NCBI GenBank assembly: GCA_002162955.1
Contig: MABD01000009.1
Span: 1 to 64,000, forward strand
Direction: 5' to 3'
Length of the DNA: 64,000 nt
Origin: Gammaproteobacteria bacterium 45_16_T64
Lineage (GTDB): Bacteria > Pseudomonadota > Gammaproteobacteria > Pseudomonadales > Ketobacteraceae
Program-made: the position numbers and the translations under genes
Shown here: piece by piece, positions 1 through 64,000 of the stretch
How the letters are laid out: every line of letters starts with the position of its first letter
Position numbering within the stretch: the stretch's first letter is position 1
The notes under the pieces: generated by a model
Seen by the model: the letters and a program-made list of their open reading frames with translations, nothing else
What the model was told of the DNA's origin: nothing
Databases searched by the model: none

Positions 1-1
1 C

Positions 2-69
2 AAAGCCTGAATCCTTATAGCTATAACGTTTGTTCGCACTCACATTATATCTATTTAGATTCAGGCTTT
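2..69. repeat. 12-bp perfect inverted repeat around a 44-bp spacer
   Basis: AAAGCCTGAATC at 2-13 is repeated in inverted orientation as GATTCAGGCTTT at 58-69. The spacer contains a separate 12-bp palindrome, TTATAGCTATAA, at 15-26. It lies about 65 bp beyond the 3' end of hcp. A long-loop transcript structure, an operator pair or the edge of a repeat family are all possible. It has no T tract typical of an intrinsic terminator on the hcp strand. Confidence 0.6.
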
Positions 70-132
70 CTTATTTAGTCACTCACTGTGGGACAGCAGT
101 GGCCTAAGGCTGCCTTTTTAATGCTTAAAAAA

Positions 133-648
133 CTAAGCTTTAAGTACACGCCAATCATCGTGGCCAGAAGTACCAGATACTTCATGAGTCCAGGTGATTT
201 TACGGTAAGTAAAAGACACGTCTTCAAGGTGAGTGAAGTGAGCCAAACCTGGATCCTGGCAGTTATGCATGTAAGACTTAATGTCTACAATGATCGCGTC
301 TTCAATATGGATTGTGTAGTAATGCTCTTGAAGACCTGTTGCTGAAGTACGGTACCATTCAATAGTCGCCTCAGGCAAACGCTCACCCGAAGTCAATGAA
401 GAGAAAAGCAAAGGTGATGCCTTATCGAATACTTTGGTAATCACGATAGGCTGATGAACACGCTGACCTGTTGGCTGTCCACTTTGAGGGTCACGTGGAA
501 GAACGATGTCGTGCTTAAATGCTTCAACCAAGATTTGATCTTCGTGACCTTCTTGGTAGATGTTTCCTACAGAAGGCTCAGTAAAAGTGCCTGCTGTGAT
601 AAGACCTTGTTTTTCACCGGTAATACTCATATACGCTGGAGTTGGCAT
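133..648 (-). CDS. hcp: Hcp, type VI secretion tube protein
   Basis: Hcp hexamers stack to form the inner tube of the type VI secretion apparatus, and Hcp is also exported with effectors. The 171-residue length and the sequence match the Hcp1 family: an N-terminal MPTPAYMSITGEKQG stretch, a VxEAFxHDI core and a C-terminal YRKITWTHE strand close to the end. The ATG is supported by AAGGAA about eight bases upstream. It is transcribed in the same direction as the T6SS operon but is separated from ppkA by 383 bp, so it probably has its own promoter, as highly expressed hcp genes often do. The stop is TAG. No truncation is seen. Confidence 0.95.
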   Translation of the reverse strand: MPTPAYMSITGEKQGLITAGTFTEPSVGNIYQEGHEDQILVEAFKHDIVLPRDPQSGQPTGQRVHQPIVITKVFDKASPLLFSSLTSGERLPEATIEWYRTSATGLQEHYYTIHIEDAIIVDIKSYMHNCQDPGLAHFTHLEDVSFTYRKITWTHEVSGTSGHDDWRVLKA

Positions 649-1031
649 ACTAAAAATTCCTTAGTTAATTCCTTTAATATTATATAAGGGCAATCCCGCC
701 TTCCTGGCGAGATGCACCTGATCTGATTCGTTCTCAGCATAATAGCAAGAACTAAGCTTCTCATTGCATAGTCTATGCCAGGTTCTTTGGAATGCCCCCC
801 AAGGCAGATGTAGCCTGAGATACAGAGACGTTGCCACCCCTAGCTCCAGCAAACACTCTAAAACACACCCACATTACTTCCTTTTCAGCGCATTAAATTG
901 CACAACTTTCTTGAAACAATACAAAAAATCCACGCTCTAACGCAATATAAAGATATTTGAGATTTTAAGCGGAATAAAACGTGACGGGGCACACTTTCCA
1001 TAGTGTTTTTTTGAAAAGAAAATCATCACAC
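649..1031. other. 383-bp intergenic region between ppkA and hcp; probable hcp promoter region
   Basis: No convincing gene is present. A TATAAT hexamer lies on the minus strand at 684-679, about 30 bp before the hcp ATG, but without a good -35 match. A good sigma-54 GG-N10-GC pair was looked for and not found. On the plus strand ACACT (991-995) pairs with AGTGT (1002-1006) followed by seven T, which resembles a weak terminator in the direction opposite to the genes. A 63-codon minus-strand reading frame at 661-852 has no recognisable features. Confidence 0.4.
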
Positions 1032-3677
1032 TCACCTTAATTCACGAACAAGTCGAATGCCGGCCATTTCTCTCTCTATTTTTTCGCCCACATCCAAATG
1101 TGAAATACGACAATCCGCAAGTGGAGTCATCGCATTTCCCCCAGACACTCCCACGCCTCGATCAAGCACAACCCATTCGCTCACATTACCCAAGCCATTC
1201 TTGACTCCCCAAGCATTAGCGCTTCCTTTTGTCGGTTTGCGGAGCTCCATACCTCGGATTACTTTATTCCCATGGGTAAGCAAACAATTGTGATCATTAA
1301 TTTGTTGCGTGCCATTAGCTGATACTGCATGACGCCACTCTTCCAACCTTGGCAATCGATACACAAATCCTGTCATTGTTGTTACCCATTGAGCGAACCG
1401 CTTAGCCTCTCGAATATCAACGCCAGAAAGAACCAAGCTTTTGTCGATGAATCGACGATTGCAACGTTTATAAAGTTCGCAATAACGTTTGTAGAGATTG
1501 TTACTTACCTCGTAGCGCATGATTGCAAAACTTCTTAACCCTATTTTCCTAGGAATCACCACCAATAAAGGCCCCTTCAAACGAGACGTTATTGAATCAC
1601 GACATTGATATCTATCTAGGCGCCCCTTTCCGGCCCACCAAGACTGACAGGGATCAACAATTCTTTTTTGTGTTTGGAACAACCCCTCATCAGGGTACAT
1701 TTGATGACCCAGTGACTTATAAGCTTTTGCCACCACCCTATCGTTAGTCGAACCAGGTTGAGTATACAGATCGTACTGCCGCTCAACAAAAGCTCTCATG
1801 CCTCCTTTGAGCGCCCTTCCCCAGGCGGATGTTGACACCGCAGGCGAGTTAAGAAATTGCATACTATCGGCGGCAGCCCAAGAATTCGACCGAATAGATT
1901 GAACTCCTACCTCATGAGCAGCCCATAGCTGATCAATTTCTTCCAAATTATGCCAATTGGAGACAGTATTATCTGAGCCTGTATCACCCGCAGAAGATGA
2001 TTGGTACTCCTGGTAAATCCTCATAAACCGCTCATCACTGGGGAATATTTCTTCTGCAAGTTGAAACAAAGAGGAGACTAACTCTGCATCCCCCACATAA
2101 ATGGACTCACTCATCTTTCGGGCCAGCCACAAATCTAGTGCCCACTGCTGTAGAAGTTCTTTTCCACCTTCAATTTTTCTGGCAGATTCGAGTAAATTTG
2201 GTAATTCCTGCAAGCGATCATTAAGCTGTTGAGAAGCAGAAGATTTTATGCTTCTCACCCTCTCGATGAGCCGCTCCCTCATACTATTCTGTTTAAGTGT
2301 CAATTGCTGGCTCAACGCTGATATACGCATTGAATCCGGATAAAGCCCTTGAACCTCACGAACAACTCGTAGCGCTGAAAAATAGTCGGCTCCAGCAGAA
2401 AAGCGTTTAGCTCGGCTCTCAAAATAACCTATCAATTCACCACTGGAGCTTTCTAAGAATTGGTCTCGTTCCTCCTCAGCCATCGTATCCACGGCATCGA
2501 TAGCTTTAGCGAATAATTCTCTATCTTCTGACTGTAAATCGGAAAGAAGAACTCTCTCACTATGTCCTAATAGATAGATTCCAACAAACGTTATCAACAA
2601 CAGAAATAGCGCGCCTCCTAGTGCTGCATATATAGGAGAACGCTTAGGTTTTACTAGGAAGCGATCCATGAATTGCTGAGCACTCAGCTCGAGAGGCTCA
2701 GAGACCGACAATATTGCATCCAATGCATCTGATTTATGTAAATCTGAGAATTTAGCTGACGCTAACCTCATATTGCTCTCTAACGCTTCGAGAGCGGTTT
2801 TACGCCGATAAGGGTGTTCAGCACTCGCAGCTATATTGATAACACAACCAAATGCATAAAGGTCATCAGCCGGGGTCGCTTTCTCATCCCGAAGCATACC
2901 TACGCTTGCATAAGCTGGCGTTAGGGCGACAAGAGGTTCATCTTTACCCCCTGCGTCACCTGCCGACACATCGTGTACTGCCCTAGCAATTCCAAAATCA
3001 TATACTTTAAAGTCTCCCCCCTTAGTCAAGAAAATGTTGCTCGGTTTTAGATCGGAATGGACAATACCTTGTGAGTGAGCATAGGTTAACGCTCCCCCTA
3101 CTTGAGATACAAGTTTGTCAATTTTCTCTTGAGGCCAACCGGAAAAAGAGGGCTTATTAATGACTTCATCCAAAGGCACACCGTCAAGTAGCTCCATCGA
3201 CATAAACAATGTATCACCATCACGATCAAAGTCGAATACGCTAACGATATTTGGGTGTGACAACAGTTGTGTTTTTTTACACTCCCTTTGCAAAGCTCCC
3301 CACGAGAAAGCATGCTGGCTAATATTACTATTTAGTATTTTTATGGCTAACCAAGGGTCTTTTTCTCCCACCTCCTCCTGGCGCAGATCTTTGGCTCGAT
3401 ATACCGTTCCCATCCCCCCTACACCCAAGACAGAATCAAGAAAGAAACGATCCTTTAAGGTAGCCCCTAAACCAATAACAGAATCAACGCTCGTACATTT
3501 AGTTATTGACTCTTCGTGAGCATTTAAGGTTCTTTCTTGAGCGGTGCTATCACCAGCAAGCGCTACAGTCCTTTCGTTGCTCACCGTAGCTGGAACAACC
3601 ACCGTTTTATCGATGGGGTTTATTGCTATTGTTCTATCTAACTCATTTTCAGCAAGAGGTTCCTTAACATCACTCAT
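1032..3677 (-). CDS. ppkA: PpkA-type T6SS serine/threonine kinase with C-terminal formylglycine-generating-enzyme-like domain
   Basis: This membrane kinase is the positive arm of T6SS threonine phosphorylation, with the FHA protein as the known substrate in Pseudomonas. Counted from the ATG at 3677 (881 residues), the kinase domain covers about 75-340: glycine loop GVGGMGTVY at 85-93, AIK lysine 113, HSDLKPSN at 207-214 (catalytic Asp209) and DFG at 227-229. One membrane segment lies at about 350-370. The last ~200 residues carry an FGE-sulfatase/SUMF1-like domain (RYEVSNNLY, GLGNVSEWV, AGIRLVREL). An upstream TTG at 3698 is in frame, but the ATG at 3677 overlaps the pppA stop as ATGA, which is typical of translational coupling, so I chose it. 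The HRD motif reads HSD, a tolerated variant. Confidence 0.92.
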   Translation of the reverse strand: MSDVKEPLAENELDRTIAINPIDKTVVVPATVSNERTVALAGDSTAQERTLNAHEESITKCTSVDSVIGLGATLKDRFFLDSVLGVGGMGTVYRAKDLRQEEVGEKDPWLAIKILNSNISQHAFSWGALQRECKKTQLLSHPNIVSVFDFDRDGDTLFMSMELLDGVPLDEVINKPSFSGWPQEKIDKLVSQVGGALTYAHSQGIVHSDLKPSNIFLTKGGDFKVYDFGIARAVHDVSAGDAGGKDEPLVALTPAYASVGMLRDEKATPADDLYAFGCVINIAASAEHPYRRKTALEALESNMRLASAKFSDLHKSDALDAILSVSEPLELSAQQFMDRFLVKPKRSPIYAALGGALFLLLITFVGIYLLGHSERVLLSDLQSEDRELFAKAIDAVDTMAEEERDQFLESSSGELIGYFESRAKRFSAGADYFSALRVVREVQGLYPDSMRISALSQQLTLKQNSMRERLIERVRSIKSSASQQLNDRLQELPNLLESARKIEGGKELLQQWALDLWLARKMSESIYVGDAELVSSLFQLAEEIFPSDERFMRIYQEYQSSSAGDTGSDNTVSNWHNLEEIDQLWAAHEVGVQSIRSNSWAAADSMQFLNSPAVSTSAWGRALKGGMRAFVERQYDLYTQPGSTNDRVVAKAYKSLGHQMYPDEGLFQTQKRIVDPCQSWWAGKGRLDRYQCRDSITSRLKGPLLVVIPRKIGLRSFAIMRYEVSNNLYKRYCELYKRCNRRFIDKSLVLSGVDIREAKRFAQWVTTMTGFVYRLPRLEEWRHAVSANGTQQINDHNCLLTHGNKVIRGMELRKPTKGSANAWGVKNGLGNVSEWVVLDRGVGVSGGNAMTPLADCRISHLDVGEKIEREMAGIRLVRELR

Positions 3678-4405
3678 ACCGGTATCTGCACCACACAAAT
3701 ACTAATATTGTCTTTTGCCTCAGTATTCAAGGCTGCACCCAACAATGCTTGCGCCTTAAGTTCACAGTCCAACGAGTTATCGCCCAATAAGTTTCTAATA
3801 TCCGCTGCACTCACTTCGTTGTACAGACCATCGGAGCACAATAACAATACATCCCCTATTTGCAAATCAAAGATAACTTTTGACAACACAAGTTCATCAC
3901 GCACTCCAACTGCTCGTGTAATAACATGACTCTGCGGGTGGTTGTGGGCTTGCTCAAGCGAGAGAATGCCATCATCGATCATATCTTGGACAACGGAATG
4001 ATCCTTACTAATCTGGTAGAGCTCTTCTTGTCGCAATACATACAATCGACTATCTCCAGCCCACAAACACGCACACTGCAATCCATTCGTTGCCGCCACA
4101 ACAATGGTGCTTCCCATCATATCGCTACCAATACCTACGGTCATTTCACACGCCAGTTTTAGATTCACTCGTTGTAAAGCCGCTTCGATCAAACTAGAAG
4201 CATCCTCAATTGATCCAGAAACATCAAGACTACTGAGCGCATCGATAACCATGCAACTGGCTATATCACCTGCTGCATAGCCTCCCATCCCATCAGCAAC
4301 AGCCCACATATTCGAACGACGGCTTAGTATTGAATCCTCATTCACTTTTCTTACATTACCGGGATGAGTCACCGACGCGCTTTGCGTTGCCAAAGTTCCA
4401 GTCAT
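3674..4405 (-). CDS. pppA: PppA-type PP2C family protein phosphatase of T6SS
   Basis: This metal-dependent phosphatase reverses PpkA-dependent threonine phosphorylation and so switches the T6SS off. It has 243 residues, a single PPM/PP2C domain. Metal-binding motifs are visible: NED at 22-24, ADGMGG at 37-42, WAGDSR near 115-120, CSDGLYNEV near 190, and the C-terminal AKDNIS with the final metal-binding Asp. It starts at ATG 4405, two bases after the tssM stop, and ends in an ATGA overlap with ppkA, so phosphatase and kinase are translationally linked. No signal peptide or membrane segment is present, so it is cytoplasmic. Confidence 0.93.
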   Translation of the reverse strand: MTGTLATQSASVTHPGNVRKVNEDSILSRRSNMWAVADGMGGYAAGDIASCMVIDALSSLDVSGSIEDASSLIEAALQRVNLKLACEMTVGIGSDMMGSTIVVAATNGLQCACLWAGDSRLYVLRQEELYQISKDHSVVQDMIDDGILSLEQAHNHPQSHVITRAVGVRDELVLSKVIFDLQIGDVLLLCSDGLYNEVSAADIRNLLGDNSLDCELKAQALLGAALNTEAKDNISICVVQIPV

Positions 4406-4407
4406 AA

Positions 4408-7400
4408 CTACAGCCTCGTTGGTAACCTGTAAGCACCGAGATAATCCCTAGCAAAAGGATTGACGGCACTATTAGCTGATATCTCGTAAATCGCCTTTTT
4501 CCCATCTTTGGTCATTGTAAGCTTATAGCTATCGCTATACGCTGAGCGCCTTAACGGATGTAAATCCAAGAAACGAAACAAGGACCACACCCCCTCTGAT
4601 CTATCTCCAGTTCGTGCGCCATAATAATCTTCAAACTCAAAACGAATATCTGACATCAACTGATCCCCAGGCCAATTCACCTTAGATTTCTGGCTAGGGC
4701 CATGTCGATATTGCATTCGTTGGCCAAGCATATCCAATTCAAAACGACTCACATTTGCATCTAAATATAATGGTCTGAGTGAAAATTGAAGAGCAGGCTC
4801 ATCTCCTGACGAAAAGAATACCCGCCTAATTTCCGCCGCTTGTTCAAACTGAGATAGCGATTTCACACTCATTCCTATCGTTCTATTACCGACTCGTTTT
4901 AATCGCCAAGGCTTGTACTTTGTATCCACAAATGGTGCCAAATACTGATCAAAAAAAGCCTCTTCAATGCCACCAATTCTGAAAAACTCACTAAAATCAT
5001 CCAATGTAACTTCCGCATCCGCCTTCTTTGTCAGTGGATACCTAGATTTCAAACTCGTGTCATAGAAAGGTTTTACACTCAATTGATATTCACTCACGAT
5101 AAGTTGCTTCGCTTGTCCCAACACCAACCCCCAAGATTGATCTAAAAGAGAGGTCACCCAACGTTTTACCGGCTGAGGATATTGACGTGATTCTATTAGC
5201 AATCTCCCAATAGGGTCTCCCGAGCTTTGTTTCATCCGTGTAGTGGCCACTTCAAATGCATTTTCAGGCGTAGAACCGCTAGCGGCAATACCTTCAAGAT
5301 ATATCTGAAGCCCAACGAGCGACTCCGTAAGCTCATCCAACCGCGTGGGCCGGCTACGTGACACTTCCACCATTTTGTGTAATGGCTTGAATTGCTTATC
5401 AACTAAACTTGTTGGATTTTCGGGTAAATTGGCTAACCTCTTACGCGCAGCCATATTGGCAAGTCGAGTAAATTTTGCTGTTTGCGGAGACGCCATTCTT
5501 GCAAGCATTGTTGCGTTCTGCGCTTGCTCTTTTATCTCATCGGCATTAATCATATTTGCGCTTAACTGAGTATTTACACTGATCGCATCCAATATCTCCC
5601 GCAATGGCGACTGACCCGACAATAGAGCATTCATTAACTCAAGATTACTTTCTAACGATACCATCGATACAATGCGAAGTTGATTAACCGCTGCACTCCA
5701 GTGATGTATATAATCTTCTAGGTACTGCTTTTCTAACTTTGCCTGCACTGTAGCCAAATCAAGATCCGTTAATTCACCAGATCGCGTTCCAACAACCCAA
5801 TTGTCTTCGCTTAGAGATTCTATAAATTCTTTTTTTGCCGGTTGATAAATCGTATCATAACCATCAAACGTGTAGAGCCGAGGTATCTCATAATCCGCCC
5901 GCTGGAACACCTTAGCAACATCCCTACCTAAATCTGAATCAAAACGATAGTTATCGACGTACTTCTCCATTGCCTCTAATTTTATCGATGCATAAACCTG
6001 TTCGTGCAATGGAATCCTACGCAATACCTTCCGTGTATTTTCAACCAGCTCAGCATCAATCTCTTGCGCTTGGTACGGCTGATCCAGCCAATATTCCAAA
6101 TAACTGACTAGCGCATCTCTCACCTCAGGCTTCGTATGAAATCGATTATTCCAATCAATAGTAAGCCAAGTGTAAAAGAAATCCCTGTCAAATCGCTCTT
6201 CCAGCGTTAGCATTAAATAAGCTTTAAGGCCTTGATGTAAGAAATCTGGATTATCTTTCTCCCGCACAAGCTGGTTCGCCAATTGATTCTTAAGGGCCTT
6301 GGGGAATTGATATTGAATATGAGCATCATAATTGACTGCCGCTTGCTCAATTAACGCATCGCCTTGATACAGCCCCAAACCAAGCAACCAACCGTCGTTC
6401 TCCTCCGAATAAACCGCCTGAATTGATTCCACCGCAGACATGAAGGAAACAGTATCTTCGGGTAAAACGGCATCCGTCACCGCCTCCAATTCTTCTTCAT
6501 AGATACTTATTTTTTCAGCAGCATCTCTTAGTCGAAGGTCATTATTTCCAAAACTCGTTGACCACAGAAGAGCTCCTGTAACAATACTGACTATTGCACA
6601 AACAATCCCGCCATTTTGCAGCCAACGTATTCGCCTTTCATGATTACGATTGGTACCTACCATTTGGGATTCAGGAAAAATAACCTGCTGCATTAAGTTT
6701 CGAATGAAATAACTTCGTCCTTGCTGCTGTTTTGCGATCAGGGCTTCCTGCCCCACCCCAATACTATTCGCAAATTGACTCATTACTCGTCCCAATGCAT
6801 TGGAGTTCTGCGTACCACTCGTAAAATAGACCCCTCTTAGCAAGTACTGGTCATGAAAGCGTGATTCCGAAAACGTATTTCCTATGAATTGCGTTAGTGA
6901 ACTTTTACACGACTCCAGCGACCGAGGAAAAGAAAGAATATCAGATCGGCGCGCCACATCCCTTTCGTAGTGAAGTTTGCTATTAAGATTTTCATGCAAT
7001 CGTAACAACAATTTATCAAAGCCTTCAGTAAATTGTGATTCATATGCATTATCACCGTTATCGGGAAAAGTCATCCCCCACACCTGGGCCCTCTCCTCTT
7101 TCCCAAGTGAATCAAAATATGCAGGAAAACCCTCGATCAAATCACATTTTGTAAAATTAAGATATACGGGGAATTTGATCCCTAGCTGATCGGTTAATTC
7201 TTGCAGTCGAGTTCTTACTGCACGCACATTTGCCGCAAGCTCAGCCTCGGTCTGAGACATCAATTCCTGTAAACTAATCGCAACGATCACACCATTAATA
7301 GGACGGCGCTTACGATACTTTTTAAGTAGGTCAATAAAATTCTTCCACGCCCCGGCATCAATCTGAGCATGACTATCCTGCGTAGTATATCTACCTGCAG

Positions 7401-7956
7401 TATCAATTATCACAGCTTGATCAGTAAACCACCAATCACAATGCCGTGTTCCACCAATCCCTTGAAGCGATTCTTTACCAAACGTATTTTCTAATGGAAA
7501 CTCTAATCCTGAATTAACCAACGCGGTTGTTTTTCCAGACCCTGGGGGGCCAATCAAAATATACCAAGGCAATTCATAGAGATAGTTTTTACCTCGTGTC
7601 TTACCTGGCTGGCTCTTACGCAATACGCTTAAAGCCTCATTAAATTTAGAAGCCACAATATCCGACTCATTGGCCCCACCCAAAGCCGAAGGCCCAGAAA
7701 CATCTTGGCTTTCTTTTAACTCTTGTTCCAAATTATCGTTGTTTTTCTTCGCTGCATGAGTAACGCGAAGGTTGTTGAGCCCCCAAAGCAGGAGCATCAC
7801 CATAATTATGATCAGCCGAACAACTTCGCTAGAGAGTATTTTTACATCCGCAATTGCGATCAGAGGGCCCACAAACCACACTAGTATCGACAGTGCAATC
7901 ACTCCCAACAAACCAATAAACCATCTTTCTTTTAGGAAACTAAATGTAGATTTCAT
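4408..7956 (-). CDS. tssM: TssM (IcmF), inner-membrane ATPase-like core of the T6SS membrane complex
   Basis: TssM spans the inner membrane and, with TssL and the TssJ lipoprotein, forms the envelope-spanning docking complex. The 1182 residues show two N-terminal membrane helices (about 12-34 and 44-62), a cytoplasmic NTPase domain with Walker A GPPGSGKT at 136-143, IIDTAGR at 183-189 and TKCD at 269-272, a third membrane helix at about 448-467, and a long periplasmic region. The Walker A is intact, which is not true of all TssM proteins. The ATG overlaps the tssL stop as ATGA. The length is normal for the family. Confidence 0.96.
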   Translation of the reverse strand: MKSTFSFLKERWFIGLLGVIALSILVWFVGPLIAIADVKILSSEVVRLIIIMVMLLLWGLNNLRVTHAAKKNNDNLEQELKESQDVSGPSALGGANESDIVASKFNEALSVLRKSQPGKTRGKNYLYELPWYILIGPPGSGKTTALVNSGLEFPLENTFGKESLQGIGGTRHCDWWFTDQAVIIDTAGRYTTQDSHAQIDAGAWKNFIDLLKKYRKRRPINGVIVAISLQELMSQTEAELAANVRAVRTRLQELTDQLGIKFPVYLNFTKCDLIEGFPAYFDSLGKEERAQVWGMTFPDNGDNAYESQFTEGFDKLLLRLHENLNSKLHYERDVARRSDILSFPRSLESCKSSLTQFIGNTFSESRFHDQYLLRGVYFTSGTQNSNALGRVMSQFANSIGVGQEALIAKQQQGRSYFIRNLMQQVIFPESQMVGTNRNHERRIRWLQNGGIVCAIVSIVTGALLWSTSFGNNDLRLRDAAEKISIYEEELEAVTDAVLPEDTVSFMSAVESIQAVYSEENDGWLLGLGLYQGDALIEQAAVNYDAHIQYQFPKALKNQLANQLVREKDNPDFLHQGLKAYLMLTLEERFDRDFFYTWLTIDWNNRFHTKPEVRDALVSYLEYWLDQPYQAQEIDAELVENTRKVLRRIPLHEQVYASIKLEAMEKYVDNYRFDSDLGRDVAKVFQRADYEIPRLYTFDGYDTIYQPAKKEFIESLSEDNWVVGTRSGELTDLDLATVQAKLEKQYLEDYIHHWSAAVNQLRIVSMVSLESNLELMNALLSGQSPLREILDAISVNTQLSANMINADEIKEQAQNATMLARMASPQTAKFTRLANMAARKRLANLPENPTSLVDKQFKPLHKMVEVSRSRPTRLDELTESLVGLQIYLEGIAASGSTPENAFEVATTRMKQSSGDPIGRLLIESRQYPQPVKRWVTSLLDQSWGLVLGQAKQLIVSEYQLSVKPFYDTSLKSRYPLTKKADAEVTLDDFSEFFRIGGIEEAFFDQYLAPFVDTKYKPWRLKRVGNRTIGMSVKSLSQFEQAAEIRRVFFSSGDEPALQFSLRPLYLDANVSRFELDMLGQRMQYRHGPSQKSKVNWPGDQLMSDIRFEFEDYYGARTGDRSEGVWSLFRFLDLHPLRRSAYSDSYKLTMTKDGKKAIYEISANSAVNPFARDYLGAYRLPTRL

Positions 7957-9017
7957 TTTTCTAGCTCGTTCTCAGTATCAACAGATGGCTCGGGCGTTTC
8001 TATAACCGCATCAACCTCGTCGTTATCTTTTTTTATCGGCAAATAGTGTTGAATTGGTGCACTAAGCGACGCAATCACATCGTCCTTGGAGCCATTTAAT
8101 TGATACGAAAAACCAGAATACAGCACCAAAAGTACAACACCTGCAAGCGCTGACACAACCCAAACAGGGACGTGCTTCATTAAGGTATGGCGTTTTTCAG
8201 ATACACCTTGCCATTGCGGGGATAAATCACGCTCGGGCTCACCTCGCTGTAAACGCATCAAGTGAAACAGATTATCTCTAAGATTCTCTATATCAACATT
8301 ACCTCTATTTTGTAATGAATACTTTCCCTCAAAACCGAAACTAAGGGAGACATACATGAGCTCCAGTACGTTTAGGTAGGTCGCAGGCTGCGTTTGAAGG
8401 TGATCTAATATTTGAAAAAACTTTTCCCCCCCCCTGGTTTCGTCATGGAATTGACTCAATAAACTTTGACTACTCCAAACACCGTTCCCACCCCAAGGTG
8501 TCTTCGTGGCAAACTCATCTATTACGGTACATAGCACATAACGACTATAGAGAACCGACTCTTCATCAACACCCGCCTGTCCACACCTGTACTCAAAATC
8601 CCGTATTTGCCGAACAATATCATCCTTTAATAACGATGGATCCAGAATCGCACCATCGCCAAGACTACGACTCTCAGAACGCAACGCTGCCATTCGGTCA
8701 ATTAAATCATTTGCGCAATGAACCACTGGATTTATATAGACCGTCGATTGAAATCCGGCCGATTGCTGATTCGTAGTTGCCGTTACGTTTTTAACACTCG
8801 GCGTACTCTGTCGTGAGCTATCTAGCGGTGGAACCCCCATGGTGGGCTGTAATGCCGGCGCTTGAGACATAGGTGTAGGTGCAGCAGCCTTAGCATTTCG
8901 CCCACCTGGCTTCGGTCGCTGAAACCCTCCGCCAGGACTTGGTTTTTGAACAGCTGAGCCGCTAGGGTCAGGACGATCCTGGCGAAAAGTAATAATCGTT
9001 TTGTCATCATGAGACAT
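7953..9017 (-). CDS. tssL: TssL (DotU family), T6SS inner-membrane protein
   Basis: TssL is the second inner-membrane subunit of the T6SS membrane complex and links TssM to the baseplate via TssK. The 354-residue protein has a proline- and glycine-rich N-terminal extension (about 1-85), the DotU cytoplasmic domain (about 95-275, with NPVVHCANDLIDRM and a VLELMYVSLSFGFEGKY motif) and one C-terminal membrane helix around 285-305. The short periplasmic tail after it has no OmpA-like peptidoglycan-binding domain, so this is the non-extended TssL type. It is six bases downstream of tssK and overlaps tssM by four bases. Confidence 0.95.
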   Translation of the reverse strand: MSHDDKTIITFRQDRPDPSGSAVQKPSPGGGFQRPKPGGRNAKAAAPTPMSQAPALQPTMGVPPLDSSRQSTPSVKNVTATTNQQSAGFQSTVYINPVVHCANDLIDRMAALRSESRSLGDGAILDPSLLKDDIVRQIRDFEYRCGQAGVDEESVLYSRYVLCTVIDEFATKTPWGGNGVWSSQSLLSQFHDETRGGEKFFQILDHLQTQPATYLNVLELMYVSLSFGFEGKYSLQNRGNVDIENLRDNLFHLMRLQRGEPERDLSPQWQGVSEKRHTLMKHVPVWVVSALAGVVLLVLYSGFSYQLNGSKDDVIASLSAPIQHYLPIKKDNDEVDAVIETPEPSVDTENELEK

Positions 9018-9023
9018 CTAGCA

Positions 9024-10358
9024 TTACTCCTTTATCGCCCAAAATTCCAATTGTAAACCCGGTATTTCACCTGAGAAATGGAACGCAAAGCCACCAGACT
9101 TCCTCAAATGAGACCAGTTTTCAGCGCTTTTTTCCATTTGAAAATAGGTATACCCTGCGTTGTAAGGGATTTGGCGAGGAGCCATTGGCATTGCTACAAG
9201 ACGAATTCCAGGCAGTTGTAAATTAACCAGTTCCCTAAGTTGCTCAACACCACCAGCTTTCACCGCAGAAGGAATACGTGAAGCAACCGTTTCTTTTGGC
9301 CAATCTGCCTTTATAGCAAGAATAAACGTGGCATCTTCGAGTAACCTACGATCGTGAATGGGCGCAACTTTGACACCATAATTTCGCTCCTGTAGCTCCA
9401 ACGCTACCGCTGTCTGCTCGAACACCATACTAAGGGATTGACGAATATCACCCATAAGACGGGAAAAACTCACCCTTAAGTCATCGTGCTGATAAACCGG
9501 CAGATCGATAAGCCTTTTTTCTTTACGCGTAAAAGTCGCTATCTCACTTGCCATTGAAACCATATCGACGAAAACTAGCTCGGGATGTACATTCTCTGCA
9601 TGCTGCCAATGCTGAAGGCAGGCGATATACCGATTAACCAATTGCAGCAATAGAAAGTCCGCGACCTCCGACGTACTTGTCCTGGAGTTTTTACTTAGCC
9701 GCCCAGCCAATGCCTCTGCTCGATGATTTAATAAACCTATTGCTTCACTCAACGCTTGGGTAATGGGCGCCGCAACAGATATATCGATGCAAGGGGGGAT
9801 GAAAGCCTCATCCAAAACAATAGCACCGTCTCCGGCCACTTCCTGAATGTGAGTCATCGCTATTCGACTATAATCACTAGTAATATTATCTTCTAGCAAT
9901 AACTTGAATCGCAAGCCGCCAGTGTTTAATCGAGCCAACTTTCCTTGTCCAAGGTTGCTATCCCTAACCTCAACTTCTTTTTTCAAATAACGAGTTAGAG
10001 ACTCTGGGTTTTCATCTAATTCAGCTTCATCACTACCAGGAAGCACGACAGGTAAACAAAGGTATACTTTTTGATCTTGAATAGACTCGTTGAGGCTCAA
10101 CGTTAGCGGATAACCAAAGGCACTGCCAACATGAAACAATGTGCCATCAGCCAGTACTCCTGAGCATTTCGTTATTGAGAATGTCCCCTGTCCTAACAGG
10201 TTTTCATCAACACTTAATGTTTTGACGCCCCAACCATATCGCTGCAACAACCGATTTCGCTCTCTAAACTGCGAATCTATATACCGGTCATGTTGCTGCA
10301 TATGCTGGGGGCGTAAAAACATACCCTCAGTCCAAATAACTTTATCTTGGAAAGCCAT
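9024..10358 (-). CDS. tssK: TssK, T6SS baseplate adaptor
   Basis: TssK trimers connect the T6SS baseplate to the TssL/TssM membrane complex. The 444-residue protein begins with the family signature VIWTEGMFLRPQHMQQ and keeps the full length, including the C-terminal neck and head region ending near FHFSGEIPGLQLEFWAI. The ATG at 10358 follows a GGGTGAG ribosome-binding site with a six-base spacer. It is cytoplasmic, without signal peptide or membrane segment. It is separated from tssJ by 128 bp containing two hairpins, and from tssL by six bases. Confidence 0.96.
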   Translation of the reverse strand: MAFQDKVIWTEGMFLRPQHMQQHDRYIDSQFRERNRLLQRYGWGVKTLSVDENLLGQGTFSITKCSGVLADGTLFHVGSAFGYPLTLSLNESIQDQKVYLCLPVVLPGSDEAELDENPESLTRYLKKEVEVRDSNLGQGKLARLNTGGLRFKLLLEDNITSDYSRIAMTHIQEVAGDGAIVLDEAFIPPCIDISVAAPITQALSEAIGLLNHRAEALAGRLSKNSRTSTSEVADFLLLQLVNRYIACLQHWQHAENVHPELVFVDMVSMASEIATFTRKEKRLIDLPVYQHDDLRVSFSRLMGDIRQSLSMVFEQTAVALELQERNYGVKVAPIHDRRLLEDATFILAIKADWPKETVASRIPSAVKAGGVEQLRELVNLQLPGIRLVAMPMAPRQIPYNAGYTYFQMEKSAENWSHLRKSGGFAFHFSGEIPGLQLEFWAIKE

Positions 10359-10385
10359 ACCATTCTCACCCTATCGCCATTTGAA

Positions 10386-10475
10386 TCTCCTTTGAGAAAG
10401 GAGCTTTTAATAGAGACAAAACGATGGTAAGAAAACTGGCGCTTTTAGCAAAAATACTGTGCAAGTTTTTGCACT
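10386..10475. other. Two hairpins in the tssJ-tssK intergenic spacer
   Basis: CTCCTTT and AAAGGAG around a three-base loop (about 10388-10404) form a 7-bp hairpin. GTGCAA and TTGCAC around GTTT at 10460-10475 form a second, 6-bp hairpin. In the direction of the operon the second is followed by AGTATTTTTG, a weak U-rich tail. They may reduce read-through or stabilise processed mRNA ends. This is an inference from sequence only. Confidence 0.4.
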
Positions 10476-10486
10476 ACCCTGATCTG

Positions 10487-10954
10487 TTATCGCCCACTAG
10501 CAGTGGCGACTCCTTGGCTACCAAATAACACGGTAAGGTCATTTTTTGACTTTAACCTTAAAGGCAGTACCATTCGCCATGAGACTTTATCTAACTGACG
10601 ATAAGCACCCATCACTGCAATAAATTTAGACTCAGGGCTTAACGCAAACTTAATATCCTGAACATCTCCCGGCTTGAGCTCAAGCTCTTCACTTGATATC
10701 AAATCCCCTCCTAACGTTTCTTTCTCATGGTGATAAAGTGAAAAAAATTCTGCATTCTCAAAACCCGCGATTGATTTTAGCTCTAATAACCTCACAACTA
10801 GCGGAGAAGGCCTGCCGTTATCGTCAGGGTTTAAGTCCCCACCTGCCACAATACGCAAGTCCACCTTGGTCAAGTCAGACATCATAAATTGACAACCTGC
10901 CAACATGAATAAACTGCCGCAAAGAAACCCAATCATCATAATTTTTCTTTTCAT
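10487..10954 (-). CDS. tssJ: TssJ, T6SS outer-membrane lipoprotein
   Basis: TssJ is anchored in the outer membrane and contacts the periplasmic part of TssM. From the ATG at 10954 (155 residues) there is a lipoprotein signal peptide with lipobox LAGC and lipidated Cys21, followed by a small beta-sandwich domain. Motifs such as SPLVVRLLELKS and FIAVMGAYRQLDKVSWR fit the VasD/TssJ family. A GTG twelve bases further upstream is in frame, but the ATG gives a normal signal peptide and follows GAGG closely. The gene lies between tagH and tssK, the usual position in several gammaproteobacterial loci. Confidence 0.92.
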   Translation of the reverse strand: MKRKIMMIGFLCGSLFMLAGCQFMMSDLTKVDLRIVAGGDLNPDDNGRPSPLVVRLLELKSIAGFENAEFFSLYHHEKETLGGDLISSEELELKPGDVQDIKFALSPESKFIAVMGAYRQLDKVSWRMVLPLRLKSKNDLTVLFGSQGVATASGR

Positions 10955-11002
10955 ACCGCCTCGCACTCTAACTACTCAATCCATTAACATTGGTAAAAAA
11001 TA

Positions 11003-12505
11003 CTACGATTCGACTGCGCCAACGGATGAAAACAAATCAACGTTATCATCACTATATTCACCGGTCTTCGCAGCCTTTAGCCTATCTATCTGATCTTTAT
11101 AGGTCACCGCAAAAGTATCACCAAACACTGCTGAGAAAGTCGAATCCTCTTGTTGTATGTCGTAGTGATATTCCTTATATGCATCCCAATAACGCGCTTT
11201 TTTACCCGTAATAGAAAACCCTTTTGCAGATGTCCGGTTGAATTTTTCTTCCAGCCGAGTAGGTGCAACTTTATCGAGTAATTGCGACAAAGATGCCTGC
11301 GCACCCGCCATAACACCAATTTGGTGCTCTTGAATATCGCTAAAACTCTCTTTTATAGCCATTGGTATATTTAGAAAGCCTTCCTTTTCTGAACTCACAA
11401 AATGTTTCAACACTTGCTTGTCATCGATAGCAAATTTAAGCGGGTTATTCTTATCCATTTGAACCAGAGTCATATCCATTCGAAACTCATTTTTAAGACT
11501 CGCCCGGCCTTTCATTACATTAACCACACCTGAAAACGTTTCTCTCAACGCCTCCCCAGCACTCTGCATCAGTACAACGCCATCAACCCCTAACTCACTC
11601 GGATCAATACCTAAACCTCGACAGAAGGCGGCCAAATACTCATCGGAAGGTGGCGCTACAGAGGGGCTGCGAGGCTCAACACTGGGGATTACTAGCCCTG
11701 CACCTTTCACAGGCTCATCAACCTGGGGTGCCGAACTCACTGGGGACCTAAAAGGGTCTATTGCAGGGCCCGGGGGGTTCGGGATGCCAACAGCGTTATT
11801 TCGAGCACGATTCCCCGGACGAAGAACTGGCGCCGCCATAGGCTCAACCTCTTCTCCCCCAAGAGCATTCCAATCCTCTGGTAGTTTTTCCGACGACATG
11901 CTTGGCGCACTGAAGGTTTCTTGTATTGCAGACAAGCCATCTGGCATTGACATCGACTCCCGATGCCATGAGTCCAGTTGATTGCTTTCTGAACCGGCTG
12001 CCAACGTCTCCACTGTACCTGCTCCGCTAGCGGTAATTTGAGACGAACCGGGCATCTTTTGGCGTAGTACTTCCAAGGGATCTAGAATTGGGCCAGCACT
12101 TCCTCGAGGATCCAATACAGCCTCCCCATTAGCAAAACCCAGGTCCGCAGATTCACTCGGCGAAAAACCATTTCGCGTGGAGTCTACATGAACCTCCGCC
12201 AAGATCTGTATGTCTCCCATTAACAGCATATCGCCAGAACTAAGCGCTGAGGGATTGTTTTTCCCCAAAGCTTCTGAAGATCCGTTTAAGTACACACCAT
12301 TAGTACTAATATCAGTAATGAAGAAGGTTTCACCCTCACTACTGATTTGAGCGTGACATCCCGACAGGTGCCTGCTTTGATCAGGTATCACCCAGTCACA
12401 CTGCTTAGAGCGCCCAATCACACCCCCTACAGGGAAAAAGCTCTTAGATGCGCTATCTCCAAGCAAATGCTGCTCTGAACTTACTATTTTGAGAACCAAT
12501 TCCAT
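11003..12505 (-). CDS. tagH: TagH/Fha, FHA-domain protein of T6SS
   Basis: FHA proteins of this type are the phosphothreonine sensor and substrate of the PpkA/PppA pair and promote T6SS assembly. About 500 residues: an N-terminal FHA domain (about 1-95) with GRS at 31-33, SGCH at 48-51 and the TNGVYLNG loop near 68-75; a proline-, serine- and glycine-rich linker (about 110-300); and a C-terminal TagH-type domain with a GVVNVMKGRASLKNEFRM stretch. A GTG at 12514 is also in frame; the ATG at 12505 has the better spacing from AGG. It is the first gene of the T6SS operon seen here and begins about 200 bp after tRNA-Pro, so a promoter is expected at 12506-12709, where I could not identify one with confidence. 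Confidence 0.9.
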   Translation of the reverse strand: MELVLKIVSSEQHLLGDSASKSFFPVGGVIGRSKQCDWVIPDQSRHLSGCHAQISSEGETFFITDISTNGVYLNGSSEALGKNNPSALSSGDMLLMGDIQILAEVHVDSTRNGFSPSESADLGFANGEAVLDPRGSAGPILDPLEVLRQKMPGSSQITASGAGTVETLAAGSESNQLDSWHRESMSMPDGLSAIQETFSAPSMSSEKLPEDWNALGGEEVEPMAAPVLRPGNRARNNAVGIPNPPGPAIDPFRSPVSSAPQVDEPVKGAGLVIPSVEPRSPSVAPPSDEYLAAFCRGLGIDPSELGVDGVVLMQSAGEALRETFSGVVNVMKGRASLKNEFRMDMTLVQMDKNNPLKFAIDDKQVLKHFVSSEKEGFLNIPMAIKESFSDIQEHQIGVMAGAQASLSQLLDKVAPTRLEEKFNRTSAKGFSITGKKARYWDAYKEYHYDIQQEDSTFSAVFGDTFAVTYKDQIDRLKAAKTGEYSDDNVDLFSSVGAVES

Positions 12506-12709
12506 CGGCACCACTACCTAATGTCACAAATCCAGGGAAAACTTAAGATCACATTTCACAGGAGAAGATTAAATTATTTGCGAGTCACTTTATAGGCAGA
12601 CAGTGTCGGCGCAAGGAAATGGCGAAAATATGAAGGTTTATATAAGAACATGTGCAAAAAACCGCACACTTAGAATAATCGAATGGACATATTAGGAAAT
12701 GATCAAAAT

Positions 12710-12786
12710 TGGTCGGGGCGAAAGGATTTGAACCTTCGACCCCCACAACCCCATTGTGGTGCGCTACCAAGCTGCGCTACGCCCCG
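12710..12786 (-). tRNA. tRNA-Pro(GGG)
   Basis: On the minus strand the cloverleaf has acceptor CGGGGCG paired with CGCCCCG, discriminator A and encoded CCA. The anticodon stem CCACA/TGTGG holds loop ATGGGGT with anticodon GGG. The T arm is GAAGGTTCAAATCCTTTC. Its 3' end points toward the T6SS operon. Confidence 0.96.
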
Positions 12787-12821
12787 ACACTTTTGATACC
12801 CTGCCTCAACAAGGTCGCGAG

Positions 12822-12850
12822 ATAATACTAGAAATCAGGGACTTATAAAA
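12822..12850 (-). promoter_or_regulatory. Possible promoter of tRNA-Pro
   Basis: TATTAT on the minus strand (12827-12822) lies 17 bp from a weak -35, TTTTAT (12850-12845). It is followed by the GC-rich stretch CTCGCGACC, as in stringently controlled tRNA promoters. The -35 is poor. Confidence 0.35.
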
Positions 12851-12920
12851 CATTTATTTAGAAAGATTTTACTCCCCCACTAAATCACCCCCAAAGCAAA
12901 CCAAGCTCTGTACCCTGCGA

Positions 12921-13277
12921 TTAGTTTTTTAGGACTACGAGTAACTCCTCTAACTCTTTGATCATCTGGTACGTCAGTTGTGATGACTTATTTGCATCAT
13001 CCTGAGCATCTGCGCCTTCCATTTTTTGTCTGGCCCCCCCAATCGTATAACCCTGATCGTACAGCAAGGCCCGTATCTGGCGAATCATTAGCACATCTTG
13101 GCGTTGATAATAACGGCGATTCCCGCGCCTTTTTACCGGTGCCAACTGCGTGAATTCCTGCTCCCAATACCGAAGAACATGGGGCTTAACATCACACAGC
13201 TCGCTTACCTCTCCAATAGTAAAATAACGCTTACCTGGGATTACAGGTAATTCACTATTGTTGCTGGGTTCCAGCAT
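12921..13277 (-). CDS. MerR-family transcriptional regulator downstream of ihfA
   Basis: A 118-residue DNA-binding protein with an N-terminal MerR winged helix: [25 protein letters not shown] at about 18-42 and [27 protein letters not shown] at about 58-84, then a short coiled C-terminus. There is no cysteine-rich effector domain, so the ligand is unknown. It overlaps ihfA by 23 bp and is the last gene of the infC-to-ihfA operon, a position conserved in Pseudomonas and relatives. No specific target can be named from the sequence. Confidence 0.9.
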
Positions 13278-13560
13278 ATGCTTCCACTCTCTGCTTTAAC
13301 TTTTGACCAGGCCGAAACGTAACAACCTTACGCGCAGATATTGGGATCTCTTCACCCGTTTTAGGGTTCCGCCCAGGGCGCTCACTTTTTTTGCGTAAAT
13401 CGAAATTCCCAAAACCGGACAATTTAACGTGTTCATCGCCCGCCAAAGAGGTTCGGATTTCCTCAAAAAACAGCTCCACCATTTCCTTGGCTTCCCTTTT
13501 ATTTAGCCCCAATTCTTCAAAGAGCTTTTCCGCCAAATCAGCCTTCGTCAAAGCAGTCAT
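13255..13560 (-). CDS. ihfA: Integration host factor subunit alpha
   Basis: IHF is a heterodimeric nucleoid protein that bends DNA sharply and helps transcription, recombination and replication initiation. The 101 residues match the family along the full length: [21 protein letters not shown] start, [18 protein letters not shown] in the DNA-binding arm with the intercalating proline, and [12 protein letters not shown] near the C-terminus. It starts two bases after the pheT stop and overlaps the merR-type gene, so it is expressed with the phenylalanyl-tRNA synthetase operon, as in Escherichia coli. Confidence 0.97.
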
Positions 13561-13562
13561 GT

Positions 13563-15950
13563 TTATTCCCTCAATATTACATTTAGCTTGTCTTTCAACG
13601 AAGCTACAACGTTATCGATTATCTCGTTTACTTCGTCATCTTTAAGGGTGCGCGAAGGATGCTGGAGGGTCAAGCCAAAAGCGATGCTCTTGTGACCAGC
13701 ATCTAAGTTAGGGCCTTGATATACATCAAATAATACTACGTCAGTTAACCATTCGCCGGCAGTTTTGCGCACATTTTCCAGTATAGACTCTGCTGAGATC
13801 TTTTCCTCTACAATTACAGCCAAATCACGCCTAACCTCAGGAAAACGTGACAATTCTGTAAATCCCGGAGCTCGCCCCTTCAATAGAGTGGCAAGTTCAA
13901 CCTCAAAAAGGTAGATTTGGCCAGAAACACCTAAAGTCTTTTGTACCGTCGGATGCAACGCACCAACAACACCAACCTCTTCTCCATTACGAGTAATTGC
14001 CGCAGATTGCCCAGGGTGCAAGACAGGATGGCTAGACTCAACAAAACTATACTCATCACCAGCACCCGCAGATTCCAACAAGGCCTCAACATCTCCTTTG
14101 ATATCATAGAAATCTACACTAGCAACTTTACCGTGCCAACTCTCATTCGCCACACCGCCATAAATCAACCCGGCCAACATAGGTGTCTGATCTATCGCAT
14201 TACCCTCACCTGGCACAGGTTTGAATACGAGCCCACTTTCAAACAAACGAAGCCTCGTCTGCTGACGATTTATGTTATGTTGTGCAGCCTTCAACAACCC
14301 CGCCCATAACGTCAGCCTCATTTGAGACATATCGGCTGATATTGGATTCGCCAGCTCAATGGCTTTTTGTCCTGGCGCTACAAGCGAAAGAATATCCTTG
14401 TCTACAAAGCTATAAGTAATGGCTTCTTGATACTCTCTTGCTACCAACCGTTGTTTTAGGGTATCTATCGACAACGTATTCTCTGGGCTTACTTCGGCGG
14501 CAAACCCCATTGCGGGCAAGCGGATAGGGAGATTGTTATACCCCCAAATCCGTCCCAGCTCTTCAATCAAATCCACTTCGATCCGAACGTCAAATCGATA
14601 GGCAGGTGGCACAATATGCCAACCAGATTCAATACCAACAACATCCATACCCAAGCGACTTAGGATGTCGTCAACGTCACTGTCTGGCATAGAAAAGCCT
14701 AGCACTCTCTCTATCTGATCTCGACGCAACTGAATTGGGTCAATATGCGGCAAGTTTTCAATTGAAAGTGCCTCAACAATCGGCCCAGCATTGCCACCAG
14801 CAATCTCTAGAAGTAATTCCGTGGCACGATCCATCGCTTTACGCTGCTGCTCAAAATCCACGCCACGTTCAAAGCGGTGCGAAGAGTCCGTATGCAAACC
14901 ATAGTCTCGTGCTTTACCAGCGATCGAAACAGGCTCAAAAAAGGCACTTTCCAACACGACATCTGTAGTGCTGGGAGTCACAGATGAATCTAAACCTCCC
15001 ATAACACCCGCTATTGCCAAGACCTTCTCCCGATCCGCAATAACCAACGTCCCGGCAGTTAATTCAACCTCTTGCTCACCGAGCAGGGTTAACTTTTCAC
15101 CCTGCTCAGCCAATCGGACTTGGATTCCAGCATTAATAGTTGAAAGATCAAACGCGTGCATAGGCTGACCCTGCTCAATCAACACGTAGTTGGTAACATC
15201 GACCACAGGGTCAATGCTACGAACCCCGCTTCGACGCAATCGCTCCACCATCCAAAGTGGTGTACCCGCGGATCCATTAATCCCCTTCACCACTCGACAT
15301 AGATACCGAGGGCACTGTGCCCTTGCACTCACGTCTACCTGCACGGTATCTGTTATCGTACCAACCACCTCTTCGATATGAATGGAGGAAACATCCATTC
15401 GATTGAGCACCCCCACTTCTCGGGATAACCCAGCAATCCCTAAACAATCACCTCGATTCGGCGTCAAATCTACTTCAATTGCTTTGTCATCTAGGTTCAA
15501 GTAATCCCTGATATCACTACCAATTGGTGCATCCGAGGGCAACTCCATTAACCCTGGCGACTCTTCTTCCAACCCTAATTCAGAAGCCCCGCACAACATT
15601 CCAAAAGAAGGAACACCCCGCAGCTTGGCTTTCTTAATCTTAAAATCACCAGGTAGTACAGCCCCAACTTTCGCGCACGGAATTCGCAACCCCTGTCGTG
15701 CGTTGGGTGCGCCACAAACAATGGCAACAAGCTCTCCGTCGCCTACGTTTACCTGGCAAACACGTAATTTATCTGCGTCAGGATGCTGCTCTATCGATTC
15801 AATTTCAGCCACAACAACGTGGCTAAACACGCCCGCCACTGCCTCAACACTGTCGACCTCTAGCCCAGCCATTGTCAACTGCTCAACCAACTGCTCAGTT
15901 GTAATTGATGGATTAACCCATTCGCGTAACCATTTTTCACTGAATTGCAT
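13563..15950 (-). CDS. pheT: Phenylalanyl-tRNA synthetase beta subunit
   Basis: This subunit pairs with PheS in the (alpha-beta)2 enzyme that charges tRNA-Phe and also carries the editing site. The 795 residues show the expected order: N-terminal EMAP-II-like tRNA-binding domain (about 40-150, [21 protein letters not shown]), B3/B4 editing domain, B5 domain, a catalytic-like core, and a C-terminal FDX-ACB anticodon-binding domain ([17 protein letters not shown] to the end). The ATG lies 88 bp downstream of pheS, a spacing longer than within the rest of the operon. Confidence 0.97.
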
Positions 15951-16038
15951 GTGCTTTACCGTACCAATTGAAGACTATGTTGTGGCGATATATAAAACTG
16001 CCGCCTTATCTGAATTTAAAGCGAAGTTTATGACTACG

Positions 16039-17119
<1,081 letters not shown>

Positions 17120-17165
17120 CTTTATAACCGCTACCAGGCCTATCACCTAGCATGTTACAGCGCGA

Positions 17166-17525
17166 TTAGTCAGAAAGGCTCGCTTTTGCCTTTTCAACTA
17201 ATACCGTAAAAGTTGCCGCATCATGAATCGCGATGTCAGACAATACCTTACGGTCGATTTCAATAGACGCTTTCTTTAGTCCATTGATAAAACGGCTATA
17301 AGTCAAACCGTTTATACGTGCTGCTGCGTTGATACGTGCAATCCAAAGCTGACGGAACTGACGCTTTCTTTGGCGTCTGTCACGATATGCGTATTGGCCT
17401 GCTTTAATAACAGCTTGCTTAGCAACTCGATAAATACGGCTACGGGCTCCGTAATAACCTTTTGCTTCTTTAAGAACTTTCTTGTGTCTTGCTCTAGCGG
17501 TAACACCGCGTTTTACGCGTGGCAT
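17166..17525 (-). CDS. rplT: 50S ribosomal protein L20
   Basis: L20 is an early-assembly protein of the large ribosomal subunit and, in Escherichia coli, represses translation of rpmI-rplT. The 119-residue protein is complete and has the hallmark N-terminal extension [19 protein letters not shown], the [19 protein letters not shown] helix and the C-terminal globular part. It lies 34 bp downstream of rpmI in the conserved infC-rpmI-rplT unit. Confidence 0.98.
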
Positions 17526-17559
17526 AATGTAATCTCCAAAAAACCTAAATTAATAGCAA

Positions 17560-17754
17560 TTAAACGCCTGGCATCATACGACGCACTAGCGCCACATCAG
17601 ATGCAGCAACGTGTTGCTTGGGTCTCAACTGACGAATTCGCTTAGAATTCTTCTTGGTCAAGATATGGTTTTTGAAAGCTTGCTTACGCTTAAAGCCGTT
17701 AGCCGTTTTTTTAAAACGCTTAGCAGCTCCGCTGTTTGATTTGATCTTTGGCAT
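17560..17754 (-). CDS. rpmI: 50S ribosomal protein L35
   Basis: L35 is a small basic protein of the large ribosomal subunit. From the ATG at 17754 it has 64 residues and reads [20 protein letters not shown] at the N-terminus, the standard L35 start. ATGs at 17760 and 17769 are also in frame, but the one at 17754 follows GGAG with a seven-base spacer and gives the canonical N-terminus. A 15-base palindrome lies just upstream and may be part of translational control by L20, by analogy with Escherichia coli. Confidence 0.96.
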
Positions 17755-17775
17755 TTTCATGCTCCGCATTGTTGA

Positions 17776-17790
17776 GCGTGATTATCACGC
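17776..17790. promoter_or_regulatory. Palindromic hairpin in the rpmI leader
   Basis: GCGTGAT and ATCACGC flank a single T between infC and rpmI, about 20 bp before the rpmI start. The RNA would form a six-base-pair hairpin. The position fits a translational control element for L35/L20, but there is no proof of L20 binding in this sequence. Confidence 0.4.
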
Positions 17791-17832
17791 GTGAATACAA
17801 TAAAGCACCCGGTGTTGATCAAACGTTGAGTG

Positions 17833-18372
17833 CTACTTCTTTTTGCGAGGAGCTATCACCATTGTCATTTGACGACCTTCCATTTTAGGATACATTTCGA
17901 CAGTGCCCAATTCCTCAAGATCGACCTCGACCCGCTTTAGCAGTTCCATTCCGATATTTTGGTGGGCCATCTCACGTCCCCGAAAGCGCATCGTGACTTT
18001 GGCTTTATCTCCATCTGAAAGGAACCGCGTCAGGTTGCGAAGTTTTACCTGGTAGTCTCCTTCCTCAGTCCCAGGACGGAATTTTATTTCCTTAACCTGA
18101 GTCTTTTTCTGCTTCTTCTTGGCTTCAGCTCTACTCTTCTTCTCATCAAAAATGTGCTTGCCATAATCCATGATCCGACAAACAATCGGTTCCGAGTCTG
18201 CTGCAATTTCAACCAAATCAAGTGATTCCGCCTGAGATGTTTTTAGAGCTTCCTCTAACGTTACTATCCCAACCTGTTCACCATCCGAACCAATCAACCT
18301 CACTTCAGTTGCAGTGATATCATCGTTAATTCGATTTTTTTTTGATTGCGCACCGCGCTTATCTCGCTTAAT
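17833..18372 (-). CDS. infC: Translation initiation factor IF-3, with AUU start codon
   Basis: IF-3 binds the 30S subunit, blocks premature 50S joining and discriminates against non-canonical starts. A reading frame beginning with GTG at 18303 would miss the conserved N-terminus. Reading upstream in frame gives [18 protein letters not shown] and then TEVRLIG, ending at an ATT codon at 18372-18370 preceded by GGAG with an eight-base spacer. This yields 179 residues, the normal family length, and matches the known AUU start through which IF-3 represses its own synthesis. The two IF-3 domains are complete, with a basic C-terminus ending MVIAPRKKK. The usual upstream gene thrS is missing. Confidence 0.95.
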
Positions 18373-18591
18373 AGCTTTTTCTCCAACGCGCCCTTATTGC
18401 CTAAATATTAAAGACAAGGACTTATCATTTTAAATGAGGCTAAGAAGCTCCAGAATGACCGCTTCTTCTTCAAGTTTGTTAGCAGGGGGTAACCTGCCAA
18501 GTTGACCTTGGGAAGTCTAATCGTGGATCTGGAATTTCTCAAGCAAATTAATGACATCTACATCAAAATATCGAGTACTGTCACTGAAACC
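18373..18591. other. infC leader region without a gene; thrS absent
   Basis: No coding sequence is seen. On the transcribed (minus) strand there are small hairpins: AAGAAGC/GCTTCTT (about 18450-18480) and GCAGG/CCTGC (near 18482-18498). A promoter for the infC operon is expected here, but no clear -35/-10 pair was found. No recognisable fragment of threonyl-tRNA synthetase is present. Confidence 0.5.
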
Positions 18592-18619
18592 AAAAGGGCA
18601 CCTCCTTCGAGGTACCCTT
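18592..18619 (-). terminator. Intrinsic terminator downstream of tRNA-Val
   Basis: AAGGGTACCTC and GAGGTGCCCTT pair around GAAG with one mismatch. On the minus strand the stem is followed by TTGGTTT. It starts seven bases after the tRNA CCA end and would separate tRNA-Val from infC transcription. Confidence 0.75.
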
Positions 18620-18625
18620 AGAGTT

Positions 18626-18702
18626 TGGTAGGCACGATTGGATTCGAACCAACGACCCCCACCATGTCAAGGTGGTGCTCTAACCAGCTGAGCTACGTGC
18701 CT
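18626..18702 (-). tRNA. tRNA-Val(GAC)
   Basis: On the minus strand acceptor AGGCACG pairs with CGTGCCT, followed by discriminator A and encoded CCA. Anticodon stem CCACC/GGTGG holds loop TTGACAT with anticodon GAC. D and T arms are standard (TTGGTTCGAATCCAA). It is close to the Escherichia coli valine GAC tRNA. Confidence 0.96.
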
Positions 18703-18716
18703 ATATCTAGGCGCGC

Positions 18717-18745
18717 AAAGTACCACTACATGTAATTAAGTGCAA
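18717..18745 (-). promoter_or_regulatory. Promoter of tRNA-Val
   Basis: TTGCAC (18745-18740) and TACTTT (18722-18717) are spaced by 17 bp. They are followed by GCGCGCC, a GC-rich discriminator typical of stable RNA promoters, just before the tRNA 5' end. Confidence 0.55.
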
Positions 18746-18750
18746 GTCCT

Positions 18751-18776
18751 TGGTCTAATTTTTTGAAATTAAACCA
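18751..18776. terminator. AT-rich hairpin after the UDP-glucuronate epimerase gene
   Basis: TGGTCTAATTT and AAATTAAACCA form an 11-bp stem (one G-U pair in RNA) around TTTG. On the plus strand it is followed by GTTTTT; on the minus strand, in the direction of the gene, the U tract is poor. It may end the epimerase transcript before the tRNA-Val promoter. Confidence 0.4.
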
Positions 18777-18786
18777 GTTTTTCGAA

Positions 18787-19794
18787 TCAAACCTGATAAA
18801 AGTCCCGATACCAAGCCACAAAATTACCAATACCCTCTTCAATTGAAGTGGAAGGGCGATAATCCACATCCTCAACCAATGCATCCACATCGGCGTATGT
18901 ATCCGGCACATCACCAGGCTGAAGTGGCAATAGCTCTTTCTCAGCCTTTTTACCGAGCGCATCCTCTAGCACCTCGATATAGCGCAACAACTCAACCGGG
19001 CGATTACTCCCAATATTATATACTCGATACGGCGACTTACTTGTCGCTGGATCTGAACTATCACCAGACCATAGTGAGTTAGGGGGCGCATTTTGATCCA
19101 ATGTACGAATAACACCTTCAACTATGTCATCAACATAGGTGAAATCACGGCGATGATTGCCATAGTTAAACACTTTGATAGGTTTGCCCTCCAAAATACT
19201 CTTGGTAAACAAGAATAACGCCATGTCAGGACGCCCCCACGGACCATACACAGTAAAAAATCGCAAACCCGTCGTAGGTATTTGATACAAATGACTATAA
19301 GTATGCGCCATCAGCTCATTGGCTTTCTTTGTCGCTGCGTACAAACTCAGCGGATGATCAACATTATGGTGGACTGAAAATGGCATATTGGTATTCGCGC
19401 CATACACAGAGCTACTCGATGCATACACCAAGTGCTCCACCTCGTGATGACGACACCCTTCCAATACATTCGTAAAGCCCACTATATTGGCATCAATATA
19501 AGCGTGGGGGTTCTCCAGCGAATACCGCACCCCCGCTTGGGCAGCCAAATTCACCACTTTGTTCGGCTTTTCTTTTGCAAATAGCGCCTCAACAGCAGCC
19601 CTGTCTTCAAGACTTGCCTGCACGAACGAAAAATTCTCATGGGCCTTTAGCCTATCTAGACGCGCTATCTTAAGGTTTACGTCATAATAATCGTTAAGAT
19701 TATCTAGACCGATAACCTGATCACCTCGAGCCAACAAACGATGAGTTAACGCAGCTCCAATAAAGCCCGCAGCTCCAGTTACCAATATCTTCAC
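18787..19794 (-). CDS. lpsL: UDP-glucuronate 4-epimerase (CapI/LpsL type)
   Basis: An extended SDR enzyme expected to convert UDP-glucuronate to UDP-galacturonate for surface polysaccharides. The 335 residues begin with Rossmann motif [11 protein letters not shown], followed by [18 protein letters not shown], a signature that separates UDP-GlcA epimerases from plain GalE proteins. The catalytic motif is YAATK (in [22 protein letters not shown]) after the SSSSVYG serine site. The [14 protein letters not shown] stretch is also characteristic. It stands apart from the main polysaccharide locus, 72 bp downstream of uvrB, and may be co-transcribed with it. Membership of the family is clear; the exact substrate is inferred. 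Confidence 0.88.
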
Positions 19795-19866
19795 ACTATC
19801 TCCTTATTCTATTCAGCATCAACGCTACGCTCGCATGATACCCGAACCACACCCCAACAAAAACCT

Positions 19867-21900
19867 CTAGCTTAGCAACGCTTGCTCTTTAAGCACTTTC
19901 ATTTCATCTCTCACTTTTGCAGCTTCTTCAAATTCCAAATTTTTAGCATGCTTCATCATCTGCTCTTCAAGCCGCTTCAGCCGCTTAGCCATCGCTTTCG
20001 GCGATAAGTCTGCCTTTGACGGGTGATACTCACCTTTAGACTCAGCAACCCTTCGCTTAATCCCGACCTGACCTCCAGGAGCATAGGTCGACTCCAAGAT
20101 ATCCTCCACACTTTTGACGACTCCTTTTGGCACGATTCCTTCCGCCTTATTGTGGGCAAGCTGCCTTTCACGGCGCCTTTCCGTTTCATCCATGGCCTTT
20201 TGCATCGAACCCGTAATACGATCAGCATAGAGAATTGCTCGCCCCTCGAGATTACGGGCTGCTCGACCAATAGTCTGGATTAACGACCTCTCTGATCGCA
20301 AAAAACCCTCCTTATCTGCATCAAGTATCGCAACCAGCGATACCTCTGGCATGTCTAAACCCTCTCTCAACAAATTAATACCCACCAACACATCAAACTC
20401 GCCCAAGCGCAAGTCTCGAATTATCTCCATTCTCTCGACAGTATCAATATCAGAATGAAGATACCGCACTTTCACTCCATGCTCAGCCAAGTACTCAGTC
20501 AAGTCTTCTGCCATTCGCTTAGTCAGGGTAGTGACCAATATGCGATTACCTGACGCTGCGCAGCGATGAATTTCGCTCAACAGATCATCGACCTGCGTTG
20601 TAGCCGGCCGTATCTCTATTGTAGGATCAATCAACCCGGTTGGCCTTACCACCTGCTCCACTACTTGCCCAGCATGTTCAGCTTCATAAACCCCAGGAGT
20701 TGCTGACACAAAAATAGCCTGGGGTGATAGCTGCTCCCATTCATCAAACCTCATTGGCCGATTATCGAGCGCTGAAGGTAAACGAAAGCCATACTCAACA
20801 AGTGTTTCCTTCCTACTCCTATCTCCCTTGTACATTGCTCCTATCTGAGGGACAGTTACATGAGACTCATCCACGATAAGCAATGCATTATCAGGTAAAT
20901 AATCAAACAATGTTGGTGGTGGATCTCCAGGCTCCCTCCCAGACAAGTAGCGTGAATAATTCTCCACTCCGCTGCAATATCCCAACTCCTGCATCATCTC
21001 GATATCGAATCGCGTGCGCTCGCTCAACCGCTGATGCTCCACCAGCTTATTTGACTCTGTTAACTGTGCGAGCCGCCCCCCTAGCTCATCTTTAATGGAA
21101 TCAATAGCACTAAGGATTTTCTCTCGTGGAGTCACATAATGTGTTTTTGGATAAATACTTATCCTTGGCAAGACCTGCAAAATCTCACCCGTTAATGGGT
21201 CAAACATACTGATACGCTCAACCTCATCATCAAACAACTCAATTCTCACCGCATCCCTATCTGAATCGGCGGGATACACGTCAATCACGTCCCCCCTTAC
21301 ACGATACGTCGAACGATGAAAATCCTGATCATTTCGAGTGTACTGCAACTCAGTCAAGCGCCTCAGTATCTCCCGCTGACCTATTTCTTCACCGCATTCA
21401 ATATGCAGCATCATTTTCAAATAGGACTCAGGGTCACCCAACCCATAAATCGCAGATACCGTAGCGACAATAATGGCGTCATTGCGCTCCAGCAGCGCTT
21501 TAGTGGCAGATAAGCGCATCTGTTCAATATGCTCATTGACTGAGGCGTCTTTCTCAATAAACGTGTCTGAAGCTGCTACGTAAGCTTCAGGCTGATAGTA
21601 ATCGTAGTAAGAGACAAAATAGCCCACTGAGTTATCGGGAAAAAACTCCTTAAACTCGCCATATAGCTGAGCTGCCAGCGTTTTATTATGAGCCATCACA
21701 ATGGTCGGTCGCTGCACAGCAGCAATTACATTCGCCATTGTGAATGTCTTGCCTGAGCCCGTCACCCCAAGCAAGGTCTGGTAAGCCAGCCCATCCTCCA
21801 GGCCTTCGACTAGCTGCTTAATGGCTGCAGGTTGATCTCCCGCAGGAGCATATTGGGAGTGAACAGTAAACTTTTGCGTTGTTTTCGACGACATAGACAT
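19867..21900 (-). CDS. uvrB: UvrABC excinuclease subunit B
   Basis: UvrB is the damage-verifying helicase-like subunit of nucleotide excision repair, loaded by UvrA and joined by UvrC for incision. The 677 residues are complete: Walker [11 protein letters not shown] near 45-54, the beta-hairpin [15 protein letters not shown] helicase motif [16 protein letters not shown] and [10 protein letters not shown] motifs, and a C-terminal UVR domain ([24 protein letters not shown]) that binds UvrC. An in-frame ATG two codons later (21894) is better placed relative to GGA. It is divergent from the aminotransferase gene; a degenerate LexA-like box lies just upstream. Confidence 0.97.
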
Positions 21901-21919
21901 TCCAGCCGGTGAATGAATC

Positions 21920-21935
21920 CTGTATTATTGCACGG
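21920..21935. promoter_or_regulatory. Degenerate LexA-like box upstream of uvrB
   Basis: CTGT-N8-ACGG (spacer ATTATTGC) matches the LexA consensus CTGT-N8-ACAG at seven of eight fixed positions. It is 20 bp before the uvrB start, in the divergent promoter region. SOS control of uvrB is known in other bacteria, but this single near match is weak evidence. Confidence 0.3.
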
Positions 21936-22014
21936 TTTTGTAATACCGCATGTAAGGATGCCTGACTAGGGCATTCTCTGATCCCTCCGTTGTAAATCTA
22001 TCGGGAGTAGAAAC

Positions 22015-23202
22015 TTGGACATCAAGCTATCTAATCGTTCTAACAATATCAAGCCATCCCCTACGTTGGCTGTTACCAACCGCGCTGCAGAATTACGTGC
22101 TGCCGGCAAAGACATCATCGGTCTCGGAGCTGGCGAGCCAGACTTCGACACCCCAGAACACATCAAAGAAGCCGCTACCAAAGCGATTGCCGATGGGTTT
22201 ACTAAATACACCGCGGTAGATGGTACTCCCACCTTAAAAACAGCCATCATTGATAAATTCGAAAGGGATAATGGGTTGCGCTACGAGCCTAACCAAGTGT
22301 TAGTGTCCTGTGGAGGCAAGCAAAGCTTCTTCAATCTCAGTCTTGCTCTTTTAGATGCTGGCGACGAAGTCATCATTCCCGCGCCGTACTGGGTCTCCTA
22401 CCCTGACATGGTTGCCGTTGCTGATGGCGTACCTGTTATTATCGAAGCAGGCCAAGATCAAAGCTATAAAATAACACCCGAGCAACTTGAAGCTGCAATC
22501 ACCCCCAAAACAAAACTAGTGGTGATCAACAGCCCCTCCAATCCGTCAGGCAAAGCCTATTCAAAAGCAGAACTAGGTGCCTTGGGAGCCGTACTCCTCA
22601 AGTACCCACATGTACTTGTCGCCACCGATGACATGTATGAACACATCCTATGGACCGAAGAACCTTTCGCCAACATAGTGATGGCCTGCCCTGATTTATA
22701 TGACCGTACAATTGTGCTCAATGGCGTATCAAAAGCCTATTCAATGACCGGTTGGCGCATCGGCTACGCCGCTGGGCCTGCGAAGCTAATCGGCACAATG
22801 AAGAAGATTCAATCGCAAAGCACATCGAACCCAACATCCATTGCACAAGTCGCCGCCCAAGCAGCTCTTGACGGCCCACAAGATTGTGTCCAGATGATGG
22901 TAAAAGCGTTCAAAGAACGTCACGACTATGTAGTGAAGACCCTAAATGAAATTGAGGGTGTAAAATGCATCGAAAGTGACGGTACCTTCTACGCATTCCC
23001 AAGCCTAAGCGAAGCCATAGCCGCACGAGACGACATCAACACCGATGTTGACCTTGCAGAGAAGCTTTTAGGCGAAGCGGGTGTTGCGATTGTACCTGGC
23101 TCCGCATTTGGTACCGCTGATCATGCACGCCTCAGCTTTGCAACTAGCATGGACGTATTGGAAGATGCATTAGGCAGACTGAAGAAGGGCATCGAAGGTT
23201 AG
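22015..23202 (+). CDS. Class I pyridoxal-phosphate aminotransferase (aspartate aminotransferase type)
   Basis: A fold-type I aminotransferase of about 395 residues, expected to move amino groups between aspartate or related amino acids and 2-oxoglutarate. The N-terminus KLSNRSNNIKPSPTLAVT and LGAGEPDFDTPEHIKEAA is typical of the bacterial aspartate aminotransferase I-gamma branch. The PLP lysine lies in NGVSKAYSMTGWRIGYAAG, with the phosphate-binding Arg in the same motif, and the NSPSNPSGKAY loop is present. The start codon is TTG at 22015, supported by GGGAG seven bases upstream; no nearby ATG would keep the conserved start. The same divergent pairing with uvrB occurs in Pseudomonas. Substrate specificity is inferred. 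Confidence 0.93.
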   Translation: MDIKLSNRSNNIKPSPTLAVTNRAAELRAAGKDIIGLGAGEPDFDTPEHIKEAATKAIADGFTKYTAVDGTPTLKTAIIDKFERDNGLRYEPNQVLVSCGGKQSFFNLSLALLDAGDEVIIPAPYWVSYPDMVAVADGVPVIIEAGQDQSYKITPEQLEAAITPKTKLVVINSPSNPSGKAYSKAELGALGAVLLKYPHVLVATDDMYEHILWTEEPFANIVMACPDLYDRTIVLNGVSKAYSMTGWRIGYAAGPAKLIGTMKKIQSQSTSNPTSIAQVAAQAALDGPQDCVQMMVKAFKERHDYVVKTLNEIEGVKCIESDGTFYAFPSLSEAIAARDDINTDVDLAEKLLGEAGVAIVPGSAFGTADHARLSFATSMDVLEDALGRLKKGIEG

Positions 23203-23211
23203 GATTATTGA

Positions 23212-23236
23212 CAGCCTCCTGCATCATTGGAGGCTG
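23212..23236 (+). terminator. Hairpin after the aminotransferase gene
   Basis: CAGCCTCC and GGAGGCTG form a perfect 8-bp stem around a nine-base loop, ten bases after the stop codon. The following bases (CTAACCTATTG) lack a U tract, so termination may be weak or factor-dependent. Confidence 0.5.
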
Positions 23237-23270
23237 CTAACCTATTGATTAAAAAAGATTAAAAAAGTGG

Positions 23271-23299
23271 TTGACCAAGCGCTAGAATATACATAATAT
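23271..23299 (+). promoter_or_regulatory. Promoter of tRNA-Asn
   Basis: TTGACC at 23271-23276 is followed by an AT-rich -10 region (CATAATAT, about 23292-23299) and the GC-rich discriminator ACGCGC. The tRNA starts about 28 bases later. The exact -10 hexamer is ambiguous. Confidence 0.6.
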
Positions 23300-23327
23300 A
23301 CGCGCATTCCACAGAGACACAGACAAT

Positions 23328-23403
23328 TCCTCGATAGCTCAGTTGGTAGAGCAGTAGACTGTTAATCTATTGGTCGCAGGTTCGAGCCCTGCTCGAGGAG
23401 CCA
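23328..23403 (+). tRNA. tRNA-Asn(GTT)
   Basis: Acceptor TCCTCGA pairs with TCGAGGA, with discriminator G and encoded CCA. The anticodon stem TAGA/TCTA holds a loop with anticodon GTT. The T arm is GCAGGTTCGAGCCCTGC. Length is 76 bases. Confidence 0.97.
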
Positions 23404-23407
23404 TATT

Positions 23408-23436
23408 AAAAAACCCGCTTTTTAGCGGGTTTTTTT
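23408..23436 (+). terminator. Intrinsic terminator of tRNA-Asn
   Basis: AAACCCGCT and AGCGGGTTT form a 9-bp stem around TTTT, followed by TTTT (seven T in a row with the stem end). It begins a few bases after the tRNA CCA. Confidence 0.9.
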
Positions 23437-23471
23437 GTGGGTGACAGTTAGGTTTCATGCTAGGCGCTCAT

Positions 23472-23499
23472 AAAAAACCGGCATAAGTGCCGGTTTTTT
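23472..23499. terminator. Bidirectional intrinsic terminator between tRNA-Asn and the lipoprotein gene
   Basis: AAAAAACCGGCA and TGCCGGTTTTTT pair around TAAG. A-rich and T-rich flanks allow termination in both directions, so it can end the minus-strand lipoprotein transcript 20 bp after its stop and back up the tRNA terminator. Confidence 0.88.
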
Positions 23500-23518
23500 A
23501 TGAATCTAGAATATACAG

Positions 23519-24436
23519 TTAAAACTGACTAGTACCGCCAGTTCCACCAGTACCGCTATCGTCCCCGCTATCGTCTTCCTCTGCATTATCTTCATTAACA
23601 TCAGCAAGAGAATCGCCAACATCTGTAGCATCAGCTGTTGAGTCAACGCTTGCTGTCGCCTCCGCCGCTGTCACAGAAGTATCGGCCAATGTAGTAGCCA
23701 CAGTAGCAGATTCACCAGCCGCATCAACCACGGCAACAACTGCGGCAACAACTGCGTCAAAGTCAGAGCTAGTCTCCACGCCATCCGTATCGATTATTTC
23801 AAGGATAGCTGTCTCAAAGATAGTCTCATCGCTATAAGTAGCTCCCGCATCATCACTAATTTGCTCTACTTCCACAATGTTACTTTCAATAATGTCTGTA
23901 ATCACTTCAGCAGTAGCCTGTACAGCAACATTACCATCATCAATGAAGTCATAAGCCCCTAAAGTAATACCGGCGCCCAGCCCCAGAGAAGCCTTGATCG
24001 CAGCTTCACCAATCGCAGCAGATGCGTAAGTCCCGTGTTCGACACCCACTTGAAGCAGCGTTGTAAATGGGCTCACTATAGTTGCCCCATTTAACGCAGT
24101 AAGAGTAAAGGCCCCTGCATCACGAACAACTGCCCCGCCAGGAGTGGCTCGCTCTTTCGTCACAGTAGCAATAGACTCAATAAGAATGATTGCATTCGTC
24201 GCACCAACCAAACTAAAATCGCCATTGATATCTGTTGTTGTAGACGACGACTCATCATCACAACTTTTATCTCCTGTAGTATCATAACAAGCAGTCGCTG
24301 AACTTAAATACGCGTCAATTGCTGTTCCAGAAGACGTCGTTGAATGACTATTACTACTACCGCCACAACCATACAAACCTAACCCCGAAGTAGCACCCAA
24401 AACCGATAGTGCTAACAATGCCTTTCTACATTTCAT
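23519..24436 (-). CDS. Predicted acidic lipoprotein of unknown function
   Basis: I do not recognise this protein. From the ATG at 24436 (supported by AGGA six bases upstream) it has 305 residues. A lipoprotein signal peptide ends in LYGC with lipidated Cys24, followed by a Ser/Thr/Gly linker. A DTTGDKSCDDE stretch and DINGDFSL resemble short calcium-binding-like or carboxypeptidase-regulatory loops. The rest is Ala-, Val-, Thr- and Asp-rich (for example AVVAAVVAVVDAAGE) and ends in an acidic GDDSGTGGTGG tail. An in-frame GTG or ATG further upstream would give a longer N-terminus but would bury the signal peptide. It is monocistronic, ended by a strong terminator. Surface or periplasmic location is inferred. 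Confidence 0.7.
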   Translation of the reverse strand: MKCRKALLALSVLGATSGLGLYGCGGSSNSHSTTSSGTAIDAYLSSATACYDTTGDKSCDDESSSTTTDINGDFSLVGATNAIILIESIATVTKERATPGGAVVRDAGAFTLTALNGATIVSPFTTLLQVGVEHGTYASAAIGEAAIKASLGLGAGITLGAYDFIDDGNVAVQATAEVITDIIESNIVEVEQISDDAGATYSDETIFETAILEIIDTDGVETSSDFDAVVAAVVAVVDAAGESATVATTLADTSVTAAEATASVDSTADATDVGDSLADVNEDNAEEDDSGDDSGTGGTGGTSQF

Positions 24437-24531
24437 ATCCGTTCCTTTTAAACTGTTCAAATAGCATACCGGCCCCATAAAGTGACGCCCACCACAAAAT
24501 CAGCATAGCAGAAGAATAAAAAGATGCGCCA

Positions 24532-24574
24532 TCGGCTAAATTGGAATTGATATAATTTTGAGCGCATTAGCCGA
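24532..24574 (+). promoter_or_regulatory. Probable rml operon promoter with flanking operator-like inverted repeat
   Basis: An extended -10 element TGATATAAT (24548-24556, TATAAT at 24551-24556) lies between inverted 8-mers TCGGCTAA (24532-24539) and TTAGCCGA (24567-24574). No good -35 is needed for an extended -10. It would give a leader of about 145 bases before rmlB. The repeat arms bracket the core promoter, a layout that would suit a dimeric regulator. No ops/JUMPstart element was seen. Confidence 0.45.
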
Positions 24575-24708
24575 AAACCATAAAGTGGGCTCCTAGCTCA
24601 GCGCCGTCAAAAACAGAATCTCACTATTAACCATTGTGATGACACTACTGTAAGCTATGACTAAGATTACCCACAACTTATCTATGCACACAAAAAAGAA
24701 CAACAATT

Positions 24709-25776
24709 ATGAGCATCAAGACCATTTTGATTACAGGAGGTGCCGGCTTTATCGGCTCCACAGTTATTCGTCACGCGCTAAAGCACACCCACCTCAGAAT
24801 AATTAACATAGACGCCTTAACATATGCAGGCAATTTGGCATCTCTTGAGTTAGACCCAAAGAATCAAAACCACACATTTATTCATGCCAACATTTGCCAA
24901 CAAGATCTAATTCAAAAGGCCTTTGACACTTATCAGCCAGACGCAATAATGCACCTGGCAGCGGAATCCCATGTCGACCGCTCAATAAGCGCTCCCCTTG
25001 AATTTCTTACCACCAATGTAATGGGGACTGGCATCCTACTGGAAACGAGCAGAGACTACTGGTCCAACCTCCCCCCCGATAGAAAAGCCTCTTTTCGCTT
25101 CCACCACATTTCCACTGACGAAGTGTTTGGCAGTTTGCCGGAGAAGGGGTTGTTCCATGAAGAAAGCCCCTACCAACCAAACTCTCCTTATTCAGCAAGC
25201 AAAGCAGCTTCCGACCACCTTGTACGCTCATGGCACAAGACATATGAATTACCCATAATAATCACTAATTGCTCCAATAATTATGGGCCCTATCAATTCC
25301 CTGAAAAACTCATTCCCTTTACCATCCTAAACGCACTACGAGGTAACCCAATACCCATTTATGGCAAAGGTGAGCAAATCAGGGACTGGCTGTATGTTGA
25401 GGACCACGCAAGAGCGTTACTTGACGTACTACATAACGGCATTGTCGGTGAAACGTACGCCATCGGCGGCAGGAGTGAAAAGCAGAACATTGTCGTCGCT
25501 CAAGATATTTGCAATTTATTGATGGAACTTGCACCAGAAAAAGCACCTTCTTCAGGCCATTACGCCGACTTGATAACACATGTAACTGACCGCCCAGGCC
25601 ATGACACCCGCTATGCCATCAACAGCGATAAAATTGAAGAAACCCTGCACTGGAAGCCGCAAGAAAACTTCAAATCCGGCCTAACAAAAACCGTGCAGTG
25701 GTACCTCCAGAATCAACAATGGTGGGATAACATCCTATCTGGGAAATACAGGCTTGCACGCCCACAAACCGAATAA
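24709..25776 (+). CDS. rmlB: dTDP-glucose 4,6-dehydratase
   Basis: RmlB catalyses the second step of dTDP-L-rhamnose synthesis, converting dTDP-glucose to dTDP-4-keto-6-deoxyglucose. The 355 residues begin with TGGAGFIGSTVIRH (NAD-binding). The active-site motifs HISTDEVFGSL and YSASKAASDHLV (catalytic Tyr and Lys) and the NCSNNYGPYQFPEKLIP substrate loop are all present. It is the first gene of the plus-strand rmlBACD operon, 41 bp before rmlA. The shared intermediate could also supply other 6-deoxyhexoses. Confidence 0.97.
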   Translation: MSIKTILITGGAGFIGSTVIRHALKHTHLRIINIDALTYAGNLASLELDPKNQNHTFIHANICQQDLIQKAFDTYQPDAIMHLAAESHVDRSISAPLEFLTTNVMGTGILLETSRDYWSNLPPDRKASFRFHHISTDEVFGSLPEKGLFHEESPYQPNSPYSASKAASDHLVRSWHKTYELPIIITNCSNNYGPYQFPEKLIPFTILNALRGNPIPIYGKGEQIRDWLYVEDHARALLDVLHNGIVGETYAIGGRSEKQNIVVAQDICNLLMELAPEKAPSSGHYADLITHVTDRPGHDTRYAINSDKIEETLHWKPQENFKSGLTKTVQWYLQNQQWWDNILSGKYRLARPQTE

Positions 25777-25817
25777 ATAGACTACACTTAGTATTAAGAT
25801 AAACATAAGGAATATCA

Positions 25818-26696
25818 ATGCAATATAAGGGAATCATTCTAGCAGGAGGCACCGGCACCAGGCTGCACCCAATAACTCTTGGTGTCTCCAAGCAAATGCT
25901 ACCTATTTACGACAAACCGATGATTTACTACCCTCTATCGGTATTAATGCTCGCAGGAATCCGAGACATCCTTATCATATCAACCCCCCAAGACCTCCCA
26001 AACTTCAAAGCTCTACTTGGATCAGGTGAAGAGATTGGCATATCACTATCATACAAAGAACAACCAACACCTGGCGGGTTAGCACAAGCTTTCACCATTG
26101 GCGAAGCCTTTATTGGCAGCAATAACGTCTGCCTAGTGCTAGGCGACAACATATTTTATGGGCAGCATTTTTCAGATAAACTAAAAACTGCAATCAATAC
26201 ACAGCAAGGCTCCACTATATTTGTTTACCCCGTAAATGACCCAGAACGCTTTGGGGTTGTCGAAACAACGCCATCTGGTGAAGTTATATCTATCGAAGAA
26301 AAACCCACCACACCAAAATCCAATAAAGCTATCACAGGCCTTTACTTCTTCGACAACCAAGTCATTGACATTGCTAAGAGCATCAAGCCATCTGCACGCG
26401 GCGAACTAGAAATTACGGACGTAATTAGAACTTATTTATCGCGAAAACAATTAAGAACCCAAGAACTCGGAAGGGGTTTTGCCTGGCTGGATACTGGAAC
26501 ACACAACTCCCTACTAGACGCAGGTCAATTCGTTCAAACCATTGAGCATCGCCAGGGGTTAAAAATCGCCTGCCTGGAAGAAATTGCATTTCGTAAAGGC
26601 TGGATAAATGAAGTAACAATGCAAACGCATGCAGATCGGTTGCGACACACTGGCTATGGACAATATATTCAGTCAATTTTGGATGGTTCTAAGTAA
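25818..26696 (+). CDS. rmlA: Glucose-1-phosphate thymidylyltransferase
   Basis: RmlA makes dTDP-glucose from dTTP and glucose 1-phosphate, the entry step to dTDP-rhamnose, and is feedback-inhibited by the end product. The 292 residues open with the nucleotidyltransferase signature [16 protein letters not shown] and [28 protein letters not shown] holds the metal-binding Asp. The ATG follows AAGGA with a six-base spacer, 41 bp after rmlB and two bases before rmlC. Confidence 0.97.
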
Positions 26697-26698
26697 CC

Positions 26699-27235
26699 AT
26701 GAAAGTCGAGAATACAATACTAGATGGGGTAAAAGTCATCTATCCAAAACTACACAGAGACGAAAGGGGGTACTTTCTAGAAACATTCCAATCCTCACGC
26801 TACCAAGACCTACTTCAAATCGATCACACATTTGTGCAAGATAACCACTCCCACTCCATACGCCATGTACTGAGGGGGCTACACTTCCAAAGAGACAACC
26901 CTCAAGGCAAGTTAGTCCGAGCCATCTCTGGCTCCGTTCTTGATATCGTTGTAGATATCCAGCCAACATCCAACACCTTCGGGCAGTGGATTAGCACGCT
27001 GCTCTCATCTGAAAAATGCAACCAACTCTGGATTCCACCAGGGTTCGCACACGGGTTCATCACCCTGTCTCAAACCGCAGACATAGAATATAAATGTACT
27101 CGCGCCTACGACGCCAATGATGAAGGCTGCTTGGCATGGAATGACCCGCAACTAAACATAAACTGGCCAGTAGCCACCCCGAAACTCTCAACCAAAGACC
27201 GACAAGGCCTACCACTATCCAAGCTTAACCTATGA
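26699..27235 (+). CDS. rmlC: dTDP-4-dehydrorhamnose 3,5-epimerase
   Basis: RmlC epimerises C3 and C5 of dTDP-4-keto-6-deoxyglucose. It is a 178-residue cupin of normal length, with the catalytic His in VLRGLHFQ, the FVQDNHSHS strand, and the IPPGFAHGF motif followed by EYKCTRAYD. It begins two bases after rmlA and its stop overlaps the rmlD start (ATGA), so the whole rml set is one transcription unit. Confidence 0.97.
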   Translation: MKVENTILDGVKVIYPKLHRDERGYFLETFQSSRYQDLLQIDHTFVQDNHSHSIRHVLRGLHFQRDNPQGKLVRAISGSVLDIVVDIQPTSNTFGQWISTLLSSEKCNQLWIPPGFAHGFITLSQTADIEYKCTRAYDANDEGCLAWNDPQLNINWPVATPKLSTKDRQGLPLSKLNL

Positions 27236-28128
27236 AGGTACTTCTGACAGGCGGACCCAACGGGCAGCTCGGTGCAGAGATAATCCAAGCCTTCAAGACA
27301 GAGCCCTTTGAGTTAACCCCACTGGCTAGATCACAACTAGATATCACTCAAGCGCAAGACTGCATTGACATTATCCGCAACCTCCAACCAGATATAGTTG
27401 TAAACGTAGCAGCTTACACAGCAGTTGATAAAGCAGAAGATGAGCAAGAAGCAGCGTACTCTACTAATCGCAATGGCACCCACAATCTAGCCATCGCCTG
27501 CGCGAACGAACACTCCCCCTTAATCCACATTTCTACCGACTATGTTTTTGATGGCCTTCAAGTAACTCCATACAAGGAATCAGCTACAGCCAACCCATCG
27601 ACTATCTACGGTAAAAGCAAATGGGAAGGAGAGGAAAAACTAAGGAACACCCTAAGAGAGCACATAATTATCCGAACGAGCTGGATATTTAGCCAATATG
27701 GCAGCAACTTCGTTAAGACGATATTATCTCTCTGCGAACGCGACAACATAAACATTGTTCATGACCAAACAGGCGCCCCTACTTCAGCCCAAAGCATTAC
27801 TCAAGCTATCATTAGCTTGTGCCACCGATACAACAACAACAAGACATTACCATGGGGCACTTACCATTTTACCGGGACCCCCCAAACAACTTGGTACGAT
27901 TTTGCAGCCAACATTGTCGATATCGCATATAAAACCGAGCTAGTGTCAACGGAAATAAAAATAACACCCATTACAACCAAGCAATTCCCTACTAAGACCA
28001 ATCGCCCCACCAATTCAACCCTAAACTGCGACCGAATTCTTAGCGCTCTAGGGATCTCGCAATCAAATTGGAAAGACGATCTTCAGCTCGTACTAGAACA
28101 ACTAAAAACAAATAGACGAAATCACTAA
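27232..28128 (+). CDS. rmlD: dTDP-4-dehydrorhamnose reductase
   Basis: RmlD performs the final NADPH-dependent reduction to dTDP-L-rhamnose. The 298-residue SDR protein has N-terminal MKVLLTGGPNGQLGAEI, the VVNVAAYTAVDKAE motif specific to RmlD, STDYVFDG, and catalytic YGKSK. It overlaps rmlC by four bases. The yjbH-type gene follows 22 bp later and is probably in the same operon, so rhamnose supply is tied to an export-related protein. Confidence 0.96.
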   Translation: MKVLLTGGPNGQLGAEIIQAFKTEPFELTPLARSQLDITQAQDCIDIIRNLQPDIVVNVAAYTAVDKAEDEQEAAYSTNRNGTHNLAIACANEHSPLIHISTDYVFDGLQVTPYKESATANPSTIYGKSKWEGEEKLRNTLREHIIIRTSWIFSQYGSNFVKTILSLCERDNINIVHDQTGAPTSAQSITQAIISLCHRYNNNKTLPWGTYHFTGTPQTTWYDFAANIVDIAYKTELVSTEIKITPITTKQFPTKTNRPTNSTLNCDRILSALGISQSNWKDDLQLVLEQLKTNRRNH

Positions 28129-28150
28129 TAAAAACATCCCAGAGACCAAA

Positions 28151-30292
28151 ATGCGCACTCAAGTAAAAAAACTGACACCGCTCATAAGCCTACTGGCACT
28201 TTCAATATCGAATGCTCACGCCAAAAACGACAGCCTCTCACTACAAGGGTATTCAGGTCTGTTCAACATCCCAAACGCACACGTTTCAAGCCACGGCACT
28301 GGCTTCATACAGCTTTCGGACCAGATGTTTTATCAAGATGAATATGTTCACAACAAAAACCTACAGGGATCTTTTGGTATATTCCCCAATATAGAGGTTG
28401 GAGGTCGGATTGCCTGGTTTCATGCAGACACGAATTTGTATACTGACGAAAAGGAGCCTCGTGATTTATCCGCAAATATAAAAATTAAAATTCCCTTTAT
28501 ACCAGAAGATTGGTTTTCTATAGCTATAGGTGAGCAGGATATTGGTGGGGAGGCAAGCTATTTCGATGCGACCTACGCAGTGATCAGCAAGTCATTCGGC
28601 CCATTGAGGGTTGATATGGGTTATGGCAACAGCACTGAAGGGCAACGGCTAGATGGGGGGTTTGGGGGGGTTGAACTTCAGACGCTCCCCTGGCTTAGCC
28701 TTATTGCAGAATATGATGCTAAGGACATAAATGCAGGCTTTAGACTCAACACCCCAGACTCTTGGCTGCCCAACGGTTTCCGGGTAGACCTAACTGTCTT
28801 GGCACAATCAAACAATATGCCAAACGAAGACAATAGCTATTTCGGACTCAACTTTCGCTTCCCCCTTAGCGGCCAGTCACCAACAACAACCAAGAATATC
28901 ACACGAACCCCGCTGACAAACAGCACCAAAAACACCCACCATACTATAGCAGGCGACTTAGCGGCGCCAAAGATCTCCCCATTAATTTTCGCTGCAAACC
29001 GATTCCGCAAAAAATATGAACGCCCCACTACCATTGACTTTATACCCCACCACTTGCCCCCGACCGATAGCACAAACAAACAAACACCAACAAAACGAAA
29101 AGCCTTAAGGGCAGTGTTTGATAAATTAAAGTCATACGAATTTGAACGCATAAAAGTCGGCAGCGACAACAAAGGTGTGATGTACATATCCATTGAAAAC
29201 ACAATATTTAATCACAATGAATTGGACGCGATAGGCATAGCATTGGGCGTCGCTGCAAACCTAGGCAAACTTGAATTTGACAAAACACGGCTATTCCTCA
29301 CAAACGAAGGCATCCAAACTATCGAGATCACCACCAATAACATCAGCTATGCTGCGTTTAGCAACGACCAACAATTTAATAATGTCGACATTACAGCTTC
29401 TTTCCCAACAGACAAGCACTATCAGGTCAACTGGACATACAACTCACCCGCACAAGAACACTACAAACCTCGAGTCACATTGTCACCAGCAATAAGCAAC
29501 GTCATTGCCAGCGAGTACGGCGTGTATGACTATTCCTGGGGCATCGAGTCAAATCTTGCTCTCTCACTATGGAAAGGCGGCATCGCCAACCTAACCTTTA
29601 GCTATGAAAAAGGCAGGAGTGATGATTTTAAAAAGGGCAAAAGTTTCTACGAAAACAGAATACGAAACGAAGTACAAGACATGACAATACAACAAACACT
29701 CAGGTATCACTCGATACTTAACACCACATACCTTGGAAAAACACAATATGATTACGAAGGCGTGCAGAACTTAACGACACTATATTCACCCACAGGCACT
29801 CACAAAGCTACTTTCCGTATTGGTAACTACCACCACAACACTAACAGCGGCGACACAAGAGACATTGCCCTATACAGCTACCGCTTCTATTTCAGCCAGT
29901 TCGATACTTCTACTGAAGTTACGGGAGGAAAATTTTGGAATGGTGACAAAGGAGTTCGACTTGAGAGCAAATTTTGGTTCGAGGACAATGCCATATCGTT
30001 AGTTTATAAAAATACGGATGCAGAGTTCATCGCTATCACTTGGAACCTCCCTCTGACCCCAAGAAAAGATTTCAATAGTCGCTGGGGGCAGATAAAGGGA
30101 AAGCCTGACTGGACATATGGCATTCAAACCATGATTAACAATGATTCTAACGACCTCGCTTTTGGACCAGGTGTCATTCCGAAAATGCAGTTTGAAACAG
30201 AAAACACTTACCTCAACAGAGACCGGTTATCCCCCTCTTACTTATACAAAAACCTAACTAGACTAAGGGAAGCCTATCTAAGGTATAAATAG
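28151..30292 (+). CDS. YjbH-family outer-membrane exopolysaccharide protein
   Basis: A 713-residue protein of the YjbH family (a beta-barrel exopolysaccharide-associated group). A Sec signal peptide ends near SNAHA (residues about 1-24). The N-terminal family block follows: LSLQGYSGLFNIPNAHV and GSFGIFPNIEVGGRI, with alternating hydrophobic strands that suggest two barrel halves joined by a domain at about 290-400. In Escherichia coli YjbH belongs to the yjbEFGH operon and promotes exopolysaccharide production. Here there is no yjbEFG, and the gene sits between rmlD and wecC, so it may serve the polysaccharide made from these precursors. The role is inferred. Confidence 0.82.
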   Translation: MRTQVKKLTPLISLLALSISNAHAKNDSLSLQGYSGLFNIPNAHVSSHGTGFIQLSDQMFYQDEYVHNKNLQGSFGIFPNIEVGGRIAWFHADTNLYTDEKEPRDLSANIKIKIPFIPEDWFSIAIGEQDIGGEASYFDATYAVISKSFGPLRVDMGYGNSTEGQRLDGGFGGVELQTLPWLSLIAEYDAKDINAGFRLNTPDSWLPNGFRVDLTVLAQSNNMPNEDNSYFGLNFRFPLSGQSPTTTKNITRTPLTNSTKNTHHTIAGDLAAPKISPLIFAANRFRKKYERPTTIDFIPHHLPPTDSTNKQTPTKRKALRAVFDKLKSYEFERIKVGSDNKGVMYISIENTIFNHNELDAIGIALGVAANLGKLEFDKTRLFLTNEGIQTIEITTNNISYAAFSNDQQFNNVDITASFPTDKHYQVNWTYNSPAQEHYKPRVTLSPAISNVIASEYGVYDYSWGIESNLALSLWKGGIANLTFSYEKGRSDDFKKGKSFYENRIRNEVQDMTIQQTLRYHSILNTTYLGKTQYDYEGVQNLTTLYSPTGTHKATFRIGNYHHNTNSGDTRDIALYSYRFYFSQFDTSTEVTGGKFWNGDKGVRLESKFWFEDNAISLVYKNTDAEFIAITWNLPLTPRKDFNSRWGQIKGKPDWTYGIQTMINNDSNDLAFGPGVIPKMQFETENTYLNRDRLSPSYLYKNLTRLREAYLRYK

Positions 30293-30394
30293 CTGTTACA
30301 GCATTATTCTTAAGGTGATTCCGCTTAAATAATGATAAAGTTCGCAGAAAGACACTGGCGAAATGGCAATGCCAACGAAACAATAAGGATCTGC

Positions 30395-31600
30395 ATGAGG
30401 AAGTTCAATTCAGTTTGCGTACTAGGACTTGGCTACATTGGGCTGCCCACAGCCTCACTTCTTGGCACAAAAGGATATAATGTCATTGGCGTAGATATAT
30501 CTCAAGATGTTGTTGATACAATCAATCGCGGAGAAATCCACATTGTCGAACCAGATTTAGATTTGCTCGTTAAATCCGCCGTGAACAGTGGTAAGCTTGA
30601 AGCATCAACGCAACCCTCTCCTGCAGATATATTCATAATTGCAGTTCCAACACCATTCAAAGACAATCATCAACCCGATTTAACATACATTGAATCAGCC
30701 ACTACCGCTATCGCACCATACCTCAAACCTGGTAATTTGGTAATCCTCGAGTCAACAAGCCCCGTAGGCACAACCGAAAACGTCGTTGCCAATATCTTGC
30801 AGGATAAAGGGTTCGACATTATTAACGATATACATATTGCACACTGCCCAGAGCGAGTACTACCCGGCCGCATATTGATTGAGCTAATCCAAAACGACCG
30901 CATAGTTGGGGGCATATCTCAAGCTGCAACAGCAATGGCCGCATCATTTTACGAAGAGTTTGTCAATGGCGAAGTACTTCGCACAAATGCCAAGACTGCT
31001 GAGATGTCGAAACTAACGGAAAATTCCTTCCGAGATGTCAATATCGCTTTTGCTAATGAGCTATCCATGATCTGCGACCAGGAACAAATTGATGTTTGGG
31101 AGCTAATATCCCTTGCAAACAGACACCCAAGAGTTGATGTACTTAAACCAGGGCCCGGTGTCGGCGGGCACTGCATCGCTGTAGACCCTTGGTTTATCAT
31201 CGACAAAGCAGGTGACAAAGCAAAATTAATTCGCTCAGCAAGGGAAGTAAATGAAAGCAAACCGCAATGGGTCATCGACAAAATCACTGAGAGAGCGCGA
31301 AAATTTCGCAGACCAGTAATTGCCTGCTTAGGCCTCGCATTTAAAGCCGACGTAGATGATTTACGAGAATCGCCAGCACACGAAATTGTAAGCACGCTGA
31401 TAGAAAAGAATATCGCAGATTTACTCATCTGTGAGCCGAATATCAAGTCCCATCCCAACTTCGAGTTAACGCATCACAACGAAGCGATTGAAAAAGCGGA
31501 TATCATACTTGTTCTTGTCGACCATAAAGAATTTAAGACAATTCGACCAACCATATTTATAGAAAAGATGGTTATCGACGCCTGCGGAATAACCAAGTAA
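30395..31600 (+). CDS. wecC: UDP-N-acetyl-D-mannosamine dehydrogenase
   Basis: WecC oxidises UDP-ManNAc to UDP-ManNAcA with two NAD. The ATG at 30395 follows AAGGA with a five-base spacer and gives 401 residues; an ATG 63 bp upstream is in frame but leaves an unrelated extension. Motifs: VLGLGYIGLPTASLL (NAD), FIIAVPTPF, HCPERVLPG, EMSKLTENSFRDVNIAFANE (family helix), and the catalytic cysteine in GPGVGGHCIAVDPWF. It directly precedes wecB, with both supplying an acidic amino sugar to the surface polymer. Confidence 0.95.
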   Translation: MRKFNSVCVLGLGYIGLPTASLLGTKGYNVIGVDISQDVVDTINRGEIHIVEPDLDLLVKSAVNSGKLEASTQPSPADIFIIAVPTPFKDNHQPDLTYIESATTAIAPYLKPGNLVILESTSPVGTTENVVANILQDKGFDIINDIHIAHCPERVLPGRILIELIQNDRIVGGISQAATAMAASFYEEFVNGEVLRTNAKTAEMSKLTENSFRDVNIAFANELSMICDQEQIDVWELISLANRHPRVDVLKPGPGVGGHCIAVDPWFIIDKAGDKAKLIRSAREVNESKPQWVIDKITERARKFRRPVIACLGLAFKADVDDLRESPAHEIVSTLIEKNIADLLICEPNIKSHPNFELTHHNEAIEKADIILVLVDHKEFKTIRPTIFIEKMVIDACGITK

Positions 31601-31624
31601 ATAGCTAAAGTGAAACCTCATCAA

Positions 31625-32800
31625 ATGCCCCCCACAGATAAAAAGATCCTCTCCATATTCGGCACTAGACCTGAAGCCATTAAAATGGCCCCAGTAATTC
31701 GAGCGCTCGAACAAACTCCCGGCATCAAGAGCCTAGTAGCCGTAACCGCGCAACACAGGGAAATGCTAGATCAAGTTTTGACCCTATTTAAAATTGAACC
31801 TGACTTTGATTTAAACATCATGAAGCCAGGACAAGACTTGTTTGAAATTACCTCTGGGATATTACTAGGACTGCGGGGTGTTTTCGAAAGAAGCAAGCCC
31901 GACCTAGTGCTAGTTCACGGCGATACCACTACCTGCACCGCCGCTGCCTTAGCCGCTTTTTACCAAGAAATACCTATTGGACACGTAGAAGCTGGGCTTA
32001 GAACGGGTGATCTACGGGCACCTTTCCCAGAAGAAGCAAATAGAAGCATAGTAAGTAGAATTGCCAGCATGCACTTTGCCCCCACAAACACCTCGAAAAA
32101 GAACCTACTTGCTGAAAACATCAACGAGAAAATAATTTGGGTTACTGGAAACACAGTAATAGACGCCCTGCTAAGTGTTCGAAACACAATACACGACCAC
32201 AACCCTTATGATTGGCTTACCCTCCCCAACAAAACTGTAAAGGCGATAGAAAACATTCCTGAGAAGCTAATCCTCATAACAGGGCACCGAAGAGAAAATT
32301 TTGGCCAAGGCTTTATAGACTTTTGCGCAGCCTTAATAAAAATAGCAGAGCACAACCCTAGGTGGTTACTTGTCTATCCCGTACACCTAAACCCAAACGT
32401 GCAAAAACCAGTATTCGATCTACTACAGAACGCCCGCAATATCCACCTCATCCCACCACAAGAATACCTGCCATTCACATGGCTACTAGACAGCTGCGAC
32501 CTTGTTATTACTGATTCCGGCGGGATCCAAGAGGAAGCCCCGTCGCTAGGCAAACCAGTCCTAGTTACCCGAGCAGTCACCGAACGACCAGAAGCTGTCG
32601 ACGCCGGCACGGTAATTCTGGTTGGTACAAACCCAAACACAATAGCCGACCAAGCCGTAGATATCCTTACGAACAACACAAGATACGCAGCAATGTCTGA
32701 AGCTCACAACCCTTACGGGGACGGGCATGCAGCTCAACGTATCGTAGACGCAATCCTAGAGTTCAAGATACCGAAAAAAACTAAACCTGCTCCCTTCTAA
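31625..32800 (+). CDS. wecB: UDP-N-acetylglucosamine 2-epimerase (non-hydrolysing)
   Basis: WecB interconverts UDP-GlcNAc and UDP-ManNAc, the substrate of WecC. The protein starts ILSIFGTRPEAIKMAPVI and shows HGDTTTC, HVEAGLRTGD, PFPEEANRS, TGHRRENFG and DSGGIQEEAPSLGKP, all typical of the family. The ATG at 31625 gives 391 residues; a GTG at 31610 is also possible, and neither has a strong ribosome-binding site. Its last 20 bp overlap the 3' end of the opposite-strand wbpM-type gene, with no visible terminator between the two converging units. Confidence 0.95.
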   Translation: MPPTDKKILSIFGTRPEAIKMAPVIRALEQTPGIKSLVAVTAQHREMLDQVLTLFKIEPDFDLNIMKPGQDLFEITSGILLGLRGVFERSKPDLVLVHGDTTTCTAAALAAFYQEIPIGHVEAGLRTGDLRAPFPEEANRSIVSRIASMHFAPTNTSKKNLLAENINEKIIWVTGNTVIDALLSVRNTIHDHNPYDWLTLPNKTVKAIENIPEKLILITGHRRENFGQGFIDFCAALIKIAEHNPRWLLVYPVHLNPNVQKPVFDLLQNARNIHLIPPQEYLPFTWLLDSCDLVITDSGGIQEEAPSLGKPVLVTRAVTERPEAVDAGTVILVGTNPNTIADQAVDILTNNTRYAAMSEAHNPYGDGHAAQRIVDAILEFKIPKKTKPAPF

Positions 32801-34724
32801 ACTCCACAGGCACAACGTTATTCGCAGCTGGCTCCTCACACTCCTGATGCCATACAGTATCATTAAGCCCGTCATTAGGTGCATAGCCAGTTTCAGTACA
32901 AAGTAGCAACTCTCGAATGGCCTCGCAATCCCCCTCCGCACAAGCCTTACTCAGCTTATTCAATATCCGCTCCATCTCAGACCATGATAATGAGAGTTCA
33001 TCAGCTTTCATGATGCGCGGGTGCGCTGTACCACTTACATTTTCTCCAATTAGCAATTCTTCAAAAAGTTTTTCGCCAGGTCTCAAGCCTGTATATTTAA
33101 CCTCAATATCACCACTAGGAACATGCTCATCCTTCACTTCCAAACCCATCAGGCGAATCATTGCTTTGGCAAGCTCTGCAATCTTTACCGGCTCCCCCAT
33201 ATCCAAGACAAATACATCTCCGCCTTTCGCCATTGAACTAGCCTGAACCACCAGCTGCACAGCTTCTGGAATAGTCATAAAATAACGGATAATCTCGGGA
33301 TGAGTGACTGTGACAGGACCACCAGACTTAATCTGCTTACGAAAAAGAGGCACAACAGAGCCAGAAGAGCCCAGAACATTACCAAATCTCACCATGCAAA
33401 ATGTTGTCAAGCAAGCCTCTTGAGCCAAGCCCTGAAGCACTAACTCAGCCAACCTCTTTGACGCTCCCATCACATTTGTAGGCCTTACAGCCTTATCTGT
33501 AGAGACCAGCACAAAAGTTGAAACCCGATTATCTTTCGCAGCCTTGGCCGCATTATAAGTACCAAGCACATTATTTTGCACACCCTCGATCACATTCTGC
33601 TCAACCATAGGAACATGTTTATAAGCCGCCGCATGATAGACCGTATCCACATGAAATGCGCCCATCACCGCCTGCAGCCGGTCCAATTTTTGCACACACC
33701 CCAGAAGCGGTATAACTCTCGCTCCGCCATCCATTGACGCAATTTCCTGCAGCTCACGATCTATTTGATACAAAGCAAACTCACAACGCTCGAAGAGTAA
33801 TAGCTTCGAAGGCCGCGCCTTCAATATCTGTCGGCACAACTCCGAACCAATAGAACCACCCGAACCAGTGACCAATACAACTTTGCCCGTTATACAGCCT
33901 TCCAAAAGAGATGGTATCGGTTTCACAGGATCTCTTCCCAGAAGGTCTTCAACAGCTACATCACGCGTTTCTTCTATGGAAGCATCACCGCTCACTAGCT
34001 GCTCAAACGTAGGTACCGTCATCACCCTAACAGGCATCGGCTCTAAATCGGCAAGAATCTCTTTCCTTCTCCACATAGGCGCAGAGGGCATCGCCAATAG
34101 CACCTGCTCTACAGCCCATTTATCAATCAACAAAGATAGTTTTGATGAAGGGTACACTCTAATACCCCTATAGATTGCTCCAACTCTATCCGAGAGATCA
34201 TCAATCAACGCTACAGGCTCGTATTCGCTACTATTGTTAAGAGACGTGAGCAACTGTAACCCCGAGCTCCCAGCGCCATATATGATAACTTTCTTCTTAC
34301 GTACTCTGGATTGAGCAAAGAGGTACTCCCTCACTAGAAACCGGCTACCGCCGACAAGAAAAAATAGAACCACCAAGTAAACTACCGAAACTGAGACCGG
34401 AGTATTGACCGAAAAAGCCAGGAGACAACCAATGAACACCAAGGCAGATAGCACACTGCCCTGAATAACAGCCAAAAGTGCCTGCCTCCCCATAAATCGA
34501 ACCACAGCTCGATACAATCCAAGCCGAGCAAACATAGCAATAGTTAAAATAGTGGTCGTCAAAACCACCGCTAGCAGCTTGACTTGGAGCAAAACATGAT
34601 AACCCCCTGAGCTCGTCATTAGCACAGACAAGACTACTGAGCATGGCAATAATAATAGATCAGCAGACACCATTACAGTTCGCTTCACACTTCTCGGGGC
34701 ACTAAGCAATTTGTGATGAAACAT
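32781..34724 (-). CDS. Membrane-bound UDP-GlcNAc 4,6-dehydratase of the WbpM/FlaA1/CapD family
   Basis: The large SDR dehydratase makes UDP-4-keto-6-deoxy-GlcNAc, precursor of QuiNAc, FucNAc or bacillosamine-type sugars. The 647 residues have four N-terminal membrane helices (about 17-135), a CoA-binding-like domain (about 143-240) and the catalytic SDR domain with TGSGGSIG at 286-293, STDKA at 408-412 and MxxxK (Met419, Lys423). The Met in place of the usual Tyr is typical of this large subfamily. As the last gene of the locus it is separated from the phosphoglycosyltransferase by 177 bp. It most likely feeds the initiating sugar. Assignment to WbpM or WreV is by family, not by a ranked match. 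Confidence 0.92.
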   Translation of the reverse strand: MFHHKLLSAPRSVKRTVMVSADLLLLPCSVVLSVLMTSSGGYHVLLQVKLLAVVLTTTILTIAMFARLGLYRAVVRFMGRQALLAVIQGSVLSALVFIGCLLAFSVNTPVSVSVVYLVVLFFLVGGSRFLVREYLFAQSRVRKKKVIIYGAGSSGLQLLTSLNNSSEYEPVALIDDLSDRVGAIYRGIRVYPSSKLSLLIDKWAVEQVLLAMPSAPMWRRKEILADLEPMPVRVMTVPTFEQLVSGDASIEETRDVAVEDLLGRDPVKPIPSLLEGCITGKVVLVTGSGGSIGSELCRQILKARPSKLLLFERCEFALYQIDRELQEIASMDGGARVIPLLGCVQKLDRLQAVMGAFHVDTVYHAAAYKHVPMVEQNVIEGVQNNVLGTYNAAKAAKDNRVSTFVLVSTDKAVRPTNVMGASKRLAELVLQGLAQEACLTTFCMVRFGNVLGSSGSVVPLFRKQIKSGGPVTVTHPEIIRYFMTIPEAVQLVVQASSMAKGGDVFVLDMGEPVKIAELAKAMIRLMGLEVKDEHVPSGDIEVKYTGLRPGEKLFEELLIGENVSGTAHPRIMKADELSLSWSEMERILNKLSKACAEGDCEAIRELLLCTETGYAPNDGLNDTVWHQECEEPAANNVVPVEFRREQV

Positions 34725-34869
34725 TCCTTGAGCAACATCCTTATACTAAATAGACAAAAAACAATAGACTTATACGCTATCGCGGCTGCTTAAGTGTTTA
34801 ATTCTAGCAGGAAACAATTAAAGTGCCTCCTAACTAACGAAGAGCACATAAGAATTAGCTCGAGGCTAG

Positions 34870-34898
34870 ATTATAATCCACCTCCTCCTACAAAAAAA
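34870..34898 (-). promoter_or_regulatory. Possible internal promoter for the WbpM-type gene
   Basis: A perfect TATAAT lies on the minus strand at 34875-34870 in the 177-bp gap, about 145 bp before the gene start. The expected -35 position is a T-rich stretch (34898-34893) with a poor match. A purine-rich GGAGGAGG sits just upstream of the -10 but is not followed by a convincing start codon. Confidence 0.3.
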
Positions 34899-34901
34899 CA
34901 T

Positions 34902-35492
34902 CTAATGGCTAACCCCCTGAAATCTAATCACTTTTAAAAACGTCAAAAATAGAATTTTCAGGTCCAGCGAAAACGATCTTCGCCCAAGGTACTCCACGTC
35001 ATATTTAACTTTCTCAGAAATCGAAAGCTCATCCCTACCATTAATCTGAGCCCAACCCGTTAGACCAGGAAGCAACTCATGCACACCGCATTTAGTTCGA
35101 AGTTTTATCAAATCATGCTGATTATACAGGGCTGGCCTAGGACCAACAAAGCTCATATGCCCACCTAGGATACACCATAGCTGAGGAATCTCATCCAAGC
35201 TCGACTTACGAATAAACCCACCTATAGGGGTCAATGCCGACTCAGCATTTTCCAGCAGATGAGTCGCTACCGCAGGCGTATCAACCCGCATACTTCGAAA
35301 CTTAGGCATTCTAAACAGATTATTATGAATTCCAACTCTATCTGACCAGTATAGGACAGGGCCTTTAGACGTTGCTTTAACTAGTGTCGCCACCAATATG
35401 AATGGAACAGCAAGTAGCACACTCGCCACAACCGCCAAAAATATATCACAAACTAACTTTATAGAGTACTTATTCTCTAAGACATTATTCAC
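34902..35492 (-). CDS. PglC-like phosphoglycosyltransferase (initiating sugar-1-phosphate transferase)
   Basis: Small monotopic phosphoglycosyltransferases transfer a sugar-1-phosphate to undecaprenyl phosphate and so start repeat-unit synthesis. The 196-residue protein has a single re-entrant N-terminal hydrophobic segment (about 13-38), the GPVLYWSDRVG motif, the catalytic Asp100-Glu101 dyad in SSLDEIPQLWCIL, GPRPAL at 117-122 and GWAQINGRDELS at 146-157. It lacks the extra N-terminal membrane helices of WbaP/WcaJ and so is minimal in size. It overlaps the epimerase/reductase gene by eight bases, which fits a WreU-like QuiNAc-1-phosphate transferase. Sugar specificity is inferred from neighbours. 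Confidence 0.9.
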   Translation of the reverse strand: MNNVLENKYSIKLVCDIFLAVVASVLLAVPFILVATLVKATSKGPVLYWSDRVGIHNNLFRMPKFRSMRVDTPAVATHLLENAESALTPIGGFIRKSSLDEIPQLWCILGGHMSFVGPRPALYNQHDLIKLRTKCGVHELLPGLTGWAQINGRDELSISEKVKYDVEYLGRRSFSLDLKILFLTFLKVIRFQGVSH

Positions 35493-36426
35493 AATCCTTC
35501 ACCACCAAACCAATCCCTTTTAAAAGTGTTATCGGTGGCTTCCAGCTCAATAACCTTCTAGCTTTGGATATATCCGCCTGCAACGAGCCACAAAGCCTAG
35601 TTGCAACATCACCTTTGCCAACCACTCTGCAAACAATTCGTAACAACCTAGCCGGAAAAGGAATGAGCCGAACTGACTGCCCCAAGACTCCATACATCGT
35701 AACCAACAACTTCGTCGTCGAAACATCTTCACCATCACTAATCAAGAATATTTCATTTGCTGCCTGCGGACTCTCAGTACAAACACATATGAAATCCACG
35801 AGATTCCCAACTGCGATCAACGACCTTCGATTATGTATCGCCCCCAAGGGCAAAGGGATACCGCTCGATACCAGTTGGGTCAGCTTCAAGAAATTCGCCT
35901 TTACTCCAGGCCCATATACAAGAGGGGGCCTTATGATTACAACGTCAAAATTGGAGGATTCACTCATCATGGACAGACCTTTTTCTGCCTCATGTTTTGA
36001 GCGACCGTAAGCATCTCTTGGTTGCGGCCTGTCTATTTCAGTAAACGCTTCACCAGGTAAGGTTTCCTCGCCATTTACTTTAATAGAACTTATAAACACA
36101 AACCTCTTTACCCCTGCGGCTATAGCCTGCCGTGCTAGATTTAGAGTTCCCTGTACATTAATCGTCTCAAATTCTCTCTCCGTATCAGCAGATACGCCCT
36201 CAAGTATGTGCGCCCTAGCAGCGCAATGTACCACCACATCCACCCCTACTAAGCCACCAGACCAATCAGTCTCTGCGTTCAAGTCATCTATCTGGAACGG
36301 GATGCTATTACCCAATACCCGCTCAGGGCTTCTAGTGCCAGACACAACTGAGTGTGATCTCGACGACAAAGCAGGAACCAATTGCGCCCCAAGGAAACCT
36401 GTCGCTCCTGTTACGAGTATTTTCAC
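35485..36426 (-). CDS. SDR 4-ketoreductase/epimerase of the WbpV/WreQ type
   Basis: A 313-residue extended SDR protein likely to reduce the 4-keto group of UDP-4-keto-6-deoxy-GlcNAc to UDP-QuiNAc (or a C4 epimer, FucNAc). It begins MKILVTGATGFLGAQL and carries the catalytic Tyr140-Lys144 in DAYGRSKHEAEKGL, with FISSIKVNGE upstream. The gene ends inside the phosphoglycosyltransferase start (8-bp overlap) and its ATG overlaps the preceding glycosyltransferase stop by four bases. A plain UDP-glucose or UDP-GlcNAc 4-epimerase is an alternative. The grouping with a WbpM homologue and a PglC-like enzyme favours the QuiNAc/FucNAc role. Confidence 0.78.
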   Translation of the reverse strand: MKILVTGATGFLGAQLVPALSSRSHSVVSGTRSPERVLGNSIPFQIDDLNAETDWSGGLVGVDVVVHCAARAHILEGVSADTEREFETINVQGTLNLARQAIAAGVKRFVFISSIKVNGEETLPGEAFTEIDRPQPRDAYGRSKHEAEKGLSMMSESSNFDVVIIRPPLVYGPGVKANFLKLTQLVSSGIPLPLGAIHNRRSLIAVGNLVDFICVCTESPQAANEIFLISDGEDVSTTKLLVTMYGVLGQSVRLIPFPARLLRIVCRVVGKGDVATRLCGSLQADISKARRLLSWKPPITLLKGIGLVVKDCE

Positions 36427-37613
36427 ATTACATCTTCCTGCAAGAGATCCAAAAGGCTACCAGTCATTTCAGACATAATGTTAACCCGAGAATATTTCTC
36501 TATAAAAGACTGCCTATGCGTATGCCTCAACGCTAAAGAGTTAAAAGCCTCTAGACCACTCTCTGCATCGCAAGGCCGAAACACTTTAGCATTTACGACC
36601 TCAGCCTCCAAAAAACTCGAGGCATACCCTGAAACTCCCGCCAAAATTGGCTTCCCAGTCGCAGCATATTCAAACAACTTGGAGGGCAACACTTTTTTAA
36701 ATGCATCATGATCATTCAAATGAATAAACAAAACATCAGCGTCTTGGTATTCTGCCAAAAGCTCATCTCTTGTCACCGGGCCCAATATTGTCACATTCTT
36801 ACACTCCAGAGATGCTACTTTTTCTTCCAACTTGCTCTTTCGCCCACCATCGCCGAGCAAACGAAAGCTCACCCGATCAGATAGCAGGCTCGCCAGCTGA
36901 GGAATTATTTTATGCAGCCCCTGCCCCTCACCAAAATTACCTGCATATAGTATGCTTACCTTCTTCCCTTCTCTATCTGATGAAGGTTCGTATGACTCCT
37001 TTTTCTCAAGGAATATGGAATCAATTCCATTACTATAAAAATCGAATGTTTGGGAAGGGTATCTAGTTTCAAAATAATCTTGAAACCCACGCGAAACCAG
37101 ATTAACTCGTTGTGCACCACCTATTGCCCAGCGCTCTAAAATGCCAAAAAAAGGCAAACAAGCGGCAACTACCTTCTTGCTAAGAACGTCCTTCATTGTG
37201 TCCACAAAAATATCTCGAATATCGAGATACAGGCAAATGGAGGACCTTTTGGCTACGAAACACCCCAATACAGCTGTCATTAACCTTGAGGAGGTTGCAT
37301 AAACCAAATCGTAGGGTTGGTTTTTAGTCCGCTTCGAAACATACCTAGCAAAGGACAAGAACGACCTGCTCTGATCTAACATACCATTTTGATGCGCGGG
37401 TAGCCGCACCCGATGAATAGATACTCTTCCCTTTTTCTCAAATTCCGCCGCTTCACTAGAATAACTGCTATACCGATTAGGTAGCGTAGTTATGATTTCA
37501 ATTTCATCTTCCGAACCTAGCCGTGACAACAGGGATTTTACCAGCGCTGACGACCTAAAAGAGCCTGCACTGAGATCTGGCTCGTAATAAAAGCTTAGTA
37601 CCAAAATTTTCAC
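36423..37613 (-). CDS. GT4-family glycosyltransferase (WbuB-like)
   Basis: A cytoplasmic GT-B glycosyltransferase of about 396 residues. The N-terminal VKILVLSFYYEPDLSAGSFRSSALVKSL motif and the C-terminal DADVLFIHLNDHDAFKKVLPSKLFEYAATGKPILAG (donor-binding E/K motif of GT4) are clear. A GTG at 37613 gives the family start; a TTG at 37634 lies in frame upstream. It probably adds the second sugar, because it is next to the initiation enzymes, as WbuB is in L-FucNAc loci. Donor and linkage are unknown. Confidence 0.85.
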   Translation of the reverse strand: MKILVLSFYYEPDLSAGSFRSSALVKSLLSRLGSEDEIEIITTLPNRYSSYSSEAAEFEKKGRVSIHRVRLPAHQNGMLDQSRSFLSFARYVSKRTKNQPYDLVYATSSRLMTAVLGCFVAKRSSICLYLDIRDIFVDTMKDVLSKKVVAACLPFFGILERWAIGGAQRVNLVSRGFQDYFETRYPSQTFDFYSNGIDSIFLEKKESYEPSSDREGKKVSILYAGNFGEGQGLHKIIPQLASLLSDRVSFRLLGDGGRKSKLEEKVASLECKNVTILGPVTRDELLAEYQDADVLFIHLNDHDAFKKVLPSKLFEYAATGKPILAGVSGYASSFLEAEVVNAKVFRPCDAESGLEAFNSLALRHTHRQSFIEKYSRVNIMSEMTGSLLDLLQEDVM

Positions 37614-37657
37614 TTCTTTTAGTTGCTCCTGCAAAACAATGAAAGCCCGCCCAAGCT

Positions 37658-39298
37658 CTAATTCAAAATAATCTGGGTCTGTACTTGAGCCTCTAAAAAA
37701 TCGTACCTAAGTTTAACGCAATCCACAGAAGATCCAAAGTATGGATGCCACATAGCCCCCTCAAGTGCTAATTCTGCTCCGCTAACACTGAGACTAACGC
37801 AGAAATCTACACCCTTAATTGTCGCCACACCCCTTTTCAGTTCCACTTCCATATCTGGGTGTATATGCAAGTACCCCGCCGCATGGGAATAACCCCCTTC
37901 CAATCGATCAACAATTATCAACTTCTTGGGCGCAAGATGCCATTCACGATGGTGTAAACAGTCCATCCCTCTTTTCCTCTTGAAACCGTCATGCGCACCT
38001 TTAACAACGACCTCTGCAGAACCAAATTGATCAATAGAACGATTAGTTATTCTAGCCCGCTTCGCCACACGAAATCCGCTCCAGACATGCGAGGAATCCA
38101 TTTCATTAACAGACACGGTATTATGCGAGAATGTCTTTCTTTGCCTAGTCCTTTCTTCACCAAGACCGTATTCAGAAATGCCCGAATTTACAAACACCCT
38201 TCGCCCTCTGACTGAAAGCTCAAATGACAATGAATCTGCATGAGCATGCCCTGGCATATAGTCAGGCCCAATCGGCGCCAAATCGGCAACAAGATACCAC
38301 TCATTAGTCCGGGCAACCAAATAGCCTGAGCTAACCAAATCAATAACATCAATTTTCCCTGCATCCGGCAAATTTAGCACTTGTGTTATTCCTAGCTTTC
38401 TCGCATAACCAAACACCACCGAATTATCAGGTGCGATTCCAAAAGCAGCGTCGTTGAAAAAACTAAATGCTTCATCCGGGTGAGACATCTCTCTCAACCA
38501 GCGTAACATTTTATGAGCAACAGCCCTTGATTCGACAGCCACTCCTGGATCAACAGTATACTCGTATGCCTGAAACACATTAATAAGATCCAATATATCA
38601 ACAAGCATAATTGTATGATACATGGGAGATAACTCAAAATTACCTCCATCAGACAGCACCTGCTCTCGTAACTCTTTTCTATAAATTTCCAGCCCTTTAA
38701 GATACCAGGACCGAGCCTCAACACAATCACAATAAAGGCCAGAAAAAATTAACGCCTTGGCATTTGCAAACAAATGATTGCCCAACAAATGATACTCTAA
38801 CGTCTGGAACAAATAATCAGCTTGTTGAGCTAAGCTATCGAGTATACTTGGACTGGGTGATGCGCCAGAAAGAAAAAATTTGATCCAATTTACAATTCGA
38901 AGAGATGCTGGATAAGGCTCCCAGCCATTCCCTATAGGAGCAGGATTTTCCTCTATCCAACGATTCACAAAATTCATTTGCAAATCGACGCGACTATCCC
39001 TTCCTAGACTCTGTAGATCATCAAAATAGTGTAAATTATATAGCCACAATTTTGCCTTTGAAGGCATATTCCAATCTCCAGGTAAATCAATCACACCTGA
39101 CTCACCAAGAAAACGGACTACATTATCTTCATACAATTTTTGACTATACAACTCGTGGGAAACCCATCGTGCGTTTGGCGATGAAGCTCTTGAGTTGATA
39201 GAACTAACTCTTGGCGTAACAAACTTCCCTCTTATTCGATAGTAAACTTGGCTCAATTTCAAATAACGAACGGTATGAAAATAGGTTAGTAAATTCAA
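37658..39298 (-). CDS. Heparinase II/III-family protein without signal peptide
   Basis: A 546-residue protein with an N-terminal alpha-barrel (about 1-310, heparinase II/III N-domain, with WLYNLHYFDDL and GNHLFANAKALIFSGLY) and a C-terminal beta-sandwich heparinase II/III-like domain (PGHAHADSLSFELSVRGRRVFVNSG and RKTFSHNTVSVNEMDSSHVW). These contain His and Asn residues expected in a polysaccharide lyase site. There is no signal peptide, so the protein should be cytoplasmic, unlike secreted lyases. Close homologues are common next to bi-domain oxidoreductases in O-antigen loci, where their reaction is not established. It may act on a nucleotide- or lipid-linked uronic acid. Confidence 0.85.
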   Translation of the reverse strand: MNLLTYFHTVRYLKLSQVYYRIRGKFVTPRVSSINSRASSPNARWVSHELYSQKLYEDNVVRFLGESGVIDLPGDWNMPSKAKLWLYNLHYFDDLQSLGRDSRVDLQMNFVNRWIEENPAPIGNGWEPYPASLRIVNWIKFFLSGASPSPSILDSLAQQADYLFQTLEYHLLGNHLFANAKALIFSGLYCDCVEARSWYLKGLEIYRKELREQVLSDGGNFELSPMYHTIMLVDILDLINVFQAYEYTVDPGVAVESRAVAHKMLRWLREMSHPDEAFSFFNDAAFGIAPDNSVVFGYARKLGITQVLNLPDAGKIDVIDLVSSGYLVARTNEWYLVADLAPIGPDYMPGHAHADSLSFELSVRGRRVFVNSGISEYGLGEERTRQRKTFSHNTVSVNEMDSSHVWSGFRVAKRARITNRSIDQFGSAEVVVKGAHDGFKRKRGMDCLHHREWHLAPKKLIIVDRLEGGYSHAAGYLHIHPDMEVELKRGVATIKGVDFCVSLSVSGAELALEGAMWHPYFGSSVDCVKLRYDFLEAQVQTQIILN

Positions 39299-39346
39299 GG
39301 TTCCACACTCTCCGAAGAAATACTAAAACTCAACGAGCTCCCCCCT

Positions 39347-41467
39347 TTATCGTAACGAGGATGCGATATCAATAGAAAGCCGGGATACTTCCATGATTTC
39401 AGAAAAAGAAATTGGTGTACCTGTACCAGCCCTAATCGATTCCACAAAAGACCTGACACAATAGTTTTGCCCCTTGTCCTGCCGAACCAGTTTGCTTTTC
39501 TTAATTCCAGGCCAATCAAAACCTACAAGACGCCTAAAATTGTCAATTTGTAGAACACCTCCATTCGCAAAAACTTCAACCCTCTCTTTTGGAAAAGATT
39601 TCCCTCCATTCGCAAAATAATTAATAACCCCCACCGAACCATCACTAAACTGCAAGGTAATACAAGACTTATCCTCAGTAATTTTCATGCTTGGTGACTT
39701 CCCCATTGAAGCAGCAAAAAAACTCTCAATTTCACAACCAGCTAGAAACCTCATAAGATCAATATAATGACATGCCTCTCCCAGGATACGTCCACCACCA
39801 ACCGAAGGATCATGAACCCAGTGATCAAAGGGTATATCACCAGCATTCATAGTAAAAATGAACGTCTTTGCTCCCTTAACAAAAGAGAGCCTCTCTTTAA
39901 CAGCCAAGGTATGCGGAGCAAACCTTCGGTTATAACCAACCATCAATTTACAGCGTTCACCCTGGCGAAAATAGGCCTTCTCTATTTCATCCAAGCCCTC
40001 TTGTGTCAAAGCCAAAGGCTTTTCGACAAAAACGTGCTTTCCTGCATCCAAGGCCTGAACTACTTGCTCGCTGTGCAAATGATGCTGCGTTGCAATAACC
40101 ACAGTATTAATGTCATCACTCTCTAATATGCTTGAATACTCAGTAGAAGCTTGGAGAAATCCATTTTTTTTACCATGATGAACAGCACTAACCCCTCCGC
40201 TTGTTAGTAGTGTATTAAGCTCAACATCCGCTCCCCTAAAAGCAGGAATTAACACCCTAGAAGCGTAATTTCCTGCTCCCACAAATCCACAAGATACTTC
40301 ATTCTCAGTGCCACTGGCAAGGCTCGAACTTATCGATATAGACTTTACCGCTATTAACTCTATTGGATCGGACTTATAGTCTAATAGGACACCTAATGTG
40401 TGTGTTTCTTCGAGTTTAGAATATGCCTCCACGGCGTCACCAATATCAAACTCGAAGCTCATTAGTGGCTCCATATTTATGGCCCCTGCACTCATCAAAT
40501 CGAGTACAGACTCAAAGTTCCTCTGCTCAGTCCAGCGAACAAATCCAACTGGATAATCTATACCACTTTCTTCATATTCTTTATCATATCGGCCGGGACC
40601 ATAGGAACAAGACACTTGAAAAGTAATTTCTTTTTCATAAAAATCTGCACGAGATAACTCCAGCCCAACCACACCCACAAGAACTACCCGGCCACGTTTA
40701 CGACACATATTAGCTGCCTGGCTTACAGGTTCACTACTAGAGGTCGATGCTGTGATTATTACCGCATCTACCCCTCGCCCTCTTGAAAAATCACTTGCTA
40801 TATCAACAGGGGTTTCAGCAATTGACAAATCCACAACCTCAGCACCAAACGATTTAGCCAACGCACACCGGTTTGAATCAAAGTCGATACCTAGCACCCG
40901 ACAACCACTCGCCCTTAACAACTGTACTGTTATCAAGCCAATCAACCCCAGGCCAGTAACAACTACTACTTCACCAATCTCAGCTTTTGAGATCCTAACC
41001 CCCTGCATAGCAATAGCAGCCAACACAGTAAATGCGGCACTTTTATTATCTACATTGTCTGGGACCTTCGCACATAAGTTTTTCGAAACCCTTACGATCT
41101 CCGCGTGCCCTCCATTAGAAACAACTCGATCTCCAACCTGAAACCCAGTGTTACCAGCGTGCTGAACAATGCCTACATTGCAATAACCCAAAGGCAGGGG
41201 TTGATTAAGCTTAGATTTAACTGTTTCCAGAGTAGTCAGAACACCATCCGTCTTAACCTTATCAAGAACCATTTTAACCTTGTCGGGCTGGGACCTAGCT
41301 TTTGCAATCAGCCCTGATTTACCGAAATCAATTAACATTTTCTCGGTACCAAGAGAGATCAAGGTCTTACAAGTTGCAATTAGTAATTGATTGTCCACCG
41401 GTTGTGGGCACGGGATATCAACCAGTTGGGTTTCACCATTAGATATATTTTGTAGCACTTGTCTCAA
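39347..41467 (-). CDS. Bi-domain oxidoreductase: MDR (zinc-alcohol-dehydrogenase-like) fused to Gfo/Idh/MocA
   Basis: A 706-residue natural fusion. Residues about 1-370 are an MDR/alcohol-dehydrogenase-like module with the Rossmann motif GLGLIG at 172-177; the usual catalytic zinc Cys/His set is not obvious. Residues about 390-706 are a Gfo/Idh/MocA module, beginning CGFVGAGNYASRVLIPAF and including EKPLALTQEG and VGYNRRFAPH. The two modules together suggest sequential oxidation and reduction of a sugar, possibly a C-epimerisation through a keto intermediate. The gene is 48 bp before the heparinase-like gene and 19 bp after the first HisF-like gene. The substrate is unknown. Confidence 0.9.
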   Translation of the reverse strand: MRQVLQNISNGETQLVDIPCPQPVDNQLLIATCKTLISLGTEKMLIDFGKSGLIAKARSQPDKVKMVLDKVKTDGVLTTLETVKSKLNQPLPLGYCNVGIVQHAGNTGFQVGDRVVSNGGHAEIVRVSKNLCAKVPDNVDNKSAAFTVLAAIAMQGVRISKAEIGEVVVVTGLGLIGLITVQLLRASGCRVLGIDFDSNRCALAKSFGAEVVDLSIAETPVDIASDFSRGRGVDAVIITASTSSSEPVSQAANMCRKRGRVVLVGVVGLELSRADFYEKEITFQVSCSYGPGRYDKEYEESGIDYPVGFVRWTEQRNFESVLDLMSAGAINMEPLMSFEFDIGDAVEAYSKLEETHTLGVLLDYKSDPIELIAVKSISISSSLASGTENEVSCGFVGAGNYASRVLIPAFRGADVELNTLLTSGGVSAVHHGKKNGFLQASTEYSSILESDDINTVVIATQHHLHSEQVVQALDAGKHVFVEKPLALTQEGLDEIEKAYFRQGERCKLMVGYNRRFAPHTLAVKERLSFVKGAKTFIFTMNAGDIPFDHWVHDPSVGGGRILGEACHYIDLMRFLAGCEIESFFAASMGKSPSMKITEDKSCITLQFSDGSVGVINYFANGGKSFPKERVEVFANGGVLQIDNFRRLVGFDWPGIKKSKLVRQDKGQNYCVRSFVESIRAGTGTPISFSEIMEVSRLSIDIASSLR

Positions 41468-41486
41468 CTCATTATCCTCATAACAA

Positions 41487-42260
41487 CTACGCTTTTAGCC
41501 TATGAATTAGGGATGCATCATTTTCAGATAGGTAATTAATCAACACTGCTTTATAACTACCTTTGAACACAAACAAACTACCTGCTGCCGCGCCGATTAC
41601 ATCATAGGTATGCACTAACTCTTTTATATGATCAACAGAGCCAGCCCCCCCAAGTACAGTCATTGGAACCTTAATTGTCTCTCTTATTCTTCTAACTATA
41701 TTCAGATCATAACCCTTCATTACGCCATCATTATTGATCGAATTAACGACTATCTCCCCAACCCCCATTCTTTCTAGAACTCTTGCAAATTGGACAGGAC
41801 ACTTACCAGTATTTTTAGTAGCATTATGGGTCCATATCTCATACTTTGACCCAATGAGTTTCTTTTTAACGTCCAGTATAGCCACAACACTTTGCCCGCC
41901 AATCTCTCTGGCAATTTCTCTCACTAACTCAGGGTTATGCACTATCGATGCACTTAAAGCTACTTTTTCAACACCAAGACTAATTATCTTTCTAGCTTGC
42001 TCTTTAGTTGTCACACCGCCACCGTAACAAAAAGGCATTCGGCACTCTGAAGCCATTTTCTCGATCATATGAAAGTCTGGCTCACCAGACGCACGGGTAG
42101 CATCGATATCAAGCACTATTAGCTCATCAACTTCTTTTTCATTAAAAATCTTAACAGCATTTAATGGGTCACCTACGTACTTTCCCTCTTTAAATTTAAC
42201 TGTTTTGACCAACCCCTTATTTCTAATAAGTAAGCACGGTATCACCCTAGATCTAAGCAT
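41487..42260 (-). CDS. HisF-like cyclase subunit homologue, triad 1 (WbuZ/HisF2 type)
   Basis: A 257-residue TIM-barrel homologue of imidazole glycerol phosphate synthase HisF. True HisF has an Asp in the CLDVR motif of strand 1; here it reads CLLIR, so the first catalytic Asp is absent, while the second Asp (in AILDVKKK) is kept. That argues against histidine synthesis and for the WbuZ/HisF2 role: receiving ammonia from the HisH-like partner for sugar amidination by the WbpG-like enzyme. It begins three bases after the hisH-like stop. The likely product is an acetamidino sugar. Confidence 0.88.
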   Translation of the reverse strand: MLRSRVIPCLLIRNKGLVKTVKFKEGKYVGDPLNAVKIFNEKEVDELIVLDIDATRASGEPDFHMIEKMASECRMPFCYGGGVTTKEQARKIISLGVEKVALSASIVHNPELVREIAREIGGQSVVAILDVKKKLIGSKYEIWTHNATKNTGKCPVQFARVLERMGVGEIVVNSINNDGVMKGYDLNIVRRIRETIKVPMTVLGGAGSVDHIKELVHTYDVIGAAAGSLFVFKGSYKAVLINYLSENDASLIHRLKA

Positions 42261-42263
42261 GCC

Positions 42264-42878
42264 TCAAAGTTCCGCGAAGTTTTTAAGTAATCTAATGCCA
42301 TTTCCATGGCTTTTCTCGGGATGGCATTGAATACCATAAACATTCTTGGAATTCACAATGCTGCTAAAGGTTTGCCCATAACGAGAACTCGCAAGCGTGC
42401 TTTCTTCTGACTCGCATTCAAAATAATAAGAATGCAGAAAGTAAAAACGAGAAGTGTGGTCAAACCCTGTCAAAATTTTGCTGCTTTTCAACGGCTGAAT
42501 ACTATTCCACCCCATATGTGGTAAGTACTCTTGCGCTTCCGAATCACAAAAAACGATTTTCTTTACAACGCCATCAATCCACCCCAAACCTGAAAGCTCC
42601 CCTTCTTCTGAAGAACATGCAAGCATTTGCATTCCCACACAAATACCTAAAATAGGCACTTCTTGCTCCAACACTAGATCATCCAACCTAGCACGCATTC
42701 CAGACTCGTTTAACCTTGTAATAGCATAGTCAAACGAACCCACACCAGGAAAAATAATCTTAGTTGCGCCTTTCAATTGATCTGCAGTTTGAGCAACCTT
42801 AAATGGTATGTTCAGACGCTTATAAATATTCGTGAATGCTAACACATTCCCAAGTCCATAATCGACCACGACTATCAA
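42264..42878 (-). CDS. HisH-like glutamine amidotransferase, triad 1 (WbuY/HisH2 type)
   Basis: A 204-residue class I glutamine amidotransferase that releases ammonia for the HisF-like/WbpG-like pair. The nucleophilic Cys is in ILGICVGMQML and the His/Glu dyad in IQCHPEKS, so the triad is intact. The N-terminus is IVVVDYGLGNVLAF, as in HisH. Its ATG overlaps the wbpG-like stop by four bases. Location in a polysaccharide operon without other his genes argues for sugar amidation rather than histidine biosynthesis. Confidence 0.9.
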   Translation of the reverse strand: MIVVVDYGLGNVLAFTNIYKRLNIPFKVAQTADQLKGATKIIFPGVGSFDYAITRLNESGMRARLDDLVLEQEVPILGICVGMQMLACSSEEGELSGLGWIDGVVKKIVFCDSEAQEYLPHMGWNSIQPLKSSKILTGFDHTSRFYFLHSYYFECESEESTLASSRYGQTFSSIVNSKNVYGIQCHPEKSHGNGIRLLKNFAEL

Positions 42879-44044
42879 CGCTTCCCTCCTTTTTCCAACC
42901 CCAGAAACTTCATTATTAGCGCACCCACTTCGTAAATCGTCTGTTGTGACTTATAGTCTCGATATGTCTTGTTTGGTGCATCCATATACTCCTGCAATTC
43001 ATCAACAGTAATATCTAGCTTGGTTGCTATATACTCAAAATCATGAGCTATCGATTCTTCATCGTAGGATTTCTTTTCCAACAATTCTAAGGCCTCAGAC
43101 CTCGACATTTGCCCAGTGAGAATGAGGCTCGAAAACTGGACTTTGCGTGTGTCAAAACCAAATTTTTTCGGAAGCCAGTAACCCTCGTAGAACTTAGTAA
43201 AACGAGACTCAAAATGTTTCTGGGCATAACGCTGATACCCATAATTATCAACCAAGAACTGGGTTGCCTCCTCTTTGTTGTACACCATATAATCCAATGG
43301 CCTATATACTTTAATACCCTTAATATAGGGTAGATAGACTTTGTGCCAAAGAATGTTCGTTACCCTATAATTCTTTAGTGGGCGAGTCCCATGTTTACGA
43401 TGAATATCCTTTAACTGAATTGAATCAGACTGATAGTACATCCACTCTATAGGGTTACGAATACATTCCGTTGAGTAGTTTCCACCTGTCAAAATATGTT
43501 TTATTCCGTGTTTATTTGCAAATTTATACATCGTAGCAAAAAACGCATGATCTTGTGGTGTATCTATATGTGGGACCCCTGATTTGAAATATGCTAATTG
43601 CAGGTCTTTCATTTCTTCCCAATCGATAACCTCTGTGTACAGGTCCAAATCAAGCCTATCGACAATTTGCTCGATATTGTTGACGGCTTGCTGTGAATTC
43701 CAGCCAGCATCCACGTGAAATACAAGAGGCCTAAGACCTAATTTTTCCTTAGCCAGATATACTAGATAGGAGCTGTCAATCCCTCCACTCATTCCAATAA
43801 TACAATCGAAATCTTTATCGCTATTCTGGCGCTTAATGTCATCTGCTATTTTGGAAATTTGACCCCACCCCTTCTCGGAAGTGTCCCATTTCGGCTCAAT
43901 ATCTTTCCAAAAAGTATTGCAATGATCGCACGTACCTGTTGAATCAAATACAATCTTACTATCGGTAGTGTCCATGACACAATTTCTACAAACTTTCAAA
44001 TCCACCTCGCCCACCTCGCTCACGATAGCGTACATATTAAACAT
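42875..44044 (-). CDS. N-acetyl sugar amidotransferase, triad 1 (WbpG/WbuX/PseA family)
   Basis: A 389-residue adenine-nucleotide alpha-hydrolase (PP-loop) enzyme that converts an N-acetyl group on a sugar into an acetamidino group. It has an N-terminal zinc-ribbon-like set CRNC and CDHC (about residues 19-42) and the PP-loop IGMSGGIDSSYLVYLA near 87-102. TGGNYSTECIRNPIEWMY is a family stretch. ATG at 44044 is followed by another at 44035; both precede the first Cys. It belongs with the HisH- and HisF-like genes that follow, with overlapping or near-overlapping ends. Its sugar substrate is not shown by the sequence. Confidence 0.9.
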   Translation of the reverse strand: MFNMYAIVSEVGEVDLKVCRNCVMDTTDSKIVFDSTGTCDHCNTFWKDIEPKWDTSEKGWGQISKIADDIKRQNSDKDFDCIIGMSGGIDSSYLVYLAKEKLGLRPLVFHVDAGWNSQQAVNNIEQIVDRLDLDLYTEVIDWEEMKDLQLAYFKSGVPHIDTPQDHAFFATMYKFANKHGIKHILTGGNYSTECIRNPIEWMYYQSDSIQLKDIHRKHGTRPLKNYRVTNILWHKVYLPYIKGIKVYRPLDYMVYNKEEATQFLVDNYGYQRYAQKHFESRFTKFYEGYWLPKKFGFDTRKVQFSSLILTGQMSRSEALELLEKKSYDEESIAHDFEYIATKLDITVDELQEYMDAPNKTYRDYKSQQTIYEVGALIMKFLGLEKGGKR

Positions 44045-44048
44045 TTAC

Positions 44049-45143
44049 TTAAACGGCCCCATAGAGCTTTTTGACTAGCTTATCAACAGACCTACTCTGA
44101 TCAAATAAATCTAAAGCTTCAGCCGTAGGCTTGTATGGTTCTTTAACAATCAATTTGGCAGACTCCAACGCCTTATCTAGCCAAGCTCCCCCAGCAAGAT
44201 CAATGACAACGATCCTGCTTTTCATGCAAGACGGCAACACATCAATCCAGCTATTATAAGTGACAGCCACACAACATCCACAAAAGATTGCCTCGTAAAC
44301 ACTTCTTGGCGATGAGTCACTTACAGGTACGGATATAGCAAGAAGGGTAGAGCTAAAAAGGTTATACATATCATCTCTTTCAACCCTGCCTCTAAAGAGA
44401 TCCTGTTCTGAAGATAAGTCTAGTATTCTATTCTTATAAAAATCTTCCCAGAACGGATATATAAAGTCGAGTATCGGCTTTTTCTTTGATATATCCCTAG
44501 CCTTAAGAATTTCATCTAAACGGTAGATCTCTGCGAGCCCTCTAAAAGAAACCACACGTGTTCTTGGACAAAGGGGATCTGTCATATTTCGTATTGCATG
44601 CGTATCAACCCCGTTTTGAAGAACGATGCACTCACGTGAACTCAGCGCCTCAACCCTTTTTGCCATATTATTGGAATCGACAGTCACATGGTCAGCAGCC
44701 TTCAGGGCCTTAGCAGCAAAAAAACGATATAAACGAGACCTATCGGGCCTTACAAGAACCTCACTTCCCTGTGGCGTACCTATATAACTAACTCCAGCCA
44801 ACCAACACAAGAACATATAATACATGGTATGAGCATGAATCAACGCACCGGGATATTTTTTGCTCAATTTCCGAACAGCTAGTGTTTGTATAGGTACCGC
44901 TACTAATTTGACTAAGTTTCGCCATATATTCCCAACATTAGACTGACCTTTCAATAACCACCGATCTACGTTGTAGAGGTTAACAATATAATCATCACTC
45001 TCTACGATTTTAGTATGCCCTTCACTATCAATAAGATCTGTAGCAAAAATCACTCTCCGATTAGTAACAGCGCGTCTTATTAATCTATACCAATCCATTG
45101 TATGGTAACAACGTGCATTACCTAATATGATAATGTCCTTCAT
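44049..45143 (-). CDS. GT4-like glycosyltransferase
   Basis: A 364-residue GT-B glycosyltransferase. Recognisable features: the HAHTMYYMFLCWLAGVSYIGTPQGSEVLVRP region near the end of the N-domain, VTVDSNNMAKRVEAL and VLQNGVDTHAI at the domain link, and a C-domain with ISVPVSDSSPRSVYEAIFCGCCVAVTYNSW, the GT4 donor-binding motif with its Glu. There is no signal peptide. It overlaps the wzy-type gene by four bases and lies four bases before wbpG-like triad 1. Donor and acceptor are unknown. Confidence 0.82.
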   Translation of the reverse strand: MKDIIILGNARCYHTMDWYRLIRRAVTNRRVIFATDLIDSEGHTKIVESDDYIVNLYNVDRWLLKGQSNVGNIWRNLVKLVAVPIQTLAVRKLSKKYPGALIHAHTMYYMFLCWLAGVSYIGTPQGSEVLVRPDRSRLYRFFAAKALKAADHVTVDSNNMAKRVEALSSRECIVLQNGVDTHAIRNMTDPLCPRTRVVSFRGLAEIYRLDEILKARDISKKKPILDFIYPFWEDFYKNRILDLSSEQDLFRGRVERDDMYNLFSSTLLAISVPVSDSSPRSVYEAIFCGCCVAVTYNSWIDVLPSCMKSRIVVIDLAGGAWLDKALESAKLIVKEPYKPTAEALDLFDQSRSVDKLVKKLYGAV

Positions 45144-46375
45144 TTTGTGATTTCCTTTTTATCTAATTGCCTAATAATTGATGGGGCAAATAGAAATGCA
45201 AAAAGTGCACTTTCCCAAATAGTCGTTCTTTGCACAACAAATAGGGACAGTGGAATCAAAGTAGAAAAAACAGCCTTTTCCTCTAACGTTAAGTTATTTC
45301 TAGTTGATGCAATACAAGATACGATGACAGCCAACAGTAACACTATTAGGTAACCAATTAGCGCAAAAAAACCACCCAAAACGAACTTATACATAGGCAT
45401 AAATGTGGCGAATGCTTTAGCAGAATAATCTGAATTACCGGTACCACTCTCCCCCTGAAAACTGAATCCAAAAGGGTGGCTCAATATCAAGCCTGGCAAT
45501 TCAGAAATACCCTGCTCTATATTATCCAATCTGGTCATTCTAGATGCTTGCTTCGCGTCATATTTACCTTTTAAGAACCCCAACTGAGATATCCCACCCA
45601 TAAGCATTAAAATCATAACAATGCTTGCAAATGAAAAGAATCGTTTCTTATTAAACATATAGAAAAACAAAGGCATCAGCAGCAAGCTAATGAAAGCCCC
45701 TATTGAGAAAGCAAAAAACACACCGATAAGCATGACGACCACACTAAGATAGGCCTTTTGGTAATATGCGTAAGCAGTAGCTGGAATTAAGTACATCGCT
45801 AATGTACCAGGTTCCAAAAACCAGCCATACATACGAAAATGGACTCCTCCACTTTCCAGCGGATAAAACAATGAGAAAAACCCAGCTAAAAACACTCCCC
45901 CCGATGTATCTAACTCTCTGAGCTTTAACAGCCCTCCCAATACAAACACATTGAAATACTCACAAAGCGCAAGCGTTACCCCCAAGAGCATAAAACAGTA
46001 AAAAACATACCATAGGGGCCGATCAAAATATCTACTTTGCTTTAAGAAAACAGGAGCAGCCAGATAGGCGCCCCAAGGTATTAGCAAGCCAATATACGAT
46101 AAATTCACCAAATCCTTATTAATATTATACAATATGTTCGCCGACATCCCCAAGAAAACCAAGAGACCAGGAATAATATAAAAGCACCATACGGTTAACC
46201 TAAAGCGCGATCGAAAAAGCCCTATAAGAAAAACCATATTGAGAGCCAACAGCATCAATAAATTCAAAATGCTTGATATTAATTCTATGTGCCATATGAA
46301 TTTCAAGGCTGTCAATTGGAACAAAAGAGTAATGACGAGAAACACCATCGGCAAATATTTTTTCAAAGTACTCAT
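45140..46375 (-). CDS. wzy: Probable Wzy O-antigen polymerase
   Basis: A 411-residue, highly hydrophobic protein with about eleven or twelve predicted membrane helices and a larger soluble loop around residues 280-325 (DNIEQGISELPGLILSHPFGFSFQGESG). This architecture, the presence of an EPGTLAMYLIP motif and the position beside wzx and glycosyltransferases make it the polymerase candidate. The ATG at 46375 follows GAGG with a six-base spacer; a TTG four codons upstream is in frame. Wzy proteins share little sequence, so the call rests on topology and context. WaaL ligase is a weaker alternative. Confidence 0.78.
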   Translation of the reverse strand: MSTLKKYLPMVFLVITLLFQLTALKFIWHIELISSILNLLMLLALNMVFLIGLFRSRFRLTVWCFYIIPGLLVFLGMSANILYNINKDLVNLSYIGLLIPWGAYLAAPVFLKQSRYFDRPLWYVFYCFMLLGVTLALCEYFNVFVLGGLLKLRELDTSGGVFLAGFFSLFYPLESGGVHFRMYGWFLEPGTLAMYLIPATAYAYYQKAYLSVVVMLIGVFFAFSIGAFISLLLMPLFFYMFNKKRFFSFASIVMILMLMGGISQLGFLKGKYDAKQASRMTRLDNIEQGISELPGLILSHPFGFSFQGESGTGNSDYSAKAFATFMPMYKFVLGGFFALIGYLIVLLLAVIVSCIASTRNNLTLEEKAVFSTLIPLSLFVVQRTTIWESALFAFLFAPSIIRQLDKKEITK

Positions 46376-46424
46376 AGGCTGCCTCAAATCACCTTCCGAT
46401 ATAAATTGCTGAATCTAACACCCC

Positions 46425-47315
46425 CTACCTTGACAACTTAGAAAACCTAATCCGCACCAACATGTAGACCGTCTTAAGCTTGATTGTCAAAGGAGAAGCC
46501 AACAAACTTACTTTCGAAAGAGATAGCTTAGCATCAGGCAATTTTCCTAGTAAAAATTGAGCACGACCTTTTCCGTAGTCGAACCACCAAGGCATCCCCC
46601 CGCCACACAAACTTACTATTTCCTCAGAATACCTTTCTTCAAACAAGGTTAAGTTTCTCAGTTTCAATGTTGGGTTACTTACGTTACCACCACCAAGCCA
46701 ATAATATCCTAACACTTGATCCAAACGCACAAAATTATCGGTTAGCTTCGCAATCCTAAGCCATGCGTCATAATCTTCCATGGCGATTAGCTCTTTATCT
46801 TCAAAGAGACCACCAATTTCATTCAAAAGGCTTCGGCGCACTACCACGCTAGAATTCTCAATAGCATTTCCGCTCATGAGTAGATCGTTAAATACCGGCA
46901 ACTCTAAACCTCTAGAAACACCTGACCTGCGGTAATTTCGCTGCCCAAGGCTTCGTACCAAGAATAAATCGTGAAAAACCAGGTCCGCACCGCCTTCCAA
47001 ATATTGAACTGATTGCGTTAATTTATCAGGGCACCACCAATCATCAGAATCCAGAAAAGCTACCCACTTGCCTCTAGCATGTTTAATACCAAGATTTCTT
47101 GAAGCTGCGATAACTCCATGGTTTTCTATTTTCAGTAGCGTAATTCGTTGACTTGCATAGCCGCTAATTAGCTCATCAGTACTATCTGTGGAATTATTGT
47201 CTACTACTAAAATTTCCCATTCCGAAAAGGTTTGATTGAATACTGAGTCTATGGCTCTCTTAAGATCAACGGCTCGATTATACGTAGGGATGACAATTGA
47301 TACTTGAGGGTTCAT
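46425..47315 (-). CDS. GT2-family glycosyltransferase
   Basis: A 296-residue GT-A enzyme with the family start VSIVIPTYNRAVDLKRAIDSVFNQTFSEWEILVVDNNSTD, the metal-binding DSDDWW near 90-95 and an acceptor-side MEDYDAWLRI motif holding the likely catalytic Asp. It probably transfers one sugar of the repeat unit onto the lipid-linked intermediate at the cytoplasmic face. The gene overlaps the preceding SDR by four bases and is about 50 bp before wzy. The donor is not predictable. Confidence 0.9.
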   Translation of the reverse strand: MNPQVSIVIPTYNRAVDLKRAIDSVFNQTFSEWEILVVDNNSTDSTDELISGYASQRITLLKIENHGVIAASRNLGIKHARGKWVAFLDSDDWWCPDKLTQSVQYLEGGADLVFHDLFLVRSLGQRNYRRSGVSRGLELPVFNDLLMSGNAIENSSVVVRRSLLNEIGGLFEDKELIAMEDYDAWLRIAKLTDNFVRLDQVLGYYWLGGGNVSNPTLKLRNLTLFEERYSEEIVSLCGGGMPWWFDYGKGRAQFLLGKLPDAKLSLSKVSLLASPLTIKLKTVYMLVRIRFSKLSR

Positions 47316-48262
47316 AGAAATACCTCTCTATTATCTACACAGAGCTTAATGGTATTATCAATTTCATCCACCCTTTTACTATCGTCGACCTCGTAACCAA
47401 TACCTTTTATTTTTTCAATTCCGTAGACAGCACTAGGAAACTCTTCGCTTGCTGAAGACTGTCGCTCTAATTGGATCATCTTACCTGCTACCGCGTGAAA
47501 CCTGGACTGAACGATTTTAGCCATATCGAAGATAGAAACGCTCCATTCACCTCCCAGATTAAATACCCCATCCCCCAATAAATGTGGAGATACGCATATT
47601 AAAAACTCAACTGCTTTACACACCTCAAATATTGAAACAAAATCCCTCTCCTGGAGCCCAGAAGTTAGGAGGGCAAGCCTACTATGAACCGCGACTTGAC
47701 AACAAAAATCATTGACTGCCAAGTTCCAACAATTTGAATTCAAACTGGCTGGTACACCAAAAGCATTGGATAAGCGAACAACTATGCCCTTGATTTCTCC
47801 GGCCTCGTGCGCCTTCCTTACTAAATTCTCTTTGTTAAAGTGATTTACGGAGTAAGGGTGGACCGGCGCTGGCACTGTCGACTCTTCAATAATACCGCCC
47901 TGAATATTTCCATACACATGAGCGCTGGAAAAATAGACGAATCGTTCAACCCCCGCGCATCGAGCGCTCAATAGCAAGTTATTAACGAAATCCACATCAA
48001 ACTCTAACTCTTCTCTAGAAGCAGACTGACAAGTAGCTGCATTTAACCCTGCCAGGTGGATTATCACATCCACCCCTTCGCATGCTCGCTCTAATTCACT
48101 CCTAGAATACGCACCAAAATAAACTATCTCGTTATACGATCTATCATAGTCAACAGAACGCCCTCTGATGCCTATAGAAACATCTATACCTGGCACCTGT
48201 CGCAAATAATCCACCATTCGCCGACCAAGATAACCATTTCCGCCTGTAATAAGCAATTTCAA
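47312..48262 (-). CDS. SDR-family nucleotide-sugar reductase/epimerase with YxxxH active-site variant
   Basis: A 316-residue extended SDR protein: TGGNGYLGRRM at the N-terminus, VIIHLAGLNAAT, and FSSAHVYG. At the active-site position the motif is Tyr137-Ser-Val-Asn-His141, so the usual Lys of YxxxK is replaced by His, with Lys144 three residues further. It follows the cupin epimerase, rfbG and rfbF genes and is therefore the best candidate for the last reductase of a CDP-6-deoxyhexose pathway. It overlaps the GT2 gene by four bases. Function is inferred from context; the altered motif makes the chemistry less certain. Confidence 0.75.
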   Translation of the reverse strand: MKLLITGGNGYLGRRMVDYLRQVPGIDVSIGIRGRSVDYDRSYNEIVYFGAYSRSELERACEGVDVIIHLAGLNAATCQSASREELEFDVDFVNNLLLSARCAGVERFVYFSSAHVYGNIQGGIIEESTVPAPVHPYSVNHFNKENLVRKAHEAGEIKGIVVRLSNAFGVPASLNSNCWNLAVNDFCCQVAVHSRLALLTSGLQERDFVSIFEVCKAVEFLICVSPHLLGDGVFNLGGEWSVSIFDMAKIVQSRFHAVAGKMIQLERQSSASEEFPSAVYGIEKIKGIGYEVDDSKRVDEIDNTIKLCVDNREVFL

Positions 48263-48317
48263 AAAGACACTCCGCCGTAGTCATAACAACAGTAACACGC
48301 CCCATAGGTACTTCTAC

Positions 48318-48746
48318 CTACCAAGGGAAATCGATATCAGCAAGCGCGCAAACTTTCGCCTCAGAAGGGTCATGCGCTATACTCGCCAAATTCAACAATA
48401 AATTCTCGCCTTCCCCCACACCTTGAAAGGCCACCCATACCTTAGGTGGCACCGTCAGACGGCGGTAATTACGACTACCAAGAATAATATCGACAAATTG
48501 ATTTTTCGTAATACTGCCCTCACGATCGTCAAAAATAACGAAACGAATATTTCCGACAGGCACAATAAGGTTCAAAACCATTCGTTGGTGACTTTTCCAA
48601 CCCTTTGTCATTCCGCAATTAACAGAAGAGAAGTATGCCTCTCCAAAACCAGCAAAAGCACCTTCCGTCGCTTTTAAAGCATGATAAATATTGCCTTTAG
48701 GATTTTCCAAAATTTTCAATTCTTGAATAGCAACCCCATCAATCAT
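48318..48746 (-). CDS. RmlC-like cupin, probable CDP-4-keto-6-deoxysugar epimerase
   Basis: A 142-residue cupin related to dTDP-4-dehydrorhamnose 3,5-epimerase but shorter than RmlC. It keeps the FGEAYFSSVNCGMTKGWKSHQRM region, VGNIRFVIFDD strand and VPPKVWVAFQGV, the counterpart of the PPG(F)AHGF motif. Its ATG overlaps the rfbG stop by eight bases. Placed after CDP-glucose 4,6-dehydratase it probably epimerises CDP-4-keto-6-deoxyglucose. A stabilising or isomerase cupin of the WbuC/WxcM kind is an alternative. Confidence 0.75.
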   Translation of the reverse strand: MIDGVAIQELKILENPKGNIYHALKATEGAFAGFGEAYFSSVNCGMTKGWKSHQRMVLNLIVPVGNIRFVIFDDREGSITKNQFVDIILGSRNYRRLTVPPKVWVAFQGVGEGENLLLNLASIAHDPSEAKVCALADIDFPW

Positions 48747-49845
48747 GAGATGTCCAACATAGGCTTTTCTCTATAGCCCTGCCTTCGTATTCTCTTATTT
48801 GTCCAACTGTGTATTCAAACATATCAACTTCTTTTTCATAGTAAGAATAATACCATTCACTAACAAATTTGATACACTCCACATAGGTCAGATTAGACTC
48901 CCACTTCAAGGAAAAGAGCGCTTTATCGCAATTCAATTTCAGTAACCCCGCTTCATGAAATGGAATATCTGCGGTCACTGCAAATGCATCTTTTTCATCC
49001 TCAAAATCCCAATATTTAGCTAAATCAATTAACAACTGCTTCACTGTATGATTTTGCTCTGCTCTAGGTCCAAAGTTGAATTGCTCGCCCTGCAATTTGT
49101 CGTTGGTAACCAAGGACTGTCCCAATCGTAAGTACCCACTTAGAGGCTCTAAAACATGCTGCCAAGGCCGTGTTGAGCTTGGGCTCCTTATCTCCACTTT
49201 CTGACCTGAACTCCAAGCCCTCATACAATCAGCAACAATTCTGTCTGCAGCCCAATCTCCGCCACCGATTACATTGCCAGCCCTTCCCGTTGCAAGTCTA
49301 ATATCAGAGTCAGACTCCTTGAAAAAGGATTGCTGATATGCGTGAAAAATCAATTCCGCAGCACCTTTGGATGCACTATAAATATCTTTCCCACCCATAT
49401 GATCTGTCTCTCTATATCCCCACATCCACTCAACATTTTCATAGCATTTATCACTTGTAATAAACACAGAATAACAAGACTTATTCAGCGTCCTAAGTGC
49501 CTCCAAAACATTTGCAGTTCCGATAACGTTGGTAGAAAGTGTATCCAAAGGATTATCATAAGATACTGAAACAATAGCCTGAGCAGCGAGGTGAAAAACG
49601 AAATCGGGCTGAAAAAGCTCTACGATTTCTCTCAATTTATTTACGTCTCTCACATCTGCTATATGATGCTCAATCTTACCTTCTAGCTCTAATTCTTCAA
49701 AAATAGAAGGGGTGGTTGGCACACCACTAGAAACCCCAGACACCTCCGCCCCCAACTCAAGCAACCAAGTGACAAGCCAACTACCTTTAAACCCCGTATG
49801 GCCTGTAACTAATACTCTTTTATTTTGGTAACATGCTCCAAACAT
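48739..49845 (-). CDS. rfbG: CDP-glucose 4,6-dehydratase
   Basis: This enzyme converts CDP-glucose into CDP-4-keto-6-deoxyglucose, the branch point to 3,6-dideoxyhexoses and CDP-6-deoxyhexoses. From the ATG at 49845 it has 368 residues, with VLVTGHTGFKGSWLVTWLLELGA at the N-terminus (signature of the RfbG/DdhB family), FHLAAQAIVSVSYDNPL, FITSDKCYENVEWMWGY and catalytic YSASKGAAELI. It starts one base after the rfbF stop; in-frame starts up to 49875 would overlap rfbF. GGGAA lies just upstream. Confidence 0.94.
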   Translation of the reverse strand: MFGACYQNKRVLVTGHTGFKGSWLVTWLLELGAEVSGVSSGVPTTPSIFEELELEGKIEHHIADVRDVNKLREIVELFQPDFVFHLAAQAIVSVSYDNPLDTLSTNVIGTANVLEALRTLNKSCYSVFITSDKCYENVEWMWGYRETDHMGGKDIYSASKGAAELIFHAYQQSFFKESDSDIRLATGRAGNVIGGGDWAADRIVADCMRAWSSGQKVEIRSPSSTRPWQHVLEPLSGYLRLGQSLVTNDKLQGEQFNFGPRAEQNHTVKQLLIDLAKYWDFEDEKDAFAVTADIPFHEAGLLKLNCDKALFSLKWESNLTYVECIKFVSEWYYSYYEKEVDMFEYTVGQIREYEGRAIEKSLCWTSHD

Positions 49846-49846
49846 A

Positions 49847-50620
49847 CTATTCCCAAACCGCCCAAGGTGCATCACCTTTAGCCCACAATTCCTCTAGGTA
49901 AATTTTATCCCTAAGGGTATCCATTGGCTGCCAAAAGCCACTATGTTCAAATGCCATTAATTGATTATCCCTGGCTAAATTTATCAACGGTTCCTGCTCC
50001 CAGGTTGTGTGATCACCATCAATATAATCAATTACCTTTGGGGATAAAACGAAGAAACCGCCATTAACCATAGCGCCGTCACCCTGTGGTTTTTCAGTAA
50101 AGCTACGCACTCTCTTATCCTGTATATCCAAGGCACCAAACCTTCCAGGAGGGAACATAGAAGATAACGTCGCATATTTCCCATGCGCTAAATGAAACTC
50201 AATAGACTCACGAATATTTACATTCCCTACACCGTCACCATAGGTAAAGCAAAATGCCTCATCATCCTTCACATAGTCCCGAACTCTTTTTAACCGACCA
50301 CCAGTAAGAGATCCTTCTCCCGTATCAATCAGGGTCACTCGCCATGGTTCAGCTCTCTTGTGATGCACTTCCATTTCGTTATTGCGCATACAAAAGGTGA
50401 CATCCGAAGTGTGCAGAAAGTAATTTGCAAAATACTCTTTTATTACATAACCTTTATAGCCGCAGCAAATAACAAAGTCGTTAATACCGTAATGAGAGTA
50501 TATTTTCATTATGTGCCATAAAATAGGCTTACCGCCCACTTCAATCATTGGCTTAGGCTTTACAACCGTTTCCTCGCTCAACCGCGTACCGAGACCACCA
50601 GCCAGTATTACTGCTTTCAT
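49847..50620 (-). CDS. rfbF: Glucose-1-phosphate cytidylyltransferase
   Basis: RfbF makes CDP-glucose from CTP and glucose 1-phosphate. From the ATG at 50620 it has 257 residues, opening [42 protein letters not shown], the cytidylyltransferase form of the nucleotidyltransferase signature. [11 protein letters not shown] contains the metal-binding Asp, and [30 protein letters not shown] is typical. A GTG at 50635 is in frame upstream. It is directly followed by rfbG, and preceded by 70 bp of non-coding sequence after a glycosyltransferase gene. Confidence 0.95.
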
Positions 50621-50690
50621 TTGGAACACCACCACAACGTTTTAAAAAAGATATCGTATAATTCCCGCATCAATGCACCGCAACTACGTT

Positions 50691-52022
50691 TCAATCAAAG
50701 CCGTAGGCGGGAAAATGCTCCTCGATCCGACTCGACAACAAAAAGCGGGAAAGGAATAACTCTCTAGATTTTTCGCCCATTTCATGCCGCAACTCTGAGC
50801 TACCCAATAAGATCTCAATTCTCTCTGACAGCATATCGATATCATAAGGCTCAACAACAAAACCAGTCCGCCCATCATCAACTGCCTCCGAACAACCACC
50901 AACTGTTGTCGTAATTACAGGCCTACCCAAGCGTGCAGCTTCAATAATTGTATAGGGGATTGACTCATCGCCGACAGACGGTGTCAAACACACATCTGCA
51001 ACTGAGTTCAATTCATAGATATCCCTTCGATAACCCAACATACGAACATTCTCAGATATGCCTAAAGTTTCAATCAGCGTCTCGAGATCCGACTTTTTCT
51101 CCTCACTCCCTCCCCCAACTATTAGCAGAAGAACATTAGGGAATTTTTTCTTAACTTTCCCTATAGCCCTTAATAGTGGCACATGACCTTTTCTTTCTTC
51201 TTCATAATTCCCAGAGATCAAAAGAATAGGTTGATGATGACCCACCCCCAACTCACCCTTCTTTCTTAGGCACAACTCTGAGCCCAACAGGGAAATATCT
51301 TCAAGGCCACACCTGATTGTTCTACATAGCTCTGCAGGTATTTTCCTATTTGCTAACAACTCATCCCTCACTCTATCTGAGGCCGTTATAATATCGGTAC
51401 AACATTTTCTAACAATAAGGTCACACAACACGTCAATAGGTAGCCATCGTTTTCGCGGAATATTATGAACAGTCATTACAATGCGTTCAACCTTAAAGCA
51501 CTTAGCCATCAATATACCGAAAACACCTGCCACTTTCGCAGGAAACCCGCCGTTATTGAAATGAAACACATCAACTGCTCCCCGCCTTTCCTTAAACACT
51601 CGATAGAACACCAAAGCATTGGAAGTGTGAGCACGAACATAAGTCAACAGTACTACACGCATAAATATCTTCAAATAACCAGCTATATTTCTCGAACCAA
51701 TCGAATATGATAGAATCTTAAATACGGCTAACTGAAAGATGGTTAGGCTTGACTGGTTATCCGAAAGGTTTGAGTAAAACTTCTCTATAAAATGTGGCTT
51801 AAATAATTTAGGGCTCGTATCCAAGTACCCTGGAACAAGATCTACTTTTAACCAAGCGTCCGCTCGATCTTTAAATAACTTATTTTGATCAGTCACCAAC
51901 TCAACTTTACATCCCTTCGAATATAACTCGTTTATGAGATCGAAAGCATAATGAGCATCTCCACCAATTAGTTCATTGTGGCCTGTATACATAAGAATTC
52001 TGGAGGAAGCACTACTTGACAT
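50691..52022 (-). CDS. GT4-family glycosyltransferase
   Basis: A 443-residue GT-B glycosyltransferase. The N-terminal domain starts MYTGHNELIGGDAHYAFDLINELYSKGC; the C-terminal domain contains ILLISGNYEEERKGHVPLLRAI, VADVCLTPSVGDESIPYTIIEAARLGRPVITTTVGG and the donor-binding Glu. The ATG at 52022 follows GGTGG and overlaps the SDR gene stop by 11 bases; an earlier in-frame start at 52055 is less likely. Its sugar donor is unknown; nearness to rfbF/rfbG makes the CDP-6-deoxyhexose a candidate. Confidence 0.88.
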   Translation of the reverse strand: MSSSASSRILMYTGHNELIGGDAHYAFDLINELYSKGCKVELVTDQNKLFKDRADAWLKVDLVPGYLDTSPKLFKPHFIEKFYSNLSDNQSSLTIFQLAVFKILSYSIGSRNIAGYLKIFMRVVLLTYVRAHTSNALVFYRVFKERRGAVDVFHFNNGGFPAKVAGVFGILMAKCFKVERIVMTVHNIPRKRWLPIDVLCDLIVRKCCTDIITASDRVRDELLANRKIPAELCRTIRCGLEDISLLGSELCLRKKGELGVGHHQPILLISGNYEEERKGHVPLLRAIGKVKKKFPNVLLLIVGGGSEEKKSDLETLIETLGISENVRMLGYRRDIYELNSVADVCLTPSVGDESIPYTIIEAARLGRPVITTTVGGCSEAVDDGRTGFVVEPYDIDMLSERIEILLGSSELRHEMGEKSRELFLSRFLLSSRIEEHFPAYGFD

Positions 52023-52683
52023 ATAAACCACCGTTAATGTTAACATTCTCTCCATTAATGTTTGCAGAGTCGAACATTAAGAAGCTCACCAATGATGCAA
52101 CCTCACTAGATGTAGTAAACTCCTTACTTGGAGTAGCATTTTTTTTGCCCTCTAAAACGTCTAAATCCTTTCGGACAAGGGTCATTCTAGCGTCCTCTAT
52201 TATTCCGGGCGATATCGCATTTAATCGCGAGGAGCTTGGTAAGGAAGGAACCGTACATTTGAGCACTACGTCAACTCCAGCCTTCGTTGCTGCATAAAGG
52301 GTATCGTAGGAACCAGCTTTGCCACTGATAGAAGACATTGTCACCGTTCGGAGATCCTCTATCTTTGTGAGCACCTCCATTATCATCAATACACTAATCA
52401 AATTCACATTTAGCATACCGGCGATTTCATCTTCCCTGCACTCATTGACTTTTTTACCGACTAACAAACCATGGTTAATAAAAAAGTAGTCAGGGTTAAG
52501 CTCGAATAGCTGATCGCAAAACACTCTAGTTTGCGCTACTGATGAAAAATCAACCTTGATATCAGCAGTATCATCGCGGCCACACCTAATAATTTCAAGC
52601 TCTCTTCCATCCGCTTTGAGAATCGAAAGCAATTTTTCGACAATCGCAGAAGTATATCCAGTAATCACTAATTTTTTTTTCAA
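52012..52683 (-). CDS. Classical SDR oxidoreductase of unknown substrate
   Basis: A 223-residue short-chain dehydrogenase with a degenerate N-terminal glycine motif (VITGYTSAIVEKL instead of TGxxxGIG), a serine site in TMSSISGKAGSYDTLYAATKAGVDVV, and catalytic YAATK. SPGIIEDARM and the INGENVNINGGLYVK C-terminus resemble sugar- and polyol-acting SDRs. It follows the FAD oxidoreductase by four bases and overlaps the glycosyltransferase, so it is part of the operon. Together with the FAD enzyme it may make a modified sugar or non-sugar substituent. Substrate not predictable. Confidence 0.8.
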   Translation of the reverse strand: MKKKLVITGYTSAIVEKLLSILKADGRELEIIRCGRDDTADIKVDFSSVAQTRVFCDQLFELNPDYFFINHGLLVGKKVNECREDEIAGMLNVNLISVLMIMEVLTKIEDLRTVTMSSISGKAGSYDTLYAATKAGVDVVLKCTVPSLPSSSRLNAISPGIIEDARMTLVRKDLDVLEGKKNATPSKEFTTSSEVASLVSFLMFDSANINGENVNINGGLYVK

Positions 52684-52687
52684 TATC

Positions 52688-53779
52688 TCATACCTTTACT
52701 AGAGACGTATTGGAAATATCTTCAAGTACTTTTAGAACCTTATCTACCGTCTGGTGAACCGCGTCAAGCTTACCACACATCACAGATATTAACTTGTTGT
52801 GAACTCTAATATCGGCCAAGCGCTGATCATACAGATCATGTAAAAATTTCGCTTTGGGTGCAACCCAAACGCTTTTAACATCGTCGAACCTCAAGTCTAA
52901 ATCTAGGACATTGTTTCCGTGGGCCAAAATGTTCTCTATTACTTGATTATCAACTCCACTTTCTCTAACTTTCAATAACCGAGTTTCTAACTCGGCCACA
53001 GTCGAGCAGCTCGTAAATGGAGTGTGTGTCACACTCGAAAGCGTAGAGAGTCCGTACCCAGCAGGGTATAAGGAAACAAAAGGGCCGTCCATAATAGTTA
53101 ACGCGGTATCGTCACCATAAGGCGATTCGACAAGAGCCATTGCAGCTAACTCAAATTTCAGCTCAAACCTCTTCTCTTGGGGCATGCCTATATTATTGTC
53201 TGTATAGGTAGCGTTCACTATTGCATCGTATCCCTCATAGGCTTTACCTCCAGTCGTCACTACTCCGCGATCCGGATCAACCGAAGTGACTATTGCGCTG
53301 CAATAAACTTTGGCATCTAGTTTTGACAAAATCAGACTGGCCATGTCAGCTAGGCGTATAACTCCCTCCTCGACACGAATAATACCCTCTATATGACTCG
53401 GGTTCCTAAAATAGGGAGCATTCTCAATGGGTAATACGTCATATTTAAGATCGTGATCATCCATTGCGACCATATACTCATTAAAATCAACGTAACCATC
53501 TCTATGCACTGCATACAAATTATTTTTAGGGTAATCTATGCAGGCACCAAACTCTTCCACAAACGAAGAAACTCCCGCGATAGTTTGTGCAATAGTCTCA
53601 GTAGATCGTGGATAGTGAAACCCTAGATGTAGTCGGCTTTGATTATTTGTCGCTGCTCGACTCAAAAGGCTTTCAGACCTGTCAAAAATATCAATTTGAA
53701 TATTTGCTCCATGAAGTCTCTTAAGAGAGTTAGCCATACAGCACCCATAAAAGCCCCCCCCAATTATAGCAATCTTCAC
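52688..53779 (-). CDS. FAD-dependent oxidoreductase (DAO-like) of unknown substrate
   Basis: A 363-residue flavoprotein with an N-terminal dinucleotide-binding motif MKIAIIGGGFYGCCMANSL (GGGFYG at 7-12) and IDIFDRSESLL (the acidic residue binding the ADP ribose). NNQSRLHLGFHYPRS is like the flavin-contact segment of D-amino-acid-oxidase/L-2-hydroxyglutarate-oxidase relatives. ATYTDNNIG and YPAGYGLSTLSSVTHTPF are other recognisable family-like stretches. No signal peptide. It lies 139 bp after wzx and four bases before the SDR gene. Amine or alcohol oxidation of a polysaccharide precursor is possible but unproven. Confidence 0.75.
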   Translation of the reverse strand: MKIAIIGGGFYGCCMANSLKRLHGANIQIDIFDRSESLLSRAATNNQSRLHLGFHYPRSTETIAQTIAGVSSFVEEFGACIDYPKNNLYAVHRDGYVDFNEYMVAMDDHDLKYDVLPIENAPYFRNPSHIEGIIRVEEGVIRLADMASLILSKLDAKVYCSAIVTSVDPDRGVVTTGGKAYEGYDAIVNATYTDNNIGMPQEKRFELKFELAAMALVESPYGDDTALTIMDGPFVSLYPAGYGLSTLSSVTHTPFTSCSTVAELETRLLKVRESGVDNQVIENILAHGNNVLDLDLRFDDVKSVWVAPKAKFLHDLYDQRLADIRVHNKLISVMCGKLDAVHQTVDKVLKVLEDISNTSLVKV

Positions 53780-53918
53780 TCTATTTCCCCATTTTCTATT
53801 TGAACGTTATTCAAGCAAACTCCATAAATGCGTACAGGTCAAAATCTAATTAGGCAGTCATTACCTTTATCAATACCCGTTCCTACTTTACGGATCTCTA
53901 TTATGATCGATATTCTGT

Positions 53919-55436
53919 TCACATTCCGCATACGGACCTAACCTTGGCAAACAGCTCTCGAGCCTGTGCATGGCTTAACCCTATCAAACTGGGAAATTTA
54001 TAGATTGCAACGCCAATCAAAACTAAATAACCTAATCCATTCAGTAACATGCGTAAGAGTATAGCAGTTGAACTACCTAAACTCAGGTTTACCAGGAGAT
54101 TTGTAAGATAGCCTAGAAATAGGAATAAGAACAAGCCATAGAACTGATAGAGCCACTCTGCCTTCATACCCAATCGGCGGGAAATCCACCACAAAGAAAC
54201 GTTAACTGTAAAAAACTGCACCACGACCATTTTCAAAGCGAGACCAGAAGCTCCCAAACCTAGGCCAGGAACATTTGCATCAGCAGGAGCTAGAAGAAAA
54301 TATGTAAGCAATACCCCAATTACGTTACTTACAACGCCCAACACAAGAGTTGATTTTGTCATTTCCATTGCCAATAACATCGTGCCTGCAACCTGCCCCC
54401 TAGCTTGATCAATAGGGTAAATGAACATAATCATCATCACCAGAGATCCGGCCAAGTATGAATCACCAAGAAATATTGAAATAATTTCATCTACCCAGGG
54501 TATTAGCGCTCCAGATATCATAGCGCCTAAGCAATACAATGACTTGGTAGTTCTTGTAAACAATTTACGAACAACCTCTACTTTCTTAGCCTGATAAGCT
54601 TCCGATACTTCTTTCCAAAGTATATTAAGAACCGACCTCGTGGCGATAAGGCTTACTACAGAAAACTGCAATGCGACTACATAATAAGCCTGCTCTATAG
54701 CCCCACCAAACCGCTGCAATAGCCATGTATCTGCAAAACCAGTAAGAACAGCAACCCAAACCGTCGGTACCAGAGGGTAACAGTATTTCCCATACTCTCT
54801 TATAACCGCAGACGGAGCTTCCTTATCTTTTGAATACCTAAGGGGAAAGAACCAAATAGCTACGCAACTCCCCAGGAAAAACTCGACGGCTACGATCCCA
54901 TAGACAAATTCAATTGACGGTCTACCGCTCCAGAACAACAGGACAATTATTATTAAGTGGACACATGCTATCGAGACACTCACTGCCTGAACTATATGGG
55001 TGAACCGTTGCGATTCTCCAATTTGAACGGCAGCCTGCCAAACTTTATTCTGTAAGAATACAGCCACAAATGAAACAAACACTCTTTCCCTTGACTCCCC
55101 GTGCCATAATTCTCGTAGAAAATCATCGGGGACAACAGCAACAATCAATATGATTGAGAATAGAAACTGAAGCAATATCCATAGCCCATAGTAGAGCAGG
55201 TATGATTTAGACCTTATCCTCTGGGAAATAAAAGTAATGAAAGCGTTTGAACTCCCCATATCCAAGAGCTGAGTCAACGCTGTAAAACTTGCCAGAAGAA
55301 AACCGAAGACCCCATATTCAGCTGGTCCCAGGCCTCTCGCAAGTAAAATACCAGTGATAAAGCTGAGTAATGCGCGAGTAACGTTTCCAATAACAGAGTA
55401 GGCTACCCGGTTAAAAACCTTATTAGATATTTGCAA
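53919..55436 (-). CDS. wzx: Wzx-type O-antigen flippase
   Basis: A 505-residue polytopic membrane protein of the MATE/PST polysaccharide transporter group with about twelve to fourteen predicted helices. The N-terminus NRVAYSVIGNVTRALLSFITGILLARGLGPAEYGVFGFLLA is the usual Wzx start. It would flip the undecaprenyl-linked repeat unit across the inner membrane for Wzy polymerisation. It overlaps the following gene upstream (the 405-residue protein) by 14 bases. Together with the wzy-type gene it marks the locus as Wzx/Wzy-dependent. Confidence 0.9.
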   Translation of the reverse strand: MQISNKVFNRVAYSVIGNVTRALLSFITGILLARGLGPAEYGVFGFLLASFTALTQLLDMGSSNAFITFISQRIRSKSYLLYYGLWILLQFLFSIILIVAVVPDDFLRELWHGESRERVFVSFVAVFLQNKVWQAAVQIGESQRFTHIVQAVSVSIACVHLIIIVLLFWSGRPSIEFVYGIVAVEFFLGSCVAIWFFPLRYSKDKEAPSAVIREYGKYCYPLVPTVWVAVLTGFADTWLLQRFGGAIEQAYYVVALQFSVVSLIATRSVLNILWKEVSEAYQAKKVEVVRKLFTRTTKSLYCLGAMISGALIPWVDEIISIFLGDSYLAGSLVMMIMFIYPIDQARGQVAGTMLLAMEMTKSTLVLGVVSNVIGVLLTYFLLAPADANVPGLGLGASGLALKMVVVQFFTVNVSLWWISRRLGMKAEWLYQFYGLFLFLFLGYLTNLLVNLSLGSSTAILLRMLLNGLGYLVLIGVAIYKFPSLIGLSHAQARELFAKVRSVCGM

Positions 55437-56640
55437 TTTTTGACCTATTAGATATATCCAAGATTTGCATCAATGCTTTATGGATAATCTCGAGATAGCC
55501 CTCCTCCACCTCCTGCTCACGAAACAGATCGTAGATTAAATTTCGATCTACACCTTGATCTAAGATATGATTAATTGTTTCATCACTAATAGCTACTGTA
55601 TCGAAGCTAGATATTCCAACTCCGCTCCCAAAAGTATCAACATGAGACTTTTTCTCCTTGGTAAAAGTATGATCATGCAAGAGTAAAATTGGCTTGTTAA
55701 AACACACGCTTTGATAAAGTGCACTAGAAGAATGTCCAATAACAATACAAGCCTTACTAGTCAGGTCTAATGTCTTCCCATAAACAATTTCTCTATTATA
55801 TGGGTTATTTTCATACTCAACCTTACCGGAAGCGCCCACCACTACCTTTTTGCCAGTAGCGTTCTCTACTCTCTCAAATACGTTCTTCATATTAGAATAG
55901 TATTTATCAAGATCCGTTGTGGTTGAGTAACCACTCAATTTCGCATCAGGAGCATACCCTATAGACTCATCCACGAATAAGCAGATTGACTCACTTACCT
56001 CATGCATTTCCCAGTTAACGGCTGGGCTTGGAATGCTCACAAATGCCGTCCCGAGCTTCAGATGCCTATCAAAAGCCTTTCTCCCAGCTCGCCCAACTCC
56101 AATCGCCATACTCGGTCGAGCAAAATACCCCGTATGTCTAAGTATTAGTTCAGCTACTTTGAAATACATAACCTTACCAAGTTTGGGTAAAGCGGCAAAC
56201 AACCTGTCTAGGCTAGATATCCTTTGATATAAATAATGCCACCCCGTCAATGCTCCCCCTCCCGGGACAGGCATAGCGTTTTCGAACTGAAGAATCGCAT
56301 ACCTAATACTAAAAACTTTGAATAGACGCAATATCCAGTAATCATTCACACACGGCGAACTATGCCTACTTAAATGGATAACAACTGCATTCGAAGACAA
56401 TTTTTCGATTGCAAGTGCCAGCTGAGCTTTAGTAGAAAATTCGATCCTATTCCCCGCCTGATATTGCAACTTAGCACTTCCCGAAAAATACCCTCGGACA
56501 CTGGCATCACTGAAATACAAGCTAGAAACGTCCCATACTTCTACATCAAACCCTTTTTGCTCAAACCATTCAGGTGCAACTTTCCGAGCAAAAATAGTTG
56601 TCATTGGAACACAGCTGAGAAAAACTAGCCTGCCTTTCAT
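55423..56640 (-). CDS. Polysaccharide-locus protein of unassigned function, possible GT-B glycosyltransferase
   Basis: I do not recognise a named family with confidence. The 405 residues are soluble, without signal peptide, and have an alternating alpha/beta pattern. The segments GRLVFLSCVPMTTIF (start), VVIHLSRHSSPCVNDYWILRL, and in the second half VVVGASGKVEY, CIVIGHSSSALYQSVCFNKPILLL and IYDLFREQEVEEGYLEIIHKAL look like the C-domain of a GT-B glycosyltransferase or CDP-glycerol/polysialyl-type transferase (the HSSSALYQS turn). It overlaps wzx by 14 bases and the sulfotransferase gene by four, so it is within the operon. A transferase for an unusual residue is the best guess. Confidence 0.55.
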   Translation of the reverse strand: MKGRLVFLSCVPMTTIFARKVAPEWFEQKGFDVEVWDVSSLYFSDASVRGYFSGSAKLQYQAGNRIEFSTKAQLALAIEKLSSNAVVIHLSRHSSPCVNDYWILRLFKVFSIRYAILQFENAMPVPGGGALTGWHYLYQRISSLDRLFAALPKLGKVMYFKVAELILRHTGYFARPSMAIGVGRAGRKAFDRHLKLGTAFVSIPSPAVNWEMHEVSESICLFVDESIGYAPDAKLSGYSTTTDLDKYYSNMKNVFERVENATGKKVVVGASGKVEYENNPYNREIVYGKTLDLTSKACIVIGHSSSALYQSVCFNKPILLLHDHTFTKEKKSHVDTFGSGVGISSFDTVAISDETINHILDQGVDRNLIYDLFREQEVEEGYLEIIHKALMQILDISNRSKIANI

Positions 56641-57530
56641 GATTGGCTCGAAAAATATTCAACCCGCTCCCTTAAGCTAGGAGAAATCGAGTCTAATACG
56701 TCCATATTTCTAACTCTAGAAGTAGGCTTGATAGACGATATGATTTCCTCTGTCTTACAGCCAGACTCCAACCCCAAATAGTCCAGCAATTTACCTATAA
56801 CAGCTTCGGGTGCAGACAATAGATCGCCATATTTAATCTCAATTTTATTTTCAATACTATCCACGCCCTCATTCACTCTCACATAATAATACGCACACCT
56901 ATCAACTTCCGACATACCCTGCCAAGATTCACGATCATGCTCTTCAACCCAAAAAGGTACGGGATACCCGTTCACGTTAAAACAAGGCAATATCATCCCC
57001 TTTGCTGCATTTTCGTCCGAAAACCACCCTTTCGCAATTAAAGAGTTAAGCGTTCCTACCGCTTCCCGACGCATCATCACAACCCTTGTACCTGGATAAT
57101 AGGACGTGATTTTTGGTAAAAAAGGAACTATATCAGGCATTTTATATGCAAGTAGGTGATTTGAGCCATTGCTAAGAGCTTCAACTTTTCCAACAGACCC
57201 ATTTAATCGCTCATTCACACAACGTTCCGACTTAACTCGATAAATTGAGCTGTCATCGGCTCTATTGCAATTTAGGCCTCTGCCTGCCAGTGCTCCAGAA
57301 AAGAACTCCTCATACAGGTAAGTTTCATACAGCACCTTCCAGTTCGCGGAAGTCATGGAGTTAATCATAGAAACAAGAGTAAATAGTGTGGGGGGCTCAA
57401 AGGCATATTCCACTCCTTCAAAGCTGTGCAGTAGCTTCCCTAAAATAGTAGTTCCACTCCGAGCAGAGCCACTAATAATCACTGCAGCATTTACTTTCGA
57501 ATACGCCTCTTTCGATATTTCTAAATTCAT
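56637..57530 (-). CDS. Sulfotransferase-family protein
   Basis: A 297-residue PAPS-dependent sulfotransferase-like protein. The 5'-phosphosulfate-binding loop ISGSARSGTTILGKLL (about 19-34) and the 3'-phosphate-binding segment TRVVMMRREAVGTLNSLIA (about 150-170) are both clear, as is a later IEIKYGDLLSAPEAVIGKLLDYLGL stretch. No signal peptide, so it would act on the lipid-linked or nucleotide-linked precursor in the cytoplasm. The ATG overlap with its neighbour places it in the operon. Sulfation of the repeat unit is inferred. No PAPS synthesis genes are in the window. Confidence 0.85.
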   Translation of the reverse strand: MNLEISKEAYSKVNAAVIISGSARSGTTILGKLLHSFEGVEYAFEPPTLFTLVSMINSMTSANWKVLYETYLYEEFFSGALAGRGLNCNRADDSSIYRVKSERCVNERLNGSVGKVEALSNGSNHLLAYKMPDIVPFLPKITSYYPGTRVVMMRREAVGTLNSLIAKGWFSDENAAKGMILPCFNVNGYPVPFWVEEHDRESWQGMSEVDRCAYYYVRVNEGVDSIENKIEIKYGDLLSAPEAVIGKLLDYLGLESGCKTEEIISSIKPTSRVRNMDVLDSISPSLRERVEYFSSQS

Positions 57531-57601
57531 CTTTCTACCAGTATATGTTGTATGATTTTTTGGCCTTCCTACTCAGCTAATCAACTACAGCAAGCTACTA
57601 A

Positions 57602-58384
57602 CTATCTACAACCGGGATTCCAGTTAGCCAAATTAGCACCTGAACTCAGCATAAATTCCCGTGCATTCGGCAGGCCGTTTCCAATAAAATTAAATAAATT
57701 TGCAGTTGCCACAGCAGAGACTTCTGGCAATTTCATACCATCCAATAAATGACTCTCTTTACCCGCCCCGCCCATCAATATTAGAGGTACATTTAAGCCC
57801 GAGCAGTATTGACTAACTATATCTAAATCGTAACCAAAACCAGTACCATCTTTATCAATTGAATTTAGTAAAATTTCACCTACACCCAAACTTTCTACAT
57901 AGGAAAGGTACTCCAAGAGTGAAGCCTCAATAAGCGTACTACCATCGTCAATATACACGCAACATTCACCCTCAGACATTTTATAATCGACGCTCGCAAC
58001 CAAACTCTGAGAGCCATATCTATCGATGATTTGCTTTACCAAATCAGGATCTCTGTAAAGTGCACTATTAATAACAACCTTATCTGCCCCGTTAAGAAAA
58101 AGCGTTTCGGCATCAGAGACCTTCTTTATTCCACCACCAGCAGCAACTGGAACAAATACTTTCTCCACAAGTCTCCTAACCGTTGACGCAAAAACCTCTA
58201 TGTTTTTATCATTTCTTGAAGCGTCAACAACTACAAGTTCATCTATAGAAAAGGAAATTTTTTGAAACTTGTAGTTTTTCTCAAGCCAATTTATATCTCC
58301 AACGCGTTGCAACCTAAAATTTCGGCTTTGCATGAAAGCGCCATTATTATAAATGAGGCCAAAAATCAATCTATCCCTTAACAT
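57602..58384 (-). CDS. HisF-like protein, triad 2
   Basis: A 260-residue TIM-barrel HisF homologue. At the strand-1 active-site position it reads FGLIYNNG, so the first catalytic Asp of true HisF is missing, as in the other copy, while SVDYKMSEGE keeps the second. LLNSIDKDGTGFGYDLDIV and LMGGAGKESHL are standard barrel motifs. It overlaps the hisH-like gene by seven bases. It is clearly divergent from the triad 1 copy, so the two triads are not a recent duplication. Proposed role: ammonia-channelling partner for the amidotransferase of triad 2. Confidence 0.87.
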   Translation of the reverse strand: MLRDRLIFGLIYNNGAFMQSRNFRLQRVGDINWLEKNYKFQKISFSIDELVVVDASRNDKNIEVFASTVRRLVEKVFVPVAAGGGIKKVSDAETLFLNGADKVVINSALYRDPDLVKQIIDRYGSQSLVASVDYKMSEGECCVYIDDGSTLIEASLLEYLSYVESLGVGEILLNSIDKDGTGFGYDLDIVSQYCSGLNVPLILMGGAGKESHLLDGMKLPEVSAVATANLFNFIGNGLPNAREFMLSSGANLANWNPGCR

Positions 58385-58995
58385 TCAAATAACTCTACAA
58401 AATTTCTCAAAAGTTGAAGCCCGTTGTCCTGGCTTAGCTCTGGATGAAACTGTACTCCAGCGACATTTTCCAACTCAAAGCTCGCAACAAACGCCCCTCC
58501 ATATTGACAGGTGGAAGCCCCAATACTTGAGTCACTCAACATCCGAAAGCTATGAGTAAAATAAAAATCAGGGCCAGTACTTAATCCCTTATACAATCTA
58601 CTCATTTCATTGAATATGACTTGATTATATCCAACATGCGGGACCTTTAGGCCTTCAACCTCAAAGCGCTCAACTCTCCCATCTATTATTCCCAGACCAA
58701 AATTAAGCTCTCCTTCGGTACTTGCCCTCCCTAGCAGTTGCATCCCCAGGCATATTCCAAGTATTGATTTATTATTGCCAACAACTAGGTCAACCAATTT
58801 CTTATCCAGTTCCAGGTCTATAATCCTGCGCATTGCTTGCGAAAAATTTCCAACCCCGGGCAGTATTAACCTATCTGCGTTATTAAGATCCTCAAATTGG
58901 TTAGATACCAATACGTCCTCTTGACCAATATAATTCAACGCACCAACAATTGATCTAACATTCCCCATGCCATAGTCAACAATTACTATTTTCAC
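58378..58995 (-). CDS. HisH-like glutamine amidotransferase, triad 2
   Basis: A 205-residue glutaminase of the HisH family. KIVIVDYGMGNVRSIVGAL opens the protein, ILGICLGMQLLG carries the nucleophilic Cys and GVQFHPELSQD the His/Glu pair, so glutaminase activity should be intact. ATGA-type overlap with the amidotransferase gene (four bases) and a seven-base overlap with hisF-like indicate a coupled module. It lies in the operon with legionaminic-acid-type genes, so ammonia is probably used for amidination of a nonulosonic acid or its precursor. Confidence 0.9.
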   Translation of the reverse strand: MKIVIVDYGMGNVRSIVGALNYIGQEDVLVSNQFEDLNNADRLILPGVGNFSQAMRRIIDLELDKKLVDLVVGNNKSILGICLGMQLLGRASTEGELNFGLGIIDGRVERFEVEGLKVPHVGYNQVIFNEMSRLYKGLSTGPDFYFTHSFRMLSDSSIGASTCQYGGAFVASFELENVAGVQFHPELSQDNGLQLLRNFVELFEC

Positions 58996-60137
58996 AATTC
59001 AAACGCTTCGCCAACGGTGAACTTAGGCTCCCAAACCCCATCAACTTTCTCAAAGAGAGCTCTATTCGCATATTTATCTAATACGAGATCGAACTCTTCC
59101 TTAGTCATTTGATAATACTCGAGATAGAGATCAATAAAATCATATGGGTATTGGTTATCGTAGGCCATCACCAAATTCAATGCTTGCTCTCTAGTCATGG
59201 CTCCGCGTCTTATTTCTATTCCAGCGTCCTGAGTTGCGCGACCGAATCCAAATTTCAAATACATAAGGTAGGCATGTAGAGAATATAGAGCTTGGTCATT
59301 CTGAGAGAAATTCGTGAACGTTCCGGCAGTTCCCTCCTCTTTTTCCATGAGTCCACAATGCTCTTTTGCTACGACGTAATTCCGATAAGAATCCCAACTT
59401 TCATAATAAGACCAATGAGTAAAAGCCAGCTCATTTTCCTTAACTTGTGCCTCTGAAGGGAAACGCCAAAATGCCAAATCACCAGCAGTCATGCCATCCT
59501 CAGATGCCACTATCCCAAAGACTTTATCGTAGCCTCCCTCAAAATATATTCTCTTCATATATTCAATATTATACAGCGCTTTATGTTTACTTTCAGTAGA
59601 CCCGCCATACTCTACCTCACCGTCTTCACCATAAAAGATTAGGGGGATGTTAAAGTTCATTGCTGTCTGAATCACGGCACTTTTTATCGCAATCAACCAA
59701 CCGTAGTATGGGAATCCTTTTTCAATAAAACCATGCTTATTTAATTTTTGCATAACCTTAGAATTAGGAGAAACATGTATATGATTGTAACCCGACTCTA
59801 TAAAGCTAGTAAGATTCTGCTCGCCTAACTCTAAGGATAATGCAGGCCTTACGGTCACTGTTAGCGGGTTCATTCCATATTCATGCTTCAATTTATAGGC
59901 AACATATGAGCCGTCCTTACCTCCACTTACTGGCACAACACAATCGAACCCCTCTGAATTCTTCGAGCGATATTTATCTAAGAGTCTATCAAGTTCCTTC
60001 TGCCGCCCCCCCCAATCTAGTGTCTTTTTTTCATCCATCCAAACACAAGCATTACACCTCCCCTTACTATCAAAAGCAATGCGAGGCCTAGTAGACATAT
60101 TTAAGCAACTTGAACACCAAAACACAGAACTACTCAT
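58992..60137 (-). CDS. N-acetyl sugar amidotransferase, triad 2 (WbpG/PseA/PtmG family)
   Basis: A 381-residue PP-loop enzyme expected to form an acetamidino group. The N-terminus has CSSC and, later, CNAC (zinc-ribbon-like, about residues 8-32). The PP-loop is VPVSGGKDGSYVAYKL (about 69-84), in a slightly different form from triad 1. FYGEDGEVEYGGSTESKHK replaces the equivalent family stretch of triad 1. It lies 17 bp after the SDR gene and precedes hisH-like and hisF-like genes. In Campylobacter, family members act on pseudaminic or legionaminic acid, so an acetamidino-legionaminic acid is likely here. Confidence 0.87.
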   Translation of the reverse strand: MSSSVFWCSSCLNMSTRPRIAFDSKGRCNACVWMDEKKTLDWGGRQKELDRLLDKYRSKNSEGFDCVVPVSGGKDGSYVAYKLKHEYGMNPLTVTVRPALSLELGEQNLTSFIESGYNHIHVSPNSKVMQKLNKHGFIEKGFPYYGWLIAIKSAVIQTAMNFNIPLIFYGEDGEVEYGGSTESKHKALYNIEYMKRIYFEGGYDKVFGIVASEDGMTAGDLAFWRFPSEAQVKENELAFTHWSYYESWDSYRNYVVAKEHCGLMEKEEGTAGTFTNFSQNDQALYSLHAYLMYLKFGFGRATQDAGIEIRRGAMTREQALNLVMAYDNQYPYDFIDLYLEYYQMTKEEFDLVLDKYANRALFEKVDGVWEPKFTVGEAFEL

Positions 60138-60154
60138 TATTAATCCTCGGAAAT

Positions 60155-60916
60155 TTATAAAGTAAAACCATCATCAACTATTATGTTCTGCCCATTAATG
60201 TACTTAGAATCATCTGAAAGTAGGAACATAATCGTACCCACAACATCTTCAGTGTTCAGCATGCCCTTGCCTAAACACTTACTTTTGTATCTTTCTAAGA
60301 ACTCAGTAGGCTGTTTGTCAAGCACACCGCCAGGACTAACACTATTAATTCTAAAATTGCTATCCTTCGCATAAGCCGCAAAATAGCGATTCAAATGTAT
60401 AACTGCCGCCTTAATGGCTGCATATTCCACTGGCATAGTCATACTTGTATTATCATAGACATCAAAACTTGGAGCTACCACACCATAAACGGAAGATATA
60501 TTCACTAGAGAGATTCGTGCTTTATTTTCAAGAAAATACACTAAGCACTGCTGGGAAAATAGAAAAGTAGAGCCAATATTTAGAGTCAAATTTTGATTAA
60601 AACTATCGAGAGAAACATCTAGTAACGCTTTTCCATAGTTTTCATTACGAGGGTAACAGCAATTTACAGCTCCAGTCATACCAACTAATGAAGAAAAGAA
60701 AGATTTTACATCATCCTCGTCATTAACATCTAGCCGGTCACAACATAAATTAGCATTATCAAACGAAATGCCATTGGAAGAAAGCTTAGTCCTCATATTC
60801 TCCACATCGATATCAAGGGCTATTACTGAAGCCCCACGCGCTAAAAGAGTAGCAACAACACGCGTACCAAGTAACCCACCAGCACCTACTACAACAATTT
60901 TTTCATTATCAAGCAT
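60155..60916 (-). CDS. SDR oxidoreductase of the legionaminic-acid gene group (PtmA-like)
   Basis: A 253-residue classical SDR: VVVGAGGLLGTRVVATLLARGA at the N-terminus, NISSVYG as the serine site, and VEYAAIKAAVIHLNRYFAAYA with catalytic Tyr and Lys. NSVSPGGVLDKQPTEF and INGQNIIVDDGFTL are standard C-terminal features. The start overlaps the cytidylyltransferase stop by eight bases. Homologues of PtmA occupy this kind of position in Campylobacter legionaminic acid loci, where they help make a glucosamine precursor. The assignment rests on context and is tentative. Confidence 0.78.
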   Translation of the reverse strand: MLDNEKIVVVGAGGLLGTRVVATLLARGASVIALDIDVENMRTKLSSNGISFDNANLCCDRLDVNDEDDVKSFFSSLVGMTGAVNCCYPRNENYGKALLDVSLDSFNQNLTLNIGSTFLFSQQCLVYFLENKARISLVNISSVYGVVAPSFDVYDNTSMTMPVEYAAIKAAVIHLNRYFAAYAKDSNFRINSVSPGGVLDKQPTEFLERYKSKCLGKGMLNTEDVVGTIMFLLSDDSKYINGQNIIVDDGFTL

Positions 60917-61625
60917 TCACTTCATCCACACGTTTTAAGATAGCTTCCGCAAGCATGAAATCATATATATCATCAATATCCACGGCTCTTTCTTTTGGAA
61001 CTTCAATTGCAACCACTTTTCCTTCAAAAATACCCTCGTGAGTCATAATAAAATCAACGCTCATTGCATATACAACGGTGGACACATCGAAGACTCTAGG
61101 AGAATCCTGCCTTCTATACACTCTGTTCTGAGGGTCAATTACCAACTTTATCTGCTCACCGTCTATTTCCCTAACCATATTAAAATATGGACTGCGAGAA
61201 GCCTCAGTCATTGAAATACAAATATCTGCTTTTAGACGCTCTCTCTTGAACATTGCGGCCTCAACATCCTGAACACTTCTAAGAGGGCTCGTTACCGGAA
61301 GGCTTACCATCTCCTGGAAATCACCGACCTGGTCCCTTACCCATTCAACTGCATGCCGCCAGGAATCCCACTCCGCAGAACTATCACCCGCCAAATGAGA
61401 AGGGCGCTCAATGACTGTTGCCCCTTGACTCTCAGCTATTCTAGCAATCTCATCATCATCAGTAGAAACAAACACTCTATCTAACTTGTCTACTTTCTTC
61501 GCTATATCTATTGAATAACAAATCATAGGGCGACCGGCTAAACTCTTAACATTCTTCCTTGGAAGCCCCTTCGAGCCTCCCCTAGCAAAAATAAAACCAT
61601 GAGATATCAGATCACCTTTCCCCAT
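60909..61625 (-). CDS. CMP-sugar synthetase (acylneuraminate cytidylyltransferase family, LegF/PtmB-like)
   Basis: A 238-residue enzyme that activates a nonulosonic acid as its CMP derivative. The signature FIFARGGSKGLPRKNVKSLAGRPMICYSIDIA contains the nucleotide-binding loop, and FVSTDDDEIARIAESQGA, ERPSHLAGDSSAEWDSW and VSLPVTSPLRSVQDVEAA are typical of NeuA, PseF and LegF. The neighbours (CBS-nucleotidyltransferase, PtmA-like SDR, NeuD-like acetyltransferase) point to legionaminic rather than neuraminic acid. Overlaps on both sides (19 and 8 bases) put it in a tight operon. Confidence 0.9.
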   Translation of the reverse strand: MGKGDLISHGFIFARGGSKGLPRKNVKSLAGRPMICYSIDIAKKVDKLDRVFVSTDDDEIARIAESQGATVIERPSHLAGDSSAEWDSWRHAVEWVRDQVGDFQEMVSLPVTSPLRSVQDVEAAMFKRERLKADICISMTEASRSPYFNMVREIDGEQIKLVIDPQNRVYRRQDSPRVFDVSTVVYAMSVDFIMTHEGIFEGKVVAIEVPKERAVDIDDIYDFMLAEAILKRVDEVNA

Positions 61626-62590
61626 ATAGCCTCCGCCTTAATTTCATCAATCAATTCAACTGTTCTCGCAGCTTGGTGTACATCCACACACTTATTCTCT
61701 TGGCCTTGGATCAGAGCCACAAAATCTTTGATCATAGAAACATACATCTCGTTCCGGTCAATCGTTGGATCACAATACAGTACTTTCTCGCCCCCCTCTG
61801 ACTGTAGTGTTACGCAATTGCCTATCAAGTCCCAATCCAACCTCCCTTTGGTTCCTACAAAACTACATTTTCTACTGGGCACATGCTGTAGAAAATCCAA
61901 ATGCATATGGCATACACACCCCCCTCTCGAAACCAACATAATATCTGCTGACTCCTCTACCCCCAAGTTGAGTGCTTTTGAGTTCCGTAAATGAGAATAT
62001 ACAGGCTCCATTTCACCACATAACCACTGCATGTAATCTAATTCATGACTAAGTTCTAGTAACACTCCACCACCTAACTCTGCTTGGGCTGAAACCGTTT
62101 CTGTATAATGTTTATTCGGTCTCCATTGAGGTAAATATTGTCCCATATTAACTGATGCATGAAACATAGACCCAATCACTTCAGAACTGAGCATTTCGCG
62201 AATTAATAAGCTAGAATGCAAATACCTTAAGCAATACCCCACTGCAACAGGAGTTTCACATTGTGATGCTACAGCAGCCAATTTAAGAGCATCATCTTTA
62301 TAGCCTGCTAGTGGTTTTTCAATAAGTACGGGAATTGCAGAAAGCAACAATGGAATGCTATGCTCGGAATGCTTTGTGGCTGGTGACGCCACAATAACAA
62401 AATCTGGATTCAACTCAATCATAGATTGTATATTAGGAACTACCGTATCCGCATGTTCTATACCTTCTTTAGGCATTCTACCACTAGCAGGCATTGCAAT
62501 AACTCGTACACCATCAAACAAAGCCTTAACATTCCTTCGATGCCTTACTGCAATATTACCAAGACCAACAACCCCAACCAACTTTATCAC
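61607..62590 (-). CDS. Gfo/Idh/MocA-family oxidoreductase of the legionaminic-acid gene group
   Basis: A 327-residue NAD(P)-dependent sugar oxidoreductase. KLVGVVGLGNIAVRHRRNVKAL is the Rossmann start, IPVLIEKPLAGYKDDALKLA contains the conserved EKP motif with catalytic Lys, and VGYCLRYLHSS and GGGVLLELSHELDYMQWL are further family motifs. Its ATG overlaps the next gene upstream (CBS-nucleotidyltransferase) by four bases. It lies where oxidoreductases occur in Ptm/Leg-type clusters. Its exact step is unknown. Confidence 0.85.
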   Translation of the reverse strand: MIKLVGVVGLGNIAVRHRRNVKALFDGVRVIAMPASGRMPKEGIEHADTVVPNIQSMIELNPDFVIVASPATKHSEHSIPLLLSAIPVLIEKPLAGYKDDALKLAAVASQCETPVAVGYCLRYLHSSLLIREMLSSEVIGSMFHASVNMGQYLPQWRPNKHYTETVSAQAELGGGVLLELSHELDYMQWLCGEMEPVYSHLRNSKALNLGVEESADIMLVSRGGCVCHMHLDFLQHVPSRKCSFVGTKGRLDWDLIGNCVTLQSEGGEKVLYCDPTIDRNEMYVSMIKDFVALIQGQENKCVDVHQAARTVELIDEIKAEAIWGKVI

Positions 62591-63645
62591 GTAGCCAAAC
62601 CTAACGTTCGAATATCAACCTGAGCTCGATTAAAATCATCCATACGACCAATATCAAGCCAATATTCATGAATGGGGAACATAAGTACTGAATCATTAAC
62701 ATCAAGGCTCTTTTCTAAAATAGTGGGCATATCTACTTTATGGTTAGAAGGCACTGATCTCGCAAGTCTTTGACTTACAACATATATACCTGCATTAACG
62801 AAATACCTCTGGATTGGCTTTTCAATCATGCTTTTGATTTTATTTCCCTCCCCAGTAATCACTCCGTAAGGTACCTGATATTCGTATTCCCTTACACACA
62901 TGGTAGCATCAGCGTCGTTCTCGTTATGGAATTCTAGCAACCGCTGAAAATCGACGTTAGTTAGAATGTCTCCATTCATCATTATGATAGGCAAGTCTGG
63001 CATATCTACAGGTAGCAACCCCAATGCCCCCCCAGTCCCCAATGGAGCCTCCTCATGAACGTAAGAAATATTTACATTCCACTGGCTACCGTCACCAAAA
63101 TGATCCCTTACTTGGTCCGCCATATAATGCGTTGAAACATAAAAATTGACAAAACCCGCTTTAATGAAACTCTCCAAGACAGTTTCAAGCATCGGTCTGT
63201 CACCAATAACTAACATGGGCTTTGGACAAAAATCAGTTAGCGGTTTTAGCCTTGTTCCAAACCCGCCCGCCATCAGAAATATCGGGTTTTCATATTTTGG
63301 ACACGAAAGAGCACTTTGTAAGGTTTCAAGCCCTACAACAATCCCATTTTCAAGTACAGGAATAGACAAAATATCTTCTCGCTTCATTAGCTCAACCAAC
63401 TCACTCTTTGGTGTACTGGAGCTTGTTGTAATCGGGCTGATTTTCATTACATCTGATACTGGAGCGCTTAACTGCAGATTATTAAGTAACCCTCTGCGAA
63501 TATCCCCATCTGTTACCGTCCCTAATAAGGATCTGTTTTCATCTACAACCAACACTACCCGTAGCGATTCAGCATTTATAAGCTCTAAAGCCTCTCGAAT
63601 CGTCTGATCTGAATGAATTAGAATGTTTTCCCACTTAGTATCCAT
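62587..63645 (-). CDS. Sugar-1-phosphate nucleotidyltransferase with N-terminal CBS pair (PtmE-like)
   Basis: A 352-residue two-part enzyme. Residues about 1-115 form a CBS domain pair (LRVVLVVDENRSLLGTVTDGDIRRGL and VPVLE-type strands), probably regulatory. Residues about 118-345 are a nucleotidyltransferase: PIFLMAGGFGTRLKPLTDFCPKPMLVIGDRPMLE, with MMNGDILTNVD for the metal. In the Campylobacter legionaminic acid pathway the equivalent enzyme, PtmE, makes a GDP-glucosamine-type precursor from GTP. The gene is one base after the partial acetyltransferase gene and overlaps the oxidoreductase gene by four. Confidence 0.88.
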   Translation of the reverse strand: MDTKWENILIHSDQTIREALELINAESLRVVLVVDENRSLLGTVTDGDIRRGLLNNLQLSAPVSDVMKISPITTSSSTPKSELVELMKREDILSIPVLENGIVVGLETLQSALSCPKYENPIFLMAGGFGTRLKPLTDFCPKPMLVIGDRPMLETVLESFIKAGFVNFYVSTHYMADQVRDHFGDGSQWNVNISYVHEEAPLGTGGALGLLPVDMPDLPIIMMNGDILTNVDFQRLLEFHNENDADATMCVREYEYQVPYGVITGEGNKIKSMIEKPIQRYFVNAGIYVVSQRLARSVPSNHKVDMPTILEKSLDVNDSVLMFPIHEYWLDIGRMDDFNRAQVDIRTLGLAT

Positions 63646-63646
63646 A

Positions 63647-64000
63647 TTATTTATCCATTGGGTTTACGACCGTTGTTTTAGGTCCATAAGCAATGACGTT
63701 TGCCTGTAAATCTTTGGTAACAGCTGCTCCTGCCCCCACAACAGAGCCACTCCCGATAGAAACACATTGAATAACACAAGCACCGGTACCAATGTGAACC
63801 TCGTCTCCTGTCGTAACTTGACCACTCAAGACCACTCCTGGTGCGATATGATTATGTGAACCGATAACACAATCATGCTCAACAATCGCCCCTGTATTAA
63901 CAATTGTATTTTCCCCTATGATCGCACCAGCTTGAATAATAGCACCTTGCATCACCTGAACCCCTACACCTAATACCGCATAAGAAGAGATCGTCGCTGT
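63647..64000 (-). CDS. NeuD/LegH-like acetyltransferase, partial (5' end beyond window)
   Basis: The reading frame stays open to the right edge, so the N-terminus is missing. The 117 visible residues are left-handed beta-helix hexapeptide repeats: TATISSYAVLGVGV, GAIIQAGAIIGENTIVNTGAIVEHDC, then HIAPGVVLSGQVTTGDEVHIGTGA and VVGAGAAVTKDLQ. An internal GTG/ATG at 63955 is not a convincing start, because the hexapeptide pattern continues upstream. The catalytic His region of these acyltransferases would be near VEHDC. It fits the NeuD/LegH/PglD group, which N- or O-acetylates nonulosonic acid precursors. Confidence 0.85.
   Translation of the reverse strand, partial: TATISSYAVLGVGVQVMQGAIIQAGAIIGENTIVNTGAIVEHDCVIGSHNHIAPGVVLSGQVTTGDEVHIGTGACVIQCVSIGSGSVVGAGAAVTKDLQANVIAYGPKTTVVNPMDK

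Follow-up and report, generated by a model that had tools for sequence, protein, structure and literature searches.

Legionaminic acid is a bacterial sugar related to sialic acid, and the right end of the window (the whole 64,000-nucleotide stretch analysed) carries what the first-pass annotation read as a CMP-legionaminic acid pathway with a GDP-linked precursor. Which form of the sugar would these genes make? The likely answer is an N-formylated legionaminic acid, activated with CMP and destined for a surface polysaccharide, made by a 14-gene operon in which one gene pair swaps the N5 acetyl group for formyl (Leg5Fo7Ac). This pair, a deacetylase and a formyltransferase beside the usual legionaminate genes, would probably replace one acetyl by formyl.

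The operon and the nucleotide carrier

The minus-strand run comprises 14 genes (Table 1), with neighbours overlapping or at most 17 bases apart. Its order is legB-legC-legG-(FT-PIG-L)-legI-neuD-ptmE-ptmF-legF-ptmA, where FT is the formyltransferase, followed by the genes for WbuX, HisH and a HisF-like protein, so that all three amidotransferase proteins are encoded in the operon. Six of these genes, at 58992-64000, had been named in the first-pass annotation as one tight operon. Profile matches recover all six on the minus strand, and from NeuD to WbuX neighbouring genes are -19 to +17 bases apart. The forecast that legB, legC, legG and legI would lie to the right of the window was borne out on the same contig and strand, NeuB and NeuC homologues included, and to the left the operon runs past 58992 through HisH and HisF. 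The gene set for a CMP-legionaminic acid pathway thus appears complete, but plain CMP-Leg5Ac7Ac is probably not the product, since the formyltransferase and deacetylase genes and HisH/HisF point to N-formyl and amidine groups. LegB scores far below cut-off against the PseB and FnlA models. A 405-aa protein at 55423-56640 of the window gave a poor structure model (pLDDT 62).

Table 1. Genes of the minus-strand operon; numbering continues past the window edge along the same contig (C8).
Feature	Position	Strand	Evidence
HisF-like (WbuZ/AglZ type) partner of sugar amidotransferase	57602-58384	-	WbuZ TIGR03572 226.2 bits, below cut-off 299.7; HisF 158 bits, below cut-off
HisH-like glutaminase subunit	58378-58995	-	TIGR01855 205.7 bits, above cut-off 105.4
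WbuX N-acetyl-sugar amidotransferase	58992-60137	-	TIGR03573 349.5 bits, above cut-off 203.2; solved relative 8wex
PtmA-like short-chain dehydrogenase (SDR)	60155-60916	-	NF006619 338.9 bits, above cut-off 255; FlagModPtmA 190.9 bits, below cut-off 350
LegF-like CMP-nonulosonate synthetase	60909-61625	-	PF02348 68.9 bits; best NCBIfam match PseF 131 bits, below cut-off 205.7
PtmF-like Gfo/Idh/MocA oxidoreductase	61607-62590	-	PF01408, PF22725
PtmE-like CBS pair + sugar-1-phosphate nucleotidyltransferase	62587-63645	-	PF00571 (two stretches), PF00483
NeuD/LegH-like acyltransferase	63647-64294 (cut by window edge at 64000)	-	TIGR03570 202.6 bits, above cut-off 160.8
LegI (NeuB)	64287-65363	-	TIGR03569 475.6 bits, above cut-off 399.65; PseI 248.9, below its cut-off
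PIG-L deacetylase (predicted)	65363-66037	-	PF02585
ArnA-like formyltransferase (predicted)	66028-66930	-	catalytic Asn replaced by Gly
LegG (NeuC), hydrolysing 2-epimerase	66927-68093	-	TIGR03568 464.3 bits, above cut-off 235.9; 5zlr 353.6 bits
LegC-type aminotransferase	68086-69249	-	TIGR04181 516.4 bits, above cut-off 420
LegB 4,6-dehydratase	69262-70452	-	3pvz (named UDP-N-acetylglucosamine 4,6-dehydratase) 684.8 bits

Putative counterparts of PtmE, PtmF, PtmA, LegB, LegC, LegG, LegI and LegF, named by context, stand in one operon as for Campylobacter jejuni, whose CMP-legionaminic acid pathway is GDP-linked (Schoenhofen 2009, cited in PMC6137143 and PMC4481668). What differs is that an acyltransferase of NeuD type would fill the LegH role and that formyltransferase and PIG-L genes lie between legG and legI. 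The Plesiomonas shigelloides cluster, as given in Table 5 of PMC4481668, has the order legB-legC-legG-legI-legH(NeuD)-ptmE-ptmF-legF-ptmA, which is that found here minus the bracketed pair; that table lists neither formyltransferase nor PIG-L, and its last entry is a GlmU-like gene.

The presence of PtmE, PtmF and PtmA is consistent with a GDP-linked precursor, and in Plesiomonas the cluster carrying the same three genes has been placed on the GDP route (PMC4481668). Among NCBIfam models, the PtmE-like protein comes closest to a mannose-1-phosphate guanylyltransferase, although at 144.6 bits the match falls below the cut-off of 440. It is possible, though we doubt it, that the precursor is instead UDP-linked, as in Legionella (PMC6137143), and that PtmE has another job: the PDB relatives of LegB and LegG are named for UDP-sugars or GDP/UDP-sugars, and some NulO loci have no PtmE match.

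The formyltransferase and its PIG-L partner

The gene pair of formyltransferase and PIG-L overlaps legG on one side and legI on the other. PIG-L has the motifs AHxDDE and HSDH, and what we take to be its metal-site residues are invariant (H12, D14 and D15 in 74/74 aligned rows, H115 and H118 in 75/75). It resembles the PIG-L/LmbE N-deacetylases (BshB, TT1542) in its PF02585 domain and, weakly, in sequence (1uan and BshB), but it scores far below the BshB cut-offs and is linked here to nonulosonate genes.

Homologous loci were taken as the best 80 of 267 relatives of the formyltransferase. In 75 of them the sequence continues for 400 bases or more beyond the formyltransferase gene, and 74 of these have PIG-L adjacent on the same strand, so chance placement of PIG-L is rejected; the remaining one (L030) has PIG-L on the opposite strand at another place in the locus. 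Matches to LegG occur in 72 and to LegI in 67 of the best 80. The control set consisted of 40 loci from NeuB matches in the class (25 of the 28 over cut-off and the 15 next best); the three over-cut-off matches kept out of it (G000, G440 and G532) carry the pair. With presence scored as >50 bits and some loci short (L161, 3.6 kb; L173, 5.5 kb; L155, 8.5 kb; L150, 9.6 kb), 35 of the 40 controls have neither gene. Four match PIG-L but lack a strong formyltransferase: three are by eye of pseudaminate type, one of which (L170) has a weak formyltransferase-like ORF of 33 bits, and in the fourth (L146) the PIG-L match is itself weak. A literature search returned no description of the formyltransferase/PIG-L pair among the matches listed.

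The structure model of the formyltransferase (pLDDT 96) matches ArnA (5j63) with a TM-score of 0.86. Asn-His-Asp is the catalytic triad of the ArnA and Fmt enzymes; the Asn normally helps formyl transfer, and its loss here counts against the proposed swap. His108 and Asp144 are kept in 81/81 family members. The Asn position (Gly106 in this protein) is Gly in 81/81, a count biased by one of the two scan patterns, which included the Gly-x-His-Pro motif; Gly is also present in relatives retrieved without that pattern (L010 to L013, L014, L015, L016, L130, L131 and the main copy of L100). The structure alignment (A3) took 37 of the 80 loci. Asn, not Gly, is found in L125 to L129, L133 and the second Halorussus copy. 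The family thus shares the fold and the active-site His and Asp of ArnA and methionyl-tRNA formyltransferase, and differs in the Gly and in the adjoining deacetylase gene (74/75 loci with room). The housekeeping Fmt was rejected as an identity for this protein because a separate Fmt over cut-off lies on contig C1 of the same genome.

The tree held Gly-type rows from 22 of the 80 loci, the window, two haloarchaea and two rhizobia, and Asn-type rows comprising eight from LegI neighbourhoods (L140 and seven of the 80) and five archaeal ones, with the genome's own Fmt added; four long-branch rows were omitted (the second copy of L100, L014, L131 and L133). In it the Gly-type enzymes form one side of a branch (99/96), and the haloarchaeal pair adjoins the bacterial ones (97/89).

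Likely position of the formyl group

The glycans of Halorubrum sp. PV6 carry 5-N-formyl-legionaminic acid, for which the 5-position rests on earlier work (PMC6137143). The printed mass step of this sugar is 302.10 (PMC6137143); the calculated value is 302.11 for one formyl and one acetyl, and 316.13 for two acetyls. The haloarchaeal locus L130 matches the legionaminate genes of this strain, judging from the gene-specific parts of three distinct printed primers, which align with 0 mismatches at the legI start, legF start and legF end, and from six of the seven printed gene sizes, which agree to one base. Through L130 the Halorubrum system shares with the window operon a Gly-type formyltransferase, NeuD, PIG-L, LegG, LegI, LegF, LegB and LegC, and the gene between NeuD and LegI is the PIG-L. 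It differs in being archaeal, in having PIG-L and LegI on the opposite strand, and in the lack of a PtmE match within the 18-kb locus. The sole candidate for formylation named in the passages considered of the Halorubrum paper is the formyltransferase (PMC6137143).

It is improbable that the formyl lies instead on N7, with the formyltransferase acylating the 4-amine left by LegC and PIG-L acting elsewhere or clearing stray acetyls. The names of sugar formyltransferases like WbkC and ArnA refer to 4-amino nucleotide sugars, which would fit, but the Halorubrum sugar is reported as 5-N-formyl (PMC6137143), and the surrounding genes also argue against N7. Seven of the 80 loci have another formyltransferase, of Asn type, no more than 1.5 kb from LegI or LegG, and in five of these NeuD is not nearby. 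In L140 such an enzyme sits between LegI and PtmE and PIG-L is absent, which is what one would expect if no deacetylation is needed to formylate the other amine. NeuD is near LegI or LegG in 50 of the 71 LegI loci with the Gly-type enzyme (67 of the 80, the window's own, L010, L011 and L012), while 16 of the 71 have neither NeuD nor the Asn-type enzyme nearby. The two are not strictly exclusive: L065 and L092 hold both, and L040 and L046 combine NeuD with an additional formyltransferase-like gene of weak score. Asn-type relatives were found in 2/369 genomes searched in the class, the window's own genome not being one of them, and none was found on plasmids at E 1e-50. The NeuD homologue was called LegH by the Plesiomonas authors (PMC4481668); its role as the N4-acetylating enzyme is uncertain, because in the Halorubrum paper it is HrrPV6_1014, not NeuD, to which the LegH role is assigned (PMC6137143).

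With N5 as the preferred position, two further readings concern the pair itself. We give little credence to the view that the Gly-type protein is not a formyltransferase and, lacking Asn, moves some other acyl group or plays a non-catalytic part alongside PIG-L. The Gly in every member, including those found pattern-free, would suit it; against it stand the fold match to ArnA, the invariant His108 and Asp144, and the Gly-bearing haloarchaeal member from a locus that matches a strain with a formylated sugar. Equally hard to credit is an ordinary Campylobacter-type route to CMP-Leg5Ac7Ac with the pair serving an unrelated sugar. The many control loci with neither gene are in line with it, as is L031, which holds the pair by itself rather than in a legionaminate cluster, but in the window operon the pair overlaps legG and legI, and most of the best 80 loci hold LegG and LegI.

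Predicted route and distribution

All reactions of the route are predictions, as are the formyl position in this organism, the stage of the swap, the GDP carrier and the amidine. PtmE, with PtmF and PtmA, would lead to NDP-GlcNAc (probably GDP), from which LegB and LegC would make the 4-amino-4,6-dideoxy sugar. NeuD, in the LegH role, would acetylate N4, which becomes N7 of the product. LegG would epimerise and release the sugar, LegI would add phosphoenolpyruvate, and LegF would add CMP. At some stage of this route PIG-L would strip the acetyl off the C2 nitrogen, which becomes N5, and the Gly-type enzyme would formylate the freed nitrogen, so that the product is CMP-Leg5Fo7Ac. WbuX with HisH/HisF may afterwards turn one N-acyl group into an amidine. 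A rather speculative extension is that this amidine follows N5 formylation, possibly converting the N5-formyl to a formamidine, with the formyl transferred by a lineage of enzymes that can do without the active-site Asn. An amidinated, N5-formyl-derived form of legionaminic acid was not found in the parts of the literature examined.

The proposed swap offers a gene-level answer to how 5-N-formyl-legionaminic acid arises from an N-acetylated precursor, a point that the Halorubrum paper left open (PMC6137143), and it predicts the same formylated sugar in bacteria of many phyla. No report of formylated legionaminic acid in bacteria was found among the literature matches listed. Formyl in place of acetyl would alter recognition of the sugar by antibodies, phages and lectins.

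In Halorussus and Ensifer, among others, Gly-type enzymes bear the annotation methionyl-tRNA formyltransferase, which is likely a misnomer. Some Gly-type relatives lie outside legionaminate clusters, namely the rhizobial L015 and L016 and also L131. A search of plasmids and phages with the formyltransferase gave, among the matches listed, mostly ArnA-annotated or rhizobial relatives, one haloarchaeal plasmid excepted; the phage matches are 28-31% identical and lie in unannotated records.

Legionaminate operon and its additional gene pair

The six genes that the first-pass annotation assigned to a CMP-legionaminic acid pathway at 58992-64000 are all found there on the minus strand, and legB, legC, legG and legI, which it predicted beyond the right edge, all lie on contig C8 of this 6.49 Mb genome, to the right of the window (C8:1-64000). 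The genes form one tight operon, as proposed, with 14 genes from legB to hisF separated by gaps of -19 to +17 bases. The exact names LegF and PtmA are taken from context, because both score below the cut-offs of the most specific models (PseF for LegF, FlagModPtmA for PtmA). The likeness to the Ptm/Leg gene set also holds up: once a formyltransferase and a PIG-L deacetylase gene are removed, the genes follow the same order as in the legionaminate cluster of Plesiomonas shigelloides (PMC4481668). The authors place that cluster in the Campylobacter jejuni GDP-linked route, and the agreement supports the legionaminate pathway originally suggested, with GDP rather than UDP as the probable carrier.

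Genes of the operon from legB to neuD, in transcription order
Gene	Position	Strand	Evidence
legB	C8:69262-70452	minus	solved dehydratase 3pvz, residues 2-396 of 396, 684.8 bits
legC	C8:68086-69249	minus	TIGR04181, curated cut-off passed
legG	C8:66927-68093	minus	TIGR03568, curated cut-off passed
formyltransferase gene	C8:66028-66930	minus	300 aa, both ArnA/Fmt enzyme domains
PIG-L deacetylase gene	C8:65363-66037	minus	224 aa, AHxDDE and HSDH motifs retained
legI	C8:64287-65363	minus	TIGR03569, curated cut-off passed
neuD	C8:63647-64294 (cut by window edge)	minus	TIGR03570, curated cut-off passed

The predicted structure of the formyltransferase (pLDDT 96, built from 42 sequences) resembles ArnA with a TM of 0.86. 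Of the active-site residues of ArnA/Fmt enzymes, it retains His and Asp and has Gly in place of Asn (Gly-type). A separate Fmt is encoded elsewhere in the same genome.

Distribution of the pair

An alignment of five sequences, searched against 84,980 species genomes, identified 267 formyltransferase relatives; the best 80 loci of these span many bacterial phyla and archaea. The contig ends less than 400 bases past the formyltransferase gene in five of these 80; PIG-L adjoins it on the same strand in 74 of the 75 with room, and lies elsewhere on the opposite strand in the remaining one (L030). Matches among the best 80 of 267, several of them short loci, include LegG (72/80), LegI (67/80), PtmE (63/80), LegC (53/80), LegF (53/80) and NeuD (51/80). 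Locus L031 has the Gly-type formyltransferase and PIG-L together, with no legionaminate gene in its 18.8 kb bar a weak nucleotidyltransferase match.

The formyltransferase is rare in the window's class, being found in 5 of 369 genomes at E <= 1e-35 with its own genome counted, one of the five at merely 35% identity; in the window's order it occurs in 2 of 293, own genome again counted. At a presence threshold of >50 bits, the pair is found in none of 40 control NeuB loci from the same class, picked by score (neither gene in 35, PIG-L alone in four, formyltransferase alone in one). Three of the PIG-L controls, L170, L171 and L174, resemble pseudaminate clusters by eye, L170 having an additional weak formyltransferase-like ORF (33 bits), and the PIG-L match in L146 is weak and ~6 kb away from LegI. 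Adding the owners G000, G440 and G532 to the controls gives the pair in 3 of 43 NeuB loci.

Proposed pathway and position of the formyl group

PtmE/PtmF/PtmA with LegB-LegC would make an NDP-linked 4-amino sugar, NeuD would acetylate N4, and LegG, LegI and LegF would lead to the CMP-nonulosonate. PIG-L and the formyltransferase would replace the acetyl group at N5 by a formyl group, and WbuX/HisH/HisF would probably add an amidine. In NeuB-type synthase chemistry the hexose C2 nitrogen becomes N5, and PIG-L/LmbE enzymes with characterised substrates are known to act on 2-acetamido sugars. The place of the pair beside legG hints, as a guess, at a swap around the free sugar stage. The legionaminate pathway itself is known, and the pair would be a variant of it with predicted chemistry; the literature matches listed, from a search with subscription papers mostly outside it, hold no description of the pair in legionaminate clusters.

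In 7 of the 80 loci (L025, L042, L045, L061, L065, L092, L094), a second kind of formyltransferase, with the usual Asn (Asn-type), lies no more than 1.5 kb from LegI or LegG; five of these seven have no NeuD nearby. In the control L140, an Asn-type enzyme lies between LegI and PtmE without PIG-L. This pattern is expected if Asn-type enzymes formylate the free 4-amine (N7), which needs no deacetylase, and if Gly-type enzymes act on N5 once PIG-L has removed its acetyl group. The relation between Asn-type enzymes and NeuD is a tendency with exceptions. NeuD is present alongside the Asn-type enzyme in L065 and L092, and L040 and L046 combine NeuD with another formyltransferase-like gene that scores weakly. 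Of 71 loci with LegI (the window's own, L010, L011, L012 and 67 from the set of 80), 16 have neither NeuD nor an Asn-type enzyme nearby. In a 41-sequence tree, a branch with support 99/96 has all 27 Gly-type rows on one side; among them, the two haloarchaeal enzymes group with those of bacterial legionaminate loci (97/89), and the two rhizobial ones lie outside this group.

Haloarchaeal loci and neighbouring genes

According to PMC6137143, the S-layer glycoprotein of Halorubrum sp. PV6 bears 5-N-formyl-legionaminic acid, HrrPV6_1050 is a possible formyltransferase, and the LegH role belongs to a gene other than NeuD; gene number 1052 is absent from its main text. The mass step of 302.10 given there fits formyl plus acetyl (302.11 calculated), not two acetyls (316.13). 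Locus L130, from a genome in the phylum of Methanomicrobium, has the order LegC-LegB-LegF-LegG-formyltransferase-NeuD, followed by PIG-L and LegI on the opposite strand. Six product sizes printed in PMC6137143 equal L130 gene lengths minus one base, with LegI off by six bases, and the gene-specific parts of three distinct primers match L130 with 0 mismatches at the legI start, legF start and legF end. These matches trace L130 to PV6 itself or a very close relative, and HrrPV6_1052, the gene left without mention, is almost certainly PIG-L. The legI and legF reverse primers are identical as printed and match solely at the legF end (L130:6973); the legI one is probably an error.

A haloarchaeal plasmid, from Halorussus caseinilyticus, likewise groups neuC, PIG-L, neuB and a Gly-type formyltransferase, with a second, Asn-type formyltransferase alongside. 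In L125 to L129, archaeal loci of the Methanomicrobium phylum, an Asn-type formyltransferase is paired with PIG-L; the neighbours are WbqC-like and glycosyltransferase-like by eye, and the loci have no LegG or LegI matches. These pairs may serve other sugars.

A second WbuX/HisH/HisF-like set, of which WbuX alone was checked against the family library, lies in the same polysaccharide region (window 41487-44044), making two amidine-bearing sugars or two steps possible. A 405-aa protein (window 55423-56640) has no Pfam or NCBIfam match and is a candidate legionaminyltransferase; L060, L062 and L160 each have a homologue close to nonulosonate genes, with 18-23% identity across the alignment. The operon is flanked by a sulfotransferase (window 56637-57530) and an adenylylsulfate kinase (L002:14649-15254), suggesting a sulfated polysaccharide. 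For Campylobacter coli clade 2, PMC12102941 lists a clade-specific methionyl-tRNA formyltransferase together with pseH; this enzyme may instead formylate a sugar.
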